Part shown: piece after piece, positions 1-64,000 of the stretch | Numbering within the stretch: the first letter of the stretch is position 1 | Layout of the letters: the number at the start of each line of letters is the position of its first letter | Assembly (NCBI RefSeq): GCF_020532805.1 | Contig: NZ_MQTQ01000013.1 | Span: 9,849-73,848, forward strand | DNA length: 64,000 bases | Reading direction: 5' to 3' | DNA from: Arthrobacter sp. SO5 | GTDB taxonomy: Bacteria > Actinomycetota > Actinomycetes > Actinomycetales > Micrococcaceae | The notes under the pieces: generated by a model | What the model was told of the DNA's origin: nothing | Databases searched by the model: none | The model's input: the letters and a program-made list of their open reading frames with translations, nothing else | Position numbers and translations under genes: made by a program

Positions 1-5
1 CACGG

Positions 6-36
6 CGATGCCCCCGCCGGAAGGGCGGGGGCATCG
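6..36 (-). terminator. Hairpin terminator downstream of lsr2
   Basis: A 13-bp perfect stem (6-18 pairing with 24-36) closes a 5-base loop. It lies 20 bases past the lsr2 stop codon. There is no clear T-run on the lsr2 strand, so it may be a bidirectional or factor-assisted 3' end structure. Confidence 0.6.
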
Positions 37-55
37 TCATTGCCGGAGCATAAGT

Positions 56-382
56 CTAGGAATTCGCCTGTTGGTAGGCTTCCTGAATTTCAGCCTGGAT
101 ACGCCCGCGGCTGTTTACCGCATAGCCGTTGTCGCGGGCCCACTGACGGATCTGCGCAGAGTCTTGATTCCTGCCGGTCGATATCTTGGTGCGGGTGGCA
201 CGGCCGCTGGAAGTCTTGCGTGCGTGTGAAACAAAGCGCTCAACTGCAGAGCGGAGTTCTGCAGCATTGCCGGAGGACAGGTCAATTTCGTAACTGACGC
301 CGTCCAGGCCGAACCGGACAGTCTCGTCCGCGGATCCCCCATCCAGATCATCAACGAGGATGATTTTAACTTTCTGTGCCAT
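56..382 (-). CDS. lsr2: Lsr2 nucleoid-associated protein (H-NS-like xenogeneic silencer)
   Basis: Lsr2 is a small actinobacterial DNA-bridging protein that binds AT-rich DNA and silences acquired genes. The 108-residue product matches the family length. The N-terminal half (MAQKVKIILVDDLDGG) is the beta-sheet dimerisation domain. The C-terminal half (about 70-108) is the DNA-binding domain and carries the RGR minor-groove motif at 92-94. The ATG at 382 is preferred over the one 18 bases upstream because GGAAAGAGAG sits just before it and family members start MAQK. It is monocistronic, between a hairpin and a strong promoter in an AT-rich patch that Lsr2 itself could bind. Confidence 0.95.
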   Translation of the reverse strand: MAQKVKIILVDDLDGGSADETVRFGLDGVSYEIDLSSGNAAELRSAVERFVSHARKTSSGRATRTKISTGRNQDSAQIRQWARDNGYAVNSRGRIQAEIQEAYQQANS

Positions 383-440
383 TAAAGACTCTCTTTCCAT
401 GAAGGACGAGCATTTAGAAAAGCAGGATGTATCTGCTTTA

Positions 441-470
441 AGTATCCTCCGCTTTACGGCAGTGAGTCAA
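441..470 (-). promoter_or_regulatory. Probable sigma-A-type promoter of lsr2
   Basis: Read on the minus strand, TTGACT (465-470) is followed by an 18-base spacer and GATACT (441-446). This gives a leader of about 50 bases before the lsr2 ATG at 382. The surrounding 400-515 is much richer in A+T than the rest of the window and contains the inverted pair attttc/gaaaat (481-496). That would suit autoregulation by Lsr2, but this is inference. Confidence 0.55.
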
Positions 471-516
471 AGCGGTAAATATTTTCTAAAGAAAATCCAA
501 AGGAAGGAATAGTCCG

Positions 517-708
517 CTATTTGTTCATACCGGGCGAATGGCCGTTGTCCGGCGCGTTATCGGCCCCGGGCGCCTTTCCCTCGGCTTCGGCCTGGGCGCG
601 CGCCTCGGCCTGGCGCTCCGATTTGTCCGCATTGAAAATCGATTTCATCGCGAACCAGAAAATCAGGCCGACGACGGCGGAGGGCAGCAATACGGCGATG
701 TACTCCAC
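517..708 (-). CDS. Small single-pass membrane protein of unknown function
   Basis: This is a 63-residue protein. One hydrophobic helix (about residues 3-21) is followed by a charged Ala/Glu/Lys-rich cytoplasmic tail that probably forms a helix. The GTG start at 708 lies 2 bases beyond the lysS stop and is preceded by AAGGACAC, so it is almost certainly translated from the lysS transcript. I do not recognise a named family. The position suggests a conserved companion of lysS in this genus, but no function can be inferred. Overlapping plus-strand reading frames here are weaker. Confidence 0.7.
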   Translation of the reverse strand: MEYIAVLLPSAVVGLIFWFAMKSIFNADKSERQAEARAQAEAEGKAPGADNAPDNGHSPGMNK

Positions 709-710
709 AG

Positions 711-2243
711 TCAGTGTCCTTCGGGCTTCAGCAGGGGGAACAGGATGGTCTCGCGGATACCGGCCCCGGTGAAAAGCATGACAAGGCGGTCGATGCCCAG
801 GCCTATGCCACCCATGGGCGGGGCGCCGTACTCCAGCGCGCGGAGGAAGTCCTCGTCCAGCTGCATGGCCTCGACATCGCCGGCGGCGGAACGGCGGGAT
901 TGCTCGGTCAGACGTTCGCGCTGGATCACCGGGTCCACGAGTTCGGAGAACGCCGTGCCGCGCTCCATGCCGCCGATGATGAGGTCCCAGGCCTCGATCA
1001 GCCGGTCATCCTCGCGGTGCTGGCGGGCCAGCGGCTGGGCGGACGGCGGGTAGTCGTAGACGAAGGTGGGGTTCAGCAGGGTCGGCTCGACGAGTTCACC
1101 GAAAAGTTCGACGACGAGCTTCTCGGCATCCCAGGTGGCGTCGACCTTGACCTCGTGCTTGGCGGCGAGCGCCAGCAATTCCGCGGCCGGCGTTTCCGGG
1201 GTGATGTCCTGGCCTAGGGTTTCGGAGAGTCCCGGGTACACCGCCATCCAGGCCCAGTCGCCGTCGAGGTTTATCTCACCGGCCTCGGTCTGCAGCACCC
1301 GGCCCACCCCGGCGGCGTCGGCGGCGTCGAGGATGAGTTCCTTGATCCGGTCCGCCATGACGAACTGGTCGGCCCACGCCTCGTAGCTTTCCAGGGTAGT
1401 GAATTCCGGGCTGTGGGTTGAGTCGACGCCTTCGTTGCGGAACACGCGGCCCATGTCGTAAACACGGTCGATCCCGCCGACGACGGTGCGCTTGAGGTAC
1501 AGCTCGGTGGCGATGCGCAGGGTCATCTTCTGGTCGAAGGCGTTCATGTGCGTTTCGAAGGGGCGGGCCGTGGCGCCGCCGTGGACCAGCTGGAGCATCG
1601 GGGTTTCCACCTCCACGTAGCCCTGGCGGTGCAGGGTCTCGCGGATGGACCGCGTGATCGCGGCCCGCGTGTAGACCATTTCGCGGGCCTCGTCGCGGAC
1701 GATCAGGTCCACGTAGCGCTGGCGGACGCGGGTTTCCTCGTTGAGCTCTGCGTGCAGCACCGGCAGCGGGCGCAGCGCCTTGGACGCCATGGACCAGGAA
1801 TCTGCCATGACGGACAGCTCGCCGCGGCGCGAGGAGATGACCTCACCCGTGATGAAGACGTGGTCGCCCAGGTCCACGAGGGCCTTCCAGTCGGCGAGCG
1901 ACTCCTCGCCAATGTTGGCCAGGCTCAGCATGACCTGCAGCCGGACGGCCTTGCCATCGACGCCGCCCTCCTGGAGCGTGGCGAAGCAGAGCTTGCCGGT
2001 GTTGCGGATGAAGACGATGCGGCCGGTCACGCCGGCGACGTCGCCTGTGGTTTCGTCGGCCTGGAGGTGGGCGTATTTTTCGCGGATTTCAGTCAGCGAG
2101 TGCGTGCGCCCAACACCCACCGGATACGCCTCGATGCCGCGCTCAATCAGCTTGGCGCGCTTCTCCATGCGGATGCGCGTCTGTTCGCTGGCGTCGTGGT
2201 GCTCGGCGGCGGTGTTCGGGGCGGGGGTGTTTTGGGAAGTCAC
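711..2243 (-). CDS. lysS: Lysyl-tRNA synthetase, class II
   Basis: LysS charges tRNA-Lys with lysine in the cytoplasm. The 510-residue product has an N-terminal OB-fold anticodon-binding domain (including the segment VTGRIVFIRNTGKLCF) followed by a class II catalytic core. Motif 2 is seen as FRNEGVDSTHSPEFT, and motif 3 as GIGLGIDRLVML near the C terminus. The GTG at 2243 (VTSQNTPAP) is preferred over an in-frame start 33 bases upstream because GGGGATT precedes it. The gene is divergent from tdk, with about 190 bases of GC-rich DNA between them, and is followed by a coupled small membrane protein gene. Confidence 0.95.
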   Translation of the reverse strand: MTSQNTPAPNTAAEHHDASEQTRIRMEKRAKLIERGIEAYPVGVGRTHSLTEIREKYAHLQADETTGDVAGVTGRIVFIRNTGKLCFATLQEGGVDGKAVRLQVMLSLANIGEESLADWKALVDLGDHVFITGEVISSRRGELSVMADSWSMASKALRPLPVLHAELNEETRVRQRYVDLIVRDEAREMVYTRAAITRSIRETLHRQGYVEVETPMLQLVHGGATARPFETHMNAFDQKMTLRIATELYLKRTVVGGIDRVYDMGRVFRNEGVDSTHSPEFTTLESYEAWADQFVMADRIKELILDAADAAGVGRVLQTEAGEINLDGDWAWMAVYPGLSETLGQDITPETPAAELLALAAKHEVKVDATWDAEKLVVELFGELVEPTLLNPTFVYDYPPSAQPLARQHREDDRLIEAWDLIIGGMERGTAFSELVDPVIQRERLTEQSRRSAAGDVEAMQLDEDFLRALEYGAPPMGGIGLGIDRLVMLFTGAGIRETILFPLLKPEGH

Positions 2244-2432
2244 AATCCCCAAGTTTACCGGGAGATCCGGCCGCACGGGTTCTGCCCGGCGTGCGCCCGG
2301 CGTGCGCCCGGGCAGCGCCCGGTCTGCGGGAGTTCGGGATCAGGCCGGACGGGCGCGCAGGCGCCCGCCCGGGCCGGGCCGTTCGGGGCCCGGGCCTTAC
2401 AATCGGTGGGCGACCCTTTCGAAAGGACCCCC

Positions 2433-3059
2433 TTGGCCAAGCTCTACTTCCGCTACGGCGCCATGAACTCCGGCAAGTCAACGGGCCTCCTGCAGGCGGC
2501 GTTCAATTACGAGGAGCGGGGTCAACGGGTCCTGCTGGCCAAGCCGGATGTGGACACCAAGGGCGACTCGGACGTCGTTTCCCGCCTGGGCATGACCCGC
2601 TCGGTGGACTTCCTGATCCCTGCCGGGGCTTCCGCGCGCGACTTGTTCACCGCCCAGGCCCACGGGGACGACCCCGATGCCCTGCTGGAGCATGTGGACA
2701 CCAAGCCGGTGGCCTGCCTCCTGGTTGACGAGGCCCAGTTCCTCGCACCGGAACAGGTGGACGACCTCTTCCGCATTGCCGTGATGGACAACGTGCCGGT
2801 GCTCGCCTACGGCATCCGCACGGACTTCCGCACCCGCGCGTTTCCCGGGTCGCTCCGGCTCCTGGAGATTGCGCACACACTCGAAGAACTCAAGACCATC
2901 TGCCGCTGCGGCCGCAAAGCCATCTTCAACACCCGCCGGGTGGGCAGCCAGGTGGTGTTCGACGGCGACCAGGTCGCCATCGACGGACAGGACGTCTGGT
3001 ACGAGTCGCTCTGCGGCTCCTGCTACCTCGAGGTTTCCGGCGGCCGGCTCGGCAACTAG
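2433..3059 (+). CDS. tdk: Thymidine kinase, type II
   Basis: Tdk phosphorylates thymidine with ATP in nucleoside salvage. The 208-residue length is normal for the tetrameric TK1-like family. The P-loop GAMNSGKST lies at 9-17. The Walker B/catalytic segment VDEAQF contains the likely general base Glu100. Structural zinc ligands are visible as Cys157, Cys159, Cys194 and Cys197. The TTG at 2433 is chosen because GAAAGGA lies a few bases upstream and the protein begins MAKLYFRYGAM as in homologues. The frame stays open far upstream, but that part is antisense to lysS and not coding. It is divergent from lysS. Confidence 0.93.
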   Translation: MAKLYFRYGAMNSGKSTGLLQAAFNYEERGQRVLLAKPDVDTKGDSDVVSRLGMTRSVDFLIPAGASARDLFTAQAHGDDPDALLEHVDTKPVACLLVDEAQFLAPEQVDDLFRIAVMDNVPVLAYGIRTDFRTRAFPGSLRLLEIAHTLEELKTICRCGRKAIFNTRRVGSQVVFDGDQVAIDGQDVWYESLCGSCYLEVSGGRLGN

Positions 3060-3120
3060 CGGAACCCGTCCGGCAGGGACCCTACTGCCCCGTAGCAACG
3101 GCCTCGGCTAGGCTCGGGGC

Positions 3121-3954
3121 ATGACCCGCGAGAACATCAGAACCCCCGACGGCGGAACGATCGAGCTTTTCAGCACGGGCGCGGAGCTCGCCGCGGCGGG
3201 CTCCGGCGTCGTCGTCGTGCAGGCATCAATGGTGACGGCCGCGGATTACACGCGCTTTGCGCAGAAACTCAGCGCGTCGCTGGGCCGGCCGGTGCACACC
3301 TTCAACCGGCGCGGGCGCGGCTCCTCGTCCCCGCAGCCGGAGGACTACACCCTTGACGTGGACATCCGCGACCTCGACGCGGTGATGAAACATACCTCCA
3401 GCACGGACGTGTTCGGGCACAGCTTCGGCGGGGCGGTGGCCCTGCACGCGGCCCGCACCCTGCCGGTGGAACGCCTCGCCGTCTTCGATCCGGCGGTTTC
3501 GGTCAACCACTCCGTCTCGGCGGACTGGACCACCGAATATGAGCGCGCGACGGCGGCCGGCGAGGACGACCGCGCCCTCGCCGTCCTGCTCAAGGGCCTC
3601 GAGACGGGCAGCGCGCTGTCGCGGATGCCGCTGTCCATGCTGACGCTGGCCAACAAGCTCGCGGCCGGCACCCCGATCGGCAAGCAAATGCGGGAGCTCA
3701 TGAAGACCGGCGTCCGGGAGATCAAGGCCATCATCGCCGCGGACATGCCTGCCGAGCCGTTCCTGGATCTGCCGCTGGAGACGGTGATCATTGTGGGCGA
3801 AAAGAGCCCGGCCTACTTCGGCGTGGCCTGCGCCCAGATCCACGATGTGCTCTCGGGCTCGAGCTACACGATCCTGCCGGGCATGGGCCATGACGGCGCC
3901 ATCAAGGCCCCCGACAGGCTCATCTCCGAGCTGAGTGAGTTCTTCGCAGGCTGA
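3121..3954 (+). CDS. Alpha/beta-fold hydrolase
   Basis: This 277-residue single-domain alpha/beta hydrolase has a nucleophile elbow GHSFGG with Ser at about 101, and a C-terminal GMGHDG that supplies the catalytic His. An acidic residue in the strand before it would complete the triad. There is no signal peptide, so it is cytoplasmic. It resembles small carboxylesterases or lactonases, but the substrate cannot be read from sequence. It follows tdk by 61 bases. Its 3' end faces the MFS gene, and a long palindrome (3984-4046) fills the gap. Confidence 0.85.
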   Translation: MTRENIRTPDGGTIELFSTGAELAAAGSGVVVVQASMVTAADYTRFAQKLSASLGRPVHTFNRRGRGSSSPQPEDYTLDVDIRDLDAVMKHTSSTDVFGHSFGGAVALHAARTLPVERLAVFDPAVSVNHSVSADWTTEYERATAAGEDDRALAVLLKGLETGSALSRMPLSMLTLANKLAAGTPIGKQMRELMKTGVREIKAIIAADMPAEPFLDLPLETVIIVGEKSPAYFGVACAQIHDVLSGSSYTILPGMGHDGAIKAPDRLISELSEFFAG

Positions 3955-3983
3955 CCCCAACGCCTGAAACCAACGCCTGAAAC

Positions 3984-4046
3984 CAACGCGGGGTCACTTG
4001 GCGCCCATTCCGGCCGGTCGGATGGGCGCCAAGTGACCCCGCGTTG
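3984..4046. repeat. Interspersed palindromic repeat, copy 1
   Basis: The arms 3984-4008 and 4022-4046 are perfect 25-base inverted complements around a 13-base spacer. The outer core is AACGCGGGGTCACTT / AAGTGACCCCGCGTT, shared with the copies at 5648, 20054 and 58566. Two tandem copies of AACGCCTGAAACC (3959-3971 and 3972-3984) abut it. It fills the gap between convergent genes, 29 bases after the hydrolase stop and 2 bases after the MFS stop. Confidence 0.9.
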
Positions 4047-4048
4047 CG

Positions 4049-5530
4049 TTAGTGGGGGGCCGGTTGGTCCGCGCCGGCGGTCTTGCGCATCATGGCGGAC
4101 AGTACGACGGCGGCGAGGGCTATGACCGCCGCCGTCAGGAACGCGGCATGCATGCCGGCGATGCTTCCGGAGGCCGCGGACACGACGGCGTAGATCGAGA
4201 CCAGGAGGGCCGTGCCGGCAGCACCGGCCACCTGCTGCAGTGTGCTCATGATCGCCGAACCGTGGGAATAGAGGTGCGGCGGCAGCGGATTCAGGCCGGT
4301 GGTGAAGGCCGGGGTCAACACGAGCGCCAGGCCCAGGCTCAGCCCGACGTGCAGCGCGATGATCCAGCCCACCGGCGTCTTGGCGTCAAGCAGGGAGAAC
4401 TGGAACAGGGCCACGACCATCAGTGAGGAACCCGCCAGGGTCAAGGGCAGGGGCCCGACCTTGTCGAAGAGGCGGCCGATAACCGGGCCCAGAAGACCCA
4501 TCGCGAGGCCGCCCGGGAGCAGGGCCAGGCCTGTTTCCAGCGACGTCAGCCCGCGGATTTCAAGCAGGTAGAGCGGAAGCAGGATCACGGCACCAAACAG
4601 GGCGATCATCGCGACGACGAGCAGCAGCACGGAGACCGTAAACATCCGGAACGTGAAGGCGCGCAGGTCCAGCAGGGGCGCTTCAGCCTTCTGCAATTTC
4701 AGCTGCCGCAGTACGAACACCAGCATGGCCGCGATGCCGACGGCCAGCGCAACGACTGCCGGGGATCCAGGGCCGACCTGTCCCCCGCCGATCTGGCTCA
4801 GGCCGTACACCAGGCCGCCGAACGCGGGGACCGTCAGCAGCACGGACAGGGCGTCAAGCCGGGTCTTCTCGGTTTCGCCGATGTTCGTCAGGTACCTGGC
4901 GCCGATGGCAAACGCCGCAAGGGCAATCGGCAGCACAAACACGAACATGAAGCGCCAGGAAAAGTGCTCCAGGATCAGGCCGGACACGGTGGGACCCATG
5001 GCTGGCGCCACGGAGATGGCTATACTCACGTTGCCCATCACGGCACCGCGGCGCGAGATGGGAACCAGCGTGAGGATGGTGGTAATCAGCAGGGGAAGCA
5101 TGATGGCCGTACCGCCGGCCTGAACCACGCGGGCCAACAGGAGGACTTCGAAGCCCGGTGCCAGGGCCGCGAGGAGCGTGCCGCCGGAGAACAGGCCCAT
5201 CGCCAGCATGAAGACGGCCCGGGTGGACAGCCGCTGCAGGATGAAGCCCGTCGTGGGGATCACTACCGCCATCGTGAGCATGAAGCCGGTGGAGAGCCAC
5301 TGCACCGTGGGGGCATTCACGCTAAGGTCCACCATCAGCCGCTGCAACGCGACATTCATGATGGTTTCGTTCAGGATCACCACGAACGTGGCCACCAGCA
5401 GCGTGCCGATGATGGTGACGGATTCCCGGGACAGCTTCTCCGGGGGCGCGGGCAGTGCCGCCCCGGCCGCGTCGGTCCGGGCGGCCTGCGTCGAATCGCC
5501 GTGGGCTTTTGAAGAGACTTCTGCTGGCAT
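4049..5530 (-). CDS. MFS drug-efflux-type transporter (DHA2/EmrB-QacA family)
   Basis: This integral membrane transporter has 493 residues and about 14 hydrophobic segments, as expected for the proton-driven DHA2 drug:H+ antiporters. The first helix contains VILNETIMNVALQRL, the family's typical N/D-E-T-I-x-N-V-A-L signature, and RVVQAGGTAIMLPL corresponds to the motif after TM4. The ATG at 5530 is chosen because GAGGGAA precedes it. A longer frame to 5593 lacks a binding site. The gene is flanked on both sides by copies of the interspersed palindrome (3984 and 5648). No adjacent regulator was seen, and the substrate is unknown. Confidence 0.88.
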   Translation of the reverse strand: MPAEVSSKAHGDSTQAARTDAAGAALPAPPEKLSRESVTIIGTLLVATFVVILNETIMNVALQRLMVDLSVNAPTVQWLSTGFMLTMAVVIPTTGFILQRLSTRAVFMLAMGLFSGGTLLAALAPGFEVLLLARVVQAGGTAIMLPLLITTILTLVPISRRGAVMGNVSIAISVAPAMGPTVSGLILEHFSWRFMFVFVLPIALAAFAIGARYLTNIGETEKTRLDALSVLLTVPAFGGLVYGLSQIGGGQVGPGSPAVVALAVGIAAMLVFVLRQLKLQKAEAPLLDLRAFTFRMFTVSVLLLVVAMIALFGAVILLPLYLLEIRGLTSLETGLALLPGGLAMGLLGPVIGRLFDKVGPLPLTLAGSSLMVVALFQFSLLDAKTPVGWIIALHVGLSLGLALVLTPAFTTGLNPLPPHLYSHGSAIMSTLQQVAGAAGTALLVSIYAVVSAASGSIAGMHAAFLTAAVIALAAVVLSAMMRKTAGADQPAPH

Positions 5531-5647
5531 GGGTATTCCCTCAGGGAGTGCGGCGTGGGGTCCGGCGGCCGGGGCCGCCAACCCTCCTTCCAACCGGCGT
5601 CACCCCCCGGTAATTCCCGCCGGGAGCAACTTCCCGCCGTCGGAAAT

Positions 5648-5712
5648 GCAACGCGGGGTCACTTACGGCCCGTGACAGGGCCGCCCATGGGCCGTAGGTG
5701 ACCCCGCGTTGC
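5648..5712. repeat. Interspersed palindromic repeat, copy 2
   Basis: The arms 5648-5674 and 5686-5712 pair over 27 bases with two G-T wobbles and an 11-base loop. The core is AACGCGGGGTCACTT / AGGTGACCCCGCGTT. It lies 18 bases past the panC stop codon and about 118 bases upstream of the MFS start, both minus strand. Confidence 0.88.
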
Positions 5713-5730
5713 TTTGGTGGTGGGGCTGCG

Positions 5731-6630
5731 TCAGGAATTCAGCGGGACGTTGTCGATCAGCCGGACGGGGCCCACTTTGGCCGCGATCAGGGCCAGGCCC
5801 TCCCCGCGGAAGGGCGTGTCTTTGCAGTTCTCGGCCAGCGGCTCCAGGGTGTGCGGATCCACCACCTCGAAATAGTCCAGCTGCACGAGCGGCTGCGAGT
5901 CCACGAGTGCCCGGGCGGATTCCAGATCGAGGGGCTCGTGGGCGTTCGCGCGGTCCTCGATGAGCAGGAGCGCGCGGGACAGGACCAGGGCGGCCTCGTG
6001 TTCCTCCGTCGAGAGGAAGCGGTTGCGGCTGGACAGCGCCAGGCCGTCCGCGGAACGCACGATCGGCACGGGGACGATCTCCACCGGGAAGTTCAGGTCT
6101 GCCACCATGCGCTGGACCAGCGCCAGCTGCTGGGCGTCCTTCTGCCCGAAATAGGCGCGGTAGTCGGGCAGTTGGGAACGGGCAGCCGCGCCCGGGGTTC
6201 CGACGTGGAGCAGTTTGGCCACCACGGTCAGGGCGCCGTCGAAGTGTCCGGGCCGGGACGCGCCCTCCCATTTCTCCGCCAACGGCCCCGCCGTGATCCG
6301 GACCATCGGTTCCCCGCCCGGATAGACCTCCTCCACGCCCGGCGCGAAGACCAGATCCACGCCCTCGGCCTCGAGGAGGGCCAGGTCAGCTTCCAGGGTC
6401 CGGGGGTAGCGCTCCAGGTCAACGGCCTCGCCGAACTGCAGCGGGTTGACGAAGATGCTGACGACGACGACGTCGTTCTGGGCGACGGCGGTGCGCGCCA
6501 GCTGGGCATGTCCCGCGTGCAGGGCGCCCATGGTGGGCACCAGGCCCTGCGAGGTGCCCCCCTTCTGCCGGAGCAGGCGCGCGCTTTCCGCGCGGAGGCC
6601 GGCGGCCGTGGTCACGAGTTGGATCGCCAC
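5731..6630 (-). CDS. panC: Pantothenate synthetase (pantoate--beta-alanine ligase)
   Basis: PanC joins pantoate and beta-alanine with ATP to make pantothenate, the precursor of CoA. The 299-residue protein shows the nucleotidyltransferase signature [13 protein letters not shown] (an HIGH variant) near the N terminus, FVNPLQFG, the ATP-binding region around FGQKDAQQL, and a KMSKS-like LSSRNRFLS. The GTG at 6630 is chosen from GGAAGGA upstream and the conserved N terminus. It lies 4 bases after the DUF2520-type gene, so the two are probably one operon for pantoate formation and use. Confidence 0.95.
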
Positions 6631-6634
6631 GTTT

Positions 6635-7570
6635 CTAGTGTCCTTCCGGGGGTTGCCGGCCGTCGGGGTCCGGGTCGTCGGGGTCCGGGCCCTCGAGGGC
6701 CCGTGCGATGCCCTCGAGCTGGTCCGGCAACAGCTGTCCGCGGCTTCCTGCCCGGCGGGCAGTCGCCCGGGCCATGGCCAGGTACGCCTCCAGAATATCG
6801 CTGCCGGAGCCGCCGTCGTGCTCCCGCAGGGCGTCTGCGTGTGCCGCCACGGTCCCGACGTCCCCCCGGGCCACCGGGCCGGTGAGGGCCGATTCGCCCG
6901 AGGCGAGCGCGTTTTCCAGGGTGGCGCGCAGCAAGGGACCCAGCATCCGTTCCGGGGCCTCGACGCCGACTTCCCGGAGGAGCTGGGAGGCTTGCGCGAC
7001 GAGTGTGACGAGGTGGTTCGAGGCGTGCGCGAGGGCAGCATGGTAGAGCGGGCGGTCCCCTTCCGCGATGGCGACGGGCTCTGCCCCCATCTCGACGACG
7101 AGGGCCTGCGCGATCGGAAGCATCGCGGCGTCGGCTGTGACCCCGAAGGTGCAATCGAGCAGCCGGGTGAGGTCCAGGCTCATGCCGGTGAACGTCATGG
7201 CGGGGTGCAGTGCCAGCGGGATGGCACCCACGGAGCGGATGGGGTGCAGGATCCCGACACCGAACCGGCCCGAGGTGTGGGCCACGAGCTGGCCGGGCTG
7301 CCAGGCGCCCAGTTTTGCCAGGCCGTCCACGAGGGGTCCGAGCGCATCGTCGGGGACGGCCAGGAGCACCAGTTCGGCGCGCTCGACGATGTCCTGAATG
7401 TCGAGGACCGGCACGCCGGGAAGCAGGGTTTCCGCGCGTTCACGGCTGGCATCCGAGACCGCCGAGACGCCGATCACGGCGTGTTCGGCACCGCGCAGGG
7501 CCGCCCCGAGGACGGCACCGACCTTGCCGGCTCCGATAATTCCGACGCCGAGTCGTCCTGGCTTAGCCAT
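6635..7570 (-). CDS. Rossmann-fold / DUF2520 protein, candidate PanG-type ketopantoate reductase
   Basis: This 311-residue protein has an N-terminal NAD(P)-binding Rossmann fold with GAGKVG at 13-18. Its C-terminal helical domain is of the DUF2520 type ([31 protein letters not shown]). DUF2520 proteins include PanG, an alternative ketopantoate reductase. The position 4 bases upstream of panC fits supply of pantoate, and no panE is present in this window. The ATG at 7570 overlaps the stop of the upstream PH-domain gene by 8 bases (ATGGCTAA), indicating coupling. The enzymatic role is inferred from family and context, not proven. Confidence 0.8.
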
Positions 7571-9161
7571 GGTGCGGGCCTTCCTTGTTGCTGGGTTCTT
7601 CCCGGGGTTCGGCCTCAACGGCCGGGGCTGGTGCAGCCACAGGCGGCCGGACCTGCTCCAGCCAGTGCTCGCTGGTCTGCCGTCTCCGCGCGGCGCGGGC
7701 CCGTGCCGACTGCGCCTCGAGCAGTGCCCTGCCCTCCTCGAGGCCGGCTTGGATGAGCCTCGGGGCAACAGGGCCGGCGGTTGTGTGCAGGACAAGGTCC
7801 ACGACGCCGAAGCGGCGGGCCAGCGGCCCCTGCTCCAGAGCCATGGACTGCGTGCGCTGGTGCGGAACCAGCACGAGGTGCCGCCACCACCGGCCCGAAC
7901 GGATCAGCAGCGCCGTGTCCGTGGCGGAGTAGCCGTTGCGCCGCCAGCCCAGCGGCGCCAGCAGCCGGGCGCGGCGCGGCGTGGTGACGAACCCGCCGTC
8001 GTTTGCCGGCGCGGCCCCGGACGCGGACGCGGACCCGGACGCGGGCGCCAGCCCGTTGACCCCGGCGGTGAAAACGCGCACCGGATCCGTGGTGCCCGGG
8101 TCGGGCAGGACCAGGGAGAGCATCGTCAGCACCTCTGCGAAGGTTCCCACCGGCAGCAGGGTGGTCCGCGCCGAGTTCTCGCCGTTGTTTCCGGCAGCGC
8201 CGTAGCCTGCGACGTTGACCTGGATGCGGTACCAGCCGAAGATCCGCCACAGCGGCGGCTGGCTGACCCGCAGCGCCTGAATCCGGCCCGGCGGCAGCGT
8301 CTGCGCCTGGGTGTCCAGGAGCCCGTAGCGCAGCCGGATGCCGTCCGGGGAAATGGCGGCCGTGAAGTTGTAGCCCTTGTTGAAGGAGGACCAGTACGCG
8401 GCCACGAGGCCCAGCGCGGCCGGGATCAGGTAGAAATAGAAGGACCGGTTCTCCGTCACGGCGGACAGCACCACGGACACGGCCCCTCCCAGCACCACGA
8501 AGAAGCTCTGCTCGCTCAGCAGCAGGGAACCCATGAGGCGCGGCGGCGGAACGCTGAGCACGGCGTGCTCGGGGGCCTCCGCGACGACGGCTTCGGGGTG
8601 GTCCGGATCGGCGGCCACTCCGGACGCGCGGGCCAGGATCGTGGCCCTGAGTGCCCGGGCCTCCCCTATCCGCAGGTAGGCCAGCCGCACTGCGGATGCG
8701 CCGGCGTCGGCCACCTCGAATTTGAGCTCGGCCAGGCCGAAGATCCGGGCCAGCAGGGGCTGCACGATGTCGATCGCCTGGACCCGGTCCAGACGGGCCT
8801 GGCGCTGCTGCTTGAAGAGGAAGCCGGAATTGACCCGGACGTAGCCCTCCGCCACCTGGTAGCGCGTGAAGTACCACCCCAGGATGTACCCGAGCACGGC
8901 GAGCAGCAGCACCGCTCCGCCGCCGAGAAGCAGCCACGGAGCCCGGCCCGCGATGTCCTGGTCGATCAGGGGACCGCCCCGGAGCATCCGCTCGAAGGTG
9001 TCGCGGCCGACGAAGAATGCGATCGCGGCCAGCGCGAACCAGCCACGCACAAACGGCGAGGCCGGATGCACACGCAGCCAGCCGCCGCCGGGGGTTCCCG
9101 CCTCGGCGCCGGCGCCGGCTTCCGCGGCGATCCCGGTGCCGCCGGGTTTCACAGCCGGCAC
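7563..9161 (-). CDS. Membrane protein with bacterial PH (bPH2, YdbT-like) domains
   Basis: This protein of about 532 residues resembles the YdbT/YdbS family. Pairs of transmembrane helices (for example WFALAAIAFFVG, WLLLGGGAVLLLAVLGYILG and FYLIPAALGLVAAYW) alternate with beta-rich bacterial PH domains. Repeated motifs such as GFLFKQQRQARLDRVQAIDIVQPLLA, here shortened as RLDRVQAIDI, RIQALRVSQPP and RTQSMALEQGPL mark three PH-like units. The start is uncertain: GTG 9161 is chosen because it follows the stop of the upstream PH gene, but no strong ribosome-binding site is visible. The C-terminal tail is Arg/Ala/Pro-rich. The function is unknown, possibly envelope homeostasis. Confidence 0.8.
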   Translation of the reverse strand: MPAVKPGGTGIAAEAGAGAEAGTPGGGWLRVHPASPFVRGWFALAAIAFFVGRDTFERMLRGGPLIDQDIAGRAPWLLLGGGAVLLLAVLGYILGWYFTRYQVAEGYVRVNSGFLFKQQRQARLDRVQAIDIVQPLLARIFGLAELKFEVADAGASAVRLAYLRIGEARALRATILARASGVAADPDHPEAVVAEAPEHAVLSVPPPRLMGSLLLSEQSFFVVLGGAVSVVLSAVTENRSFYFYLIPAALGLVAAYWSSFNKGYNFTAAISPDGIRLRYGLLDTQAQTLPPGRIQALRVSQPPLWRIFGWYRIQVNVAGYGAAGNNGENSARTTLLPVGTFAEVLTMLSLVLPDPGTTDPVRVFTAGVNGLAPASGSASASGAAPANDGGFVTTPRRARLLAPLGWRRNGYSATDTALLIRSGRWWRHLVLVPHQRTQSMALEQGPLARRFGVVDLVLHTTAGPVAPRLIQAGLEEGRALLEAQSARARAARRRQTSEHWLEQVRPPVAAPAPAVEAEPREEPSNKEGPHHG

Positions 9162-9162
9162 G

Positions 9163-9675
9163 TCACAGCCCGGCCAGCCGGGCTTCGCCGCGGGCGGACA
9201 GCTGCTCGCGGAGCCGCGCTCCCTCCCCCGCGGGCAGGCCCGGGATTTCCGCGCTGGTTCCGGCGGAGGCGGTGTGCAGCTTGAGTGTGCACAGGCCCAG
9301 TCCGCGTTCCACGGGCCCGGCGCCGATATCGACATACTGCATGCGGCCGTAGGGCACCACGAGGGTGCGCTGGTAGAAGATTCCGCGGCGGATGAGCAGA
9401 TCCTCGTCACGTTCGGCATAGCCGATGGAGCGCACCTGGCGCGGTATCAGCAACAGGCGCCACAGGGCGAGCAGCAGCATCACCGCCGGCACGGCAACAG
9501 CCAGCCACAGCGGCGGCCACGTCCAGGCCCCGGCAAGGACCATGACAAGGGGAACGGTCAGCAGCCCGACGACGATCAGGTTGCCGGCCGCCCAGCCGAC
9601 GACGCGCACCGTGACGTATTTGGGGGACACCCGCAACCAGGTGATCCCCGCGGGGTCAATCGCCTCGGTATGCAT
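9163..9675 (-). CDS. PH domain-containing membrane protein (YdbS-like)
   Basis: This 170-residue protein has two N-terminal hydrophobic helices (around VVGWAAGNLIVVGLLTVPL and WLAVAVPAVMLLLALW) followed by one bacterial PH domain containing RTLVVPYGRMQYVDIGAGPVER with GLGLCTLKL. The ATG at 9675 has GGAAGG upstream and overlaps the 3' end of the DUF3180 gene by 20 bases. It is the small partner of the larger PH protein next to it. YdbS/YdbT-type pairs are usually adjacent. No ligand or pathway can be assigned. Confidence 0.85.
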   Translation of the reverse strand: MHTEAIDPAGITWLRVSPKYVTVRVVGWAAGNLIVVGLLTVPLVMVLAGAWTWPPLWLAVAVPAVMLLLALWRLLLIPRQVRSIGYAERDEDLLIRRGIFYQRTLVVPYGRMQYVDIGAGPVERGLGLCTLKLHTASAGTSAEIPGLPAGEGARLREQLSARGEARLAGL

Positions 9676-10177
9676 ATTCGCCTTCCGCCTCGGGCTTGCG
9701 CTTTTCCTGGCGACCCAGGGCTTCGTCGGCGTCGCCGTCCTCGGGCGGAATCCGGCAGAACCGTTCCACCACAAGGCCCACGATGATCAGCAGCAGCCCG
9801 CCGCCGGCCATGATCAGGGCCTGCCAGGTGAGGTCCTGGTTGCTGCGCAGGTTCCAGAGCCTGAGCTGGTCCAGGAAGATCCCCGCGTGCCAGCCCAGCA
9901 GCACCGCGCCCGTGTAAGCGCAGGCCTGGGCCAGGACCAGGGTCCAGGCTGCCAGGATCGGGTTGAGCATTTTCTTCCTTTTGCCGTTCCGCCAGCGGAG
10001 CACCCGGATGCCGAGCGCGAGGGTGAGGACCACAATCACGCCCATGGTGATCAGCCCGGTCAGGGGCAGCACGGGGGTGGCCAGGCTGTAGCGGGTGGTC
10101 AGCAGGGACGCGAGCCAGCCGGCAACGCCCACGGCCACACTGATGACAAGCAGGAGGAGGGGGCTGGTCAGCTTCAC
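9656..10177 (-). CDS. DUF3180 family membrane protein
   Basis: This 173-residue protein has four predicted membrane helices (LLLLVISVAVGVAGWLASLL, VLPLTGLITMGVIVVLTLALG, an amphipathic stretch WTLVLAQACAYTGAVLLGW, and ALIMAGGGLLLIIVGLVV) and a charged cytoplasmic tail. It is recognised as the actinobacterial DUF3180 family, which sits directly after folK in many actinobacteria. Start and stop overlap neighbours on both sides: 4 bases with folK and 20 with the PH gene. It is therefore embedded in the folate operon, although its function is unknown. Confidence 0.85.
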   Translation of the reverse strand: MKLTSPLLLLVISVAVGVAGWLASLLTTRYSLATPVLPLTGLITMGVIVVLTLALGIRVLRWRNGKRKKMLNPILAAWTLVLAQACAYTGAVLLGWHAGIFLDQLRLWNLRSNQDLTWQALIMAGGGLLLIIVGLVVERFCRIPPEDGDADEALGRQEKRKPEAEGEYAYRGD

Positions 10178-10704
10178 GGCTGCTCCGCCGCTCCGGCGCC
10201 GTGCAGGTCCTCGAATCCGTCGAACGGCACAAGGTCAGCGAAGTCGGCGGCCCTGGCCGCAAGATCGCCGACGCGTTCGCCGCCCAGCTCGGCCACCGGG
10301 TCGATCAGCGACCACGGATACAGCACGAAGGCCCGCTCCGCGGCGCGCGGATGCGGCAGAATCAGCTCCGGATCCGCACTGACCAGATCGCCGTAGGTGA
10401 TGATGTCCACGTCCAGGGTGCGCGGACCCCACCGCACGTCGCGGACCCGCAGGTGTTTCTGTTCCACCGCGTGGCAGTGTTCCAGCAGGTCCTTCGGCGC
10501 CAGGATGGTTTCGACGGCGATCACCATGTTGAGGAAGTCCGGCTGGTCCGGCGGGCCGCCGACGGCCTTCGTCTGGACGATCGGGGAAATGGCCAGCAGG
10601 CGAACCTCCGGCGGGTCGACGAGGTCGGCGACGGCGGCCGAGAGGGTGTCGCTGCGCTCCCCCAGGTTGCTGCCGAGGGCTATGACGGACCGGACGTAGT
10701 TCAT
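10174..10704 (-). CDS. folK: 2-amino-4-hydroxy-6-hydroxymethyldihydropteridine pyrophosphokinase (HPPK)
   Basis: FolK transfers pyrophosphate from ATP to hydroxymethyldihydropterin in folate synthesis. The 176-residue protein starts with ALGSNLGERSDTL and carries the signature RWGPRTLDVDIITYG, including the Mg-binding Asp-x-Asp, then LPHPRAAERAFVL. It overlaps folB upstream by 4 bases and DUF3180 downstream by 4 bases, so the folBK/DUF3180 stretch is translationally coupled. Confidence 0.95.
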   Translation of the reverse strand: MNYVRSVIALGSNLGERSDTLSAAVADLVDPPEVRLLAISPIVQTKAVGGPPDQPDFLNMVIAVETILAPKDLLEHCHAVEQKHLRVRDVRWGPRTLDVDIITYGDLVSADPELILPHPRAAERAFVLYPWSLIDPVAELGGERVGDLAARAADFADLVPFDGFEDLHGAGAAEQP

Positions 10705-11060
10705 GGCTGCTCCCGGCGGACGCTGACGGCCACGTCACCGAACTCCACCTCGAGGGGGGCCTTGGGCTTGTGCACCGTGATGTCCACGGCAGCGACGGGA
10801 AACTTCCGGAGCACGTCGTCGGCGATCCGGACGGCCAGGGCCTCGATCAGGTTCAGCGGTTCCCCGGTAATCCAGCCCCGGATACACTCGGCCACTTCAC
10901 CGTAGTGGGCCGTGTCGAGGACGTCGTCGGAGGCGGCGGCGGCGGTGAAGTCCAGGTGCAGTACGGCGTCAACAATAAACGGCTGGCCGTCGCGCCGCTC
11001 AAAATCAAAGACGCCGTGATGGCCGACGGCGGTGACGCCGCTCAGCTTGATCTGGTCCAT
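10701..11060 (-). CDS. folB: Dihydroneopterin aldolase
   Basis: FolB cleaves dihydroneopterin to hydroxymethyldihydropterin and glycolaldehyde. The 119-residue length is typical of this small homo-oligomeric enzyme. The motif GHHGVFDFERRDGQPF near the N terminus and the helix LIEALAVRIADDVL followed by VHKPKAPLE are diagnostic. The ATG at 11060 is chosen, since a longer frame to 11159 is antisense-like Arg-rich sequence inside folP. folP lies 14 bases upstream and folK overlaps by 4 bases downstream. Confidence 0.94.
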   Translation of the reverse strand: MDQIKLSGVTAVGHHGVFDFERRDGQPFIVDAVLHLDFTAAAASDDVLDTAHYGEVAECIRGWITGEPLNLIEALAVRIADDVLRKFPVAAVDITVHKPKAPLEVEFGDVAVSVRREQP

Positions 11061-11074
11061 GGCGGGCGGCCGTT

Positions 11075-11992
11075 TCAGCCGTGGCCGGGCGCGGCGATGC
11101 GGGCGGCAACCTTGACGGCGTCGAGGTTGGGGCCGACGTCGTGCACGCGGACCGCCCACGCACCCCGGTACGCGCTGATGGCGGTGACCGCGGCGGTGGC
11201 GGCCTCGCGTTCTGCCGGCGTGGCCGCCTTGCCGGCCACGGCCAGGAGGCCGCCGAGGAAGCGCTTGCGGGACGCGGCGACCAGAACCTTGTGGCCCATG
11301 GCCTGCAGCACCTCCAGATGCGTCAGCAGTTCCCAGTTCTGCACATCCGTCTTGGCGAAGCCCAGTCCCGGGTCAACGATGATTTGCTCCGGAGCGACTC
11401 CCGCGGCGTACAGCTTGTCGCGGACGCCGGCAAGTTCCGTGGCGACGTCTGCAGCAACGTTCCCGTAGTCGGTCAGCGAGTCCATGGTGTTCGCATCGCC
11501 GCGGCGGTGGGTCAGGATGTAGGGGGCCCCGCTCCGGGCTGCGAGCTCCGCCATCTCCGGTTCCATGGTGAGGCCCGAGACGTCGTTGATGATCGAGGCT
11601 CCGGCGGCCAGGGCGGCGGCCGCCGTGGCGGCATGGGTGGTGTCGATGCTGACCAGGGCGCCGGCCTTGACCAGGGCCGCGATGACGGGCAGTACCCGCC
11701 GTTGTTCCTCTTCGGGACTGACCGCCGTCGCGCCCGGACGGGTGGATTCCCCGCCGACGTCGATGATGTCCGCGCCGCCGTAGAACATCCGCAGGCCCGC
11801 CGCGATGGCGGTGTCTGCCGTGGCGTACTTTCCGCCGTCGCTGAACGAGTCGGGGGTGACGTTGAGGATCCCCATCACAAGCGTCCTGTCCGTGGGCAGG
11901 TCCTTGAAGCTCGCCGCCGGGCGCGCTTTGCGCACGACGGGCAGCGGCGAGGTCGCGGGACCTGTTCCTGGGGCTGCAGCTAGGGAATCCAT
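11075..11992 (-). CDS. folP: Dihydropteroate synthase
   Basis: FolP condenses hydroxymethyldihydropterin pyrophosphate with p-aminobenzoate and is the sulfonamide target. The 305-residue protein is a TIM barrel with the two family signatures MGILNVTPDSFSDGGKY and IDVGGESTRPGA, then INDVSGL, and a C-terminal SHR-like segment reading RVHDVGPNLDAVKV. An N-terminal extension of about 30 residues precedes the barrel. It starts 11 bases after folE and is followed by folB. Confidence 0.95.
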   Translation of the reverse strand: MDSLAAAPGTGPATSPLPVVRKARPAASFKDLPTDRTLVMGILNVTPDSFSDGGKYATADTAIAAGLRMFYGGADIIDVGGESTRPGATAVSPEEEQRRVLPVIAALVKAGALVSIDTTHAATAAAALAAGASIINDVSGLTMEPEMAELAARSGAPYILTHRRGDANTMDSLTDYGNVAADVATELAGVRDKLYAAGVAPEQIIVDPGLGFAKTDVQNWELLTHLEVLQAMGHKVLVAASRKRFLGGLLAVAGKAATPAEREAATAAVTAISAYRGAWAVRVHDVGPNLDAVKVAARIAAPGHG

Positions 11993-12003
11993 AGTCTGTG
12001 TAC

Positions 12004-12651
12004 TTACCTTCCGATAATGAGGCTCATGGCTTCGGCACGGGTGGCCGGGTCATGCAGCTGCCCGCGTACCGCGCTGGTGACGGTTTTGGCACCGGGCTTG
12101 CGGATGCCGCGCATGGACATGCACAGATGTTCGCATTCGACGACGACGATCGCGCCGCGGGGCTTGAGGTGGGTGACGAGGGCTTCGACGATCTGGGTGG
12201 TCAGCCGTTCCTGGACCTGCGGGCGGCGGGCGAACATGTCCACCAGCCGGGCCAGCTTGCTCAGCCCGGTGACCTTCCCGTCATGGGAGGGGATGTAGCC
12301 CACGTGCGCCACCCCGTGGAACGGCACGAGGTGGTGCTCGCAGGTGGAGTAGAACGGGATGTCCTTGACCAGGACCAGTTCCTCGTGGTCCAGGTCGAAG
12401 GTGGTCGCGAGGATCTCCGCCGGATCGTGGTGCAGCCCGGCGAACATCTCCGTGTAGGCGTTGGCGACGCGCTTCGGGGTGTCCACGAGGCCGCTGCGGT
12501 CCGGGTCCTCTCCGATGGCCAGCAGGATCTCGCGGACCGCCGCCTCGATCCGGGGCCGGTCCACCCGGTCTTGGCCGTGCTGGGCGGGTCCTCCCGCCGC
12601 CGGGAAACCGGCGGTGGCAAGAACGTCGTCGTCGTCGAAGAAAGAAGTCAC
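12004..12651 (-). CDS. folE: GTP cyclohydrolase I
   Basis: FolE converts GTP to dihydroneopterin triphosphate, the first step of pterin and folate synthesis. The 215-residue protein contains the zinc-site segment [12 protein letters not shown] and the second ligand region [14 protein letters not shown], with [17 protein letters not shown] between them. All are standard for the type IA enzyme. The N terminus (about 25 residues, acidic) is variable. It lies 9 bases downstream of ftsH on the same strand, so ftsH-folE-folP-folB-folK may be transcribed together. Confidence 0.95.
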
Positions 12652-12660
12652 GGGAGAAGC

Positions 12661-14727
12661 CTAGCCGGGATGGACGTCACGCCCGGTATCCGTCACGCCG
12701 CCCTGGAACGACTCCTGTCCGCCGACACCCTGGGCGTGGGGCGGCATTGCGTCGAGGGGTTCCTTGAGCCGGGCCGCCGTGGCGTCTTCCTGGGCTTCGC
12801 GTTCGGCCCTCTCCCGGCGGGACTCCACCGGACCCGCGGTCTGCAGCGGGCGGGTCTCCTTGGAGAGCCACACGTCGCGGAAATCGCGCTTCCGGATGTT
12901 GGTGAAGATCTGCGCGATCTCGGCCTGGTTGAGGGTTTCGCGCTCCAGCAGTTCCAAGGCGAGGTCGTCCAGGACGTCGCGGTTCTCCGTGAGGATGGCG
13001 TAGGCCTCGTCGTGCGCCCCGTCGATCAGGCGGCGCACCTCCTCGTCCACGATGTAGGCGATCTGGTCCGAGTAGTTGCGCTCGTGGCCGGCGTCGCGGC
13101 CCAGGAAAGGTTCGCCGCCGCCCTGGCCGAGCCGGACCGCACCGACCCGCTCGCTCATGCCGAATTCGGTGACCATTTTGCGGGCGATCCCCGTGGCCTT
13201 CTCGATGTCGTTGGACGCACCGGTGGAGGGATCGTGGAAGACGAGTTCCTCGGCCACACGTCCGCCCATGGCGTAGGCCATCTGGTCGAGGAGTTCGTTG
13301 CGGGTGATGGAGTATTTGTCGTTTTCCGGCACCACCATGGTGTAGCCCAGGGCGCGGCCGCGGGGCAGGATGGTGATCTTGGTGACCGGGGCAGAGTTCC
13401 GCAGCGCGGCTGCCACCAGGGCGTGGCCGCCCTCGTGGTAGGCGGTGATCTTGCGCTCGTGTTCCTTCATGACGCGGCTGCGCTTTTGCGGGCCAGCCAT
13501 CACGCGGTCGATCGCCTCGTCGAGGGCGCGGTCATCGATCAGGTTGGCGTTGGAGCGGGCGGTCAGCAGTGCGGCCTCGTTGAGGACGTTGGCCAGGTCC
13601 GCGCCGGTGTAGCCGGGGGTCTTCTTGGCCACGGCCTTCAGGTCGACGCCGGCGGCCATCGGTTTGCCTTTGGCGTGGACCTTCAGGATCTGGTCACGGC
13701 CGATCAGGTCGGGGGCCTCGACGGAGATCTGGCGGTCGAAGCGGCCCGGCCGCAGCAGGGCGGGATCGAGCACGTCGGGGCGGTTGGTGGCGGCGATCAG
13801 GATGACGTTGGTCTTGACGTCGAAGCCGTCCATTTCAACCAGCAGCTGGTTGAGGGTCTGCTCGCGTTCGTCGTTGCCGCCGCCGATGCCGGCGCCGCGG
13901 TGGCGGCCGACGGCGTCGATCTCATCCACGAAGATGATGGCCGGGGCATTGGCCTTGGCCTGCTCAAAGAGGTCGCGGACACGGGAGGCACCCACGCCGA
14001 CGAACATTTCGACGAAGTCCGAGCCGGAGATGGAGAAGAACGGCACTCCGGCCTCGCCGGCGACGGCGCGGGCCAGGAGGGTCTTGCCGGTGCCGGGCGG
14101 GCCGTACAACAGCACGCCCTTCGGGATCTTGGCTCCGACTGCCTGGAACTTTGCCGGTTCCTGCAGGAATTCCTTGATTTCCTCGAGTTCCTCGACTGCC
14201 TCATCGGCGCCGGCGACGTCACTGAAGGTGACCTGCGGCATGTCCTTGTTCACCAGTTTGGCCTTGGACTTGCCGAACTGCATGACCTTGGAGCCGCCGC
14301 CCTGCATGCGGGACAGCAGGAACCAGAAGAGGACACCGAGCAACAGCACGGGGATCAGGAGGGAGAACAGCCCGGCGAACCAGTTGTTTTCCAGCGGCTG
14401 GTCGGTGTAGCCGCTCGGTGGCTTGGAGTCGGTGACGGCCTTGACGACGTCGGCTGCGCGGGCGTTGACGTAGTAGAATTGGACGCTTTTGCCCTTGTCC
14501 TGCCCGTCGACCTGCAGGTTCTCCTTCAGGACCAGGTCCACGCGGTTCTCCGCGTCGAAGATCTTGGCCTGCTCGATTTTGCCGCCGGCCGTCAGCAGAC
14601 CCAGACCCTTGTCCGTATCGATCCGGGTGGAACCGCCCGGGGCCAGGGTGGCAAAGGCCAGCAGGAGCATTCCGATAACAACGACAATCCAGATGCCCGG
14701 GCCCTTGAAGAAACTCTTAGCTTTCAT
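12661..14727 (-). CDS. ftsH: ATP-dependent zinc metalloprotease FtsH
   Basis: FtsH is a membrane-anchored AAA+ protease that degrades misfolded membrane and regulatory proteins. The 688-residue product has a first membrane helix at about 11-29, a periplasmic domain, and a second helix at about 117-138. Then come Walker A GPPGTGKT (209-216), Walker [10 protein letters not shown] (264-272), the second region of homology [20 protein letters not shown], and the zinc motif HEGGH (431-435). The C terminus is Glu/Arg-rich. The ATG at 14727 (MKAKSFF) fits homologues, although its ribosome-binding site is weak. Confidence 0.95.
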
Positions 14728-14974
14728 CTGTTCGGGGCTGGCCCCGTCCCTCCTGGTAGTGCTGCACGGCGACCGATCTGCGCGCGTGTGGTACTGCATC
14801 AGCTTCTAGCTATACACCGTCCCACTCAGTCACGCACGGTGGGGGGCAAAAGTTCCCTCTGGGCGTAGCCGAGCCCGGCAGTCAACGCCGGCTGGCGCCG
14901 GGAAGTCGGCGCGGCGCGGCGGTTCGGTTCCACGGCTCGGCGCCGCGGCTCGGCGCGGCGCTGCGGCCTTGGCG

Positions 14975-15526
14975 CTACTCGTAGACGTGCGGCGCCAGGG
15001 TGCCGACGAAGTCCAGGTTGCGGTACTTCTCCGCGTAGTCCAGGCCGTAGCCCACGACGAACTCGTTGGGGATGTCGTAGCCGACGTACTTGACGTCGAT
15101 CTGGACCTTGGCGGCCGTGGGCTTGCGGAAGGCGGTGCAGATTTCGACGGAGGCCGTGCCGCGTGATTCCAGGTTGGTCTTGAGCCAGGACAGGGTCAGG
15201 CCGGAGTCGATTATGTCCTCGACGATCAGGACGTCTTTGCCCATCAGGTCGGTGTCGAGGTCCTTGAGGATGCGGACAACGCCGGAGGACTGGGTCCCGG
15301 AGCCGTACGAGGAGACGGCCATCCAGTCCATCGATACGTGGCTGTGCAGGGCCCGGGCCAGGTCGGCCATGACCATGACGGCACCCTTGAGCACACCGAC
15401 GATCAGCAGATCACGGCCTTCGTAGTCTTTGTCGATCTGGGCAGCGAGTTCGGTGATCCGGGTCTGGATCTGCTCCTTGGAATACAGAACGTGCTTAAGG
15501 TCTGCCTGGACGTCGTTTGAATCCAC
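14975..15526 (-). CDS. hpt: Hypoxanthine phosphoribosyltransferase
   Basis: Hpt salvages hypoxanthine or guanine to IMP or GMP using PRPP. The 183-residue protein has the PRPP-binding loop VLIVEDIIDSGLTL, the flexible-loop Ser-Tyr at VSSYGSGT, and the base-binding C-terminal segment VGYGLDYAEKYRNLDFVG. It lies between tilS (29 bases upstream) and ftsH, the classic tilS-hpt-ftsH order. About 250 bases of GC-rich repeated sequence, holding the ftsH promoter region, separate it from ftsH. Confidence 0.95.
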   Translation of the reverse strand: MDSNDVQADLKHVLYSKEQIQTRITELAAQIDKDYEGRDLLIVGVLKGAVMVMADLARALHSHVSMDWMAVSSYGSGTQSSGVVRILKDLDTDLMGKDVLIVEDIIDSGLTLSWLKTNLESRGTASVEICTAFRKPTAAKVQIDVKYVGYDIPNEFVVGYGLDYAEKYRNLDFVGTLAPHVYE

Positions 15527-15555
15527 CGATAACTCCTGTGTAGATGCGGGGTCGA

Positions 15556-16704
15556 CTATATTTGGGGCGGTTTTTGAAGCCGGAATACAAGCTTCCCACA
15601 GCGGGCGCCCTCGCGGGGAACGCCCGGGGGCGTGGATGGGCCGTCGGCGAGCAGCTGCGCGAGCGAGAGCCGGTAGACGCTGACGCCGCCCGGGAGCTCC
15701 ACCGGGCCGGCCGATCCCCGCCGGCGCAGCAGTGCTTCGGCGGCGAGCAGCCGCTGGTAGCTGGGCTGCTGGCCGCCGACGGCGGCGGCGGCCCTCGCGA
15801 TGACCCGGAATCTCACGGCCGGGGCCAGTGCGCGCAGGGCTTCCTCCGGGAGGCTGACCGTGGAACCGGATTGTTCTTGCAGCCGGGCGAAGGTGTCATT
15901 GGCCACGCCCTCGAGGTAATCGGCGTCGAGCTGCAGGATCGCGGCGGTCCTGGCCAGTGATTCGGCGACCCCGGGGCCGAGTTTTTCCTCCAGGAGCGGC
16001 AGTACTTCGACCCGGGTCCGGGACCTCGCAAAGGCGGGGTCCGCGTTGCTGGGGTCATGCCAGGGCTCAAGGCCTTCGGCCGCGCAGATGGCCAGGGTGT
16101 CGGTTCGCCGCAGGCCCAGGAACGGCCGCAGCAGCCGCCCGCGGACCGGCCGCATCCCTGCCAGGGACCGGGTCCCGGAACCGCGCGCCAGCCCCAGCAG
16201 CACCTGTTCGGCCTGGTCGTCCAGGGTGTGGCCGAGCAGGATCACGGACGCATTGGCCGCTTCCGCGGCCGCCTCGAGGGCGGTGTGGCGGGCGTCCCGG
16301 GCGGCCGCCTCCGGTCCTATCCCGGTGGCGGCGACCTCCACGGTCCTGATGTCGACGGGGGACAGTCCCAGGTCCCGCAATGCCGCGGCGGCGGTGGCGG
16401 CGACGGCGTCGGAACCGGGCTGCAGCTGGTGGTCGACGACGACGGCGCCAACCGAGATGCTGCGGCCGTCAACGTGCCCGCGGCGGGCGAAATAGGCGGC
16501 GACAGCGGCAAGGGCGAGCGAATCGGGTCCGCCGCTGCAGGCGACGAGGACCCGTTCCGGGTAGCCCGCCCCGGCCAGGGCGTCCTGCAGCATCTTCCGG
16601 GCGGTGCCGACGACCGGCACCAGCCGGCCGGGCCGGCGTCGTCCGTCCGGGGCTGCGGGGGAAAGGGAGCCGGGGGAAACGGCGGGCGGCTTGCTGGCGG
16701 GCAC
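15556..16704 (-). CDS. tilS: tRNA(Ile)-lysidine synthetase
   Basis: TilS converts C34 of tRNA-Ile(CAU) to lysidine, so that AUA is read as Ile. The N-type ATP pyrophosphatase P-loop appears as VACSGGPDSLAL. LGHTLDDQAEQVLLGLARGSG is split here as LGHTLDDQAEQVLL then LARGSG, and RPFLGLRRTD and WHDPSNADPAFARSRTR complete the catalytic domain. A C-terminal substrate-binding region follows. The start is uncertain: GTG 16704 lies 5 bases after the stop of the metalloprotease gene, while a TTG at 16734 would give a 25-base overlap. The product is about 382 residues. Confidence 0.92.
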   Translation of the reverse strand: MPASKPPAVSPGSLSPAAPDGRRRPGRLVPVVGTARKMLQDALAGAGYPERVLVACSGGPDSLALAAVAAYFARRGHVDGRSISVGAVVVDHQLQPGSDAVAATAAAALRDLGLSPVDIRTVEVAATGIGPEAAARDARHTALEAAAEAANASVILLGHTLDDQAEQVLLGLARGSGTRSLAGMRPVRGRLLRPFLGLRRTDTLAICAAEGLEPWHDPSNADPAFARSRTRVEVLPLLEEKLGPGVAESLARTAAILQLDADYLEGVANDTFARLQEQSGSTVSLPEEALRALAPAVRFRVIARAAAAVGGQQPSYQRLLAAEALLRRRGSAGPVELPGGVSVYRLSLAQLLADGPSTPPGVPREGARCGKLVFRLQKPPQI

Positions 16705-16709
16705 GGGGA

Positions 16710-17837
16710 CTAGAGCCCCATCCGTTCGAGCCAAAGCTTGGAATCGTGGATTTCCGGCTCGCTGGGCAATTGTTCGGCCGACTCCCAGACCTTGTTAAAG
16801 CCTTCCATCCCGGCCACGTCGACCACTTCGCGGACGAACTTGGCGCCGTCGCTGTACTGGCGCATCTTGGCGTCGAGGCCCAGGAGGCTGCGGATGAACT
16901 TTTCCACCACGCCGCGGTCCTGGCCGCGGGAAGTGAAGCGCTGCCTGATGGTCTTGACGGACGGGACGATGCTGGCGTCGACGGCGTCCATGACCACATT
17001 GGCGTGGCCTTCGAGCAGGCTCATCAGTGCGGTCAGACGCGAGAGAGCGGCCTTTTCCTCCGGGTTCTGGAGCAGGTCAAGGATGGCGCCGCGGCTGGGG
17101 ACAGCCCCGTTCCCGGTCCGGTCCTTGAGTGATTTCGCGGCAGCCGCGGCCCGTTCCATCAGGGAATCGACGTTTCCCAGCAGCTGGCCGCTGAGGTTCT
17201 CGATCTCGTCCAGCATGTGGTGGCGGAGCCAGGGCGCCGCCGCGAACTGCACGCGGTGGGTCTGTTCATGGAGGCAGACCCAGAGCCGGAAGTCAGCAGG
17301 TTCGACGTTGATTTCGCGTTCAACGGAGATGATGTTTGGTGCTACGAGCAGGAGCCGTCCCGCGGCGGGGGCCGTGGAGTTCCCGGCGAGGGCGGAGAAG
17401 GGATCGTACTGGCCGAGGACCTTGCTGGAGAGGAACGCGAGGATGGCGCCCAACTGACTGCCGGTAATGGCGCCGCTGACGCTGGCCGCGCCGGGGCTCA
17501 CGGTGCCGCTGCGTCCTTCCAGCATCTTTTCCATCGCCGGTTGCAGCATCACGGCAAAGCTTTGAGTGTTGGCCTTGGCCCAGGATGCGCGGTCCACCAC
17601 AAGGACGGAGGAATCCCGCAGGTCCCGGGCGGCCTCGAGGCCGGTGATGTCATGGACGTGGGGCACGGAAAGGTCCGCCATGAGCCGCAGGTTGTCAACG
17701 GCGGCGCCGATCTCGGCGGGCTTAAGGACGGGCCCGGGAGGCGTGAGCCGGGCGGCCGTTGAAGCGGCAAGCTCCCAGTTGATGAGGGCTTGGGCTTGGG
17801 CTGATGTCTCGGCTGCAGAGGACTCCATAGGGTCCAT
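16710..17837 (-). CDS. DUF2342 zinc-dependent metalloprotease-like protein
   Basis: This 375-residue protein belongs to the actinobacterial DUF2342 family (sometimes labelled coenzyme F420 biosynthesis-associated), whose members have a zincin-like fold. The zinc motif HEQTH lies mid-protein in WVCLHEQTHRVQF. A downstream LLEGHANVVMDAVD supplies a likely third ligand. There is no signal peptide or membrane helix. The position between dacB and tilS is conserved in actinobacteria. The physiological substrate is unknown. The start may be the second Met, 12 bases downstream. Confidence 0.88.
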   Translation of the reverse strand: MDPMESSAAETSAQAQALINWELAASTAARLTPPGPVLKPAEIGAAVDNLRLMADLSVPHVHDITGLEAARDLRDSSVLVVDRASWAKANTQSFAVMLQPAMEKMLEGRSGTVSPGAASVSGAITGSQLGAILAFLSSKVLGQYDPFSALAGNSTAPAAGRLLLVAPNIISVEREINVEPADFRLWVCLHEQTHRVQFAAAPWLRHHMLDEIENLSGQLLGNVDSLMERAAAAAKSLKDRTGNGAVPSRGAILDLLQNPEEKAALSRLTALMSLLEGHANVVMDAVDASIVPSVKTIRQRFTSRGQDRGVVEKFIRSLLGLDAKMRQYSDGAKFVREVVDVAGMEGFNKVWESAEQLPSEPEIHDSKLWLERMGL

Positions 17838-17910
17838 CAGATCACAGGGCCCCGTGCTTGCGCCTTAAATTGCGCCGAACGGCGAACGCTGACGACGGCG
17901 GGTCCGCCGG

Positions 17911-19401
17911 TCAGCGGCAGCCGCAGCCGGCCAGGACTGACGCGGTGCGGTCCAGCACGGTCTTGTTGGCGGCACCCGGCGTCAGGCCGTTGCCGATGAA
18001 GGAGAACACGAGGAGCCGGCCGTCGGCGTCCACGACGTAGCCGCTGAGCGCGATCACAGTATTCAGGGTGCCCGTCTTGGCCCGGACCAGGCCGGCGCCG
18101 CGGGACGTGGAAACATCTGTGTAGCGGTCCCCCAGCGTGCCAGTGAGTCCGGCCACCGGGAACCCGGCAAGAGCGGACCGCAGCCGGGTGTCCGGGCCGG
18201 ACGTGATGGCGCGGACCACCTCGGAGAGCTGCCGGGCCGTAACCCGGTTGGCCAGGGCCAGGCCGGACACATCAGCGGCACGGAGCGTTTCCGCGGGAAT
18301 TTCCAGCTCCCCGAGCTGCGCCAGCACGGTGACGATGGCGCCGTCGTTGCTGGCCGGCTTGCCGCTGGCCAGGGCCGCCATCCGGCCCATCACCTCGGTG
18401 AGGTAGTTGTCCGAGGTCCGCAACATCAGGTCCACCTGCTGCGCTACCGTGGCCGACTGGACCACGGCCAGGACCCTGGCGGCGGGGCCCTCCGCTCCTT
18501 CCGCCCGGGCAGGGATCCGCGCCACGCCGGGCGCCACGCCGAGCCCGGCAGCCCCTGCGGCGGCGGACAACTGGACGGAGAACGCCTCGGCGGCGGTCAG
18601 CGCGGAGTCCTGCGGGCGCGGGCCGGTGGACTTGGCCGGGTCGAAGCGCGCCGAGTTCAGCGCCAGGGGAAACAGCGGGGCCGTCTCGCCGGCCGCCACA
18701 TCATCCGGGCTCCAGGCCGGGCTGAGGGACGGGCCGTCAAACAGGGAGTCGTCCAGCTGCACGGTCACGGTGCCCGAGACGCCGTCGTTCTGCAGGGCGC
18801 GGACCGTCGACTGCGCGAGGGTGGCCAGTCCGGCGTGGCCCAGCACCGCGCCGGGGGTCGATTCACCGGCGGCCAGGAGCACGTCTCCTCCGCCAGTGAG
18901 TACCACGGTTCCGGGGGCGGAACCGGCCACGACGCGGGTGCTGAAGCGCCGCTCCGGGCCCAGGGTACGCAACGCCGCAGCGGCGGTCAGGAGCTTCATA
19001 TTCGAGGCGGGAACCCGGGGCTGGTCGCCGGAGCGGTCGAAGAGGACCTCCCCGGTGATGGCGTCCTGCACCACCCCGGTGAAGTCTCCGGCGCCGTCGG
19101 CGTTCAGGGTCTCGTTGAGCTGGGCGGCGAGGGAACCCGGAGCGGGAACGGGGGCCGCGTCACTGAGCGGCCGGATTCCGGCGGGGTTGTCGCCGGTCAG
19201 GGTTCCCGGCGCCTGCTGCCAGGGCGGGACGGACGGTGCGGGCTCCGCGGAACGGTCCGGGCCAAGAAAAGCCGGGGCGATGGCGGCCCCGGCGGGGACG
19301 GCGAGCGCTAGGACCAGGAGGGTCTGGAGCACCAGCGGCAGGATCCGCGGGGGCGGCCCGGGCGCCGGGTCCGCGCCGGCGCGGCTCGTTCTGCGTTTCA
19401 T
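17911..19401 (-). CDS. dacB: D-alanyl-D-alanine carboxypeptidase/endopeptidase (PBP4, DacB type)
   Basis: This secreted or membrane-anchored peptidoglycan hydrolase trims cross-links and pentapeptides. The 496-residue protein has an N-terminal hydrophobic signal-anchor (about 20-45). It carries the three penicillin-binding motifs: SxxK as SNMK at 133-136, SxN as SDN in the segment RTSDNYLTEVMG, and KTG as VRAKTGTLN near the C terminus. The large insert between motifs 1 and 2 is normal for class C PBP4 enzymes. It is divergent from ppa, with a 152-base intergenic region that should hold both promoters. Confidence 0.93.
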   Translation of the reverse strand: MKRRTSRAGADPAPGPPPRILPLVLQTLLVLALAVPAGAAIAPAFLGPDRSAEPAPSVPPWQQAPGTLTGDNPAGIRPLSDAAPVPAPGSLAAQLNETLNADGAGDFTGVVQDAITGEVLFDRSGDQPRVPASNMKLLTAAAALRTLGPERRFSTRVVAGSAPGTVVLTGGGDVLLAAGESTPGAVLGHAGLATLAQSTVRALQNDGVSGTVTVQLDDSLFDGPSLSPAWSPDDVAAGETAPLFPLALNSARFDPAKSTGPRPQDSALTAAEAFSVQLSAAAGAAGLGVAPGVARIPARAEGAEGPAARVLAVVQSATVAQQVDLMLRTSDNYLTEVMGRMAALASGKPASNDGAIVTVLAQLGELEIPAETLRAADVSGLALANRVTARQLSEVVRAITSGPDTRLRSALAGFPVAGLTGTLGDRYTDVSTSRGAGLVRAKTGTLNTVIALSGYVVDADGRLLVFSFIGNGLTPGAANKTVLDRTASVLAGCGCR

Positions 19402-19553
19402 GCTGCTGATGGTCCTTTAGTCCTGAAATGTCCCCATTGGTTCCTGAAACCAGGCCCTCTCGCTATATCCTCAATAGTAGTCGGCGGCACCGGCACTGCT
19501 TTCTGGATGTCACGGGTGCCGCGAACCCCCCAGAATTCGTCAAGGAGTATTCC

Positions 19554-20042
19554 ATGAAGCATGACGTGACCATCGAGATCCCCAAGGGATCGCGCGTCAA
19601 GTACGAAATCGACCACGAGACCGGACGCGTCCGCCTGGACCGTGTCCTGTTCACCTCCATGCAGTACCCCACTCACTACGGTTTCTTCGAGAACACCCTG
19701 GGTGAGGACGGCGATCCGCTGGACGCCCTGGTGTTGCTGCAGGACTTCGACCTGCACCCCGGCGTTATTGTCGAGTCCCGCCCGATCGGCGTGTTTAACA
19801 TGACCGACGACGGCGGCGGGGACGCCAAGGTGCTGTGCGTTCCGGCGGACGCGCGATTCGACCACATCAACGAGATCAGCGACGTCAGCGAATACCTGAT
19901 CAAGGAAATCGAGCACTTCTTCACCCGTTACAAGGACCTGGAGCCGGGCAAGTGGGTCAAGGCCGAAGGCTGGGGCGACCGCGCCGCCGCCGAAGCCGAG
20001 CTCGAGGCATCCATCAAGCGTTACGTTCCGCACACGCACTAA
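19554..20042 (+). CDS. ppa: Inorganic pyrophosphatase, family I
   Basis: Ppa hydrolyses pyrophosphate to drive biosynthetic reactions. The 162-residue protein has the hallmark DGDPLD at 52-57 (Mg-binding aspartates), KYEIDHETG, and YPTHYGF. The ATG at 19554 is chosen because AAGGAG lies 6 bases upstream. The open frame back to 19428 lies in the divergent promoter region and is not coding. The gene is followed after 11 bases by copy 3 of the interspersed palindrome. Confidence 0.96.
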
Positions 20043-20053
20043 CACCCCACCTC

Positions 20054-20116
20054 CAACGCGGGGTCACTTACCGCCCATCCGACCACCGGAGATGGGCCGT
20101 AAGTGACCCCGCGTTG
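20054..20116. repeat. Interspersed palindromic repeat, copy 3
   Basis: The arms 20054-20079 and 20091-20116 pair over 26 bases with one mismatch around an 11-base spacer. The outer core AACGCGGGGTCACTT / AAGTGACCCCGCGTT is identical to copies 1 and 4. It begins 11 bases past the ppa stop and lies upstream of the co-oriented esterase gene. Confidence 0.9.
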
Positions 20117-20198
20117 CTGTTAGGCCACGACGGCGGTTGTCTGTGTCGTGGATGTGACATGTCAGGGGTGTGTCAGGAAACTGTGAAATCGTTGGCTC

Positions 20199-21533
20199 AT
20201 GAACTCCGAGCCTGCCTTTAGCCCGCCCTGTGGTCCGGTCGCCGGATGGCGGGAGGGCGACGTCCTGCGCGCGACGGGCATTCCGTACGCCACAGCGGAA
20301 CGTTTCCAGCCACCGGTCAGCGCACCCGATTGGACCGGAGTGCTGTCGGCCACCGCCCCCTCCCCGGCGTGCCCGCAGGCCCCGGTGCCGTTCCTGGACG
20401 ATATTCTGGGCACCCGTTATGGCGAGCTCCCCGGGAGTGAGCACTGCCAGCAGCTCTCGATCACCCTGCCGGCGGACCTGGCCGAGGATGAGCATGTCCC
20501 GGTGATGGTGTGGCTGCACGGCGGGTCCTACACCTCCGGTTCCGGCGACCTGGCGATCTTTGATCCGAAGGCCCTGGTGGCTGAAAACCGGGTCATTGTT
20601 GTGTCCGTGACGTACCGTCTGGGCCTGTTCGGCTATCTGGCCAGCGGCACGGGACGGCCCGCGAACCTCGGACTCCTGGACCAGCTCGAAGCGTTCCGCT
20701 GGGTCCAGCGCAACATCAGCGCCTTCGGCGGCGACCCCGGAAACGTCACCGCCTTCGGACAGTCCGCCGGGGGCGACGCCGTCGCGCACCTCATGGCGAC
20801 TGCGGAAGCCCCGGCCCTGTTCCAGCGCGCCATCATCCAAAGCGCACCCCTGGGCATCACCCGGGGACGGGAAAAGATGAGCGCCGCCATGGGCATCGCA
20901 GCGGAAACCGTCACCGAGGACACCCCGGCGATGGACGTTGTGGAGATTGAGGGGCAGGTCTCGCAGGTGGCCCGGAAGTTCGGGCTGATCGCGGCCATGC
21001 CCTTCGGTACCCAGTACGGGCACGCTCCCCTGCCGCCGGAATCCGGCATCGAGGATGCCTGGAACACCATCGCGCCCGGGATCGAGGTCCTGATCGGACA
21101 CACCTCGGAGGAGGCCCGGATGTTTTTGCCGCGCAACCGCGCCGTCAGCCGCCTGGCCAAGTTCCCGGTGCTCGGAACCGCCGTCGTTAAGGCCATCAAC
21201 TGGGGCGTGACCGAGGCAGTGTACGGCCGGTCCGCCAGGAAGTTCGCCCGGCGGCACGCCCGGGCCGGCGGCACGGCCTACAGCTACGTGCTGTCCTGGG
21301 CCGCCCCGGGAAACATCTACGGAGCCGCCCACACCGTTGATCTGCCGCTGCTGTTCGGAGACGAAAAGACCTGGGCGGGCGCCGGGCTGGTTGCGGGCGC
21401 CACCTGGGAGGAAATCCACGCCCAGGGCCGGGCCCTCCGCGCGGTGTGGGCGCGGTTCGCCCACGGGGACGGCCTGGATAACCGCGGCGGGATTCCCGGT
21501 GCCCTCCGGTACCGCGCGGTCGGAGCCGTTTAA
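20199..21533 (+). CDS. Type-B carboxylesterase/lipase family protein
   Basis: This 444-residue alpha/beta hydrolase is of the carboxylesterase type B family. The oxyanion-hole loop VWLHGGSYTSGSG, the nucleophile elbow FGQSAGGDAV (Ser about 190), a probable acidic residue in GHTSEEARMF, and the catalytic His region GAAHTVDLPLLFG are in the usual order. There is no signal peptide, so it is probably cytoplasmic. It is somewhat shorter than the 480-550 residues typical of the family. It may be co-transcribed with the DUF429 gene 60 bases downstream. Confidence 0.88.
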   Translation: MNSEPAFSPPCGPVAGWREGDVLRATGIPYATAERFQPPVSAPDWTGVLSATAPSPACPQAPVPFLDDILGTRYGELPGSEHCQQLSITLPADLAEDEHVPVMVWLHGGSYTSGSGDLAIFDPKALVAENRVIVVSVTYRLGLFGYLASGTGRPANLGLLDQLEAFRWVQRNISAFGGDPGNVTAFGQSAGGDAVAHLMATAEAPALFQRAIIQSAPLGITRGREKMSAAMGIAAETVTEDTPAMDVVEIEGQVSQVARKFGLIAAMPFGTQYGHAPLPPESGIEDAWNTIAPGIEVLIGHTSEEARMFLPRNRAVSRLAKFPVLGTAVVKAINWGVTEAVYGRSARKFARRHARAGGTAYSYVLSWAAPGNIYGAAHTVDLPLLFGDEKTWAGAGLVAGATWEEIHAQGRALRAVWARFAHGDGLDNRGGIPGALRYRAVGAV

Positions 21534-21593
21534 TCCCGTGCCCACGCCTCTTCTCCCAGGTTCCCCTCCGCCTTACCGTTCGGACGGCCCTCG

Positions 21594-22349
21594 GTGAGGA
21601 CCCTCGGCGTCGACCTCGCCGCGGCCACCAGGAAGACCGCCGCCGCCGTCATCGAGTGGGGCAACGGCACCGCCCGCCTGGTGCACCTCTCCCTCGAGGT
21701 CGGTGACGAGGAGATTGTTCGGCTCTTCTCCTCGAGCGACATGACCGGCATCGACTGCCCTGTTGGCTGGCCCGACGCCTTTCTTCCCTTCATCGCCGGG
21801 CATTTGGCGCTCGACGCGCATCCGGTGCTGGACCACGACGGGATCGAGGGCCGCCGGCTGCTGGCCTACCGGGACACGGACAGGTTCGTCACCCGCCAGA
21901 CCGGCTTGATCCCCCTCAGCGTCTCCGCGGACCGGCTGGCCCATCCGGCGATGCGGTGTGCCGTGATCCAGGCGAAGATCGCCCGGGATTACGGACCGCA
22001 GCCCAGGGACGGCAGCGGCCGGCTGGCCGAGGTCTACCCGGCGGCGTCCCTGAAGATCTGGGGCCTGCCGGCCCGCGGCTACAAAGGGCGCGGCGGCGCG
22101 GAAACGCAGCAGCTGGCCGGGATCCTTGGCGGGCTGAAGCACGCAGCACCCTGGCTGGACCTGGCCGAATACGACGACCAGCTGGCTGGCTCCGATGACA
22201 TGTTCGATGCGCTCATCGCTTCCCTCACAGCCCGGGCTGTGGCCCTCGGCGCGAGTATCCGCCCCGACGCCGGCCACGCCCGGGCTGCCCGGACCGAGGG
22301 CTGGATCCATCTGCCCACCGGTGGGCTGCACGGGCTTAACCGGGGGTAA
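21594..22349 (+). CDS. DUF429 domain protein (RNase H-like fold)
   Basis: This 251-residue protein starts RTLGVDLAAATRKTA, the N-terminal strand with an Asp typical of RNase H-like DUF429 proteins. It continues with TGIDCPVGWP, a Tyr-Arg-Asp-Thr-Asp segment, RLAEVYPAASL, and a C-terminal DDMFDALIASLTARA with conserved acidic residues. The acidic residues could form a metal site, suggesting nuclease or phosphotransfer chemistry, but no activity is established here. The start is GTG with GGACGG upstream. Confidence 0.8.
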   Translation: MRTLGVDLAAATRKTAAAVIEWGNGTARLVHLSLEVGDEEIVRLFSSSDMTGIDCPVGWPDAFLPFIAGHLALDAHPVLDHDGIEGRRLLAYRDTDRFVTRQTGLIPLSVSADRLAHPAMRCAVIQAKIARDYGPQPRDGSGRLAEVYPAASLKIWGLPARGYKGRGGAETQQLAGILGGLKHAAPWLDLAEYDDQLAGSDDMFDALIASLTARAVALGASIRPDAGHARAARTEGWIHLPTGGLHGLNRG

Positions 22350-22451
22350 CCCGGACGGCCCCGGCCGGCGGGCGATTGCGCCGATCCCGGCTCCCGCCAG
22401 GCGCTCCGGATGGTTGCACCGGTACACCTCCCGGGCTGCCGCCGGCTCCTG

Positions 22452-22479
22452 TTGCCTCCCATCTACCAGCGGGTAGTGT
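22452..22479 (+). promoter_or_regulatory. Possible promoter giving a very short leader
   Basis: TTGCCT (22452-22457), a 16-base spacer and TAGTGT (22474-22479) lie just ahead of the ATG at 22489. The transcript leader would be only a few bases and no ribosome-binding site is visible. This suggests leaderless translation, which is common in actinobacteria. Confidence 0.35.
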
Positions 22480-22488
22480 GGTCCAAGA

Positions 22489-23088
22489 ATGTTCACGTTG
22501 ACCATCAACCAAACCGACAGCCGGCGCGACGGCGATCAGGTGCCGCAGCTCCTCAAGGACCTGCGGCACATTCCGGCGCGCCTCGATTTCGACCGCTCCG
22601 TGGAAGACGAAGTCCAGGGCATCGTGGACTGTCCCCGGCAGGCCGTCGAGGCCGCAATGATCGCGCTGCGCAGCGGCAGGTGGTACGTCGGAATCGGCGT
22701 GGGCCCGGTTAACGAGCCGCTCCCGAACCAGATCAAGGACGCCTCCGGCCACGGCCTGATCTACGCCCGGCGCGCCGTAGACCGGCTGCGCAACGGCAAG
22801 GACCGTATCCCGGTGGCAGTAGAGGGCCCGCTCGCCGATGTCGCGGCCGAAGCCGAGGCCGTGTTGCGCCTGTTGGGCCACATCGTGCATGACCGCAGCC
22901 CCGCAGAGTGGCGCGTGCTTGACCTGCTGACCCCCGGGGTCCGCGGCCAGCAGAAAGCCGTCGCGGAGGAACTCGGCATCACCACGCAGGCTGTCAGCAA
23001 AGCCGTGGCCCGGGCGCAGTGGAACGAGGAACACGCAGCGCGCCCCGCCGCCGCCCGGCTACTGGGCCTCATCCTGGAGGTACGCTGA
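22489..23088 (+). CDS. Helix-turn-helix domain protein of unknown function
   Basis: This is a 199-residue protein. The N-terminal two thirds form an unrecognised domain (SVEDEVQGIVDCPRQAVEAAMIAL, here cited only by its core CPRQAVEAA, and RWYVGIGVGPVNEPLP). The C-terminal third is a winged-helix/HTH: VAEELGITTQAVSKAVARAQW reads as VAEELGITTQAVSKAV, a standard recognition helix. The general layout recalls SatD-like or MarR-like proteins, but I cannot assign a family confidently. The start is ATG with almost no leader. The 3' end faces the DUF1761 gene. Confidence 0.72.
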   Translation: MFTLTINQTDSRRDGDQVPQLLKDLRHIPARLDFDRSVEDEVQGIVDCPRQAVEAAMIALRSGRWYVGIGVGPVNEPLPNQIKDASGHGLIYARRAVDRLRNGKDRIPVAVEGPLADVAAEAEAVLRLLGHIVHDRSPAEWRVLDLLTPGVRGQQKAVAEELGITTQAVSKAVARAQWNEEHAARPAAARLLGLILEVR

Positions 23089-23122
23089 CGGCTCCCCCGG
23101 ACGGCGACTCCGGAGTCCACTG

Positions 23123-23515
23123 CTACTGCAGCGCGCCGATGATGGCGCCCATGGCTGTGAAGGTCACCATGTTGTAACCGGCGTTGATGGCAAACAGCGC
23201 CAGGCTCCGGCGCTCAAAGAGATAGTTGACGCCGAACGCGGCGGCCACCCAACCCACGCCGACAGCCAGGCCCGCCAATGCCCCGGACCCGACGTCGGCA
23301 GTGCCGATGAACGCGGCCAGCACGACGCTCGCCACCGCGGACAGCAGAAACGAACCGGCAAACACCCGCACGGTCCCGTGTTTGAGCTGTTCATCGGTGA
23401 GGCCTGCTGCGCGCTGCCACGCTTTCGCGAAGAGCACCGAGTACCAGAGGCCGCCCACCAGGAACCCTGCCAGCGCCGACAGCAGGACCGCCAGCCAGTT
23501 GATGTTCATTGCCAT
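23123..23515 (-). CDS. DUF1761 family membrane protein
   Basis: This 130-residue protein has four membrane helices: NWLAVLLSALAGFLVGGLWY, the segment after VFAGSFLLSAVASVVLAAFI, ALAGLAVGVGWVAAAFGVNY, and a C-terminal MVTFTAMGAIIGAL. The GGLWYSVLFAKAW motif after the first helix is typical of DUF1761. The ATG at 23515 has GGGAGG 6 bases upstream. The function of the family is unknown. It lies 49 bases downstream of the AraC-type regulator gene on the same strand, so that regulator may be co-transcribed with it. Confidence 0.85.
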   Translation of the reverse strand: MAMNINWLAVLLSALAGFLVGGLWYSVLFAKAWQRAAGLTDEQLKHGTVRVFAGSFLLSAVASVVLAAFIGTADVGSGALAGLAVGVGWVAAAFGVNYLFERRSLALFAINAGYNMVTFTAMGAIIGALQ

Positions 23516-23564
23516 GTCGGCCTCCCGCGGGGCTGCGCCCCCGGAGCGGGGCGATGCACCCACG

Positions 23565-24494
23565 CTACCGGCCGGCCTCCCGGCGGTCTTGTATAAATCC
23601 CGCACCGGCAGCACTGCCTGGCCGTTCCCCCGCTGACCCTCCCGGCACCCCGGTGAGCGGCACGAACGTGGCGAACTCCGGCCCGTACTCATACACCACC
23701 CTCAGGTACTCCGACGGCGTATATCCGGCGAAGCGCCGGAACGCCCGGATCAGGTGCGGCTGGTCGTAGTAGTCGGCCAGGGCCAGCAGTTCCCGGCCCG
23801 CAGCGGCCCCTTTCGGGAGCGTGGACGCTGCGGTGACGAAACGGTGGAAACGGCAGACATCCGCATACGCCTTCGGCCCGACCCCGCACTCCCGGGCCAT
23901 GATCCGCTCCAGCGTCGATTCGCTGACGCCGAGCCGGCCGGCAAGCACCCCCACCCGCACGTCCTCCGTGGTCAGGGCTGCGACGGCGCTGACGGCCCTT
24001 TCGTCGGAGCGGTAGGCCCCACGCAGCCTGTCGGTGAGGAAGGCGCCGAGCGCAGCAAAGGCCTGCGCCGGCGTCGGGTCCCGGAGTTCCGCCCGAAGAC
24101 CGCTGAAGCCGGGGAAGATGAGGTCGGCGTCGACCACCCGGCCCTGCAGTGCCGCCGGCGGCTCCGCCGTGAACGCGGGCAGGCCGAATGGTGCGAGCAC
24201 CGCGCCGATGTTGAAGATCCGCTCCGGGTTCTCGCTGATCAGGAAGCTGCGCTGCAGCCCGGCATGGAAGCCGGCGGTCATCTCCGTAGCGGCCGGCCGG
24301 CCCGGGCCATCCGGGCCGGGACCGCGGCGAAACGGCTCGATCACGCGGTACGGTTCCGACAGATTAAGCACCAGGTGCGAGGAAGGGCCAGGCAGGATCT
24401 TCTCGTACCGGGCCGCCGGTTCTCCGCGGACCAGCCAGAAGGCAGCGACGAAGGGCTGCAGGGCCGGCGGCGCGGGACACTCCTCGTAGAGCAC
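23565..24494 (-). CDS. AraC family transcriptional regulator
   Basis: This 309-residue regulator has an N-terminal DUF6597/cupin-like sensing region (LPGPSSHLVLNLSEPYRV, FLISENPERIFNIGA) and a C-terminal AraC DNA-binding domain with two helix-turn-helices. The first is VGVLAGRLGVSESTLERIMA. The second contains the family signature DQPHLIRAFRRFAGYTPSEYL. The effector is unknown. The nearest gene it could control is the DUF1761 membrane protein immediately downstream. Confidence 0.88.
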   Translation of the reverse strand: MLYEECPAPPALQPFVAAFWLVRGEPAARYEKILPGPSSHLVLNLSEPYRVIEPFRRGPGPDGPGRPAATEMTAGFHAGLQRSFLISENPERIFNIGAVLAPFGLPAFTAEPPAALQGRVVDADLIFPGFSGLRAELRDPTPAQAFAALGAFLTDRLRGAYRSDERAVSAVAALTTEDVRVGVLAGRLGVSESTLERIMARECGVGPKAYADVCRFHRFVTAASTLPKGAAAGRELLALADYYDQPHLIRAFRRFAGYTPSEYLRVVYEYGPEFATFVPLTGVPGGSAGERPGSAAGAGFIQDRREAGR

Positions 24495-24523
24495 AGCCCC
24501 AGTCTAGGACCGCCCTGGCCCGG

Positions 24524-25417
24524 CTAGAGCAGGATGCTGCGCAACACGTGGGCGGCGCCGTCGTCGTAGACCGAGTGCGTGACCTCATTCGCGGCGGCGA
24601 TGACTTCCCCGGGTGCCTGTCCCATGGCGACGCCGCGGGCCGCCCAGGTGAGCATTTCGATGTCATTGCGCCCGTCGCCGACGGCGACCGTTCGGTGGTT
24701 GGCGATGCTGAGCCGAAGCCGGAGCTGTTCCAGGGCGCTGGCCTTGGTGACGCCGGCGGCGGCAATGTCCAGCCACGCGGTCCAGCCCACCGAGTACGTC
24801 ACGCCGGCCAGTCCGATGTGGCGGATGGCGGTGTTGAACTCCTCGGGGGTGTTCTCCGAGCTGAACACCACCACCCGCACCGCGGTGGCCTCCAGCATGG
24901 TCTGGAAGTCGACGCCGATCGCCTCAACCCCGAAGCTGGCGTCCTGGAAACGCTCGGTGGACAGGAAGTTGCCGTCCTCGTCCTCCAGCGCGTACTTGGC
25001 CGAGGGCAGCCGTTTGCGCAGGGCGCGCAGGGCCGGACCGGGATCGAAGGTTGCCTTGTGGATGACCTCGTAGCCATCGGCCAGGCTGGAATCGAGGCGG
25101 AGGGTCACGCCGCCGTTGGAGCACACGGCAAAGCCGTTCTCGATGCCGATGTGCTCGATGATGGGCAGCGTGGCGTTCAGGGAACGGCCCGTCGCGATCA
25201 TGACGTGGTGGCCGGCGGCCACGACGTCCTGGGCGGCGTCGCGGACGGGGACCGACATGTGGCCGTCGTGGTCCACGAGCGTCCCGTCGACGTCCAGGGC
25301 AATCATCATCTTGTCGCCAGCGTTGATTCGGCTGGCGGTGTTTTCGCTGGCGCTGTTCTGGTGGCTATCTCGCCGGTCATCGTTGCCGGCGACTGAGGTT
25401 TCAGTCAATGTTGTCAT
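24524..25417 (-). CDS. HAD-superfamily Cof-type phosphatase
   Basis: This 297-residue type-IIB HAD hydrolase shows motif I ALDVDGTLVDHDG, motif II MIATGR, and motif IV VGDGRNDIEML with a Lys-containing segment (TKASALEQL) for motif III. Cof-type enzymes dephosphorylate sugar phosphates, FMN or related small substrates, and the exact one is not predictable. The first 35 residues are polar and variable, so the true start could be the Met at the beginning of MMIALDVDG. It lies downstream of serS on the same strand, about 100 bases away. Confidence 0.9.
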   Translation of the reverse strand: MTTLTETSVAGNDDRRDSHQNSASENTASRINAGDKMMIALDVDGTLVDHDGHMSVPVRDAAQDVVAAGHHVMIATGRSLNATLPIIEHIGIENGFAVCSNGGVTLRLDSSLADGYEVIHKATFDPGPALRALRKRLPSAKYALEDEDGNFLSTERFQDASFGVEAIGVDFQTMLEATAVRVVVFSSENTPEEFNTAIRHIGLAGVTYSVGWTAWLDIAAAGVTKASALEQLRLRLSIANHRTVAVGDGRNDIEMLTWAARGVAMGQAPGEVIAAANEVTHSVYDDGAAHVLRSILL

Positions 25418-25518
25418 CTAACAAGTAGACCAGACACCCCAGACGGCCGCTAGGATCCACGCCACAGCAGGCCGTTAACTGATGGTGAACACCTTGCGCG
25501 CCGGCACTCGGCCCCGGC

Positions 25519-26799
25519 TCAGATGACCGGGAAGACCGTCATGCCGCCGAGATGCCTTTGCAGTGCCTTGGGGATGTTCACGGAGCCGTCCGGGTTCTGG
25601 TGGTGTTCCAGGATGGCGACGATCCACCGCGTGGTTGCGAGGGTGCCGTTAAGCGTCGCCACGGCGCGGGTGCCCTTGGGTGCACCGTCCTCGCCGAGCG
25701 CGCGTTCGCGGATGTTGAGCCGGCGGGCCTGGAAGGTGGTGCAGTTGGAGGTTGAGGTCAGCTCGCGGTAGGCGCCCTGGGTGGGGACCCAGGCCTCGCA
25801 GTCGAACTTGCGGGCCGCGGAGTTGCCCAGATCACCTGCAGCCGTGTCGATCACACGGTAGGGCAGCTCGCACTTGGCCAGCATTTCCTCTTCCCAGGCC
25901 AGCAAGCGCGCGTGCTCGGCGTCGGCCTCTTCAACCGTGGTGTAGACGAACATCTCCACCTTGTTGAACTGGTGCACGCGGATGATGCCGCGGGTGTCCT
26001 TGCCGTGCGAGCCGGCCTCGCGGCGGTAGCAGGAGCTCTGTCCGGCATAGCGGACCGGGCCGGCGGAGAGGTCCAGGATCTCGTCCGAGTGGTACCCGGC
26101 CAGGGGCACTTCCGAGGTGCCCACGAGGTAAAGGTCGTCTTCGGCGAGGCGGTAGATCTCGGCGTCGTGCTTGACGTCGAACCCGGTGCCCTGCATGATC
26201 TCCGGGCGCACGAGGGTGGGCGTGATCATGGGCACGAAGCCAGCATCGATAGCCTGCTCCATGGCCATCTGCAGCAGGGCCATTTCCAGCCGTGCCCCCA
26301 CGCCGCGCAGGAAGTAGAAGCGTGACCCGGAGACCTTGGCGCCGCGTTCCATGTCGATGGCGCCGATCAGCTCGCCGATCTCCAGGTGGTCCCTGGGCTC
26401 AAAGTCGGTGAATTCGCGCGGCGTGCCGACGGTCTTGACCACAATGTAATCGTCCTCGCCGCCTTCCGGGACGCCGTCCCCGATCAGGTTGGGGATTCCG
26501 CGGAGCAGTTCCTCGTGCGCGGCCTGGACGACGTCGGCCTCGGCGGAGGCGGCCTTGACCTCGGCGGCGAGGGCCTTGACCTCTGCCAGCAGGGCCTGCT
26601 TCTCCTCACCCTTGGCCTGCGCGACCTTTTTGCCGAAGGCGTTCTGCTCGGCCCTGAGGTTCTCGAAGCGGATCAGGGCTGCGCGGCGGGCTGCGTCTGC
26701 GGCGATGATCGCGTCCACCACGGATTCGTCTGCGCCGCGGGCGCGCTGGCTTGCACGGAACTTGTCCGGATTTTCGCTGAGGTCTTTTACGTCGATCAC
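25519..26799 (-). CDS. serS: Seryl-tRNA synthetase
   Basis: SerS attaches serine to tRNA-Ser and tRNA-Sec. The 426-residue protein has the N-terminal antiparallel coiled-coil arm (about 25-105, rich in Ala/Glu/Lys) that grips the long variable arm of tRNA-Ser. A class II core follows, with [18 protein letters not shown], motif 2 [22 protein letters not shown] shown here as [15 protein letters not shown], and motif 3 with [15 protein letters not shown]. The start is GTG at 26799. A perfect 16-base palindrome lies 22 bases upstream, in the likely promoter. It is divergent from the lipid kinase gene. Confidence 0.96.
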
Positions 26800-26807
26800 C
26801 CGCTAAG

Positions 26808-26838
26808 ACTATCCAATCCGGTGCCCACCGGTGGGCAA
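26808..26838 (-). promoter_or_regulatory. Possible serS promoter containing a perfect 16-base palindrome
   Basis: TGCCCACCGGTGGGCA (26822-26837) is a perfect palindrome flanked on both sides by ATCCGG-type sequence. On the minus strand TTGCCC (26833-26838), a 19-base spacer and GATAGT (26808-26813) could form the serS promoter, which puts the palindrome across the -35 and spacer. A repressor site is one explanation. It also lies in the divergent region of the lipid kinase gene. Confidence 0.4.
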
Positions 26839-26877
26839 TCCGGCCGCCGTGCCGGTGCGGGATAGGGTTGGAGCAGA

Positions 26878-27942
26878 ATGCGTGACTGGCTGCTGTACCT
26901 CGTCATCGCTGGAGTCCTGGTGTTTGCCGTCTCCAGTTGGTGGGGAGTGCGCCGGTTGAGGGCCAGGCACACCCGGAGCGCCGTCTGGGAGGAAACCCAC
27001 AGCCCGGGCCTGGGCCAGCAGAAGGTCGCCGTCGTCATGAACCCGATCAAGGCCAAGTCCGACGAGGCACGCGCCCTGATCGAGCAAGCGTGCGCCGCGG
27101 CCGGCTGGGCGCCGCCGCGCTTCTTCGACACCACCGCCGAAGACCCCGGATCCTCGCAGGCCCGTGCAGCTGTGGAGTACGGGGCCGACGTCGTCCTGGT
27201 GGGCGGCGGTGACGGCACGGTGCGCGTCGTGGCCGAGATTCTCGCCGGCACCGATATCGCCATGGGCCTGATTCCGCTCGGCACCGGCAACCTGCTGGCA
27301 CGCAACGTCCACCTTGAGCTGAACGACCTGAACGACTGCGTGCAGACGGCATTGTTCGGGCACCAGCGCTTCATCGACACAGCCCGCATGCGAGTCGAGA
27401 ATTCCCGGACCGGCACGGCCTCGGAGCACACTTTCCTGGTGATCGCGGGCATGGGAATGGATGCCGAAGTGGTGGGCGACACCAGTGACGGGCTCAAGAA
27501 GGCTGTGGGCTGGCTGGCCTACACCGAGGCGGGGGTCCGGCATCTTCCCGGGCGGCGGAAGAAGGTCTCCATCGCCCTCGACGACCAGCCCGAACAGTCC
27601 CGGAAAATCCGGAGCGTGCTGTTTGCGAACTGCGGCCTGATCCCGGGCGGGATCGACTTTATCCCCCAGGCCATGATCGATGACGGCATGCTCGATGTGG
27701 TGGTGATGAGCCCGCGCAGCGCGATCGGCTGGCTGGCCATGTACTGGAAGATCGTGCTCAAGCACAAGAGAACCCTACCGGTGATGACGTATTACCGTTC
27801 CGGCAGGATTTCCATTCGCTGCGCGGAACCGATGCCCACCCAGGTCGACGGCGATCCGTCCGGCCCGGCTACCCGGGTCACCGTGCAGGTGGCGCCGGGT
27901 TCACTGCTGGTTCGCGTCAAGGAAGGCGCCGCAACGGATTAG
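26878..27942 (+). CDS. Diacylglycerol kinase family lipid kinase (DagK/YegS-like)
   Basis: This 354-residue protein has an N-terminal membrane anchor (LLYLVIAGVLVFAVSSW) and a DAGK catalytic domain with VMNPIKAKSDEA, the nucleotide-binding GGGDGTVRVVAE, and IPLGTGNLLARN. The C-terminal beta-sandwich domain contains QVDGDPSG. Such enzymes phosphorylate diacylglycerol or related lipids at the membrane. The N-terminal anchor is an addition relative to soluble DgkB. GGAG lies shortly before the ATG. The stop overlaps the end of the small convergent gene by 4 bases. Confidence 0.9.
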   Translation: MRDWLLYLVIAGVLVFAVSSWWGVRRLRARHTRSAVWEETHSPGLGQQKVAVVMNPIKAKSDEARALIEQACAAAGWAPPRFFDTTAEDPGSSQARAAVEYGADVVLVGGGDGTVRVVAEILAGTDIAMGLIPLGTGNLLARNVHLELNDLNDCVQTALFGHQRFIDTARMRVENSRTGTASEHTFLVIAGMGMDAEVVGDTSDGLKKAVGWLAYTEAGVRHLPGRRKKVSIALDDQPEQSRKIRSVLFANCGLIPGGIDFIPQAMIDDGMLDVVVMSPRSAIGWLAMYWKIVLKHKRTLPVMTYYRSGRISIRCAEPMPTQVDGDPSGPATRVTVQVAPGSLLVRVKEGAATD

Positions 27943-28175
27943 GCGCTGGCTGCCTTCTCCGCGGCTTCCTTGTCCGCGTCTGCGGTTTTCTTCGCTTCAG
28001 CGGCCGCCCTGGCGGCGCGCGCTTCGGACTGCTCGCGGATCATCGCCTGCTCCTCTTCGAAGCGCAGGCGGTCCGCGCGGTCGGCGTCGTCGCCGTCCCA
28101 GTCCTGGTTGTCAGCGGTCGGCTTGGGATTGACAATCATTCCCTGTCCGTCATTTTCGAGGCTGGAACCTGACAT
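27939..28175 (-). CDS. Small charged Ala/Glu-rich protein of unknown function
   Basis: This is a 78-residue hydrophilic protein. The N-terminal 30 residues are polar and acidic (DWDGDDADRADR), followed by a long Ala/Glu/Arg/Lys-rich stretch likely to be one helix or coiled coil. There is no Cys, no membrane segment and no recognised family. A good AT-richer leader with GGGAGCAGGCC precedes the ATG. It lies 95 bases downstream of pheA on the same strand, and its stop codon overlaps that of the lipid kinase gene. Confidence 0.6.
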   Translation of the reverse strand: MSGSSLENDGQGMIVNPKPTADNQDWDGDDADRADRLRFEEEQAMIREQSEARAARAAAEAKKTADADKEAAEKAASA

Positions 28176-28269
28176 GGCCTGCTCCCTCCGGTAGAGGACT
28201 TCCCCAATATGGATCAGGCAAGCATACGCATAGTTTCAGAGGGGCGGAAGTGCCTGCTGTGGCATTTGT

Positions 28270-29250
28270 CTACGCTCTCGGCGAAGCCTCCGGCGCATAT
28301 TCCGGCAGCAAAGATGCTCCGGACAGGATGTTTTTCACCCACGCCTGTGCGGCCCGGAACGCCTGGTCGGAGGTGTGGGGTGCCACAACTGCCCGCTGGC
28401 CGTCGGCGCGGCTGTAGGACCCCAGGAATCGCGTGGCAGGGCTGATCCGGTGCAGTCCGGCCAGCGCGTCCGCCACACGGGCGTCGGCCACGTGGCCGTC
28501 GGCGTCGATACTGAAGAAATAGTGGCCCAGGTACTGGCCCGTGGGCCTGGACTCGATCCGGCTCAAGTTCACGCCGCGGGTGGCGAACTGGTCGAGGATC
28601 TCCATCAGTGCACCCGGCCGGTCCTCCGGGAGGGGTACCACCACGGTGGTCTTGTCCGCGCCGGTGGGCCCGGGCAGTTCGCCGGGCCGGCCGACCAGGA
28701 CGAAGCGCGTCACGGCACCCGGGTTGTCCCCGATGTTCTCCGCCAGCACCGACAGACCCGGCTGCTCGGCGGCGACGATCGGGGCGCAGATCGCCGCGTC
28801 GTAGTGTGCGCCGTCCTCGAGAAGTCCCATGGCGGCCGCCGCTGTTGAGGAGCCCGGGATGTATTCCGCGTGGGGAATATTAGTCTCGACCCAGAGCCTG
28901 CACTGGGCCCAGGCATGGCCGTGGGTGGACACCCTACGGATGTCCTCGATCCGGACGCCGGGCCGCGCCACGAGGACGAAGCTGATCGGGACGAGGGCTT
29001 CGCGGAGGATCCGCAGCTCCTTGCCGGTGGCGATCGCGTCCAGCGTCGCCGTGACGCCGCCCTCCACGGAGTTCTCGATCGGCACCATGGCAGCGTCCGC
29101 AGAGCCGTCCCGGACCTTATCAAGCGCCGTGTTAACGTTCGAGGCCGGGATGCGGATGGCGTCCACGGCCCCCGGAACCTGCATCAGGGCGGCCTCCGTG
29201 AACGTGCCGGCGGGTCCGAGGAACGTGTAGGTGGGAGGGGAAGCGGGCAT
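28270..29250 (-). CDS. pheA: Prephenate dehydratase
   Basis: PheA converts prephenate to phenylpyruvate for phenylalanine synthesis. The 326-residue protein is the monofunctional type. The catalytic periplasmic-binding-like domain starts TYTFLGPAGTFTEAAL and contains the dehydratase TRF motif in AVTRFVLVG. A C-terminal ACT domain with LSRIESRPTG, the phenylalanine-binding ESRP motif, implies feedback inhibition. The tail beyond the ACT domain (SYSRADGQRAVV...) is genus-typical. A rhodanese gene follows upstream on the same strand 18 bases away. Confidence 0.95.
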   Translation of the reverse strand: MPASPPTYTFLGPAGTFTEAALMQVPGAVDAIRIPASNVNTALDKVRDGSADAAMVPIENSVEGGVTATLDAIATGKELRILREALVPISFVLVARPGVRIEDIRRVSTHGHAWAQCRLWVETNIPHAEYIPGSSTAAAAMGLLEDGAHYDAAICAPIVAAEQPGLSVLAENIGDNPGAVTRFVLVGRPGELPGPTGADKTTVVVPLPEDRPGALMEILDQFATRGVNLSRIESRPTGQYLGHYFFSIDADGHVADARVADALAGLHRISPATRFLGSYSRADGQRAVVAPHTSDQAFRAAQAWVKNILSGASLLPEYAPEASPRA

Positions 29251-29268
29251 CGGCGCTACTTTCTTTGA

Positions 29269-29595
29269 TTACAGGATGACGGGTTTGAGGCCGTTGTCGG
29301 ACACCAGCGGCCTGCCGGTTTCAATCCACTGGTCCATGCCGCCGGCCACGTTCAGGGCCGAGTACCCCAGCCCCACTAGCCACTGCGCGGCGCGGAACGA
29401 CCGGCCTCCTGTGCGGCAGATGACATAGAGGTCCTCGTCGGGATCCAATTCGTCGATCCTGCCCGGCAGCTGGTCGAGCGGAATGTGCAAGGCACCCTCG
29501 GAGTGGCCCGCGGTCCATTCATAGTCTTCGCGGACATCCAGGATCCTGGCACCCTCGGGGATCTCGGACACTGTGACGGTGTCGAAGTCGCTCAT
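29269..29595 (-). CDS. Single-domain rhodanese-like protein
   Basis: This 108-residue single rhodanese domain has the active-site loop CRTGGRS, whose Cys would carry a persulfide, preceded by ILDVREDYEWTAGH and followed by LNVAGGMDQWI. The start ATG 29595 has AAAGGAC upstream. A longer frame to 29976 is not supported. Rhodaneses transfer sulfane sulfur, and the acceptor is unknown. Its stop lies 18 bases before the pheA start, so the two genes may be co-transcribed. Confidence 0.88.
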   Translation of the reverse strand: MSDFDTVTVSEIPEGARILDVREDYEWTAGHSEGALHIPLDQLPGRIDELDPDEDLYVICRTGGRSFRAAQWLVGLGYSALNVAGGMDQWIETGRPLVSDNGLKPVIL

Positions 29596-29706
29596 GGTCG
29601 TCCTTTCCGCAAAATGCATGGTCTGTCTCCAGCGTATCGCCAGCCGCCTGCGCCGCGCCCCTGCGGGCAGCACGTTACGCTTCTGGAATGGCGCACAGGA
29701 GACACC

Positions 29707-30561
29707 ATGACAGCTGATCAGCCCACCATTCTGGCGACGTCCGGCGGTTACCGGGCCGGGAGCCGCAGCAGGCTGGAGTTCGACCGCCTGGTCCACCACG
29801 CCGTCGAGCTCTCCGGGGTGGGCGGACGCGCCCCGCGGATCACGCACATCGGCACTGCCTCGGGAGACCAGCGCTCGTTCAACGCCGAACTCGACGAGGC
29901 CGCCCGGATCGCGGGCTTTGACTTCAGCCACCTCAACCTCTTCACCATGCCCAACCATCCGGACCCCGAGTCGCACCTGCTGGAACAGGACGTCGTCTGG
30001 GTCAACGGCGGTTCGGTGGTGAACCTACTCGCGGTGTGGCGGGCGCACGGACTGGACAGCATCCTGCGGCGTGTGTGGCAGCAGGGCGTGGTCCTGGCCG
30101 GCGTCTCGGCGGGATCGATCTGCTGGTTCCAGGGCGGCACCACCGACTCGTTCGGCCCCGAGCTGGCCGCAGTGACCAACGGCCTGGCGCTGCTTCCCTA
30201 CGCCAACGGCGTGCACTACGACTCCGAGGCACGCCGCCGCCCCCTGGTGCACCGCCTTGTGGCCGAGGGAACCCTCGGCGAGACCCATTGCACGGACGAC
30301 GGCGTGGGACTGGTCTATCAGGGGACCGAACTTGTCGAGGCCGTGAGCGAGACCAGGGGCAAGGGCGCGTACATTGTGCGGCGGCTCGCGGGCGCCACGG
30401 GGGACATGTCCAGCGCCCTGCCGCGGACATGCCCTCCCCCGGGTGCGGGGACCGGGCATAGTGCCACCATGTCCACCCGGGAGGCCGGGGAATGGGCATG
30501 TCCCCCGGGCGGGGAGGCCGCCGCGGCCGAGGAACGGCTGGAGCCGCGCTTCCTTGGCTGA
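29707..30561 (+). CDS. Peptidase E-like protein (S51 / class I GATase-like fold) with an in-frame palindromic insert
   Basis: This 284-residue protein resembles peptidase E. It has ILATSGGYRAGSRSRLEF, HIGTASGDQ, the strand VVWVNGGSVVNLLA, and a nucleophile elbow GVSAGSICWF with the catalytic Ser, then a C-terminal His region GVHYDSEARRRP. ATG 29707 follows GGAGACACC. Homologues normally run from about GAYIVRR straight to a short LEPRFLG-like tail. Here about 40 residues rich in Pro, Gly, Cys and Thr lie between them, encoded by a 110-base palindromic element (30398-30507). The stop overlaps the amidase start. Confidence 0.85.
   Translation: MTADQPTILATSGGYRAGSRSRLEFDRLVHHAVELSGVGGRAPRITHIGTASGDQRSFNAELDEAARIAGFDFSHLNLFTMPNHPDPESHLLEQDVVWVNGGSVVNLLAVWRAHGLDSILRRVWQQGVVLAGVSAGSICWFQGGTTDSFGPELAAVTNGLALLPYANGVHYDSEARRRPLVHRLVAEGTLGETHCTDDGVGLVYQGTELVEAVSETRGKGAYIVRRLAGATGDMSSALPRTCPPPGAGTGHSATMSTREAGEWACPPGGEAAAAEERLEPRFLG
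30398..30507. repeat. Palindromic element inserted inside the peptidase-E-like gene
   Basis: The ends 30398-30411 (CGGGGGACATGTCC) and 30494-30507 (GGGCATGTCCCCCG) are inverted repeats with one mismatch. A second left arm at 30425-30442 (GGACATGCCC...) can pair with 30485-30503 instead. The element therefore has two alternative foldings that share the right arm. It keeps the host frame open and adds about 40 residues near the C terminus. Confidence 0.7.
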
Positions 30562-31996
30562 CATCCATGAACTTTCGGCCGTGGAGCTGCGCGATGCCCT
30601 GCGCTCCGGCGACCTCTCGGCACGGCAGGCCGCCCGCCACTTCCTGGACCGCATCACGGCCCAAAACCCGCAGCTGGGCGCCTTCATCACGGTCACAGCC
30701 GAACAGGGCATGCTTGATGCGGCAGCGGCGGATGAGCTCTTTAGCCGTTCCCGCCGGGACGGGGCGGGGCTGCCAGCGCTGCACGGGGTGCCCGTAGCAT
30801 TCAAGGACCTGACGGACGTCGCCGGCGTCATCACCACTCATGGCAGCGCAGCCCTCGAGCACAAGCCCGCGCTGCTCGACGGCGCCCCGGCCGCCGCGCT
30901 CAGGGCCGCCGGCATGATCTCGCTGGGCAAGACGCAGGTTCCGGAGTTCGGACTCACGGCGTACAGCGAGAACCGGATCGCGCCGCCGTCGCGCAACCCC
31001 TATGCCCTCAGCCGCAGCTCGGGAGGCTCCTCCGGGGGCAGCGCAGCCGCCGTTGCCGCCGGGCTGGTGCCGTTCGCGCCCGGATCCGACGGCGGCGGTT
31101 CCGTCCGCATTCCGGCCGCCGCCTGCGGGCTCGTCGGCCTCAAGCCGGGCCGGGGGCTGGTTCCCGCGGGGGAAAGCACCGGCGATCCCGCCGGACTCGT
31201 TGTCACCGGGCCGCTGGCTCGCTCCGCCGCGGACGCGGCACTGATGCTGGACGCGCTGGTGCCTGCTCCTCCGCCGGGGAGTACGGGCGAATCCGCGCCC
31301 GGCTACCTCGAACGTACCGGCCGGGAACCCGGCAGGCTGCGCATCGGGGTGAGCCTGGACAGCCCGTGGCAGATGATCTTCCCTTTCGCACCGGACCGCG
31401 AGGCCGTTGAGGCCCTCGACGCGGGCATCCGGCTGCTGGAGGCGGCCGGGCATGAAACCGGCGAAGCCGCGATCCGCTACGACAACCGCTACCCGGACGC
31501 TTTCACGACGGCCTGGACGGCCGCCGTCGGCAGCGCCCGGATCGTTCCGCAGCGCGAGGCGCTCCTGACCCCGCTGACCCGGACCTTCCGGCGCCGCGCC
31601 CAGCAGCGCAGCCCGGCCAGACTCAACGAGTCTCTCCGCTTCCTGCGTCAGTTCCAGCAGGACACGATCCTCCAGTACGGCGGCTGGGACCTCATGCTGA
31701 TGCCGGCACTGGCGCAGACCCCCCGTCCCGTCGGCTGGTTCACGGGGGCGGCCCACGGCGACGACTATTGGCCGGCGGCCGAGTGGGCCGGAGACGCCGA
31801 CGGCGACTATCGCAAGCAATGCGAGTACGCGCCGTGGTCCTCGATGGTGAATGTGTGCGGACTGCCGGCCATCACCATTCCGGTGCACTGGACCGGCGGC
31901 GTGAAGGGCTGCGGACTGCCGATGGGCATCCAGCTGATCGGGCCGATGGGATCAGAGGCGCTGCTGCTGCAGGTGGCAGCGCAGCTGGGGTTCTAG
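30554..31996 (+). CDS. Amidase (amidase signature family)
   Basis: This 480-residue amidase has the Ser-cisSer-Lys triad: Lys in the segment PVAFKDLTDVAG, and the Gly/Ser-rich signature RSSGGSSGGSAAAVAAG with the nucleophile in GSDGGGSVRIPAA. The C-terminal half carries the usual variable substrate-binding region. The TTG at 30554 begins LADIHELSAVELRDAL, as in homologues, and overlaps the peptidase-E-like stop by 8 bases. Upstream frame belongs to the palindromic insert and is not coding for this protein. Amidases hydrolyse carboxamides, and the substrate here is unknown. Confidence 0.9.
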   Translation: MADIHELSAVELRDALRSGDLSARQAARHFLDRITAQNPQLGAFITVTAEQGMLDAAAADELFSRSRRDGAGLPALHGVPVAFKDLTDVAGVITTHGSAALEHKPALLDGAPAAALRAAGMISLGKTQVPEFGLTAYSENRIAPPSRNPYALSRSSGGSSGGSAAAVAAGLVPFAPGSDGGGSVRIPAAACGLVGLKPGRGLVPAGESTGDPAGLVVTGPLARSAADAALMLDALVPAPPPGSTGESAPGYLERTGREPGRLRIGVSLDSPWQMIFPFAPDREAVEALDAGIRLLEAAGHETGEAAIRYDNRYPDAFTTAWTAAVGSARIVPQREALLTPLTRTFRRRAQQRSPARLNESLRFLRQFQQDTILQYGGWDLMLMPALAQTPRPVGWFTGAAHGDDYWPAAEWAGDADGDYRKQCEYAPWSSMVNVCGLPAITIPVHWTGGVKGCGLPMGIQLIGPMGSEALLLQVAAQLGF

Positions 31997-32014
31997 CGAG
32001 GGGGCCGCTGTACG

Positions 32015-32028
32015 GTGGACATGTCCAC
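32015..32028. promoter_or_regulatory. Perfect 14-base palindrome upstream of alcohol dehydrogenase gene
   Basis: GTGGACATGTCCAC is a perfect palindrome 57 bases upstream of the dehydrogenase ATG. Its core GGACATGTCC also occurs at the left end of the palindromic element at 30402-30411. It could be an operator, but no cognate regulator gene lies beside it. Confidence 0.35.
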
Positions 32029-32085
32029 TCTTGAACGGCCGCCCTCCGGAAAGCAGCGGAGCCGGAAATGAGACGAAAGGGATCG

Positions 32086-33207
32086 ATGAAGATCACCGGT
32101 GCAGTACTTGAGGAAATCGGCCGCCCGCGCCCGTTCGCGGACTCCAGGCCCATCACCATCTCCGAGCTGGAGTTGGACGGTCCCGGACCCACCGAAATCC
32201 TCGTCCGGATCGAGGCCGCCGGCATCTGCCACTCGGACCTGAGCGTTGTTGACGGGAACCGCGTACGGCCGGTGCCGATGCTGTTGGGGCACGAGGCCGC
32301 CGGACGGGTGGTCGAGGTCGGCTCCGAGGTCACGGATCTGCGGCCGGGCCAGCGTGTGGTTATGTCCTTCCTGCCGCGCTGCGAGCAGTGCGAAAACTGC
32401 GCCGAGGACGGCCGGCTGCCGTGCAGCACCGGCTCGAAGAGCAACGGCGAGGGAACGCTGCTGCACGGCTCGATGCACCTGAACCGGGACGGCGAGAAGA
32501 TCTACCACCACCTCGGCGTCTCCGGCTTCGCCACCCACGCCGTCGTGGACCGGGCCTCGGCCGTGCCCGTCGGCGATGACATCCCCGCGGATATCGCCGC
32601 TGTCCTGGGCTGCGCCGTGCTCACCGGTGGCGGCGCAGTCCTCAACGCGGCCCGGCCCAGGCCGCAGGACAGCATCATGATTGTGGGGCTCGGCGGCGTC
32701 GGCATGGCGGCGCTGATCACGGCCATCTCGCAGAATGTCTCCCGGATCATCGCCGTGGACACGATGGAGGAAAAGCTCGCGCACGCCGGCCGGCTCGGCG
32801 CCCACGAAACGTACACCCCGCAGCAGGTCGCCGAGCAGGGCATCAAGGCCAGGTACGTGATCGAGTGCGCCGGCAACCCGCGCGCCTTCGAGACCGCGTT
32901 CGCGGCCACCGCCGTCGGCGGCACCACCATCACCGCGGGGCTGCCGCACCCGGACGCCCGCGCCCGGATTTCCCCGCTGACCGTCACCGCGGAGGCCCGG
33001 ACCGTCGTCGGAAGTTACCTCGGCTCGGCGGTGCCCGCGCGGGACATCCCCAAGTACGCCCAGCTCTGGCGTGACGGAAAACTGCCCGTCGAGGAACTGA
33101 TCTCCGCGCGCATCGCGCTGGCGGATATCAACGAGGCCATGGACCAGCTGGCCGACGGGAAAGCGGTCCGCCAGGTCATCATGTTCGACGCCGCCGACAC
33201 GGCGTAG
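32086..33207 (+). CDS. Zinc-dependent alcohol dehydrogenase (class III-like MDR)
   Basis: This 373-residue medium-chain dehydrogenase has the catalytic zinc region GICHSDLSVVDG and GHEAAGRVVEVG. The structural zinc cysteines are CEQCENCAEDGRLPC. The Rossmann motif is IMIVGLGGVGMAAL, followed by an acidic residue (VDTMEEK), which favours NAD. The ATG at 32086 has AAAGGGA 5 bases upstream and is preferred over a Met 18 bases earlier. It resembles the glutathione/mycothiol-type aldehyde and alcohol dehydrogenases, but the exact substrate is unknown. It is preceded by a palindrome at 32015. Confidence 0.9.
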   Translation: MKITGAVLEEIGRPRPFADSRPITISELELDGPGPTEILVRIEAAGICHSDLSVVDGNRVRPVPMLLGHEAAGRVVEVGSEVTDLRPGQRVVMSFLPRCEQCENCAEDGRLPCSTGSKSNGEGTLLHGSMHLNRDGEKIYHHLGVSGFATHAVVDRASAVPVGDDIPADIAAVLGCAVLTGGGAVLNAARPRPQDSIMIVGLGGVGMAALITAISQNVSRIIAVDTMEEKLAHAGRLGAHETYTPQQVAEQGIKARYVIECAGNPRAFETAFAATAVGGTTITAGLPHPDARARISPLTVTAEARTVVGSYLGSAVPARDIPKYAQLWRDGKLPVEELISARIALADINEAMDQLADGKAVRQVIMFDAADTA

Positions 33208-33338
33208 GAGACCCGGCAGGGAACACGCGAAGGGGACACGCGTGGGGGACGGCCCAGACGGCAGGGGCGTTGCCGGCGAAAGCCCGGGATGGAGAGGCAA
33301 AACACGGCCCGGGTTGCTTGCCCCAGACCCGCTCCAAT

Positions 33339-33364
33339 GTGACAATCGCGCGTCATAATGTCAC
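33339..33364 (+). promoter_or_regulatory. Possible promoter/operator of the peptide transporter gene
   Basis: GTGAC (33339-33343) and GTCAC (33360-33364) form an inverted repeat around a 16-base centre that includes a -10-like CATAAT (33354-33359). The transporter ATG follows at 33375 with no ribosome-binding site, so the leader may be very short. No convincing -35 was seen. Confidence 0.3.
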
Positions 33365-33374
33365 CATTAAGTAA

Positions 33375-34880
33375 ATGAGCACAACTCATTTATCGAATCC
33401 CCCCGCTGTAACGCCGGGCGATTCCACGTCGAATATCCCCGCTACGCCGCCGGGCGACACGTCCTTCTTTGGCCACCCGAAGATGCTGGCCAGCCTCTTC
33501 TCCGTAGAAATGTGGGAGCGCTTCTCCTTCTACGGCATGCAGGGCATCCTCCTTTACTACATGTACTTCACGGCCGCCCAGGGCGGCCTGGCGATTGAGC
33601 AGGGCCTTGCGGCCAGCCTCGTCGGCGCCTACGGCGGCGGCGTCTACCTCTCCACGATCCTCGGCGCGTGGCTCGCGGACCGGCTCTTCGGTTCGGAGCG
33701 TGTGCTGTTCGGCGCCGCCGTCATGATCATGGCCGGGCACATCGCCCTCGCCGTCGTCCCCGGCGTGTCCGGGCTCATCGCCGGCCTCGTGCTGGTGGGC
33801 GTCGGCTCCGGCGGCCTGAAGGCCAACGCCACCGCGCTGGTCGGCAGCCTCTACGGCGAGAAGGACGAACGCCGCGACGCAGGCTTCTCCATCTTCTACA
33901 TGGGCATCAACGCCGGCGCCCTGATCGGCCCGCTGGTCACCGGCTGGCTGCAGGACAGCCAGGGCTTCCACTGGGGCTTCGGCGCCGCCGCCGTCGGGAT
34001 GGCCCTGGGCCTGGGCATCTACGCCCTGGGCCGCAAGAAGCTGCCTGCGGACGCCCACCGGGTGTCCAACCCGCTGCCCCTTGCGCAGCGCACCAGGTAC
34101 GGCTTGATCTTCGCCGGCATCGCGGCCGTCATCGCCGTGCTGCTTGCCACCGGCACGGTCAACGCGGAAAACCTGGCCATGTCCATGGCCTACGCCGCCA
34201 TCGGTGCGTCGGTGCTGTACTTCGCCCTGATCTTCAGCAGCAAGAGGGTCGACGGCACCGAGCGCAAGCGGGTGGTTGCCTTCATCCCGCTGTACATCGC
34301 CTCGGCCGCGTTCTGGGCCCTGTTCCAGCAGCAGTTCACGTTCATTGCGGTCTATTCGGAAGAGAAGCTGGACCGGAACCTGTTCGGCTGGGAAATGCCG
34401 GCCGCCTGGGTGCAGTCCATCAACCCGGTGTTCATCATCATCTTCGCGGGCGTCATGGCCGCGCTCTGGACCCGGCTGGGACGCAAGCAGCCCGGCTCCG
34501 CGCTGAAGTTCTCGATCGGCCTCTTCGTGATGGGCCTCGCTTTCCTGGCCTTCATCCCGCTGGCCGGCGGCGGCAAGACCCCCTTGCTGGCGCTCGTCGG
34601 AATCCTGTTCCTGTTCACGCTCGCGGAACTGTTCCTCTCCCCCATCGGCCTGTCGGTGACTACCAAGCTCGCCCCCAAGGCCTTCCACACCCAGATGGTG
34701 GCGCTGTTCTTCCTCTCAGTGTCACTGGGCACCACCCTGGCCGGCATCCTGTCCGGCCTGTACAACCCGGCTGATGAACTGCCGTACTTCATCGGCATCG
34801 GCGGAACCGCAATGCTCCTGGCCGTCGGCCTGGCAGCGGCCTCGCCGGCGATCAAAAAGCTCATGGGCGGCGTACGCTGA
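33375..34880 (+). CDS. Proton-dependent oligopeptide transporter (POT/PTR family)
   Basis: This 501-residue integral membrane protein has about 14 hydrophobic helices. The POT signature is visible early as SVEMWERFSFYGMQGILLYY (ExxERFxYYG type, H+ coupling). GSGGLKANATALVG and FSIFYMGINAGALIGPLVTG form the second PTR2 signature. It imports di- and tripeptides with protons. The phosphotransferase gene starts 4 bases downstream, so the two may be co-expressed. About 170 bases upstream contain GGGACACGCG-type direct repeats of unknown role. Confidence 0.92.
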   Translation: MSTTHLSNPPAVTPGDSTSNIPATPPGDTSFFGHPKMLASLFSVEMWERFSFYGMQGILLYYMYFTAAQGGLAIEQGLAASLVGAYGGGVYLSTILGAWLADRLFGSERVLFGAAVMIMAGHIALAVVPGVSGLIAGLVLVGVGSGGLKANATALVGSLYGEKDERRDAGFSIFYMGINAGALIGPLVTGWLQDSQGFHWGFGAAAVGMALGLGIYALGRKKLPADAHRVSNPLPLAQRTRYGLIFAGIAAVIAVLLATGTVNAENLAMSMAYAAIGASVLYFALIFSSKRVDGTERKRVVAFIPLYIASAAFWALFQQQFTFIAVYSEEKLDRNLFGWEMPAAWVQSINPVFIIIFAGVMAALWTRLGRKQPGSALKFSIGLFVMGLAFLAFIPLAGGGKTPLLALVGILFLFTLAELFLSPIGLSVTTKLAPKAFHTQMVALFFLSVSLGTTLAGILSGLYNPADELPYFIGIGGTAMLLAVGLAAASPAIKKLMGGVR

Positions 34881-34884
34881 CCCG

Positions 34885-35814
34885 ATGAGCCCCAGGCACC
34901 GCACGCCGCTTGAGTCACGCGTCTACGTCCCCGCCCCCGGCGAGGGGTCCGACGTCGAACTTATGCCGGCTGGTGATGTCACCGACGGCGTGGTGCGGGT
35001 GGGCGGAACGATCCGCCGCCCGCACCAGCCGCAATCGCTGGCCGTAGCCGGGTACCTCGACTGGCTGGACGACGCCGGGTTCGAGGGCTCGCCGCGGTTC
35101 CTGGGCCGGGACGCCGAGGGCAGGGACGTCCTGACCTTCCTGCCCGGGCAATGCGCCGGCGCCGTCCCCGAGGCCTGGGTGCAGCCCGAAGACCTGCTGG
35201 TCTCAGTGGCGCAGCTGGTCCGACGCCTGCACACCGCCTCGGCCGGATTCGTGCCGAGGGACCACCCCTTCCCGCCGAAGCCGGTCCGCCCGGACACACC
35301 GCCGCAGGATTCGGCAGCGCTGGTCTGCCACCTCGACGTGACCCCGCAAAACGTGGTGGTCCGCGACGGCGTCGCCGCCGGACTGGTGGACTTCGACCTC
35401 GCCGGACCCTCGACGGCCTTCAAGGATTCCTACAACGCCGCCATGCACTGGATCCCGCTCAGGGACCCCGCCGACCTCTGGCCGGGCTGGGAACGGACGG
35501 ACCCGTTCCGGCGGTTGCGGGTTTTCGCCGACGCCTACGGCTGGAGCGAGGAGGAACGACGCCGGCTGCCGGCCTCTGGGGTCGAGGCCGCCGCGCTGAG
35601 CCGTTCACGGATGCGGCACAACGCCAGGACTCTCGGCGGGGGCTGGGCCCGAATGTGGGACGACGGCGTGGGCGGACTCATCCGCCGCCGGGGGGCCTGG
35701 CTGGAGGCCAACGCCGGGCAGCTGGTCGAGGCACTCACCGACGCTTCACACGAAAAACCGACTTTTAGGCCCCGGAACCGGTGTACCGCGCAGCGCTGGC
35801 GACCAGCGAGATGA
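34885..35814 (+). CDS. Aminoglycoside phosphotransferase-like (APH) kinase family protein
   Basis: This 309-residue protein has a kinase-like fold. The catalytic loop VCHLDVTPQNVV contains the catalytic Asp and metal-binding Asn in the HxDxxxxN pattern, and LVDFDLAG is the DFD metal motif. The nucleotide-binding N lobe is reduced. It could phosphorylate a small molecule or an antibiotic, and similar proteins are common and mostly uncharacterised. It begins 4 bases after the POT transporter stop. Its last 50 bases overlap the 3' end of the convergent DUF4190 gene, giving an Arg-rich tail. Confidence 0.82.
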   Translation: MSPRHRTPLESRVYVPAPGEGSDVELMPAGDVTDGVVRVGGTIRRPHQPQSLAVAGYLDWLDDAGFEGSPRFLGRDAEGRDVLTFLPGQCAGAVPEAWVQPEDLLVSVAQLVRRLHTASAGFVPRDHPFPPKPVRPDTPPQDSAALVCHLDVTPQNVVVRDGVAAGLVDFDLAGPSTAFKDSYNAAMHWIPLRDPADLWPGWERTDPFRRLRVFADAYGWSEEERRRLPASGVEAAALSRSRMRHNARTLGGGWARMWDDGVGGLIRRRGAWLEANAGQLVEALTDASHEKPTFRPRNRCTAQRWRPAR

Positions 35815-36376
35815 TCACGATGACCAGGACCGTGAGTGCCAACGCCACGTAGCCCAGGACGAGTCCGGCGATGGCCATGCCCTTAGCGCCCGGCTCGCGC
35901 CTCAGCGCCAGGTGCCCCAGGATCACGGCGGCGATCTGCGGCAGGATGAAGAAGCCCAATCCCACAAACGCGGCGACTCCACAGCACAGGCTGGCGATGC
36001 TCAGGCCCTTGGGTTCGGGCTGCACGCCGTAGTAGGCCGGCTGTCCGTAGGCGTTGTAGGGGCCTCCCGGCTGGAGGTAGGGCGGCTGGCCGTACGGCTG
36101 TCCGGGCGCGCTGTAGGACGGCTGGTCATACGGCTGTCCGGAGGGCCGGGCGTACGGCGGCTGGCTCGGCGCACCGTAGGCCGCAGGGTAGGGGCTTGTG
36201 GGCTGGCCCTGCGCACCGTGGGTCTGCTGCTGTTCGTAGTCCGGCTTCTCGAAGCTCAGCTCTGCGGGCGGGGCGGGCCGGGCGGGCGGCGGCGCAGACT
36301 CCTGCGACGGGGTGTAGGACGGCGGCTGGTAACCCTCAGGCGTCCCGTCGTCGGCATGTTTGGGCTGGTCAGTCAT
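35765..36376 (-). CDS. DUF4190 membrane protein with Pro/Tyr/Gln-rich N terminus
   Basis: This is a 203-residue protein. Residues 1-125 are disordered and contain repeated Q-P-Y, P-S-Y and G-Q-P units (for example PSGQPYDQPSYSAPGQPYGQ). They are followed by a DUF4190 domain: two helices separated by the HLALRREPGAKG loop (LSIASLCCGVAAFVGLGFFI and GMAIAGLVLGYVALALTVLV). The ATG at 36376 has AAAGGGG upstream. DUF4190 proteins are actinobacterial membrane proteins of unknown function. The 3' end overlaps the phosphotransferase gene by 50 bases. Confidence 0.85.
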   Translation of the reverse strand: MTDQPKHADDGTPEGYQPPSYTPSQESAPPPARPAPPAELSFEKPDYEQQQTHGAQGQPTSPYPAAYGAPSQPPYARPSGQPYDQPSYSAPGQPYGQPPYLQPGGPYNAYGQPAYYGVQPEPKGLSIASLCCGVAAFVGLGFFILPQIAAVILGHLALRREPGAKGMAIAGLVLGYVALALTVLVIVIISLVASAARYTGSGA

Positions 36377-36511
36377 TGATTTTCCCCTTTGGAAGTCCCT
36401 GGCTTCAGCGTACCGCCGCAACGTTCCGATGGGCAGGATATTTCTTCGCCATGGTGGCCTGATTCCGGCCAAACCGTGTTGCACCCCGCCGCCGTCTGGC
36501 ATGCTGGTGCA

Positions 36512-38185
<1,674 letters not shown>

Positions 38186-38228
38186 GCGCGCTGTCCCCCC
38201 GGGGGAACCCGGTTCCGCCTGCCGGCAG

Positions 38229-39392
38229 TCAGGCTGATTTTTCCTCAGCAGGGCTGCCGGCCAACACCGAACGGTCCCGGCCCAGGATTTTGGCCCGGTA
38301 CAACGCGGCATCCGCGGACGCGATCAGCGCCGCGAGGTCCGGCTGGCCGGGGACAATCTCAGCGATGCCGTAACTGACTGTGGGCAGGCGTGGAATGGTG
38401 GCCGGCCGTGAGGCAGCAAGCCGGCGGCTGACGTCAGCGGCAATCTCCCTGGCCACCTCCGGCGTCACTCCGGGCAGCAGCAGGACGAATTCCTCGCCGC
38501 CGTACCGGCCCGCGAGGTCCGTGGACCGGACCGTCGATGTGCAGGCCTTCGCAAAGGTCTGCAGCGCAATGTCGCCGGCCGCGTGCCCGAATTCATCGTT
38601 GATGGCCTTGAAATGGTCCAGATCGGCCAGCACCAGGGAACCGGCGGTCCGGGCGCGGTGAAGTCGGCGCAGCTCGTGCTCGGCAAGGTCAAGGAACGCC
38701 GCCCTGTTCAGCAGCCCGGTGAGTCCGTCGAACGTCGCCCGCGCCCGCAAATCCTGGGTCAGTTGCTCGTTGCTCAGCTCGGCCATGGTGAAGGAGGCCA
38801 CCACCAGGACCACCGCGGACAAGAGGGTCGTCGTCGCCGATCCGAAGACTGCCAGGAAGACGGCCCCGTCCCGCCCCTCCGCCGCGAAGGCGGCAACGCG
38901 GCCCAGGTAGAAGAGGGCGAGGAGTCCGGCCACCACGGCGAGCGCACGGTGCACGCGTGAATAATTCCGGTCCAGCAGGAACAGCTCCCGGCACGCGAGA
39001 CCCAGCAGCCCGGCCATGACCGCGAGGTACACCAGGCCGCCCGCCCAGACATTGGTGGCCGGTTCGTCGGTCACGGACGCCACGGCAGTCACGGCCGGGC
39101 CGGCCGCAAGATACCAAAGGCTTGGGAGGTCGGTCCGCAGCGAACGGGCACCCGCCCAGATACTCGCCGCGGCTGCCACCATCAGAACGTTGCCCAGCGG
39201 GTTTGCCCATACCTGCTGGGCCGTGCCGTCAAGAAGATAGGCGGCGTTGCCCACCAGGAACAGCAGCAGGGCCAGGCACCAGCAGCCGCTGTAGGCCGAA
39301 CGGGTCCGGCGAAAGGTGATGAAGAAGAAGAGCAGCAGCAGGGTCAGGTCGACCACTGCCAAGGCGACGCGCAAGGTCGCGGTGTCAAGCAT
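38229..39392 (-). CDS. Membrane-bound GGDEF diguanylate cyclase
   Basis: This protein of 387 residues has seven or so N-terminal membrane helices (about 1-205) followed by a GGDEF domain. The active-site loop reads GGEEF at about 296-300. The inhibitory RxxD site, RSTD, sits 5 residues before it. Both are intact, so it should make c-di-GMP with product feedback. DGLTGLLNRAAF marks the start of the domain. There is no EAL domain in it and no partner phosphodiesterase seen in the window. Confidence 0.9.
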   Translation of the reverse strand: MLDTATLRVALAVVDLTLLLLFFFITFRRTRSAYSGCWCLALLLFLVGNAAYLLDGTAQQVWANPLGNVLMVAAAASIWAGARSLRTDLPSLWYLAAGPAVTAVASVTDEPATNVWAGGLVYLAVMAGLLGLACRELFLLDRNYSRVHRALAVVAGLLALFYLGRVAAFAAEGRDGAVFLAVFGSATTTLLSAVVLVVASFTMAELSNEQLTQDLRARATFDGLTGLLNRAAFLDLAEHELRRLHRARTAGSLVLADLDHFKAINDEFGHAAGDIALQTFAKACTSTVRSTDLAGRYGGEEFVLLLPGVTPEVAREIAADVSRRLAASRPATIPRLPTVSYGIAEIVPGQPDLAALIASADAALYRAKILGRDRSVLAGSPAEEKSA

Positions 39393-39637
39393 CGAGTTGT
39401 GGCCCCCTTCGGCTCATGCCAGGCCGGTTTTCTCTCTACCAGGCGCCGCGCGTGACCTCAGTATCGCACCTGCCTGAATTGTGGCGGACATCACGGCGCG
39501 CTATGTAGGGCTGCCCGGGTCGGAAGTGGCTGGTCCGATGTGCGGCGGCCGCCCCTGTGGTTAAGGCCCCGATGCGGACTAAACTGAACTGCGGCCCCGG
39601 ATGCGGCCTTGCGCTCAACCGCAGAATAGCGTCCCGA
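39393..39637. other. Non-coding gap between cyclase and nitroreductase genes
   Basis: I see no credible gene here. The long plus-strand frame crossing it is antisense to the nitroreductase. The part next to 39392 should hold the cyclase promoter. No clear tRNA-like or riboswitch structure was found. Confidence 0.4.
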
Positions 39638-39715
39638 GTGCCTCCGGCCTGTCCCCCATGGTGCCGGAGGCACCTCCGCGAGTGCACGACGCCGGAGGCA
39701 CCTCCGCGAGTGCAC
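39638..39715. repeat. Direct and inverted GCCGGAGGCAC repeats at the nitroreductase 3' end
   Basis: A 25-base unit beginning GCCGGAGGCACCTCC is present twice (39663-39687 and 39691-39715), with 3 bases between copies. An inverted GTGCCTCCGGC at 39638-39648 pairs with 39663-39673 to make an 11-bp hairpin. The second copy ends at the nitroreductase stop codon, so the hairpin may terminate that gene. Confidence 0.7.
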
Positions 39716-40321
39716 CTATACGGTGCGGACTGCGTCCTCGTAGGCGAACTTAGGCTTTGCCGCGCCCCAGGCATCGGCGGCGGGCTGGCCGATGTTGACC
39801 ACCAGGAAGCTCTTCTGGCCCCCGTCGGGGAAGAACACTGCGTCAATCGCGGCGAAGTCCGCCCCCGTCATCGGACCGGCGGCGAACCCGAGGGAGCGCA
39901 CGGCGAGGATGAAGTAGCCGGCCTGCAGGTGGGCATTGTTGTTGCCCGTGCTGGCGGCGAGCTCGGGGTCGGCGTCGTACATGGCTTTGGGGGCGTTGTA
40001 GCCCGGAAGGAAGCTGTCCCACCGCTCATGCCAGGACGTGTCGTAGCTGAGGATGGCGACCAGGGGCGCGGAGGCCGTCTTGGCACGGTTGCCCTTCGCG
40101 AGCGTGTCCACGAGGCTCGCGCGGGCTTCAGCCGAGCGGACATAGGTCACCCGTAGCGGCTGTGAGTTGAAGGCGGTGGGGCCGAACTTGGTGAGCTCGT
40201 AGATGGCGCGGGCCTGTTCGTCCGTGACCTCGCCGGTGAAGGCGTCGGCGGTGCGGGCCTCGGCAAAGATGACGTCCACCGCGGCGGCGTCGATTACTGC
40301 TTCGTCATGGGCGATCGTCAT
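39716..40321 (-). CDS. Nitroreductase-fold protein, RutE-like (malonic semialdehyde reductase type)
   Basis: This 201-residue flavoprotein of the nitroreductase superfamily closely fits the RutE/HadB branch: FAEARTADAFTGEVTDEQAR reads as RTADAFTGEVTD, then FGPTAFNSQPLRVTYV, SFLPGYNAPKAM, LAVRSLGFAAGPMTG, and a C-terminal LVVNIGQPA. RutE reduces malonic semialdehyde in the Rut uracil-degradation pathway. The neighbour across a divergent promoter is an NCS2 uracil-type permease, which supports a pyrimidine link, but no other rut genes are in the window. ATG 40321 has GAAGGGACG upstream. Confidence 0.87.
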   Translation of the reverse strand: MTIAHDEAVIDAAAVDVIFAEARTADAFTGEVTDEQARAIYELTKFGPTAFNSQPLRVTYVRSAEARASLVDTLAKGNRAKTASAPLVAILSYDTSWHERWDSFLPGYNAPKAMYDADPELAASTGNNNAHLQAGYFILAVRSLGFAAGPMTGADFAAIDAVFFPDGGQKSFLVVNIGQPAADAWGAAKPKFAYEDAVRTV

Positions 40322-40373
40322 TCGCGTCCCTTCGATTGCCTGCCCGGGATGGGCCGGCGTTTGTGTTATCAAT

Positions 40374-40383
40374 AGTTGCAACT
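40374..40383. promoter_or_regulatory. AGTTGCAACT palindrome in the nitroreductase/permease divergent region
   Basis: This perfect 10-base palindrome sits 53 bases upstream of the nitroreductase start in an A+T-richer stretch (TTATCAATAGTTGCAACTTC). It resembles MarR-family operator half sites. It could regulate the nitroreductase and possibly the divergent permease. Confidence 0.35.
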
Positions 40384-40522
40384 TCAACTGACCCCGGCAG
40401 CTTCCCTGGACGCCGCGTGATGTAAGGCACAGCGGGACCGCCCGCCGGAGCGTGCCGGAAACCCGGCGCGGTAAAGTTGCTCCGGAAGATTCCTTCCACA
40501 CATTCTCTGAAAGGCTCCGGCA

Positions 40523-41878
40523 ATGAGCATGCTCGGTACCAAATGGAAGCTCCACGGCAACGGCAAGTCCATCCGCCCCGGCGAGGTCGTCAAGCCGGAT
40601 GAGCGCCTCGCGTGGCCCCTTACCATCGGCGTCGGCATGCAGCACGTCGTCGCCATGTTTGGCGCCACCTTCCTGGTCCCGATCATCACGGGCATGCCGC
40701 CGGCCACCACCTTGTTCTTCTCGGGCGTCGGCACCCTGCTTTTCCTGGTCATCACCAAAGGCCGGGTGCCCAGCTACCTCGGCTCCAGCTTCGCCTTCAT
40801 CGCCCCGATAATGGCCTCCCAGCAGCAGTACGGCGTCGCCGGGGCGCTTGGCGGCGTGGTGCTGGCCGGCGTCGCCCTGGCAATCATCGGCGCGGTGGTG
40901 CAGAAGTTCGGCGCAGACTGGATCAACCGGCTCATGCCGCCGATCGTCACGGGCGCCATCGTGGGGCTGATCGGCCTTAACCTCGCGCCCGCGGCCAAGA
41001 ACAATTTCGACGCCGCTCCGATCACGGCCCTCATCACGCTGGCCACAATCATTGTGGGCAGCGTGTTCTTCCGCGGGATCCTGGGCAGGCTGAGCATCCT
41101 GGTGGGCGTTGTGGTGGGCTACCTCGTGGCGATGATCCGCGGCGAAGTGGACTTCACCAAGATGGACGCCGCGGCGTGGGTTGGCCTGCCGTTCTTCCAG
41201 ACCCCGGAGTTCCACGTCGGCGTGGTGGGCCTGTTTGTGCCGGTGGTCCTGGTGCTCGTGGCGGAGAACATCGGCCACGTGAAGTCCGTGTCCGCCATGA
41301 CCGGCCGGAACCTCGACGACGTCTCCGGACGCGCGCTGCTGGCCGATGGAGCCGCAACCGTGCTGGCCGGCCTGGGCGGCGGCTCGGGCACCACCACCTA
41401 CGCGGAGAACATCGGCGTCATGGCCGCGACCAAGGTCTACTCGACGGCGGCCTACTGGGTGGCCGGCGTCTTCGCCGTGGTCCTGAGCTTCTCGCCGAAG
41501 TTCGGCGAACTCATCGCCACCGTCCCCGCAGGCGTCCTGGGCGGCGCCGCCACCATGCTGTACGGCATGATCGGCGTCCTCGGTGTGAAGATCTGGGTGC
41601 AGAACAAGGTCAACTTCGCCAACCCGATCAACCTGACCACGGCCGCCGTCGCCCTGATCGTGGGCATCGCCGACTACACGTGGACCATCGGCGACCTCAA
41701 ATTCACCGGCATTGCGCTGGGCTCCGCCGCGGCGCTGGTGATCTACCACGGAATGAAGGCCATCGCGAAGGCCCGCGGCACTGTCACGGAGCCGGAAACC
41801 GAAGAGCCGGCCGTTGTTGCTGCGGTCAGGTCAGCGGCGAACGCGGCAGCAAAGCGCGCGCCGAAGAAGCGGCGCTAA
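40523..41878 (+). CDS. Nucleobase:cation symporter-2 family permease (uracil/xanthine type)
   Basis: This 451-residue integral membrane protein of the NCS2 (UraA/RutG) family has about 14 membrane segments. Family features are the N-terminal LTIGVGMQHVVAMFGATFLVP, FFSGVGTLLFL, the conserved PSYLGSSFAFI, and the TM8 and TM10 substrate regions VVLVLVAENIGHVKSV and GLGGGSGTTTYAENIG. The acidic residues in the two xAENIG motifs match the uracil-proton symport sites of UraA. GAAAGG precedes the ATG. A strong hairpin terminator follows. Confidence 0.92.
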   Translation: MSMLGTKWKLHGNGKSIRPGEVVKPDERLAWPLTIGVGMQHVVAMFGATFLVPIITGMPPATTLFFSGVGTLLFLVITKGRVPSYLGSSFAFIAPIMASQQQYGVAGALGGVVLAGVALAIIGAVVQKFGADWINRLMPPIVTGAIVGLIGLNLAPAAKNNFDAAPITALITLATIIVGSVFFRGILGRLSILVGVVVGYLVAMIRGEVDFTKMDAAAWVGLPFFQTPEFHVGVVGLFVPVVLVLVAENIGHVKSVSAMTGRNLDDVSGRALLADGAATVLAGLGGGSGTTTYAENIGVMAATKVYSTAAYWVAGVFAVVLSFSPKFGELIATVPAGVLGGAATMLYGMIGVLGVKIWVQNKVNFANPINLTTAAVALIVGIADYTWTIGDLKFTGIALGSAAALVIYHGMKAIAKARGTVTEPETEEPAVVAAVRSAANAAAKRAPKKRR

Positions 41879-41914
41879 GCGCTCCCCGGGGCCTGTCCCG
41901 ACTGTCAGGCTTAG

Positions 41915-41966
41915 AGGCCGGCCTCCTGCCACCGCGTGATGCGTACTGGCAGGAGGCCGGCCTTTT
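41915..41966 (+). terminator. Rho-independent terminator of the permease gene
   Basis: A 17-bp perfect stem (41915-41931 AGGCCGGCCTCCTGCCA pairing with 41947-41963) has a 15-base loop and is followed by TTTT. It begins 36 bases after the permease stop codon. Confidence 0.85.
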
Positions 41967-41995
41967 GCTGTTCCGGCCTTTGCTCCAGCGACCGT

Positions 41996-42238
41996 TTATC
42001 CGGCGTCGAAGGCATCCTCGTCGTCGCCGTCGCGGTCCTTGGGGGCCTGGTCCTCGGGCAGGTCCGTGCCGGAGCCGTCGGGCAGTCCCGCGGCATCCTG
42101 GCCCGGCTCCGAGGAAAACGGCCGCCCGGCGTCGGGCTTCTCGGTGTTGGACTCATCCATCTCGGCATCCGCGGACGGTACGGCGGCACCGCTGCTGCGG
42201 CCCGCATCGGATCCGGTACCGGCGTTGTCTGAACTCAT
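41996..42238 (-). CDS. Small acidic disordered protein of unknown function
   Basis: This 80-residue protein is rich in Asp, Glu, Ser, Gly and Pro, has a net negative charge (ending DRDGDDEDAFDAG), and has no hydrophobic core. It is predicted to be disordered. A good GGAGGATCAC precedes its ATG. No family is recognised. It lies between the permease terminator and the DUF6328 gene and is transcribed away from the latter. Confidence 0.6.
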   Translation of the reverse strand: MSSDNAGTGSDAGRSSGAAVPSADAEMDESNTEKPDAGRPFSSEPGQDAAGLPDGSGTDLPEDQAPKDRDGDDEDAFDAG

Positions 42239-42495
42239 GTGATCCTCCGTATCTCCGGGGCGTCATGCTCCGGCTTGGGCTGTTCTGGTCACGGCGCCGA
42301 ACACCGTTCAGGGCTTCTGCCGCCAATCACGGGCAGCACTTCCCCTTCGCGTCTGGTCCGGCCGGAATGACATTTCCACCTTACCCGGGAAAGGTCAGCA
42401 GGCTTAGTACCTGTTTGAATTTAGCAAGCCTCAAGCATAGGTTGAGTGCTAGCAGCCACCAGCAGTCCGATCCTCAGTCATCCGGAGGTGCGCCA

Positions 42496-43002
42496 GTGTC
42501 CAGTACCGACGATTCCGCCCGTGACGGAAGGCACGAGTCTGCCGCCGAAAAACTGGATCGAAACTGGATGGAGCTCCTGCAGGAACTCAGGGTGCTGCAG
42601 ACCGGCGTGCAAATCATGGCGGGCTTCCTCCTCACCCTGCCGTTCCAGGCCCGGTTCGGGACACTGGACGATTTCCAGATCACCCTCTACCTGGCCAACG
42701 TGACGCTGGCAGCGCTCACGACGGCGCTGATCCTGCTGCCGGTGAGCGTGCACCGCCGCCTGTTCCGCCAGCACCTCAGGGCCGCCCTGGTGTCCAGCGC
42801 CGACAGGCTTGCCAAGGCGGCCCTGGCGGGCATCGGGCTCCTCAGCGTCGGCACCTCCGCACTCGTCTTCGATGTCACGGCGGGACGAACGGCGGGGTTG
42901 ACCGCTGGCGCTGTGTTGCTGGCGACGCTGCTCATCCTGCTGGTCTATGTGCCGACGAGGCTCCGCCAGCGTGCCAGAAGGGGAAACCTACCCGGGGAAT
43001 GA
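42496..43002 (+). CDS. DUF6328 family membrane protein
   Basis: This is a 168-residue protein. A polar N terminus (about 30 residues) leads to the segment NWMELLQELRVLQTGVQI and four membrane helices, of which ALTTALILLPVSV and GLTAGAVLLATLLILLVY are clear. The pattern matches the actinobacterial DUF6328 family, function unknown. The start is GTG 42496, with GGAGGTG 5 bases upstream. The very long open frame continuing from 41176 is antisense or out of frame with the permease and is not coding. Confidence 0.82.
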   Translation: MSSTDDSARDGRHESAAEKLDRNWMELLQELRVLQTGVQIMAGFLLTLPFQARFGTLDDFQITLYLANVTLAALTTALILLPVSVHRRLFRQHLRAALVSSADRLAKAALAGIGLLSVGTSALVFDVTAGRTAGLTAGAVLLATLLILLVYVPTRLRQRARRGNLPGE

Positions 43003-43159
43003 CCCTCGAAAAATTGCACGCCGGCAACGCAGCACACTGCAGGGAGGAACCGTAGGCTCCTGGGTCACGGTCGCCGCCCGCGGCAGGTCCGGCGAAGCGG
43101 CTGCGTCCTGTGAAGCTCCACGGCCGCGGATCCGCACTACGAGGCCGGCACCTGGGGCC

Positions 43160-44284
43160 TCAGGCGCCTTCGAGTACTTGGCTGGTGGCCCAGGTGAGGT
43201 ACTTCGCGGCGTTCGAAATGGCGTCGGCCGGGCTTCCGGCGAGGTCCAGGAGCTGCGCGGCGGCCACCACGCCGTGCCGGGCGAGGTCCTCCGGCGTGAC
43301 CAGGATCCGTCCGGCGACCACGATCACGGGAATCCCGAGCCTCTGCGCGGCGTCGGCCAGCGCAATCGGCGCCTTGCCCGTGAGCGACTGGGAATCCATC
43401 GACCCCTCGCCGGTGATCACGAGGTCCGCCCCGGCGAGTTTTCCGGCCAGACCGGTGAGCCCGGCGACCAGCTCGAAGCCGCCTTCCAGCACGGCGTTGC
43501 CGAAGGCCAGGAACGACGCCGGGAAGCCGCCGGCCGCTCCGGCCCCGGGGACGTTGACGTCCCGGCCGGTCACCTCGCGCAGCACCGAGGCCCAGTTCCT
43601 CAGCCCGGCGTCCAACAGTTCCACGGCGTCCCCGTCGGCACCCTTTTGCGGGCCGAAAACATGGGCTGCCCCGTCGTTTCCGAACAGCGGGTTCCGGACG
43701 TCCACGGCGAGACGGAACCTCACGGAGCTGAGCCGGGGATCCAGGCCACTCGCGTCCACGGTCACCACATCCGCCAGCGAGCCGCCGCCCAGGGGCACCA
43801 CGTTTCCGGCGGCGTCCAGCGGTTTGAGGCCGAGCGCGCGGAGGGCGCCGCTTCCGCCGTCGCTCATGGCCGAGCCGCCCAGGCCCAGCACGATCTCGGT
43901 GGCGCCGGCGTCCAGCGCGGCAGCGATGAGCTGGCCGCAGCCGTAGCTGTGGGCGCGCAGGGCGTTCGCCGGGGCGGGCTCCATGTGCGCCAGGCCGGAG
44001 GCCTGCGCGGTTTCGATCACGGCGGTGCCGCCGCCGAAGGCGTCCTTCCGGAGTGCCCACGCGGCACCGACCGGAGCCAGGATCGGGCCGACGACGGCGT
44101 TGAGCCGCTCCTCGTAGCCGGCGGCGACGGCAGCCGCCAGGGTGCCCTCGCCGCCGTCGGCCACCGGAAACTGGAGCGCCTCGGCGTCGGGATAGACGCG
44201 CAGGGCGCCTTCGGCGATGGCGGCGGCGGCTTCGGCGGCTGTGAGGGAGCCCTTGAACTTGTCCGGGGCGATGAGGATACGCAT
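43160..44284 (-). CDS. Glycerate kinase (GK-I family)
   Basis: This 374-residue glycerate kinase phosphorylates D-glycerate to a phosphoglycerate that feeds glycolysis. Family features are IAPDKFKGSLTAAEAA at the N terminus, VADGGEGTL, VLGLGGSAMSDGGSGALRALG (cited in part as GGSAMSDGGSGALRALG), FGPQKGAD, and the C-terminal VITGEGSMDSQSLTGKAP. All active-site segments appear intact. No glyoxylate or tartronate semialdehyde genes adjoin it. It lies downstream of the phosphodiesterase gene on the same strand, 39 bases away. Confidence 0.93.
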   Translation of the reverse strand: MRILIAPDKFKGSLTAAEAAAAIAEGALRVYPDAEALQFPVADGGEGTLAAAVAAGYEERLNAVVGPILAPVGAAWALRKDAFGGGTAVIETAQASGLAHMEPAPANALRAHSYGCGQLIAAALDAGATEIVLGLGGSAMSDGGSGALRALGLKPLDAAGNVVPLGGGSLADVVTVDASGLDPRLSSVRFRLAVDVRNPLFGNDGAAHVFGPQKGADGDAVELLDAGLRNWASVLREVTGRDVNVPGAGAAGGFPASFLAFGNAVLEGGFELVAGLTGLAGKLAGADLVITGEGSMDSQSLTGKAPIALADAAQRLGIPVIVVAGRILVTPEDLARHGVVAAAQLLDLAGSPADAISNAAKYLTWATSQVLEGA

Positions 44285-44323
44285 GGCTCTATCCTGCCAG
44301 CCGGGACGGACGGCGGCCCCCTG

Positions 44324-45121
44324 CTAGCGCCAGTCGCCGCGTTCCTGCAGGACTTCCTTGAGCAGGTCCGCGCGGTCCGTCACGATTCCGTCGACGCCGA
44401 GGTCCAGGAGCCGGCGCATTTCAGCTGCCTCGTTGACGGTCCAGACGTGCACCTGCAGTCCCTGCCGGTGGGCGCGGCGGATCAAGCCCGGCGTCACCAC
44501 GGTGAGCGCACCGTAACTAACGGGGACCTGAAGGGCCTGAACGCCGCGAAGGGCCCGGCCGGTGACCAGGCCCAGGAGGGACCCCGGCAGCACCGGGCCC
44601 AGCAGGACGAACAGGGCGTTGGAGACCAGGCCGGCGGAACCCGCGGCGGGACGGCTCAGCTGCTTCAGCACCGCACGGCGCCGGCGGTCCGAGAAGCTGG
44701 CGACCAGCACCCTGTCGTGCAGCCCGTGGCGTTCGATCGCGGCGGCCAGGGCGTTCACCGAGTTCCAGTCTTTGACGTCCACGTTGAGCCGGACGTCCGG
44801 AAAGGCGGTGACGAGTTCATCGAAGAGCGGGATGGGTTCGGACCCGCCGATCCTGGCACGGCCCACCGTCTCGGCGGAAAGCTCGGAGATCCGCCCGCTG
44901 CCGCCGGTCACCCGGTCCAGGGTTTCATCGTGGAACAGCAGCAGGACACCGTCGGCGGTGGTGTGGACATCCGTCTCGAGGTGCCGGAACCCGAGCTCGA
45001 CGGCGGCGCGGAACGCGGCCATGGAGTTTTCCAGGCCGTCCCGGGAGAATCCGCGATGGGCCATGGCGACGGGCGTGCCGGGCACGCCGCCGGGGGCAAA
45101 GAAGGGGTGCGGGGTGGTCAC
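44324..45121 (-). CDS. Glycerophosphodiester phosphodiesterase family protein
   Basis: This is a TIM-barrel enzyme of about 265 residues. AHRGFSRDGLENSM carries the catalytic His and the metal-binding Glu-Asn. HLETDVHTTADGVLLLFHDETLDR, here abbreviated to LETDVHTTADG and FHDETLDR, carries the second His, followed by NVDVK and the C-terminal HVWTVNEAAEM. There is no signal peptide, so it is cytoplasmic or membrane-associated. The hydrophobic insert NALFVLLGPVLPGSLLG is unusual and may contact membrane. The start is uncertain: GTG 45121, or GTG 45142. Confidence 0.9.
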   Translation of the reverse strand: MTTPHPFFAPGGVPGTPVAMAHRGFSRDGLENSMAAFRAAVELGFRHLETDVHTTADGVLLLFHDETLDRVTGGSGRISELSAETVGRARIGGSEPIPLFDELVTAFPDVRLNVDVKDWNSVNALAAAIERHGLHDRVLVASFSDRRRRAVLKQLSRPAAGSAGLVSNALFVLLGPVLPGSLLGLVTGRALRGVQALQVPVSYGALTVVTPGLIRRAHRQGLQVHVWTVNEAAEMRRLLDLGVDGIVTDRADLLKEVLQERGDWR

Positions 45122-45188
45122 ACCTGAAGCGTACCTGAGCACCGAAGTGGCGGCACGGACGGTTCAGACGGGATGCGGCGGGCCCGGA

Positions 45189-45437
45189 TCAGGAGGCGGG
45201 CGGGAGGATTTCGACGCCGTCGCTGCAGTGCAGCAGTGTCCGGCCGCGTCCGCCGTCGAGGTCAACCCACACGGCGGTCCGGTCGGCCGTCACGGCGTCC
45301 ACGAGGCCGCCGGTCTCGTAGCCGGCGGCGAGGCGAACGTGCACGCGGTCGCCCTCGCGCAGGCTCTTCCAGCGTTCGTCCGGGTCCACCCGGCGCAGCG
45401 GCTGTTCATCCAGGTTGTGTGTGCGGTACTTGCCCAT
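45189..45437 (-). CDS. Small protein of unknown function, possibly SH3-like
   Basis: This is an 82-residue protein. A basic N terminus (MGKYRTHNLDEQPLRRV) is followed by a beta-rich region with LREGDRVHVRLAAG, TGGLVDAVTADRTAVWVDL and RTLLHCSDGVEI, suggesting a small barrel. There is no recognised family. The ATG has a purine-rich leader (GGTGGGAAATC). It is a stand-alone gene upstream of the phosphodiesterase gene on the same strand. Confidence 0.62.
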   Translation of the reverse strand: MGKYRTHNLDEQPLRRVDPDERWKSLREGDRVHVRLAAGYETGGLVDAVTADRTAVWVDLDGGRGRTLLHCSDGVEILPPAS

Positions 45438-45548
45438 GATTTCCCACCATCAATCAAATCCGTCGTGAGATTTCACCGTAGGGGGCAAAGATGAACGCCA
45501 GTTGACCACCAGCTGGGAGTCCGGTGACCGGAGCCGGGCGTCAGCAAC

Positions 45549-45578
45549 CGCCGGTCACGGAAGCGCCGGTCACGGAAG
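45549..45578. repeat. Tandem 15-base repeat across a stop codon
   Basis: CGCCGGTCACGGAAG occurs twice in tandem (45549-45563 and 45564-45578). The HAD phosphatase stop codon (45570-45572) lies in the second copy. Its role is unknown, and it could be a simple replication duplication. Confidence 0.6.
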
Positions 45579-46388
45579 CCGGAGGCCCAGAGCGGCGAGC
45601 CTGGCCTCGAGGACCTGGGCCACGCCGTCGTCGTCGAAGTGCGGGGCCTGCTGGCCGGCGGCGCGGATTGCCTCCGGGTGTCCGCTGGCCATTGCGTAGC
45701 CGTCTCCGGCCCAGCGCAGCATCTCAATGTCGTTGGGCATGTCCCCGAACGCCACCACGTCGCCCGAATCGATCCCCAGGGAGGCGGCGTATTCGGCGAG
45801 GGTGACGGCCTTGTTCACGCCAGGCAACGACAGTTCCAGGAGCGCGATGTTGGGCGCCGAGTGGGTGGCTGCGGCCAGATGGGCGACGGCGGGCGTCACC
45901 TCGGCCAGGAACTCGTCGGCGGTGCCCTCACGGACGATGGCGAGGAACTTGACCACGGAGTCCGCCGCCGTGAGGGTGCTCTCCAGGGGCGCGGGGGTGA
46001 ATTCTGCGAGCAGCGCGCTGGAACCGTTCTCGATGAACCCTGGTTCCACGTGGAAGCCGGTGAGGGTTTCGGCGGCGAACAGGGCCTCGGGGCGCAGGCG
46101 CTGGATGATGCGGCGGGCCTCGAACACGGCGTCGAGCTGGAGGGCCCGGGCCGAGACCATGCGGTCCGCCTCAAGATCCCAGACCACGGCGCCGTTGGAG
46201 CAGATGACCGTTCCGTTGTGGCCCAGCTGGTCCTGGAGGGGGTGCAGCCAGCGCGGCGGGCGTCCCGTGACGAACACCAGTTCGACGCCGGCGTCTCGGC
46301 AGGCGTGGAACGCACGCACGGTCCGGCCGCTGATTTTGCCGTCGTGGCCGAGGATCGTTCCGTCAATGTCACTTGCTACCAGCCGCAT
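45570..46388 (-). CDS. HAD-superfamily Cof-type phosphatase (second)
   Basis: This 272-residue type-IIB HAD protein has motif I ASDIDGTILGHDG, motif II VFVTGRPP, and motif IV AFGDMPNDIEML with a Lys-containing motif III (VNKAVTLAEY). It differs from the other Cof-type protein at 24524 in the cap region. It is probably a sugar- or nucleotide-phosphatase of unknown specificity. The C terminus reads through a 15-base tandem repeat, so its last residues may vary between strains. Confidence 0.9.
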   Translation of the reverse strand: MRLVASDIDGTILGHDGKISGRTVRAFHACRDAGVELVFVTGRPPRWLHPLQDQLGHNGTVICSNGAVVWDLEADRMVSARALQLDAVFEARRIIQRLRPEALFAAETLTGFHVEPGFIENGSSALLAEFTPAPLESTLTAADSVVKFLAIVREGTADEFLAEVTPAVAHLAAATHSAPNIALLELSLPGVNKAVTLAEYAASLGIDSGDVVAFGDMPNDIEMLRWAGDGYAMASGHPEAIRAAGQQAPHFDDDGVAQVLEARLAALGLRLP

Positions 46389-46442
46389 GCAGCCAGTCTA
46401 CGTTGGCCGCGCCCGCGCGTTGGTGGGCCCGGCCGGGGGGAC

Positions 46443-46955
46443 CTAGTGTCGCTCGAAGATACCGGTCAGGCTCGCCCGGGCCAGGATGTGGGCGCCGAGC
46501 CTCGAGTCGAGCTTGGCCGGGGACGCGGCGGCGTCCAGCCCGGACCGCGCTACGTCCAGCGCCATCACGGTGACGATGTAGCGGTGTGGCCCGTGGCCCT
46601 TGGGCGGCGCCGCGCCGAGGTACCCGGCCGACCCGCCGTCGTTCCTGAGCTGGAACGCTCCTCGGGGTAGGCCGCCGCCATGCCGGGACCCGGCTCCGGC
46701 CGGCAGGGACGCCGTGTCGGCCGGGATATCCAGCACGGCCCAGTGCCAGAATCCGCCGTGCCCGGGCGCATCGGGGTCGAACACAGTGACGGCGTAGCTT
46801 CGGGTTCCGGCCGGGGCGCCGCGCCAGCTCAGGTGCGGCGATTCGTCCGCTGCGCCGGGCCCGGTTGCGGCTCCGCACTGTGCCGGCGGCAGCGTCTGGC
46901 CGTCCTGGAATGACTCACTGCTGACGTGGAAGCTTGGAATACCGGGGTGTGCCAT
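46443..46955 (-). CDS. YbhB/YbcL family (PEBP, Raf-kinase-inhibitor-like) protein
   Basis: This 170-residue protein of the phosphatidylethanolamine-binding family shows the ligand-binding motifs SPHLSWRGAPAGTRSYAVTV (abbreviated PHLSWRGAPAGTRSY) and FDPDAPGHGGFWHWAVLDIP, then a C-terminal GPHRYIVTVMALD. All are as in YbhB/YbcL. Bacterial members bind small anionic ligands, and their roles are poorly known. ATG 46955 is preceded by AAAGGCAGTC. It lies just downstream of the PfkB kinase gene on the same strand, 13 bases away, and is likely co-transcribed. Confidence 0.92.
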   Translation of the reverse strand: MAHPGIPSFHVSSESFQDGQTLPPAQCGAATGPGAADESPHLSWRGAPAGTRSYAVTVFDPDAPGHGGFWHWAVLDIPADTASLPAGAGSRHGGGLPRGAFQLRNDGGSAGYLGAAPPKGHGPHRYIVTVMALDVARSGLDAAASPAKLDSRLGAHILARASLTGIFERH

Positions 46956-46968
46956 GACTGCCTTTCAG

Positions 46969-47943
46969 TTACAAGTTACTCGTGCGGTCAGCGGCCCGGG
47001 CCCCTTGCTCCGTCCGGTTCAGTTCCACCCTGGTGGGCGGGTTGGCGCCGGCCCGGGACACGGTGACGGCTGCCGCAAAGGCGGCGTGGGCCAGGAGATC
47101 GCGGAGCGTCCCGGCGGAAAGTTCACGGAGGCGCTTGCGGTTCTGCGCCCCGGACAAGCCAAGGTCCACCACCCCGGAGAGCAGCGCCGCCATGAATGAA
47201 TCCCCGGCCCCGACCGTGTCCGCGACGGTGACCGAGGGTGCCTTGAAGTGCGCCTCCCCGGCGGCATTGACACCCCACGGCCCTTCGGCGCCGCGGGTCA
47301 CCACCACCATGGCAGGGCCCTCGGAGCCGCCCACGGAGAGCCAGCGCCGGGCGGAATCCAGCGGATCCTCGCCGGGATACAGCCACTCCAGGTCCTCATC
47401 GGAGGCCTTGACCACGTCCGCGAGCGTGACGAACTTTTCCACCTGCCGGCGCGCATAGTCGACGTCGGTGATGATGCTGGGCCGGCAGTTGGGGTCGAAG
47501 CCGATCGTGGCCGAGGGATGGGCATGTTCGACGGCGGCCTGCACCTCGGCGGCGCCCGGCGCCAGCATGGTGGCGATCGAGCCGGTGTGCAGCAGGGTGG
47601 TCCCCTGCAGCATGAACGGCAGCCGGTCCATGAGACCGGGCAGCTCCCACGCGAGGTCGAAGGTGTAACTGGCGGCGCCGTCGTCGTCGATCAGGGCAGT
47701 GGCGACGGACGTGGGCAGCTCATCCGGCGCCAGCGGGAGCAGCACGGAACTGGATTTCAGGTGGGCAGCCAGCGCGTCGCCGTAGGCGTCGCGCCCGTAG
47801 CGGCCGATGAACTGCACCGGATGGTCCAGCCTGGCCAGGCCCACCGCGACATTGAGGGGGCTTCCGCCCACGTGGGCCTGGATACCTGAGGAGCGCTGGA
47901 CCACGTCAACAAGGCCCTCGCCGATTACTGTGAGCATGCTCAT
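46969..47943 (-). CDS. PfkB-family carbohydrate kinase
   Basis: This 324-residue sugar kinase of the ribokinase/PfkB family has signature 1 in GGSPLNVAVGLARL, and signature 2 DTVGAGDSFMAALLSG with the catalytic Asp and anion hole. VVVTRGAEGPWGV contacts ATP. Fructokinase is the closest functional guess from overall pattern, but ribose, 2-keto-3-deoxygluconate or nucleoside substrates are possible. Two in-frame ATGs open the gene (47943 and 47937). It precedes the PEBP gene. Confidence 0.9.
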   Translation of the reverse strand: MSMLTVIGEGLVDVVQRSSGIQAHVGGSPLNVAVGLARLDHPVQFIGRYGRDAYGDALAAHLKSSSVLLPLAPDELPTSVATALIDDDGAASYTFDLAWELPGLMDRLPFMLQGTTLLHTGSIATMLAPGAAEVQAAVEHAHPSATIGFDPNCRPSIITDVDYARRQVEKFVTLADVVKASDEDLEWLYPGEDPLDSARRWLSVGGSEGPAMVVVTRGAEGPWGVNAAGEAHFKAPSVTVADTVGAGDSFMAALLSGVVDLGLSGAQNRKRLRELSAGTLRDLLAHAAFAAAVTVSRAGANPPTRVELNRTEQGARAADRTSNL

Positions 47944-47998
47944 ACTCTGCCAGAGAACACGGCACCGCGCTCCGGCGTTTCGGGCCGGGATGTTTCGT

Positions 47999-49363
47999 TC
48001 AGCCCGAGGGCGCCCGGGCCGTGTCGATGCGGACCCCGGCCGCCTCCGCCTCGTCGAACCTCGCGTCCACGTGGGCCACGTCCCTGCCGGCGCGCTGCAG
48101 CAGGCTGGTGCCGATGCCCGCCCGGTACCCGGAGTGACAGTGCACCCAGAGCTTCCCTGCCGGAACCTCGTCGAGGCGCCGCAGCAGCTCGTGCAGGGGG
48201 ATGTTCACGGCCCCGGCCACCCGCGACACGGCGAATTCATCGGCACGGCGGACGTCCAGGACGGTGTCCGCGGGGGCCCGCCCCGCAAGCAATCCGTCCC
48301 AGCCCACCCGGGGATAGGCCGCGGCGGCGGCCCCGGGTGCCAGCTGGCGGGGGTCGGTTCCGACGGCGGCATCCGGGGAGTCGACGCCGATCCGGGAGAG
48401 GTCACGGATGGCGTTCTCCACGTCCTGGCGGGAGCCGACCAGGGTCAGCGGCTCCGCCCACGGCAACACCCAGCCCAGGTAGGTGCTGAAGCTGTTGCCG
48501 TACTCGAAGCTCACGCTGCCGTTCAAGTGGCTGCTGGCAAACGCCACGCGGTGCCGGAGGTCCACGACCCATTCGCCGGCCGTGAGGCGCCGGGTGAGCT
48601 CGGCGGCGTCCAGCGATTCAGGGACGGCCAGTCGGGCCGGGCCGGGGCCCTGGAGGTTCCCGACCCCCATATGGGCGTAGTAGGAAGGGTAGGCCGTGAG
48701 GTTGGCGATGAGTTCCTGGACGAAGTGCTCCTCGTCCGGGTCCGTGATGGCGTGGTTGGCGGTGAGCTGCTCGCCGATGGTGGAGGACCCCGCACCGCTG
48801 GCCGGGCCCGAGGAGCAAAAGGAACCGAAGCCGTGGGTGGGGAAAAGCGCCGCGTCCTGCGCGGCCTCCCTGACGAGGCGCCGCACCGAGGCGTACTGGT
48901 CATGGGTCAGGCCGATAGTATCGGCGGCCGCGACGAGGTCGGTGCGGCCCACCGAGCCATAGAGCAGGCTGCCGCCGGAGAAGACGGCCTGCTGCCCGCC
49001 GTCGTCCACGATGAACGACAGGTGCGTGTGCGTGTGGCCCGGGGTGGCGACAGCCCTCACGGTCAAGGAGCCGACCCGGACCCTCTGGCCGTCGGTGATG
49101 GGGGTGCGCTCGAAGGTGACCGGGTCCGCGGCGTTGACGAGGTAGCTCGCGCCGTGCGCCTTTGCCAGTTCCAGGCCGCCGCTGACGTAGTCATTGTGGA
49201 TGTGGGTTTCGGCCACATGCGTGATGGTCACGCCCGCGTCGCGGGCGGCCGCTTCGACGCGGTCCGTGTCCCGCTGCGGGTCGATGACAAGCGCCACCGC
49301 TCCGTCATGAACGAGGTAGCTGCGGTCCCCCAGCTGCGGGGTTTCGATGACAATCACTTCCAT
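47999..49363 (-). CDS. MBL-fold/rhodanese protein (persulfide dioxygenase-rhodanese, CstB/Blh-like)
   Basis: This 454-residue protein fuses an N-terminal metallo-beta-lactamase domain to C-terminal rhodanese domains. The metal site begins ETHIHNDYVSGG, and later VATPGHTHTHLSF and the Asp in SFIVDDGG supply further ligands, as in ETHE1-type persulfide dioxygenases. The middle region (about 260-350) is a degenerate rhodanese without active-site Cys. The last 100 residues have an intact loop CHSGYRA. Such proteins oxidise persulfides to sulfite and thiosulfate. It follows a rhodanese gene preceded by a CstR-like operator. Confidence 0.9.
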   Translation of the reverse strand: MEVIVIETPQLGDRSYLVHDGAVALVIDPQRDTDRVEAAARDAGVTITHVAETHIHNDYVSGGLELAKAHGASYLVNAADPVTFERTPITDGQRVRVGSLTVRAVATPGHTHTHLSFIVDDGGQQAVFSGGSLLYGSVGRTDLVAAADTIGLTHDQYASVRRLVREAAQDAALFPTHGFGSFCSSGPASGAGSSTIGEQLTANHAITDPDEEHFVQELIANLTAYPSYYAHMGVGNLQGPGPARLAVPESLDAAELTRRLTAGEWVVDLRHRVAFASSHLNGSVSFEYGNSFSTYLGWVLPWAEPLTLVGSRQDVENAIRDLSRIGVDSPDAAVGTDPRQLAPGAAAAAYPRVGWDGLLAGRAPADTVLDVRRADEFAVSRVAGAVNIPLHELLRRLDEVPAGKLWVHCHSGYRAGIGTSLLQRAGRDVAHVDARFDEAEAAGVRIDTARAPSG

Positions 49364-49434
49364 GATTCACTCCTGCCTGCCCCCTGCCTGCCCCCTCAGC
49401 CGACGGCGGCTGGGGGGTCAGTTCAGCGGCCCAC

Positions 49435-49737
49435 TCAGCCGCGGTCGACCGGGAGTCCGTCGAGCTGCCACTCGTTGATGCCGCCGGTGACGTTGACGGC
49501 GTCGTACCCCTGGTCCGCGAGGTAGGCGGTGGCCTGGGCGCTGCGGGCGCCGGCTGCACACATCACATAGACGGTGCCGCCGGCGGGAACTTCGGCCAGG
49601 GACTGCACGAAGCGGGACAGCGGAATGCTCTGCGTGCCGGGCACCCGGACCTCGGCGAATTCGTCATCCTCGCGGACATCGACAATGGCGGCGTCCTGTC
49701 CCAGCGCTGCCAGTTCCTTGACGGAAATGCTCTTCAT
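49435..49737 (-). CDS. Single-domain rhodanese in sulfide-detoxification operon
   Basis: This 100-residue rhodanese (KSISVKELAALG at the N terminus) has the active-site loop CAAGARS, with the persulfide Cys in VYVMCAAGARS, and ends NVTGGINEW followed by a short tail. It lies 71 bases upstream of the MBL/rhodanese gene on the same strand, with an AAAGGACAACC-type ribosome-binding site. The operator-like ATACCCCCTGGGGTAT is 52 bases upstream of its start. The pair is a likely sulfane-sulfur or persulfide handling unit. Confidence 0.9.
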   Translation of the reverse strand: MKSISVKELAALGQDAAIVDVREDDEFAEVRVPGTQSIPLSRFVQSLAEVPAGGTVYVMCAAGARSAQATAYLADQGYDAVNVTGGINEWQLDGLPVDRG

Positions 49738-49789
49738 GGTTGTCCTTTCGGGCGATGCCGGGTGATCCGGCCGGCGTAGTCCCCCAATG

Positions 49790-49805
49790 ATACCCCCTGG
49801 GGTAT
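49790..49805 (-). promoter_or_regulatory. CsoR/CstR-type operator upstream of the rhodanese/persulfide operon
   Basis: ATACCCCCTGGGGTAT is palindromic at 14 of 16 positions and matches the TACCCC/GGGGTA pattern of CsoR-family operators, notably the persulfide sensor CstR. It lies between the rhodanese start (49737) and the end of nhaA. No CsoR-family gene is seen in the window, so the regulator would be encoded elsewhere. Confidence 0.6.
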
Positions 49806-49837
49806 GAGGAGGTGCCGGGGCCTTGCGCGGGGCCCTC

Positions 49838-51187
49838 TCAGGTCCCCTGCTGGTAGACGTCAGGGATGCCGTCGTGGTCCGAGTCGATCTTCTCTGCTTC
49901 CTCGGCCTTCCGGTACTGCCGGTTCCGGGTCATCAGCACAGCGGACGCCAGCAGCGCCGCGAGCAGGGAGGCCGCGAGGATTCCCACCTTGGCATGGTCG
50001 TCGTGGAGGCTGCCCTGGCCGAAGCTCAGTTCGGCGACCAGGAGGGACACGGTGAAGCCGATCCCGGCCAGGAGCGCCACTCCGAAGATGTCGACCCAGG
50101 TGAACGAGTCATCCAACCGGGCCTTGGTGGCCTTCGTCAGCAGCCACGTGGTGCCGAGAATGCCGGCTGGTTTGCCCAGAACGAGGGCAAGGATGATGCC
50201 GATGGCCACGGGGTCCGCCAGCGCCGAGCGGAGCCCGTCCCAGCCGCCCACCGCGACGCCGGCGGAGAAGAAGGCGAAGACCGGAACGGCCACTCCGGCC
50301 GAGATGGGCCGGAACCGGTGCTCGAAGACCTCCGCCAGCCCGGGTCCGGCATCAGGTCCGCCGCTGGCCTGGGACCGGATCACCGGAACGGCGAATCCGA
50401 GCAGGACGCCGGCCACGGTGGCGTGGATGCCCGAGGCATGAACCAGCGCCCACGTGACCGCACCCAGGGGCAGCAGGATCAGCCACGCCGCAGCGGGCTT
50501 GGTCCCGAAGAAGCGCCGGTACTTCTGGGCCAGGAACGTGTACACCGCGAGCGGGATCAGCGCCAGCAGCAGAGGCGTCGGTTGCAGATCACTCGTGTAG
50601 AAGACGGCGATGATGCTGATGGCGAGCAGATCATCGACGACGGCGAGCGTCAGCAGGAAGATGCGCAGGGCGCTGGGCAGGTGCGAGCCGATGATGGCGA
50701 GCACGGCGACGGCGAAGGCGATGTCGGTGGCCGTGGGGATGGCCCAGCCGCGGAGGGTCTCCGGACTGGCGATATTGACCGCGGCGTAGATGAGCGCCGG
50801 GACCACCACTCCGCCGACCGCGGCAGTGACGGGAACGATTGACTTGTTCAGCTGCCGCAGATCCCCCGCCACGAATTCCCGTTTGAGCTCGAGTCCGACC
50901 AGGAAGAAGAAGATGGCCAGGAGCCCGTCGGCGGCCCAGGCCCCGAGGCTCAATTCGAGGTGCCAGGGCCCGTAGCCGACCGTGAAGTCGCGGAGGGCGA
51001 AGTAGCTGGCCGAGATCGGCGAGTTGGCCCAGATGAGGGCGATCACAGCGGCCGATACCAGCAGGGCGCCGCCGACTGTTTCCTTGCGGAGGATTTCGCC
51101 GATCCGGAGGGATTCCGCGTAGCTGCCGCGGCCGAACACGCTGAGGCGCGGCGGGGCGGGAGGCGGTGTGGAAGGGGGGGTGCTCAT
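49838..51187 (-). CDS. nhaA: Na+/H+ antiporter NhaA
   Basis: This 449-residue NhaA exchanges Na+ for H+ across the membrane. The essential paired aspartates appear as VVDDLLA (185-186). [12 protein letters not shown] matches the TM4 unwound segment and [12 protein letters not shown] the conserved TM2 region. There are about 12 helices. The C terminus is about 40 residues longer than E. coli NhaA and ends with [10 protein letters not shown] (435-444), a DxDxDGxxD calcium-binding-type loop. The N-terminal 15 residues are Pro-rich. It sits next to a potassium uptake pair. Confidence 0.93.
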
Positions 51188-51262
51188 GCGGCAGTCCTAA
51201 AATTGGGTCGACGGAACTATGCCGACCAGACTTCCCGGCGCACCAGAGCCCACTCTACCGGG

Positions 51263-51958
51263 TCAGGGCATGATGCTGAATTGTTCAGCTTTTGCTTTGC
51301 TGCCTTGGACGATGATCTGGTCGTCGTCGTAGAGGGTGGTTTGGGCAGTGGTGTGACCCCAGGTCCCGCCGGGGCGCTTGACTGCCACGATCGTGACGCC
51401 GTACTTCTCCCGGAGTCCGAGCACGCCTAGCGGCCGGTCGCGGACGCTCGCGGGCGGGCTGGTCCTGATCATCACGAAGTCGTCCTCGAACTCGACGTAG
51501 TCGAGGATCGAGCCGAGGACCAGGTGGGCGACGCGCTTTCCCATGTCGTGTTCCGGCCGGATGACGTGTTCGACGCCGAGCTGGCCGAGGATTTCGGCGT
51601 GGGGTTCGCTGATGGCCTTGGCCCAGATCTGCGGATGGCGGAACGTCAGGATCCTCGACGTCGTGAGGATGCTCGCCTCGATGTCCGAGCCGATCCCCAC
51701 CACCGCCCGGTCAAATTCATGGACCGAGAGCTGGCGGAGCACTTCCTCCTTGGTGGAATCGGCCCTGACCACATGGGTCAATCGGCCGTTGAAGGACTGC
51801 ACAATCTCCTCGTTGGCGTCGATGCCCAGCACCTCGGTGCCCTGCGCCTCCAGCTCCAGGGCGAGGGAACCGCCAAAACGGCCAAGGCCGATGACCACCA
51901 CGGAAGATGCCTTGGCGATCGTTCCGGCGCTGCGTGCGGAGAAGATGTTCCTAGCCAA
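51263..51958 (-). CDS. Potassium uptake regulatory subunit, TrkA/KtrA family (RCK)
   Basis: This 231-residue protein has an RCK_N Rossmann domain with GLGRFG at 24-29 and an acidic residue at the end of strand 2 (VLGID), typical for NAD/ATP-nucleotide binding. A TrkA_C domain (PPASVRDRPLGVLGLREKYGVTIV, abbreviated RDRPLGVLGLREKYG) follows. It gates the neighbouring KtrB-type channel from the cytoplasm. The start is TTG 51958, overlapping the ktrB stop by 8 bases, with AAAGG upstream. Confidence 0.92.
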   Translation of the reverse strand: MARNIFSARSAGTIAKASSVVVIGLGRFGGSLALELEAQGTEVLGIDANEEIVQSFNGRLTHVVRADSTKEEVLRQLSVHEFDRAVVGIGSDIEASILTTSRILTFRHPQIWAKAISEPHAEILGQLGVEHVIRPEHDMGKRVAHLVLGSILDYVEFEDDFVMIRTSPPASVRDRPLGVLGLREKYGVTIVAVKRPGGTWGHTTAQTTLYDDDQIIVQGSKAKAEQFSIMP

Positions 51959-53351
51959 TGAGCGGCCTTTCTTTGGGGTACTCGTAGAGCGCGGGGCGTT
52001 CCCGCAGGGCCAGGGCGGCGCCCAGTGTGACCGGACCCAGCCTTCCGACGAACATCAGCAGAATCAGCACAAGTTGGCCGGCGGGCGGAATCCCGGCCGT
52101 GATCCCGGTGGACAGTCCAACGGTGGCAAACGCAGAGATCACCTCGAACAGGATCCTCTCCTGCCCGAAGTCCGTAATCACCATCAGGAACATGGTCGCC
52201 CCTGTGACGAGGGCGATCGCCAGCAGGACCACGGTGATCGCCTGGCGGTGCACCGCCCGGGACAGCCGCTTCCCGAAGATGTTGACGGCCGTGCCGCCCT
52301 GCAGTTCGGTGGAGATGATGAAGAACAGGACGGCAAAGGTGGTGATCTTCAGGCCGCCGGCGGTACCGGCCGGGCCGCCGCCGATGAACATCAGGATGTC
52401 CATCCCCAGCCAGGAGACGGGGTGCATCTGCCCGATGTCGATGCTGTTAAAGCCCGCGGTCCTGGTGATGACGGACTGGAAAAAGCCTGCCAGCACGCGC
52501 TCCGCAGGGGGAAGGCCGCCGAGCGTAGCGGGGTTGGACCATTCGACGGCGGTGAGGAAGACGGTGCCGCCCGCCAGCAGGACTGCTGAGCCCACCAGGA
52601 CAAGTTTGGTGTTCATGCTCCAGTGGATGGGGCGCCGGTACTGGCGGCCCAGTTCGAAGAGGACCGGGAACCCGAGCCCGCCGATGATCACGGCGCCGGC
52701 GATCGGCAGGCACAGCCACGCGTCGCCGGCGAAACCCATCAGGTTGTCGGAGTACAGGGCGAATCCGGCGTTGTTGAAAGAGGAAACCGAGTGGAATAGA
52801 CCGTGCCACAGGGCTTCGCCGGGCGGGTAGCCGTAGCCGGCCATGAATCGGGCCGCCAGGATCAGGGCCAGGCCCGCCTCCACGGCCAGGCTGATCAGGA
52901 GCACCCCGAGCAGCACCCGGCGGACGTCGCCGAAGCCGCTACTTTTGGTTTCGGCGGCTGCCGAGAGCCTGGACTTCAGGCCAAGCCGGCGCGCGGTCAG
53001 CACCCCGAGGAGGGTACCGAAGGACATCACGCCGAAGCCGCCGATCTGGATCAGCACCAGGATGACCACCTGGCCGAAGCCGCTCCAGAAGACCGGTGTA
53101 TCAACGGTGATGAGGCCTGTTACGCACACCGAAGAGGTGGCAGTGAAAAGTGCCTCCAGGAATGTGGCGCCGCCCTCGCCGGCCTTGGCCACGGGAAGCA
53201 GGAGCATCCCGGTTCCCGCCGCGACCGCGCCCGCGAAGCCGAGCACAATGACCTGCGCCGGGTGGCGGGGTGCGAACGCTCTGACGAACTTTGTGAAGCC
53301 CGCTGCCGGGGCGCGCAGGATAGCGGGAACTTCAACGTGCATACGCGTCAC
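51951..53351 (-). CDS. Potassium uptake membrane subunit, TrkH/KtrB family
   Basis: This 466-residue channel-like K+ transporter has four M1-P-M2 repeats. The selectivity-filter glycines are visible in VCVTGLITVDT, FNNAGFALYS, ITRTAGFNSIDIG and FATVGLSTGIT. There are many hydrophobic helices and no large soluble domains. The product with the downstream RCK subunit forms a Na+- or nucleotide-regulated KtrAB complex. The start is GTG 53351 with GGGTGA upstream, though ATG 53342 is possible. Overlap with the RCK gene implies coupled translation. Confidence 0.93.
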   Translation of the reverse strand: MTRMHVEVPAILRAPAAGFTKFVRAFAPRHPAQVIVLGFAGAVAAGTGMLLLPVAKAGEGGATFLEALFTATSSVCVTGLITVDTPVFWSGFGQVVILVLIQIGGFGVMSFGTLLGVLTARRLGLKSRLSAAAETKSSGFGDVRRVLLGVLLISLAVEAGLALILAARFMAGYGYPPGEALWHGLFHSVSSFNNAGFALYSDNLMGFAGDAWLCLPIAGAVIIGGLGFPVLFELGRQYRRPIHWSMNTKLVLVGSAVLLAGGTVFLTAVEWSNPATLGGLPPAERVLAGFFQSVITRTAGFNSIDIGQMHPVSWLGMDILMFIGGGPAGTAGGLKITTFAVLFFIISTELQGGTAVNIFGKRLSRAVHRQAITVVLLAIALVTGATMFLMVITDFGQERILFEVISAFATVGLSTGITAGIPPAGQLVLILLMFVGRLGPVTLGAALALRERPALYEYPKERPLIG

Positions 53352-53385
53352 GCTATCACCCGATGGAGGCAGTCACGGCGACGGC

Positions 53386-54177
53386 TCAGGTGAGCAGCCC
53401 CTGGACCAGCTCGCGGCATTTGCGGTAGGCCGCGGCCTTCGGGTCGATCAGCGCGAAGTGGTCACCCGGGACCTTCAGAAGCTGAACTGGCGCCCCCGCT
53501 GCTTTGGCTGCACCCGCGTACGTCTCGGATTGGCTCATCGGGACGGTGTCGTCTTCGGTTCCGTGGACCGCATAAACGGGGACAGCCAGGGGAACTGCGC
53601 TCATGGGGTCCGCGTATTTATGCCGCTTGGGGTATTTTTCCGAGGAACCGCCCAGCAGGTTGCTGACCGCCCCATTACTGAGGTTCAGCCGCTCGGCGGC
53701 GGCGAGGTTGAGCACTCCCGACTGGCTGACCACGCCAGTGAGCCGCACGGCGCCGTCGTCCCTGCGCAGCAGCTGGCGGTCCGCGTCCGGTGCGCCGATC
53801 TGTCCGAGCCGGTCCCGGCCGGCCGCCCAGACCGCCAGGTGCCCCCCGGCGGAATGGCCCAGGGCGACAACCCTGTCCAGCCCGAAGCCGTGCTCGACGG
53901 CGACGTCGCGCACCTTGTCGATCCCTGCCAGCACATCGGAAAAGGTGTGCGGCCAGCCACCGCCGTTGCCTGCGCGGCGGTACTCCAGGTTCCAGGCCAC
54001 CATGCCATGCGCTGCAAGGTCCTTGGCCAGCGGCTCACCAAGCTCCGCGCCGTATTGGGAACGCCAGTAGCCGCCATGGATGACCACCACCACACCTTTG
54101 GGCGCGGCAGTTTCCGGCAGAAAAAGCTCACCCCACTGGCTCGGGTCATCGCCGTAACTGTACTTAAGCCGCTTCAC
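53386..54177 (-). CDS. Alpha/beta hydrolase (BD-FAE/esterase type)
   Basis: This 263-residue hydrolase has the HGGYW oxyanion motif (VVVIHGGYWRSQYG) and nucleophile elbow GHSAGGHLAVW, then a probable acid in VHGTEDDTVPM and His in KVPGDHFALID. It resembles hormone-sensitive-lipase-like or kynurenine-formamidase-like esterases (BD-FAE). There is no signal peptide. The substrate is unknown. It lies upstream of the potassium genes on the same strand, 34 bases away, but its function does not obviously relate to them. Confidence 0.87.
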   Translation of the reverse strand: MKRLKYSYGDDPSQWGELFLPETAAPKGVVVVIHGGYWRSQYGAELGEPLAKDLAAHGMVAWNLEYRRAGNGGGWPHTFSDVLAGIDKVRDVAVEHGFGLDRVVALGHSAGGHLAVWAAGRDRLGQIGAPDADRQLLRRDDGAVRLTGVVSQSGVLNLAAAERLNLSNGAVSNLLGGSSEKYPKRHKYADPMSAVPLAVPVYAVHGTEDDTVPMSQSETYAGAAKAAGAPVQLLKVPGDHFALIDPKAAAYRKCRELVQGLLT

Positions 54178-54421
54178 GCTGTCCTCCTTGGGGCCCGGTG
54201 AACAGGCGGCGGAGATTGCCCCAATGTCACCGCCGCTGCGGCCGCAAGCAAAGCCCGACGCCGCACATCAGCCATGTGCAGAGCCTACCCTGCGCGCCGC
54301 CCGGCACGGCGAAGGCCCGCGGGGGCCCGTCGGCGGACGCCCGCTGGCCGCGATGCCCGCGCGACACCGCCCGCGGGGGTGTCAGGCAACCGCCGTCGTA
54401 CCCCGGCCGTAAGCTGGACGC

Positions 54422-55528
54422 ATGGCGAGCAACTGGGATCGGCTTGAGCCGAGCCTGCGCGAATCGGTGCAGGAGAACGTGGAACTCTACGAGCGGGTCC
54501 GTCCTGCCCTGAAGCTGGTCACCCGCGAGGTCCTGCTCACCCTGCGGAGCATGCTCAAGGGCACCGAGGTCACACCGCTGTTCGTCACCGGCCGCACCAA
54601 GACTGTCGAGTCGTTCCGCGAGAAGATCTCCCGGACGGAGGAGCCGCTGGAACCCGGCGGCCCGCCGGTGCTGAAGTTTCCGGATCCTTTCCGGACCCTC
54701 AATGACATGGTGGGCATCCGCGTCATTACCAAGCTGCCGGCCGAAAACGCGGTGGTGGCCAACCTGATCAAGCGCCAGCGCCAGCTCTTCGACTGCCGCG
54801 GGGACCGCGAGAAGGACATCGGCTCGATCGAGTCCGGGACCTACGGTTACTCCAGCCGGCACCTGATCCTGCGGACCCTCCAGAATGAGGCCGCTAAGGA
54901 GTACCAGCAGGCCTTCAACCCGGAGGTCCAGCCGAACGGCAGCTATTTCTTCGAATGCCAGATCCGCACGGTGTTCGCGCACGCCTGGAGCGAGATCGAG
55001 CACGACATCCGCTTCAAAGCCGAGGACCCCCGGGCCTGGACACCGCACTTCGACCGCCAGTTCACTGCGACGGCCGCGATGCTGGAAACCGTAGAGGGCG
55101 CCTTCTCTGACCTGCACGACCGCTACGAGGAAGTCCGCAGCTACTGGGACATGGACGGGGAGGGCGCCATGCAACTGACCCCGAACCGGATCCGGGACGT
55201 CTGGCGGACCCTGCTGCCGCACGTGGACCGCAAGGTCGACGACGACTGGGGCTGGGCCGCCGAACTCATGGCCGCCCACGGCCTCAACCAGACAGTCCAG
55301 CTCGCCGGGCTGCTCAGCGCCAATCGGATTACCGAGGTCCGCAAGGCCCTGGATCACCGCTACTCCCCCGGCCCGGACCGGCTGCTCGATGACTTGCTGC
55401 TCTGGCAGTTCGGCACCAGGCACATCGACCTCACCGCCGAGACCGCCGACGCCGTCCCGCACCCGCGGCGGGACAGCCTGCTGCGGCGGCTCAAGCAGAT
55501 CGAGCGGTACCGGCTCACCCAGGGGTAG
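54422..55528 (+). CDS. RelA/SpoT-domain stand-alone (p)ppGpp synthetase-like protein
   Basis: This 368-residue protein has a RelA/SpoT synthetase domain but no HD hydrolase, TGS or ACT domain. Catalytic elements look intact: GRTK (57-60), D95 with GIR at 98-100, GYSSRH (142-147), and ECQIRT followed by HAWSEIEHD (178-195). A C-terminal helical region of about 150 residues follows, longer than in the small synthetases RelP and RelQ. It is probably an alarmone synthetase active on GTP, GDP or ATP. The product nucleotide cannot be told. It converges on a phosphatase gene. Confidence 0.85.
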   Translation: MASNWDRLEPSLRESVQENVELYERVRPALKLVTREVLLTLRSMLKGTEVTPLFVTGRTKTVESFREKISRTEEPLEPGGPPVLKFPDPFRTLNDMVGIRVITKLPAENAVVANLIKRQRQLFDCRGDREKDIGSIESGTYGYSSRHLILRTLQNEAAKEYQQAFNPEVQPNGSYFFECQIRTVFAHAWSEIEHDIRFKAEDPRAWTPHFDRQFTATAAMLETVEGAFSDLHDRYEEVRSYWDMDGEGAMQLTPNRIRDVWRTLLPHVDRKVDDDWGWAAELMAAHGLNQTVQLAGLLSANRITEVRKALDHRYSPGPDRLLDDLLLWQFGTRHIDLTAETADAVPHPRRDSLLRRLKQIERYRLTQG

Positions 55529-55541
55529 CGCGCCTCGCGCC

Positions 55542-55982
55542 TCAGGAACCTGACCCGCGGAACTGCGCCACGTACCGCCGCTGCCACGGCGTTTCCACCG
55601 CGCTGCGCCGGTAGTTCCGCCGCACGAAGGCCACGGCCTCGGCGGGCGGGACACCGTCGAGGACGGCGATGCAGGCCAGGGCAGTGCCCGTTCTGCCGCG
55701 ACCGGCCCAGCAGGCGAGCTCCACCCGCTCCGTTTCTACGCGGCGCCAGGCTTCCTTGAAGGCATCCAAGGCATCGGCGCTGTCATCCGGCAGCCGGAAA
55801 TCGTGCCAGCGGACCCAACGGGCGTCCCAGCCGGGCGGAATCGGCGGCTTGCTCAGCAGATACACGCCAAAGTCCGGCTTAGGACCTGCGGGAAACGGCG
55901 ACCATAAGCCCCGACCCCGGACGAGCCTGCCCGAAGGAAGTTCCAGGACTCCCTCCCCGCCGTGCTCCCACGTCTGCGTCAT
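55542..55982 (-). CDS. Dual-specificity/tyrosine phosphatase-like protein
   Basis: This 146-residue protein has a C-x5-R phosphatase loop, CWAGRGRTG (C91, R97), after an acidic candidate general acid in RLPDDSADAL. It lacks the usual His before Cys (sequence LACWAG), which is seen in some protein-tyrosine-phosphatase-like enzymes. A long frame upstream to 56309 is unsupported, so the ATG 55982 (MTQTWEHGG) was chosen. It is convergent with the alarmone synthetase-like gene, 13 bases apart, so they may be functionally linked. Confidence 0.78.
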   Translation of the reverse strand: MTQTWEHGGEGVLELPSGRLVRGRGLWSPFPAGPKPDFGVYLLSKPPIPPGWDARWVRWHDFRLPDDSADALDAFKEAWRRVETERVELACWAGRGRTGTALACIAVLDGVPPAEAVAFVRRNYRRSAVETPWQRRYVAQFRGSGS

Positions 55983-56118
55983 GATTGAGAGCCTAGCCCT
56001 TGGCTCCGGCACCCTAGTTTCCCGGGCCGGCAGTACTCCATGCCACACATCTGACATATTCCTCCAGTGATTGGTCATGAACTCGCTCCGGCGCGGGAAC
56101 CAGTGGCACCATACATGG

Positions 56119-57144
56119 ATGCTTGAGGCAACCACATCCCCGCAGAAAGTCCCCGTGGCCGGCGCTGACACTGATGTGGCGTCCAGTCCCGTCCCGGTCA
56201 ATCCCGCTCTCGCCGCCGAGGCCAAGATCGCCCGGATCGCGGTGACCGTCTTCCCCCTGCTGGTGGTGGCGGCCGGCGTCCTGGGTTTCCTGCTGCCTGG
56301 TGCCTTCAAGCCCCTTAGCCCCAGCGTGCCCTACCTGCTGGGCATCATCATGTTCTGCATGGGCCTGACCCTGACTCCGGCTGATTTCGCGTCCGTAGCC
56401 AAACGCCCCTGGGCCGTCGTGCTGGGCATCGTGGCCCACTACGTCATCATGCCGGGGGCCGGCTGGCTGATCGCCCGGGCCTTGAACCTCGAGCCAGAGC
56501 TGGCCGTGGGACTGATTCTGGTGGGTTGCGCTCCGTCCGGGACCGCCTCCAACGTGATGGCGTTTCTCGCCAAGGGCGATGTTGCCCTGTCGGTGGCCGT
56601 AGCCTCCGTATCCACCCTGATCGCGCCGATCGTGACGCCGTTGCTCGTGCTCATCCTGGCCGGTTCCTACCTGCAGATCGACGCCGGCGGCATGGTCCTG
56701 GACATCGTGAAGACCGTCCTCCTTCCCGTCATCGCAGGACTGCTGGCCCGGCTGTTCCTCAAGAAGCTCATCGCCAAGGCGCTGCCGGCCCTGCCGTGGG
56801 CGTCCGCCGTCGTGATTTCGCTGATCGTGGCGATTGTTGTGGCCGGAAGCGCCAATAAGATTGTTGCCGCAGGCGGAATCGTGTTCCTCGCCGTGGTGCT
56901 GCATAACGGCTTCGGCCTGGGCCTGGGGTACCTCGCCGGCAGGCTGGGACGCCTGGACGACAAGGCACGACGCGCCTTGGCTTTCGAGGTGGGCATGCAG
57001 AACTCGGGGCTGGCCGCGACCCTGGCGACCGCGCACTTCACCCCGCTGGCAGCCCTGCCATCCGCCGTGTTCTCGGTGTGGCACAACGTTTCCGGCGCGG
57101 CCGTCGCCGCGTGGCTGGCGCGGCGCCCGCTGAAGGACGCCTAG
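56119..57144 (+). CDS. Bile acid:sodium symporter family (BASS/YocS-type) transporter
   Basis: This integral membrane protein of about 341 residues has ten hydrophobic segments in a BASS pattern. FCMGLTLTPADFASV and LVGCAPSGTASNVMAFLAKGDVALSVAVA, abbreviated CAPSGTASNVMAF, form the Na+-site region, and GMQNSGLAATLA lies in the second inverted repeat with Asn-Ser. Bacterial members move organic anions such as pantoate, pyruvate or sulfonates. The start is uncertain: ATG 56119 was chosen over 56071 because it fits the N-terminal length of homologues. There is no clear ribosome-binding site for either. Confidence 0.85.
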   Translation: MLEATTSPQKVPVAGADTDVASSPVPVNPALAAEAKIARIAVTVFPLLVVAAGVLGFLLPGAFKPLSPSVPYLLGIIMFCMGLTLTPADFASVAKRPWAVVLGIVAHYVIMPGAGWLIARALNLEPELAVGLILVGCAPSGTASNVMAFLAKGDVALSVAVASVSTLIAPIVTPLLVLILAGSYLQIDAGGMVLDIVKTVLLPVIAGLLARLFLKKLIAKALPALPWASAVVISLIVAIVVAGSANKIVAAGGIVFLAVVLHNGFGLGLGYLAGRLGRLDDKARRALAFEVGMQNSGLAATLATAHFTPLAALPSAVFSVWHNVSGAAVAAWLARRPLKDA

Positions 57145-57153
57145 GGCCCGGTT

Positions 57154-57717
57154 CTAGCCGCGCAGCCGGGCGAGCAGCAGCGAAACGGCCTGCTCCGCGA
57201 GGTCTTCAGGTCCCCACGTTCCCGGCGACAGAACCTCGAACCCGTCAGGCTCCAGCGTGTCCGAGACGACCAGCTGGGCCACGCCGCGGGCGTCGAGCTC
57301 CGCCATCGCCTCAAGGTCGCGGGGGTTCCGGTCAGCCGGCACGGAACCGAGGATGACGCCGTCGGCCCCGCCGGAGAACATGAACTGGCGCCAGCTGTCG
57401 CCGAGCAGGATGACCGGCTGGTAGGCGTGCCGAGGCAGGATCCCGGCGACGGCAGTGGCCAGGGCCCGGTCCCAGGGCTGTTCGAGGTCCGCGATGGCCA
57501 CGGCCACGAGGTCTGTCCGGCCGCGCCGCATCCCCCGGGCCGACCGGTTGGCGACGTAGCCGAGTTCGCGCACGGCGGCGTGGACCCGGTCCTGGGTGGG
57601 CTGGCTGATGCGGGTGGTGCCGCCGAGCCGGCCGGAGAGCACATAGGAGACAGTGGTCAGGGACACGCCGGCCGCCTCCGCGACGTCGCGGATGGTGGGC
57701 CTGGATCCTTGCCGCAC
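57154..57717 (-). CDS. Half-length LacI family regulator
   Basis: This is a 187-residue protein. The N-terminal LacI HTH is complete (TIRDVAEAAGVSLTTVSYVLSG), written here as TIRDVAEAAGVSLTTVSY, with the hinge helix region RVHAAVRELGYVANRSARGMR. It then has only the first subdomain of the periplasmic-binding-like sensor (LVAVAIADLEQPWD, ADGVILGSVPADR) and a short C-terminal helix (EDLAEQAVSLLLARL). Full-length members are about 340 residues. No frameshift remnant is seen on either side, so the deletion is clean. It may bind DNA without normal effector control. Confidence 0.8.
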   Translation of the reverse strand: MRQGSRPTIRDVAEAAGVSLTTVSYVLSGRLGGTTRISQPTQDRVHAAVRELGYVANRSARGMRRGRTDLVAVAIADLEQPWDRALATAVAGILPRHAYQPVILLGDSWRQFMFSGGADGVILGSVPADRNPRDLEAMAELDARGVAQLVVSDTLEPDGFEVLSPGTWGPEDLAEQAVSLLLARLRG

Positions 57718-57898
57718 TGATTGCCCCCTGATTGTTCGCTACGGGTTCCCGCCGGTGCTGAAAATGCCGTCCACCTGGACTCCAGCTTGAACTCTAGCCG
57801 GTTGGGCCCTGGTGGGCGGCCCGCGGGCGGCTGAGCAATTGTTAAGGGCTGTGTACAACGCCAAGCCATCCGCGGAGTTAGGGGCGTAGCGTGCAGAC

Positions 57899-58540
57899 AT
57901 GGCAGATGACAGATACACGACGGAGCGGGACAGCTTCGGGCGGCTCCTGGCAGACCGGGAGATCTGGCGGCAGGCGGGCACGATTCCGGCGGCCGGCGAG
58001 CTGACCGCGCGCTGGCTCGAGGGCCGCAGCGAGTACCAGCCGGGAACGTTCACTCCCGGCCCCGACGACGAAACCAAGGCCATCGCAGCTGATCTCGCCG
58101 GGCTGAACCGCAACGGACTTTTCACCAAAGAATCCCAGCCGGGCGTGCCCGCCGGGGGACATGCCCAGCGGGCCTACGTGACGGGGTTCTGCAGCGCTGA
58201 GTCGGCGGCAGCTCTGCTGGAGTTGTCCGCCCGCACCGATCTGGTGACAGTAGCCCACGCCCCCGGCGAAGCCAGCGAGTCAGCCATTCCCGTGACCGTC
58301 CTGGACGGTGAAGTGGTGACGGTGCTGGGCAGCAGCGAAGGACCGGTCGGCGATGACCAGCTCCGCGACTGGGCCGACGAAGCCAACGAAACGCTGGCCC
58401 TGGTCCTCGCAGACTCCTGGTACGTGGAGATTTTCGACCCCGTTTGGGGACGGAACGGGGTATTGCTGCCCGCAGTGCTCCAGGCGCTGACAGACCAGGA
58501 GCTGACAGACCGGGAGCTCCGGGCCCAAGGGAGGCGATAG
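57899..58540 (+). CDS. Protein of unknown function (tentatively DUF6919-like)
   Basis: This 213-residue soluble protein has GRLLADREIWRQAG at the N terminus, TKAIAADLAGLNRNGLFTKESQPG (cited as LAGLNRNGLFTKESQPG), a RAYVTGFCSAE segment, and a C-terminal DSWYVEIFDPVWGRNGVLLP. It has no membrane segment or known catalytic motif. I associate it tentatively with DUF6919 and infer no function. It is divergent from the LacI-type gene, and its 3' end faces the GAF-domain gene across the fourth interspersed palindrome. Confidence 0.7.
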   Translation: MADDRYTTERDSFGRLLADREIWRQAGTIPAAGELTARWLEGRSEYQPGTFTPGPDDETKAIAADLAGLNRNGLFTKESQPGVPAGGHAQRAYVTGFCSAESAAALLELSARTDLVTVAHAPGEASESAIPVTVLDGEVVTVLGSSEGPVGDDQLRDWADEANETLALVLADSWYVEIFDPVWGRNGVLLPAVLQALTDQELTDRELRAQGRR

Positions 58541-58565
58541 GGCCGATCTGCCCAGCGGCCGGAGC

Positions 58566-58636
58566 ACAGCAACGCGGGGTCACTTAGCGCCGGTCCCAGG
58601 GGCCGGGATGGGCTTTAAGTGACCCCGCGTTGCTGT
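58566..58636. repeat. Interspersed palindromic repeat, copy 4
   Basis: The arms 58566-58586 and 58616-58636 are perfect 21-base inverted complements around a 29-base, less symmetrical centre. The outer core AACGCGGGGTCACTT / AAGTGACCCCGCGTT is the same as copies 1 and 3. It lies 25 bases after the DUF6919-like stop and 3 bases from the convergent GAF gene stop. Confidence 0.9.
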
Positions 58637-58639
58637 TTA

Positions 58640-59470
58640 CTACGCTCCGGCGGGACTCTCCGTCCTGTGGTCCGTCATGCCAACGAGCGGAGCTGCTGCG
58701 GAGCGCGCCGCCCCGACGCCGGGGTTGCTCCGGGCCTTCATGGATCGATCCGCATCGGAATCGGTGATGAGGACGCGCAGGTTGACCTCCAGGAATTCCG
58801 GCGAAAAGTTTCCGGCGACGCTGCGAAGGTACTCAAGAGCCGCCTCGCTACTGAATCCGTACTCACGTATCAGGGTCCGCAATGCCAACCCGGCCAGGGC
58901 ACGGGACAGCTGTGCCGAGGACAGGTCCGCGCCGTTTTTCATGCCGAGCGCAAGTTGTTGTGCCAGGTGAAGGTTCCGGGACGTGTGACGCACAAATCTG
59001 GCTGCTGCGGTGATGTCCGCGCTGGTGAAAACATGCGGCCACGGCGCATACAAGTTGATCACGGCGCGGAATACGTCCGCGGGGACCAGGGGAAGGGACA
59101 ACACTGACCGGGTTCCCAGGGCAGCAGCGGCGCTGGCGTACCCGGGCCAGCGGCGCTCCATTCTGGTGTCCGCGACGAGGACAAATTCTCCCGAACGAAC
59201 CGCGGCGCGGGCCGGACCGTCGTCGAATGAGGCCTCCACCGCGTCCACGGCGGCAGACGCCGCGCTGCCGGCCGTCAGCGTAGCAGCCTCCCCGGACCGG
59301 ATGACGGTGATCGACCAACTGATCCCGCGGCCGGTGCCTCCGATGTCTTCCACGAATTCGGCCATGGCATCACCGAAGTAGGCGCCGATGTCCCGGCTGT
59401 CGAAACGCATTTCACCGACGACGACGGCGGGGAGTTTCGGCCCGCCGCCCGCTGTACTTCCCTCGGTCAT
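58640..59470 (-). CDS. GAF-domain regulator with a degenerate ANTAR-like C terminus
   Basis: This 276-residue protein has a GAF-like sensor domain: VRSGEFVLVADTRMERRWPGYA, abbreviated EFVLVADTRMERRWPGY, then RSVLSLPLVPADVFRAVINLYAP, abbreviated RSVLSLPLVP. A C-terminal helical region (RALAGLALRTLIREYGFSSEAALEYLRSV, abbreviated LIREYGFSSEAALEYL) resembles the three-helix ANTAR RNA-binding domain, but key residues differ. Mycobacterial and Arthrobacter GAF-ANTAR proteins act in antitermination. RNA binding here is uncertain. The last 40 residues are low complexity. Confidence 0.78.
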   Translation of the reverse strand: MTEGSTAGGGPKLPAVVVGEMRFDSRDIGAYFGDAMAEFVEDIGGTGRGISWSITVIRSGEAATLTAGSAASAAVDAVEASFDDGPARAAVRSGEFVLVADTRMERRWPGYASAAAALGTRSVLSLPLVPADVFRAVINLYAPWPHVFTSADITAAARFVRHTSRNLHLAQQLALGMKNGADLSSAQLSRALAGLALRTLIREYGFSSEAALEYLRSVAGNFSPEFLEVNLRVLITDSDADRSMKARSNPGVGAARSAAAPLVGMTDHRTESPAGA

Positions 59471-59615
59471 GGTCCACGCTCAATGTTCGGACACGCCGGC
59501 TCCCTGCTAAACCGATGGGAACAGCATACGACCCAGCGATCCGCCGCGCCCAGACCATCGCGGTGAAGTTTCGTCCGGCGCTGTCCCCCTCGTGTCTCCT
59601 CCTACAGCCGGCGCG

Positions 59616-60074
59616 TCAGGAAGCCCTGGACCGGACTACGAGGACCGGGCACTGAGCGTGGCTGATGACCTGGTGCGAGACCGAACCCAAGCGCAGGCCG
59701 CGAAATCCGCCATGCCCGCGGGAGCCGACAACCACGAGATCTGCGTCCCTGGCGGCGTCGATGATGGCTGACGCCGGTGAATCGCTGTGGACGACCTGCC
59801 CGGTGGCGGCCGCGCCCCCACTCGAAGCAATCTTCAGGGCTTCAGCCTGCAGCCTCTCGGCAATCTGTTGGGGCGAATCCTCGGCCACGATTTCACCGGC
59901 GGCCGTTTCCAACACCGCCGGAAACCACGACATCGGCGGTTTGCTCCAGGCTGTCACGAGGCGAATCTCCCCGTTGCGCTGTTGAGCCTCGTCCCGGGCC
60001 CAGCTCAGCGCATTCTGGGCAGACTCGGAACCGTCGAAGCCAACCACAATCACGAATGAACCGGTATTTGGCAT
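59616..60074 (-). CDS. Universal stress protein (UspA family)
   Basis: This 152-residue protein has the UspA fold. VVGFDGSESAQNALSWA is the N-terminal Asp/Ser ATP-site strand. VVGSRGHGGFRGLRLGSVSHQVISHAQCPVLVV (cited as GSRGHGGFRGLRLGSVS) is the ATP-binding G-x2-G-x9-G(S/T) motif, so it is probably the ATP-binding subtype. It is a single-domain cytoplasmic protein. It is monocistronic, convergent with nothing, and divergent from the maleylpyruvate-isomerase-type gene. Confidence 0.93.
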   Translation of the reverse strand: MPNTGSFVIVVGFDGSESAQNALSWARDEAQQRNGEIRLVTAWSKPPMSWFPAVLETAAGEIVAEDSPQQIAERLQAEALKIASSGGAAATGQVVHSDSPASAIIDAARDADLVVVGSRGHGGFRGLRLGSVSHQVISHAQCPVLVVRSRAS

Positions 60075-60238
60075 TTTCTTTCCTCGCTAAGCGGCGCCGA
60101 CAGGTTCGCGATGACGTTGCCGGCGGCGGAAACGTCACCCGAGCCACAGTCTAGGCCGTCACGCTGATTTACGACCGGGCCTTTTGGACCACCCTGCCGC
60201 CAGGAGCCGGCTTCCCTGCGCCCCGATATGCTCGACCC

Positions 60239-60934
60239 ATGTCACCCGACCGTTACCTTGCCGAGCTGGCCGGCAGCCTGGACCTTCTCGGTGTCCTTGC
60301 GCGCCAGCCGGACGAAATACTGGCCCGTCCTGTTCCGGCCTGCGCGGGCTGGACACTCGATGAGGTGTTCGGGCATCTCGGTTCAATCGAACGCTGGGCA
60401 GTTGACGTGGTCCGGGAGGGAAAGTTCGTCGGGGAACCGACGCCGCCGGCCACGGGCGCAGCGGCATGGTTCCTCGCTGGCGCAGAGACCTTCCTCGGGT
60501 CAATGGCGGCGATCGATCCCGAGGCACGGTGCTGGAACTTTGGCCCGCCACCGCGCACGGCCGGATTCTGGCTACGGCGCCAGGCACACGAACACGCCAT
60601 CCACCTCGTCGACGCCTGCCAAGCCTCGGACCTGGTCCCCCAGATTCCCGGCAAGGACTTCATGATCGACGGAATCGACGAGGTCCTCACCATGTTCACC
60701 CCGCGGCAGCTGCGGCTGGAGCGGATGCCGCACCCCGAAGCGGCCGTGACCTTCCACGTGGCCGGTGCCGGCAGCTGGACGCTCGGCCAAGGGACCGCCG
60801 CGGCATCAATTACCGCCCCCGTGCAGGAAATGTACCTCGGCCTCTGGGGCCGGTCAAACCTCGCGGCAAGCGCGACCATCGAAGGTGACACCGACCTCGC
60901 CCTCAGCGTTCTGCGCGGCCCCCTCGCTCCCTGA
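60239..60934 (+). CDS. Mycothiol-dependent maleylpyruvate isomerase family (DinB-like) protein
   Basis: This 231-residue protein has a DinB-like four-helix bundle with metal-binding His in VFGHLGSIERW (H46) and RRQAHEHAIHLVDA (HEH), followed by an SCP2/MDMPI C-terminal domain (VTFHVAGAGSWTLG). The family includes mycothiol-dependent maleylpyruvate isomerase, and many members are mycothiol S-transferases with other substrates. No gentisate or maleylpyruvate pathway genes are near, so a specific isomerase role is unlikely. A duplicated hairpin follows. Confidence 0.88.
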   Translation: MSPDRYLAELAGSLDLLGVLARQPDEILARPVPACAGWTLDEVFGHLGSIERWAVDVVREGKFVGEPTPPATGAAAWFLAGAETFLGSMAAIDPEARCWNFGPPPRTAGFWLRRQAHEHAIHLVDACQASDLVPQIPGKDFMIDGIDEVLTMFTPRQLRLERMPHPEAAVTFHVAGAGSWTLGQGTAAASITAPVQEMYLGLWGRSNLAASATIEGDTDLALSVLRGPLAP

Positions 60935-60974
60935 TGCAGTCCCCGCTTCCGGTGAGCGTAAGTCCGGGCGTGCG

Positions 60975-61028
60975 CCTCAGGCAGGACCCGGCGTCGGGTC
61001 CTGCCTGAGGTCCGGGTCCTGCCTGAGG
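60975..61028. terminator. Bidirectional hairpin with duplicated right arm
   Basis: CCTCAGGCAGGACCCG (60975-60990) pairs perfectly with CGGGTCCTGCCTGAGG (60995-61010) across a 4-base loop. The right arm is repeated at 61013-61028 as an 18-base tandem duplication, so the left arm could pair with either. It lies between two convergent genes and probably terminates both. Confidence 0.75.
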
Positions 61029-61039
61029 TGCGGCTTGGA

Positions 61040-62083
61040 CTAGACCAGCGTCGACGTGTCAATCACGAAGCGGTAGCGCACGTCGGAGGCCAGCACGCGC
61101 TCGTAGGCCTCGTTGATCTTCCCGGCCGGGATGACCTCGATCTCCGCGCCCAGCTTGTGCTCGGCGCAGAAGTCCAGCATTTCCTGGGTCTCCCGGATGC
61201 CCCCGATCAGCGAGCCGGCGAAGGACCGGCGGCCGCCGATCAGCGAGAAGACGTTGAGGGAGAGCGGCTCCGCCGGAGCGCCGACGTTGACCATGGCCCC
61301 GTCGACGGCCAGCAGGGAAAGGTAGGCGTCCAGGTCGATCTTCGCGCTGACCGTGTTCAGGATCAGGTCGAAGGAGCCGGCGAGCTGCTCGAAGGTGGAC
61401 GGATCGCTGGTGGCGAAGTAGTGGTCCGCGCCTAGGCGAAGCCCGTCCTCCTGCTTCTTCAGCGACTGCGACAGGACCGTTACCTCGGCGCCCATCGCGT
61501 GCGCGATCTTCACGCCGACGTGGCCCAGGCCGCCCAGGCCCACAATCGCGACCTTCTTGCCGGGGCCGGCGCCCCAGTGGTTCAGCGGCGAGTACGTGGT
61601 GATGCCCGCGCAGAGCAGCGGCGCCGCGACGTCGAGCTCCAGACCCTCGGGGATCCGCACCACAAAGTCCTCGGTGACCACAACATGCGTGGAGTAGCCG
61701 CCCTGGGTGCGGGTGCCGTCATGGTCCACAACGCCGTACGTGCCGATATTGCCTTTGACGCAGAACTGCTCTTCGCCCGCGAGGCAGTTGACGCATTCGC
61801 GGCAGGAGTTGACCATGCAGCCGACGCCGACCCGGTCGCCGACGGCGTGCTTGGTGACGGCCGAGCCGACCTCGCTGACGATGCCGGCGATTTCATGGCC
61901 CGGGACCAGCGGGTAGCTGGCCGGTCCCCAGTCGCCGCGGGCGGTGTGAATGTCCGAGTGGCAGATGCCGGCGAACTTGATGTCGATCAGGACGTCGTGC
62001 GCGCCAACGTCGCGGCGTTCGATGGTCGTCGGAATGAGGGGTTCCGTCGCGGAGGTGGCGGCGTAAGCATTAACGGTAAGCAT
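61040..62083 (-). CDS. Zinc-dependent alcohol dehydrogenase (YahK/cinnamyl-type, NAD(P)-linked)
   Basis: This 347-residue medium-chain dehydrogenase has the catalytic zinc region [14 protein letters not shown] and [14 protein letters not shown]. The structural zinc cysteines are [15 protein letters not shown]. The Rossmann motif is [14 protein letters not shown]. The overall pattern is that of the YahK/AdhC aldehyde reductase group, which prefers NADPH. ATG 62083 has AGGAG upstream. It is divergent from the XRE-type regulator, which is a likely controller, and convergent with the maleylpyruvate-isomerase-type gene. Confidence 0.93.
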
Positions 62084-62275
62084 GGATCTCCTGCGTGTGG
62101 GGTTCAGGGGGAGGTCGCCCCGGCGTTCGGCACCGGTCAGGTGCGGCCTTGCGGCCCGGACGTCATCGGGGGCACTCTCCATCAAACACCATCCGTCCGC
62201 CGCTGAGGGAGTCACTGCCAGTACCCCTTCCGGCAGGGCCTCCCATACGGGGCCGCACCCTCTAACGTTGAAGGC

Positions 62276-63181
62276 ATGGACAATCACAGCGAGACCCGGG
62301 ACTTCCTTGCCACCCGGCGGGCGAAAATCACCCCTGAGCAGGCAGGACTGCCTGTCTACGGCGGCAACCGCCGGGTCCCCGGGCTGCGGCGCGGCGAGGT
62401 TGCCCTGCTGGCCGGCGTCAGTGTTGAGTATTACACCCGGCTGGAACGGGGAAACCTCTCCGGAGTCTCCGAGGGCGTCCTGGAATCGCTGGCAAGGGCA
62501 CTGCAGCTGGACGAGGCGGAGCAGGCGCACCTGTTCGACCTCGCCCGTGCAGCGAGCACCAGCAGAAGGCCGCAGCGCCGCCGCGCCGCAACCCAGCCTG
62601 TCCGTACGAGCGTGCAGCTCACGCTCGACGCGATTACCAACGCACCGGCGTTCGTGCACAACGGGCGACTGGACATCCTCGCGGCCAACCAGCTCGGCTA
62701 CGCGCTGTACTCCGAGATGTATCCCAGCCCCGGCCGTCCGGCGAACCACGCCCGGTTTATCTTCTTCGACACCCGTTCCCACGCGTTCTACCCCGACTGG
62801 GACCGCGCCGCGAACGACACTGTGGCGATCCTCCGCACCGAGGCCGGCCGGGACCCGTACGACCGCGGCCTGACCGACCTGGTCGGGGAACTCTCCACTC
62901 GAAGCGAGGAGTTCCGCACGCGGTGGGCGGCCCACAACGTGCGCCAGCATTACACCGGGGTCAAGCACCTCCGGCACCCCGTGGCCGGCGACCTGCACCT
63001 CATGTTCGAGGCCTTGAATCTTTCGGCCGACGCCGGGCTGTCGCTGCTCGTTTATACCGCCGAGCCCGGCTCGACCACCGGGGACGCCCTGCGGATGCTG
63101 GCCAGCTGGGCCGCGACCCAGCGGTCGGAGACCCAGCAATCCGCGCCTACCCGATCAGGGCCAGCACCGCTCCAGCACTAA
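62276..63181 (+). CDS. XRE-type regulator with MmyB-like ligand-binding domain
   Basis: This 301-residue regulator has an N-terminal XRE helix-turn-helix (about 20-75; [21 protein letters not shown], cited as [17 protein letters not shown]) and a C-terminal MmyB-like domain ([38 protein letters not shown]). Such proteins often sit divergently next to dehydrogenases or reductases that they regulate. Here the divergent partner is the alcohol dehydrogenase at 61040. The gene's last 35 bases overlap the convergent carboxylase gene. Confidence 0.9.
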
Positions 63182-64000
63182 CGACGCCGCCGGCTTCCGC
63201 GCGGAGGCCGGTCACGGTCCCGTCGCGGTGGGCCGAGACCTGGGTTTCCATCTTCATCGCCTCCAGCACGACGACGGGATCCCCCGCCGAAACTTCGGCG
63301 CCCGGTTCGACGAGCCACTTCACCACGGTGCCGGCCATGTCGGCGCGCAGCTCCGACGGGTGAGCGGCGGCGCCGTCGGACTCCGGACGAACGGACACTC
63401 CCGCCGGAACCGGCCCGCCGGACAGCGTCCGGGCAGACAGCGCCCAGCCGTCCAGCAGGTCAGCCGGCAGGCCCACCGCCATCCGGCGGCCGTCCACCTC
63501 GACGGTGATGGTGCGCCGTTCGCCGTCGGGCGCGGTGGTGCTGTAGCCCGGGTCCGCGGGGATGGCGGTACTGTCTGCGAAGTCCGTTTCGATCCAGCGG
63601 GTGTGGATGCCCAGGCCGGTCTCGGAGGTGAAGTCCGGGGATTCGAGGACCGCCCGGTGGAAGGGCAGCACGGTGGCCACTCCGGTGATGCGCATCTCGG
63701 CGAGGGCCCGGCGGGCACGGCGCAGCGCCTGCTGGCGGTCCGCGCCGGTAACGATCAGCTTCGCGAGCAGGGAGTCGAACTGCGGTGCGACGATGGACCC
63801 CGACCGGACCCCGGTATCGAGGCGGATCCCCGGACCCGTGGGGCCGGAGAACTCGCCGATCGTGCCGGGTGAGGGCAGGAAACCGCGGCCCACGTCCTCG
63901 GCGTTGAGCCGGAACTCGAAGGAGTGCCCGCGCGGTGCCGGGTCCCCGGTGACGCGCAGCGGCTCCCCGGCGGCGATGCGGAACTGCTCCTGCACGAGGT
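63147..64000 (-). CDS. Acetyl/propionyl-CoA carboxylase alpha-type subunit, C-terminal part
   Basis: This is the 3' portion of a biotin-dependent carboxylase gene that continues beyond the window edge. The visible 284 residues hold the end of the biotin carboxylase domain ([36 protein letters not shown], the carboxylase C-terminal region), a short linker, and a biotinyl (BCCP) domain with the lipoylation/biotinylation motif EAMKMET. It would carboxylate an acyl-CoA with a beta subunit. Its stop overlaps the XRE gene end by 35 bases. Confidence 0.9.

What the first reader, a model, noticed from the sequence alone, without database searches (positions are those of the whole stretch)
49435..49805. 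CstR-like operator ahead of a persulfide-handling rhodanese operon
ATACCCCCTGGGGTAT (49790-49805) matches the CsoR/CstR operator pattern and sits 52 bases upstream of a rhodanese, followed by an MBL-fold/rhodanese fusion of the CstB kind. In Staphylococcus, CstR senses persulfides and controls such genes. No CstR gene is present in the window, so the sensor is remote. This predicts a sulfide-inducible operon.
Basis: partly seen in the sequence, partly recalled or inferred. Interest (0 to 1): 0.6.

Follow-up and report, generated by a model that had tools for sequence, protein, structure and literature searches.

The report
Remotely controlled persulfide-handling operon
A soil bacterium keeps two sulfur-detoxifying genes under a DNA switch whose sensor gene lies elsewhere in the genome, and one extra base pair in that kind of switch appears to mark copper control instead of sulfur control.

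Summary
The palindrome ATACCCCCTGGGGTAT is real, 52 bp before the start of a two-gene minus-strand operon: a small rhodanese, then an MBL-rhodanese-rhodanese protein. The genome has four CsoR-family genes: two CstR-type (Cys-Gly-Cys, no copper His; one beside a cst-like cluster, one orphan), each preceded by 16-bp sites of this form, and two copper-type.
In 198 genomes of the genus, the exact 16-mer (N2 spacer) occurs in 101 of 122 genomes with CstR and 0 of 76 without; the 17-mer (N3) seen before copper-type genes occurs in 118 of 122 and 71 of 76. So one base pair separates persulfide-type from copper-type operators, and the window site is of the persulfide type. The operator is kept in 14 of 17 orthologous loci; two of the three losses are in genomes without CstR.
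The likely mechanism is that shown for ScCsoR in Streptomyces coelicolor, with the sensor moved away. One defining feature fails: Gly stands where dioxygenases carry the iron-binding Asp, in 114 of 114 relatives examined, so "CstB-like" holds for architecture, not yet for chemistry. Binding and expression were not tested.

The parts
49790..49805 (.). 16-bp CstR-type operator ATACCCC-N2-GGGGTAT (TAC-X8-GTA)
   Evidence: conserved in 14 of 17 orthologous loci
49787..49792 (-). likely -10 box TATCAT overlapping the operator
   Evidence: sequence; same TATCAT in G019, G050 and, without the palindrome, in G010; inferred, the consensus promoter scan finds none
49435..49737 (-). single-domain rhodanese, 100 aa
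   Evidence: PF00581 52.5 bits
47999..49363 (-). MBL-rhodanese-rhodanese protein, 454 aa, CstB-like layout, Gly131 at the iron-ligand Asp position
49388..49421 (.). inverted repeat between the two genes, function unknown
49838..51187 (-). flanking nhaA (context, not part of the regulon)
   Evidence: PF06965; found upstream in 15 of 17 loci
46969..47943 (-). flanking pfkB-family kinase (context)
   Evidence: PF00294; found downstream in 17 of 17 loci

Best explanation
The window holds an outlying member of a persulfide (sulfane sulfur) regulon. A CstR-type repressor made elsewhere in the genome (the orphan gene at C81:36888, the cst-cluster gene at C78:36542, or both) binds the 16-bp palindrome, which overlaps a likely -10 box, and blocks transcription of the rhodanese and the MBL-rhodanese-rhodanese gene. 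When persulfides or polysulfides rise they modify the repressor's two cysteines, it leaves the DNA, and the two sulfur-handling proteins are made. SHOWN here: the site, the operon, the two CstR-type genes with their own 16-bp sites, conservation of the operator, and its dependence across genomes on CstR and not on copper-type CsoR. INFERRED: binding, effector, repression, promoter position and the enzymes' reactions.
For: Two CstR-type genes (C-G-C at the sensor positions) in the own genome, with 16-mer sites upstream. In 198 genus genomes the exact 16-mer is in 101 of 122 CstR+ and 0 of 76 CstR- (Fisher 9e-36); the 17-mer is in 118 of 122 and 71 of 76. Copper-type CsoR is in 81 of 81 genomes checked, so it cannot explain that pattern. 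Best site before the sensor genes, leaving out three CstR genes from loci that had been chosen by the 16-mer: 34 of 36 C-H-C genes N3, 1 N2, 1 none; of 78 C-x-C genes 57 N2, 3 tied with N2, 1 N3, 17 none (with those three, 60 of 81). Operator kept in 14 of 17 orthologous loci; two of the three losses are in genomes without CstR. It stands before the first gene whether that is the rhodanese (3 loci) or the PDO-like gene. 30 of 30 genus 16-mer loci examined (one per genome, of 230 exact sites in 101 genomes) have a PDO, rhodanese, TauE, CstR or DUF302 gene within 1.5 kb. Precedent: ScCsoR binds the 16-bp ATACC-n6-GGTAT before a PDO gene and is released by polysulfide (PMC7533328).
Against: No binding or expression data. 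The genomes are related, so the Fisher value overstates independence. One orthologous locus (G047) has CstR but no site, and its orphan CstR gene carries a 17-mer. 21 of 122 CstR+ genomes have no exact 16-mer; 17 of 78 CstR-type genes have no site within 260 bp. The sigma-70 scan finds no promoter. The enzyme lacks the iron-ligand Asp. Which of the two CstR proteins acts cannot be told.
Confidence: 0.87

Rival explanations
1. The site is a copper CsoR operator and the operon answers copper.
For: The half-sites are identical to those of copper CsoR sites, and the genome has two copper-type CsoR genes.
Against: Copper-type sites have one more base pair: 34 of 36 CsoR genes have N3; 17-mer loci class-wide lie by copper genes in 25 of 30 and by sulfur genes in 0. 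The 16-mer is in 0 of 76 genomes without CstR, although copper-type CsoR is in 81 of 81 genomes checked. One CsoR gene (L129) does have a 16-mer beside a 17-mer.
Confidence: 0.05
2. The palindrome is a chance sequence or part of the nhaA 3' end with no regulatory role.
For: It lies 33 bp past the nhaA stop codon; no consensus promoter is found.
Against: Expected 0.013 per genome; kept 47-77 bp before the first gene in 13 loci and at 149 bp in one; lost in the two loci whose genomes have no CstR.
Confidence: 0.04
3. The CstR-type protein binds the site but senses something else (another thiol oxidant or electrophile), so the operon belongs to a general thiol-stress response.
For: In other Actinomycetes some exact 16-mers lie close to thioredoxin, peroxiredoxin and Rv2466c-like genes; S. 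aureus CstR also reacts with HNO (PMC5480029).
Against: In this genus all 30 loci examined are persulfide-type; ScCsoR is released by polysulfide.
Confidence: 0.15

Closest known systems
ScCsoR sulfane-sulfur circuit of Streptomyces coelicolor (PMC7533328; passages and section 7 read)
   Same: CsoR-family repressor with two cysteines; 16-bp ATACC-n6-GGTAT site; PDO-like gene with rhodanese domain; rhodanese; TauE. In five other Streptomyces loci read here (L065, L069, L073, L078, L084; also L091) small rhodanese, window-type PDO-like gene, rhodanese-TM, TauE and CstR follow in that order with 16-mers.
   Different: There the sensor is adjacent; here the two genes sit alone between nhaA and pfkB, with the sensors on other contigs.
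CstR / cst operon of Staphylococcus aureus (PMC5480029 and PMC9774590, passages)
   Same: CsoR-like persulfide sensor with Cys31 and Cys60; targets include cstA, cstB and tauE.
   Different: S. aureus CstR is said to regulate directly a single operon, which includes sqr; here 16-mers stand at separate loci. I did not search this genome for SQR.
Arthrobacter plasmid 'SUL module' (PMC6305408, passages)
   Same: CsoR-family regulator, sulfur dioxygenase, rhodaneses, TauE/SafE and DUF302 in one cluster, much like C78.
   Different: Described from annotation; no operator or remote operon in the passages seen.
TTHA1953 of Thermus thermophilus (PMC10318464, passages)
   Same: CstR-like sulfur regulator whose targets lie far from its gene; one base more or less between its repeats cuts affinity about 10- to 15-fold.
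   Different: Other DNA motif; controls sox genes.
Copper CsoR of Streptomyces lividans (PMC3902906, passages)
   Same: Same half-sites.
   Different: TAC-X9-GTA spacing and copper genes; the Cys-His-Cys sensor pattern was checked here only in the loci of this study.

Membership tests
CstR-type (persulfide-sensing) CsoR-family repressor: the two candidate sensors | DUF156/PF02583 domain | tested here: met
   79.5 and 82.3 bits against a cut-off of 22.8
CstR-type (persulfide-sensing) CsoR-family repressor: the two candidate sensors | two sensor cysteines without the copper-binding His | tested here: met
   C-G-C in both; C-H-C in the two copper-type CsoRs. That this pattern defines the subfamily is recalled.
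CstR-type (persulfide-sensing) CsoR-family repressor: the two candidate sensors | 16-bp operator ATACC-n6-GGTAT by the own gene | tested here: met
   C78: two sites at 0 and 1 mismatch; C81: one site at 2 mismatches
CstR-type (persulfide-sensing) CsoR-family repressor: the two candidate sensors | gene lies by persulfide genes | tested here: inconclusive
   met for C78; not for C81, and no rhodanese, PDO or TauE hit in any of the 17 C81-type loci L178-L194 within 1.5 kb, contig ends allowing, though one C81-type gene (G178, L097) does lie by rhodanese-TM and TauE
CstR-type (persulfide-sensing) CsoR-family repressor: the two candidate sensors | release from DNA by persulfide or polysulfide | not testable with these tools
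   needs protein and EMSA
CstB / type III persulfide dioxygenase | MBL domain followed by rhodanese domains | tested here: met
   3tp9 and 3r2u are the best hits by sequence and fold; Pfam names the MBL and the last rhodanese only, the middle domain is from the fold match
CstB / type III persulfide dioxygenase | 2-His-1-Asp iron site | tested here: not met
   His54 and His110 kept (113 of 114), Asp replaced by Gly131 in 114 of 114 relatives; in AcPDO, D130 variants keep 0.5-2% activity
CstB / type III persulfide dioxygenase | rhodanese active-site Cys | tested here: met
   C409 and R414 in 113 of 114
CstB / type III persulfide dioxygenase | persulfide dioxygenase activity | not testable with these tools
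   needs an O2-uptake assay
Copper CsoR operator | 17-bp TAC-X9-GTA site | tested here: not met
   the window site is TAC-X8-GTA
ScCsoR sulfane-sulfur circuit | sensor gene adjacent to the PDO gene | tested here: not met
   no PF02583 match on contig C10

The most novel reading that the evidence does not exclude
The MBL-rhodanese-rhodanese protein belongs to an actinobacterial branch that has lost the iron carboxylate ligand for good (Gly in 114 of 114 examined) yet stays under persulfide control. It would then work by another chemistry: a 2-His metal site with an open coordination position, or a non-oxidative persulfide transferase. Around it, a one-base-pair spacer code (TAC-X8-GTA against TAC-X9-GTA) keeps the persulfide and copper regulons of these bacteria apart.
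Probability: 0.35. Interest if true: 0.68.

Novelty: new variant of a known kind. Interest (0 to 1): 0.55.

Why it matters
CsoR-family operators look nearly alike. If the X8/X9 rule holds at the bench, persulfide regulons could be read straight from actinobacterial genomes, including genes of unknown function such as DUF302, and it would show two paralogous repressors with the same half-sites kept apart by one base pair. The Gly at the metal site marks a group of dioxygenase-like proteins whose reaction should be checked.

Tried and rejected
Copper CsoR as the regulator: set aside on spacer length and co-occurrence. Chance palindrome: set aside. The own-genome 16-mer with 1 mismatch at C54:135498 lies between two tRNA-Asn genes and is unexplained; a near-site at C81:11454 lies by a multicopper oxidase and was not pursued. 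Consensus promoter scan: nothing. Rfam on 46900-51300: 0 hits. The 13 papers listed for Arthrobacter + CstR look from their titles to be about other things, mostly reactors and the like. Searches for a statement of the spacer rule show none in the listings; only listings, and passages of a few of those papers, were seen, and three key papers are not held, so I do not claim it is unpublished. The search for a Gly-type dioxygenase listed 10 of 1,905 papers and none of the titles is about it.

Counts and losses. In one search two reference proteins (C78 CstR, DUF302) were out of frame, so those labels were not used; the check was redone in frame. In some searches one CsoR was given one base off and found nothing; redone. 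Three CstR genes counted lie in loci chosen by the 16-mer (L097, L108, L112); one search leaves them out. Class-wide, loci of 29 (16-mer) and 30 (17-mer) genomes were examined, out of 49 and 84 genomes with a match among 197; labels rest on hits to my own reference proteins within 1.5 kb. Of the 29: 17 sulfur, 1 labelled copper (L243, whose gene 26 bp from the site is a pyridine-nucleotide oxidoreductase with part of a rhodanese domain), 11 neither; of those 11, 5 have a thiol-redox gene near the site (L245, L254, L259, L265, L266) and 6 stay unexplained (L242, L246, L251, L252, L257, L258). Of the 30: 25 copper, 5 neither, not followed up. L017, L018 and L020 were left out of the 17-locus count as duplicates of G024, G046 and G053. 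Among the 114 window-type rows one aligns badly (different residues at the His positions), and 106 are distinct. Of 11 C78-type rows 8 have Asp, 1 Glu, 2 a gap at the ligand position. Rfam, PHROGs and PADLOC were not used further.

Full report
What is there. On the minus strand of the window, a 16-bp palindrome with perfect arms at 49790-49805 ends 52 bp before the ATG of a 100-aa rhodanese (49737-49435), followed after 71 bp by a 454-aa MBL-rhodanese-rhodanese protein (49363-47999). Upstream lies nhaA, downstream a pfkB-family kinase, on the same strand. The window sits on contig C10 of a 3.83-Mb genome.

The remote sensors. The genome has four PF02583 genes, none on C10. The site (C10:59638 of 82,466) lies 22.8 kb from the nearer end of its contig, so the sensor is at least that far away. 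C78:36542 is CstR-type (C-G-C). It is followed by a DUF302 gene and faces a divergent MBL-rhodanese, rhodanese-TM and TauE cluster, with 16-mers at C78:36834 (1 mismatch) and C78:36902 (exact) between them. C81:36888 is a second CstR-type gene, 71% identical, with no sulfur gene recognised in the 4.4 kb read and a 16-mer with 2 mismatches upstream. C47 and C4 are copper-type (C-H-C); each lies by an ORF that looks like a copper P-type ATPase (by eye), and the C47 gene is preceded by the 17-mer ATACCCCTAGGGGGTAT.

The one-base-pair rule. Across 198 genomes of the genus, the exact 16-mer is present in 101 of 122 genomes with CstR and 0 of 76 without; the exact 17-mer in 118 of 122 and 71 of 76. 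The reversed control of the 16-mer hit 1 of 198 genomes. Copper-type CsoR was found in 81 of 81 genomes checked. Upstream of the sensor genes, leaving out three CstR genes from loci chosen by the 16-mer, the best site is N3 in 34 of 36 CsoR-type genes (1 N2, 1 none) and N2 in 57 of 78 CstR-type genes (3 tied with N2, 1 N3, 17 none). The N2 case among the CsoR genes (L129) is in a genome whose nhaA and pfkB are split between frames, so a sequencing indel is possible. Class-wide, 17-mer loci have copper-type genes in 25 of 30 and sulfur-type genes in 0; 16-mer loci have sulfur-type genes in 17 of 29, copper-type in 1 and neither in 11, of which 5 have thiol-redox genes. The two halves of the rule are in print separately: ScCsoR (sulfane sulfur) binds ATACC-n6-GGTAT (PMC7533328) and S. 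lividans copper CsoR sites share TAC-X9-GTA (PMC3902906). I did not find them contrasted, but key papers are not held. Relatedness of the genomes inflates the significance.

Conservation of the window operator. In 17 distinct window-type loci (own, 12 further genomes at 80% identity or more, 4 named strains), nhaA is found upstream in 15 and pfkB downstream in 17. The small rhodanese is present in 3 (own, G019, G050); an 18th locus outside this set (L106) also has it. A 16-mer with at most 2 mismatches stands before the first gene of the unit in 14 of 17, 47-77 bp from the start codon in 13 of the 14. Three loci have none: G047, which has CstR, and G010 and G032, whose genomes have no CstR hit. 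In G010 the TATCAT box is still in place and the palindrome is gone. This is what is expected of an operator that is useless without its repressor.

Which CstR. The C81-type gene occurs in 41 of 198 genomes, 92-100% identical; these genomes carry a mean of 3.8 exact 16-mers against 0.9 in the other CstR+ genomes. It is in 11 of 13 genomes with the window-type gene and in 6 of the other 68. All 11 also have a second CstR, so the choice between the two stays open. It is an orphan in the own genome and in the loci L178-L194, but lies by sulfur genes in at least one genome (G178, L097).

The enzyme. The fold model (mean pLDDT 88.4) matches 3tp9 over its full length (TM 0.87-0.88) and S. aureus 3r2u (that 3r2u is CstB is recalled, not from a call). 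Against persulfide dioxygenases the two iron His (54, 110) are kept, but the Asp ligand (AcPDO D130) is Gly131. This holds in 114 of 114 window-type sequences (106 distinct) from loci of Arthrobacter, Streptomyces, Mycobacterium, Pseudonocardia and others; of 11 Asp-type relatives 8 have Asp, 1 Glu and 2 a gap, and the C78 paralogue has Asp. In AcPDO, D130 changed to Ala, Glu or His keeps 0.5-2% activity (PMC6060420, passages). So either another residue serves (His114 is invariant in A2, but the C78 paralogue has His there too), or the reaction differs. ScPDO is active on GSSH (PMC7533328 section 7), but whether it carries Asp or Gly I could not see.

How it most likely works. Persulfide rises; CstR's two cysteines are modified; the repressor leaves a site that overlaps the likely -10 box; the rhodanese and its partner are made and pass on or oxidise the sulfane sulfur. 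Steps shown: site, genes, sensors, dependence of the site on CstR. Steps inferred: binding, effector, promoter, reactions. I did not search the genome for SQR and recognised none among the ORFs printed for C78; the ScCsoR authors contrast their circuit with those that have SQR and PDO. The direct signal is therefore more likely sulfane sulfur than sulfide.

Extra regulon member. DUF302 is present in 98 of 122 CstR+ and 0 of 76 CstR- genomes. In two genomes it stands near a 16-mer of its own (L105, about 230 bp; L117, 50 bp before the start). Its presence in such clusters has been noted from annotation (PMC6305408).

Verdict. It is a known kind of circuit in a new arrangement, with a generalisable spacer rule and an unexplained change at the metal site.

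Noticed in passing
L009:5100-5510 (own genome C78), L105, L117: DUF302 gene tied to CstR: in 98 of 122 CstR+ and 0 of 76 CstR- genus genomes; in two genomes it stands near a 16-mer of its own. Candidate persulfide-handling protein of unknown function.
   Followed up: partly
window 47999-49363, residue 131: The iron-ligand Asp of persulfide dioxygenases is Gly in all 114 relatives of the MBL-rhodanese protein that were examined.
   Followed up: partly
window 49388-49421: Inverted repeat (15-nt arms, 87% complementary, 4 nt between) overlapping an 11-nt tandem duplication between the rhodanese and the PDO-like gene; possible processing or attenuation element.
   Followed up: no
L011:3999-4014 (own genome C54:135498): 16-mer with 1 mismatch between two tandem tRNA-Asn genes; chance or an odd regulon member.
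   Followed up: no
L245, L254, L259, L265, L266: Exact 16-mers in other Actinomycetes lie close to thioredoxin, CoA-binding, 1-Cys peroxiredoxin and Rv2466c-like genes, suggesting a wider thiol-redox regulon.
   Followed up: partly
G014, G031, G081: Genomes with 9 to 11 exact 16-mers, i.e. large putative persulfide regulons.
   Followed up: no
L178-L207 and L148-L177: Tandem sites are often 21 bp apart before CstR genes and 24-25 bp apart before CsoR genes.
   Followed up: no
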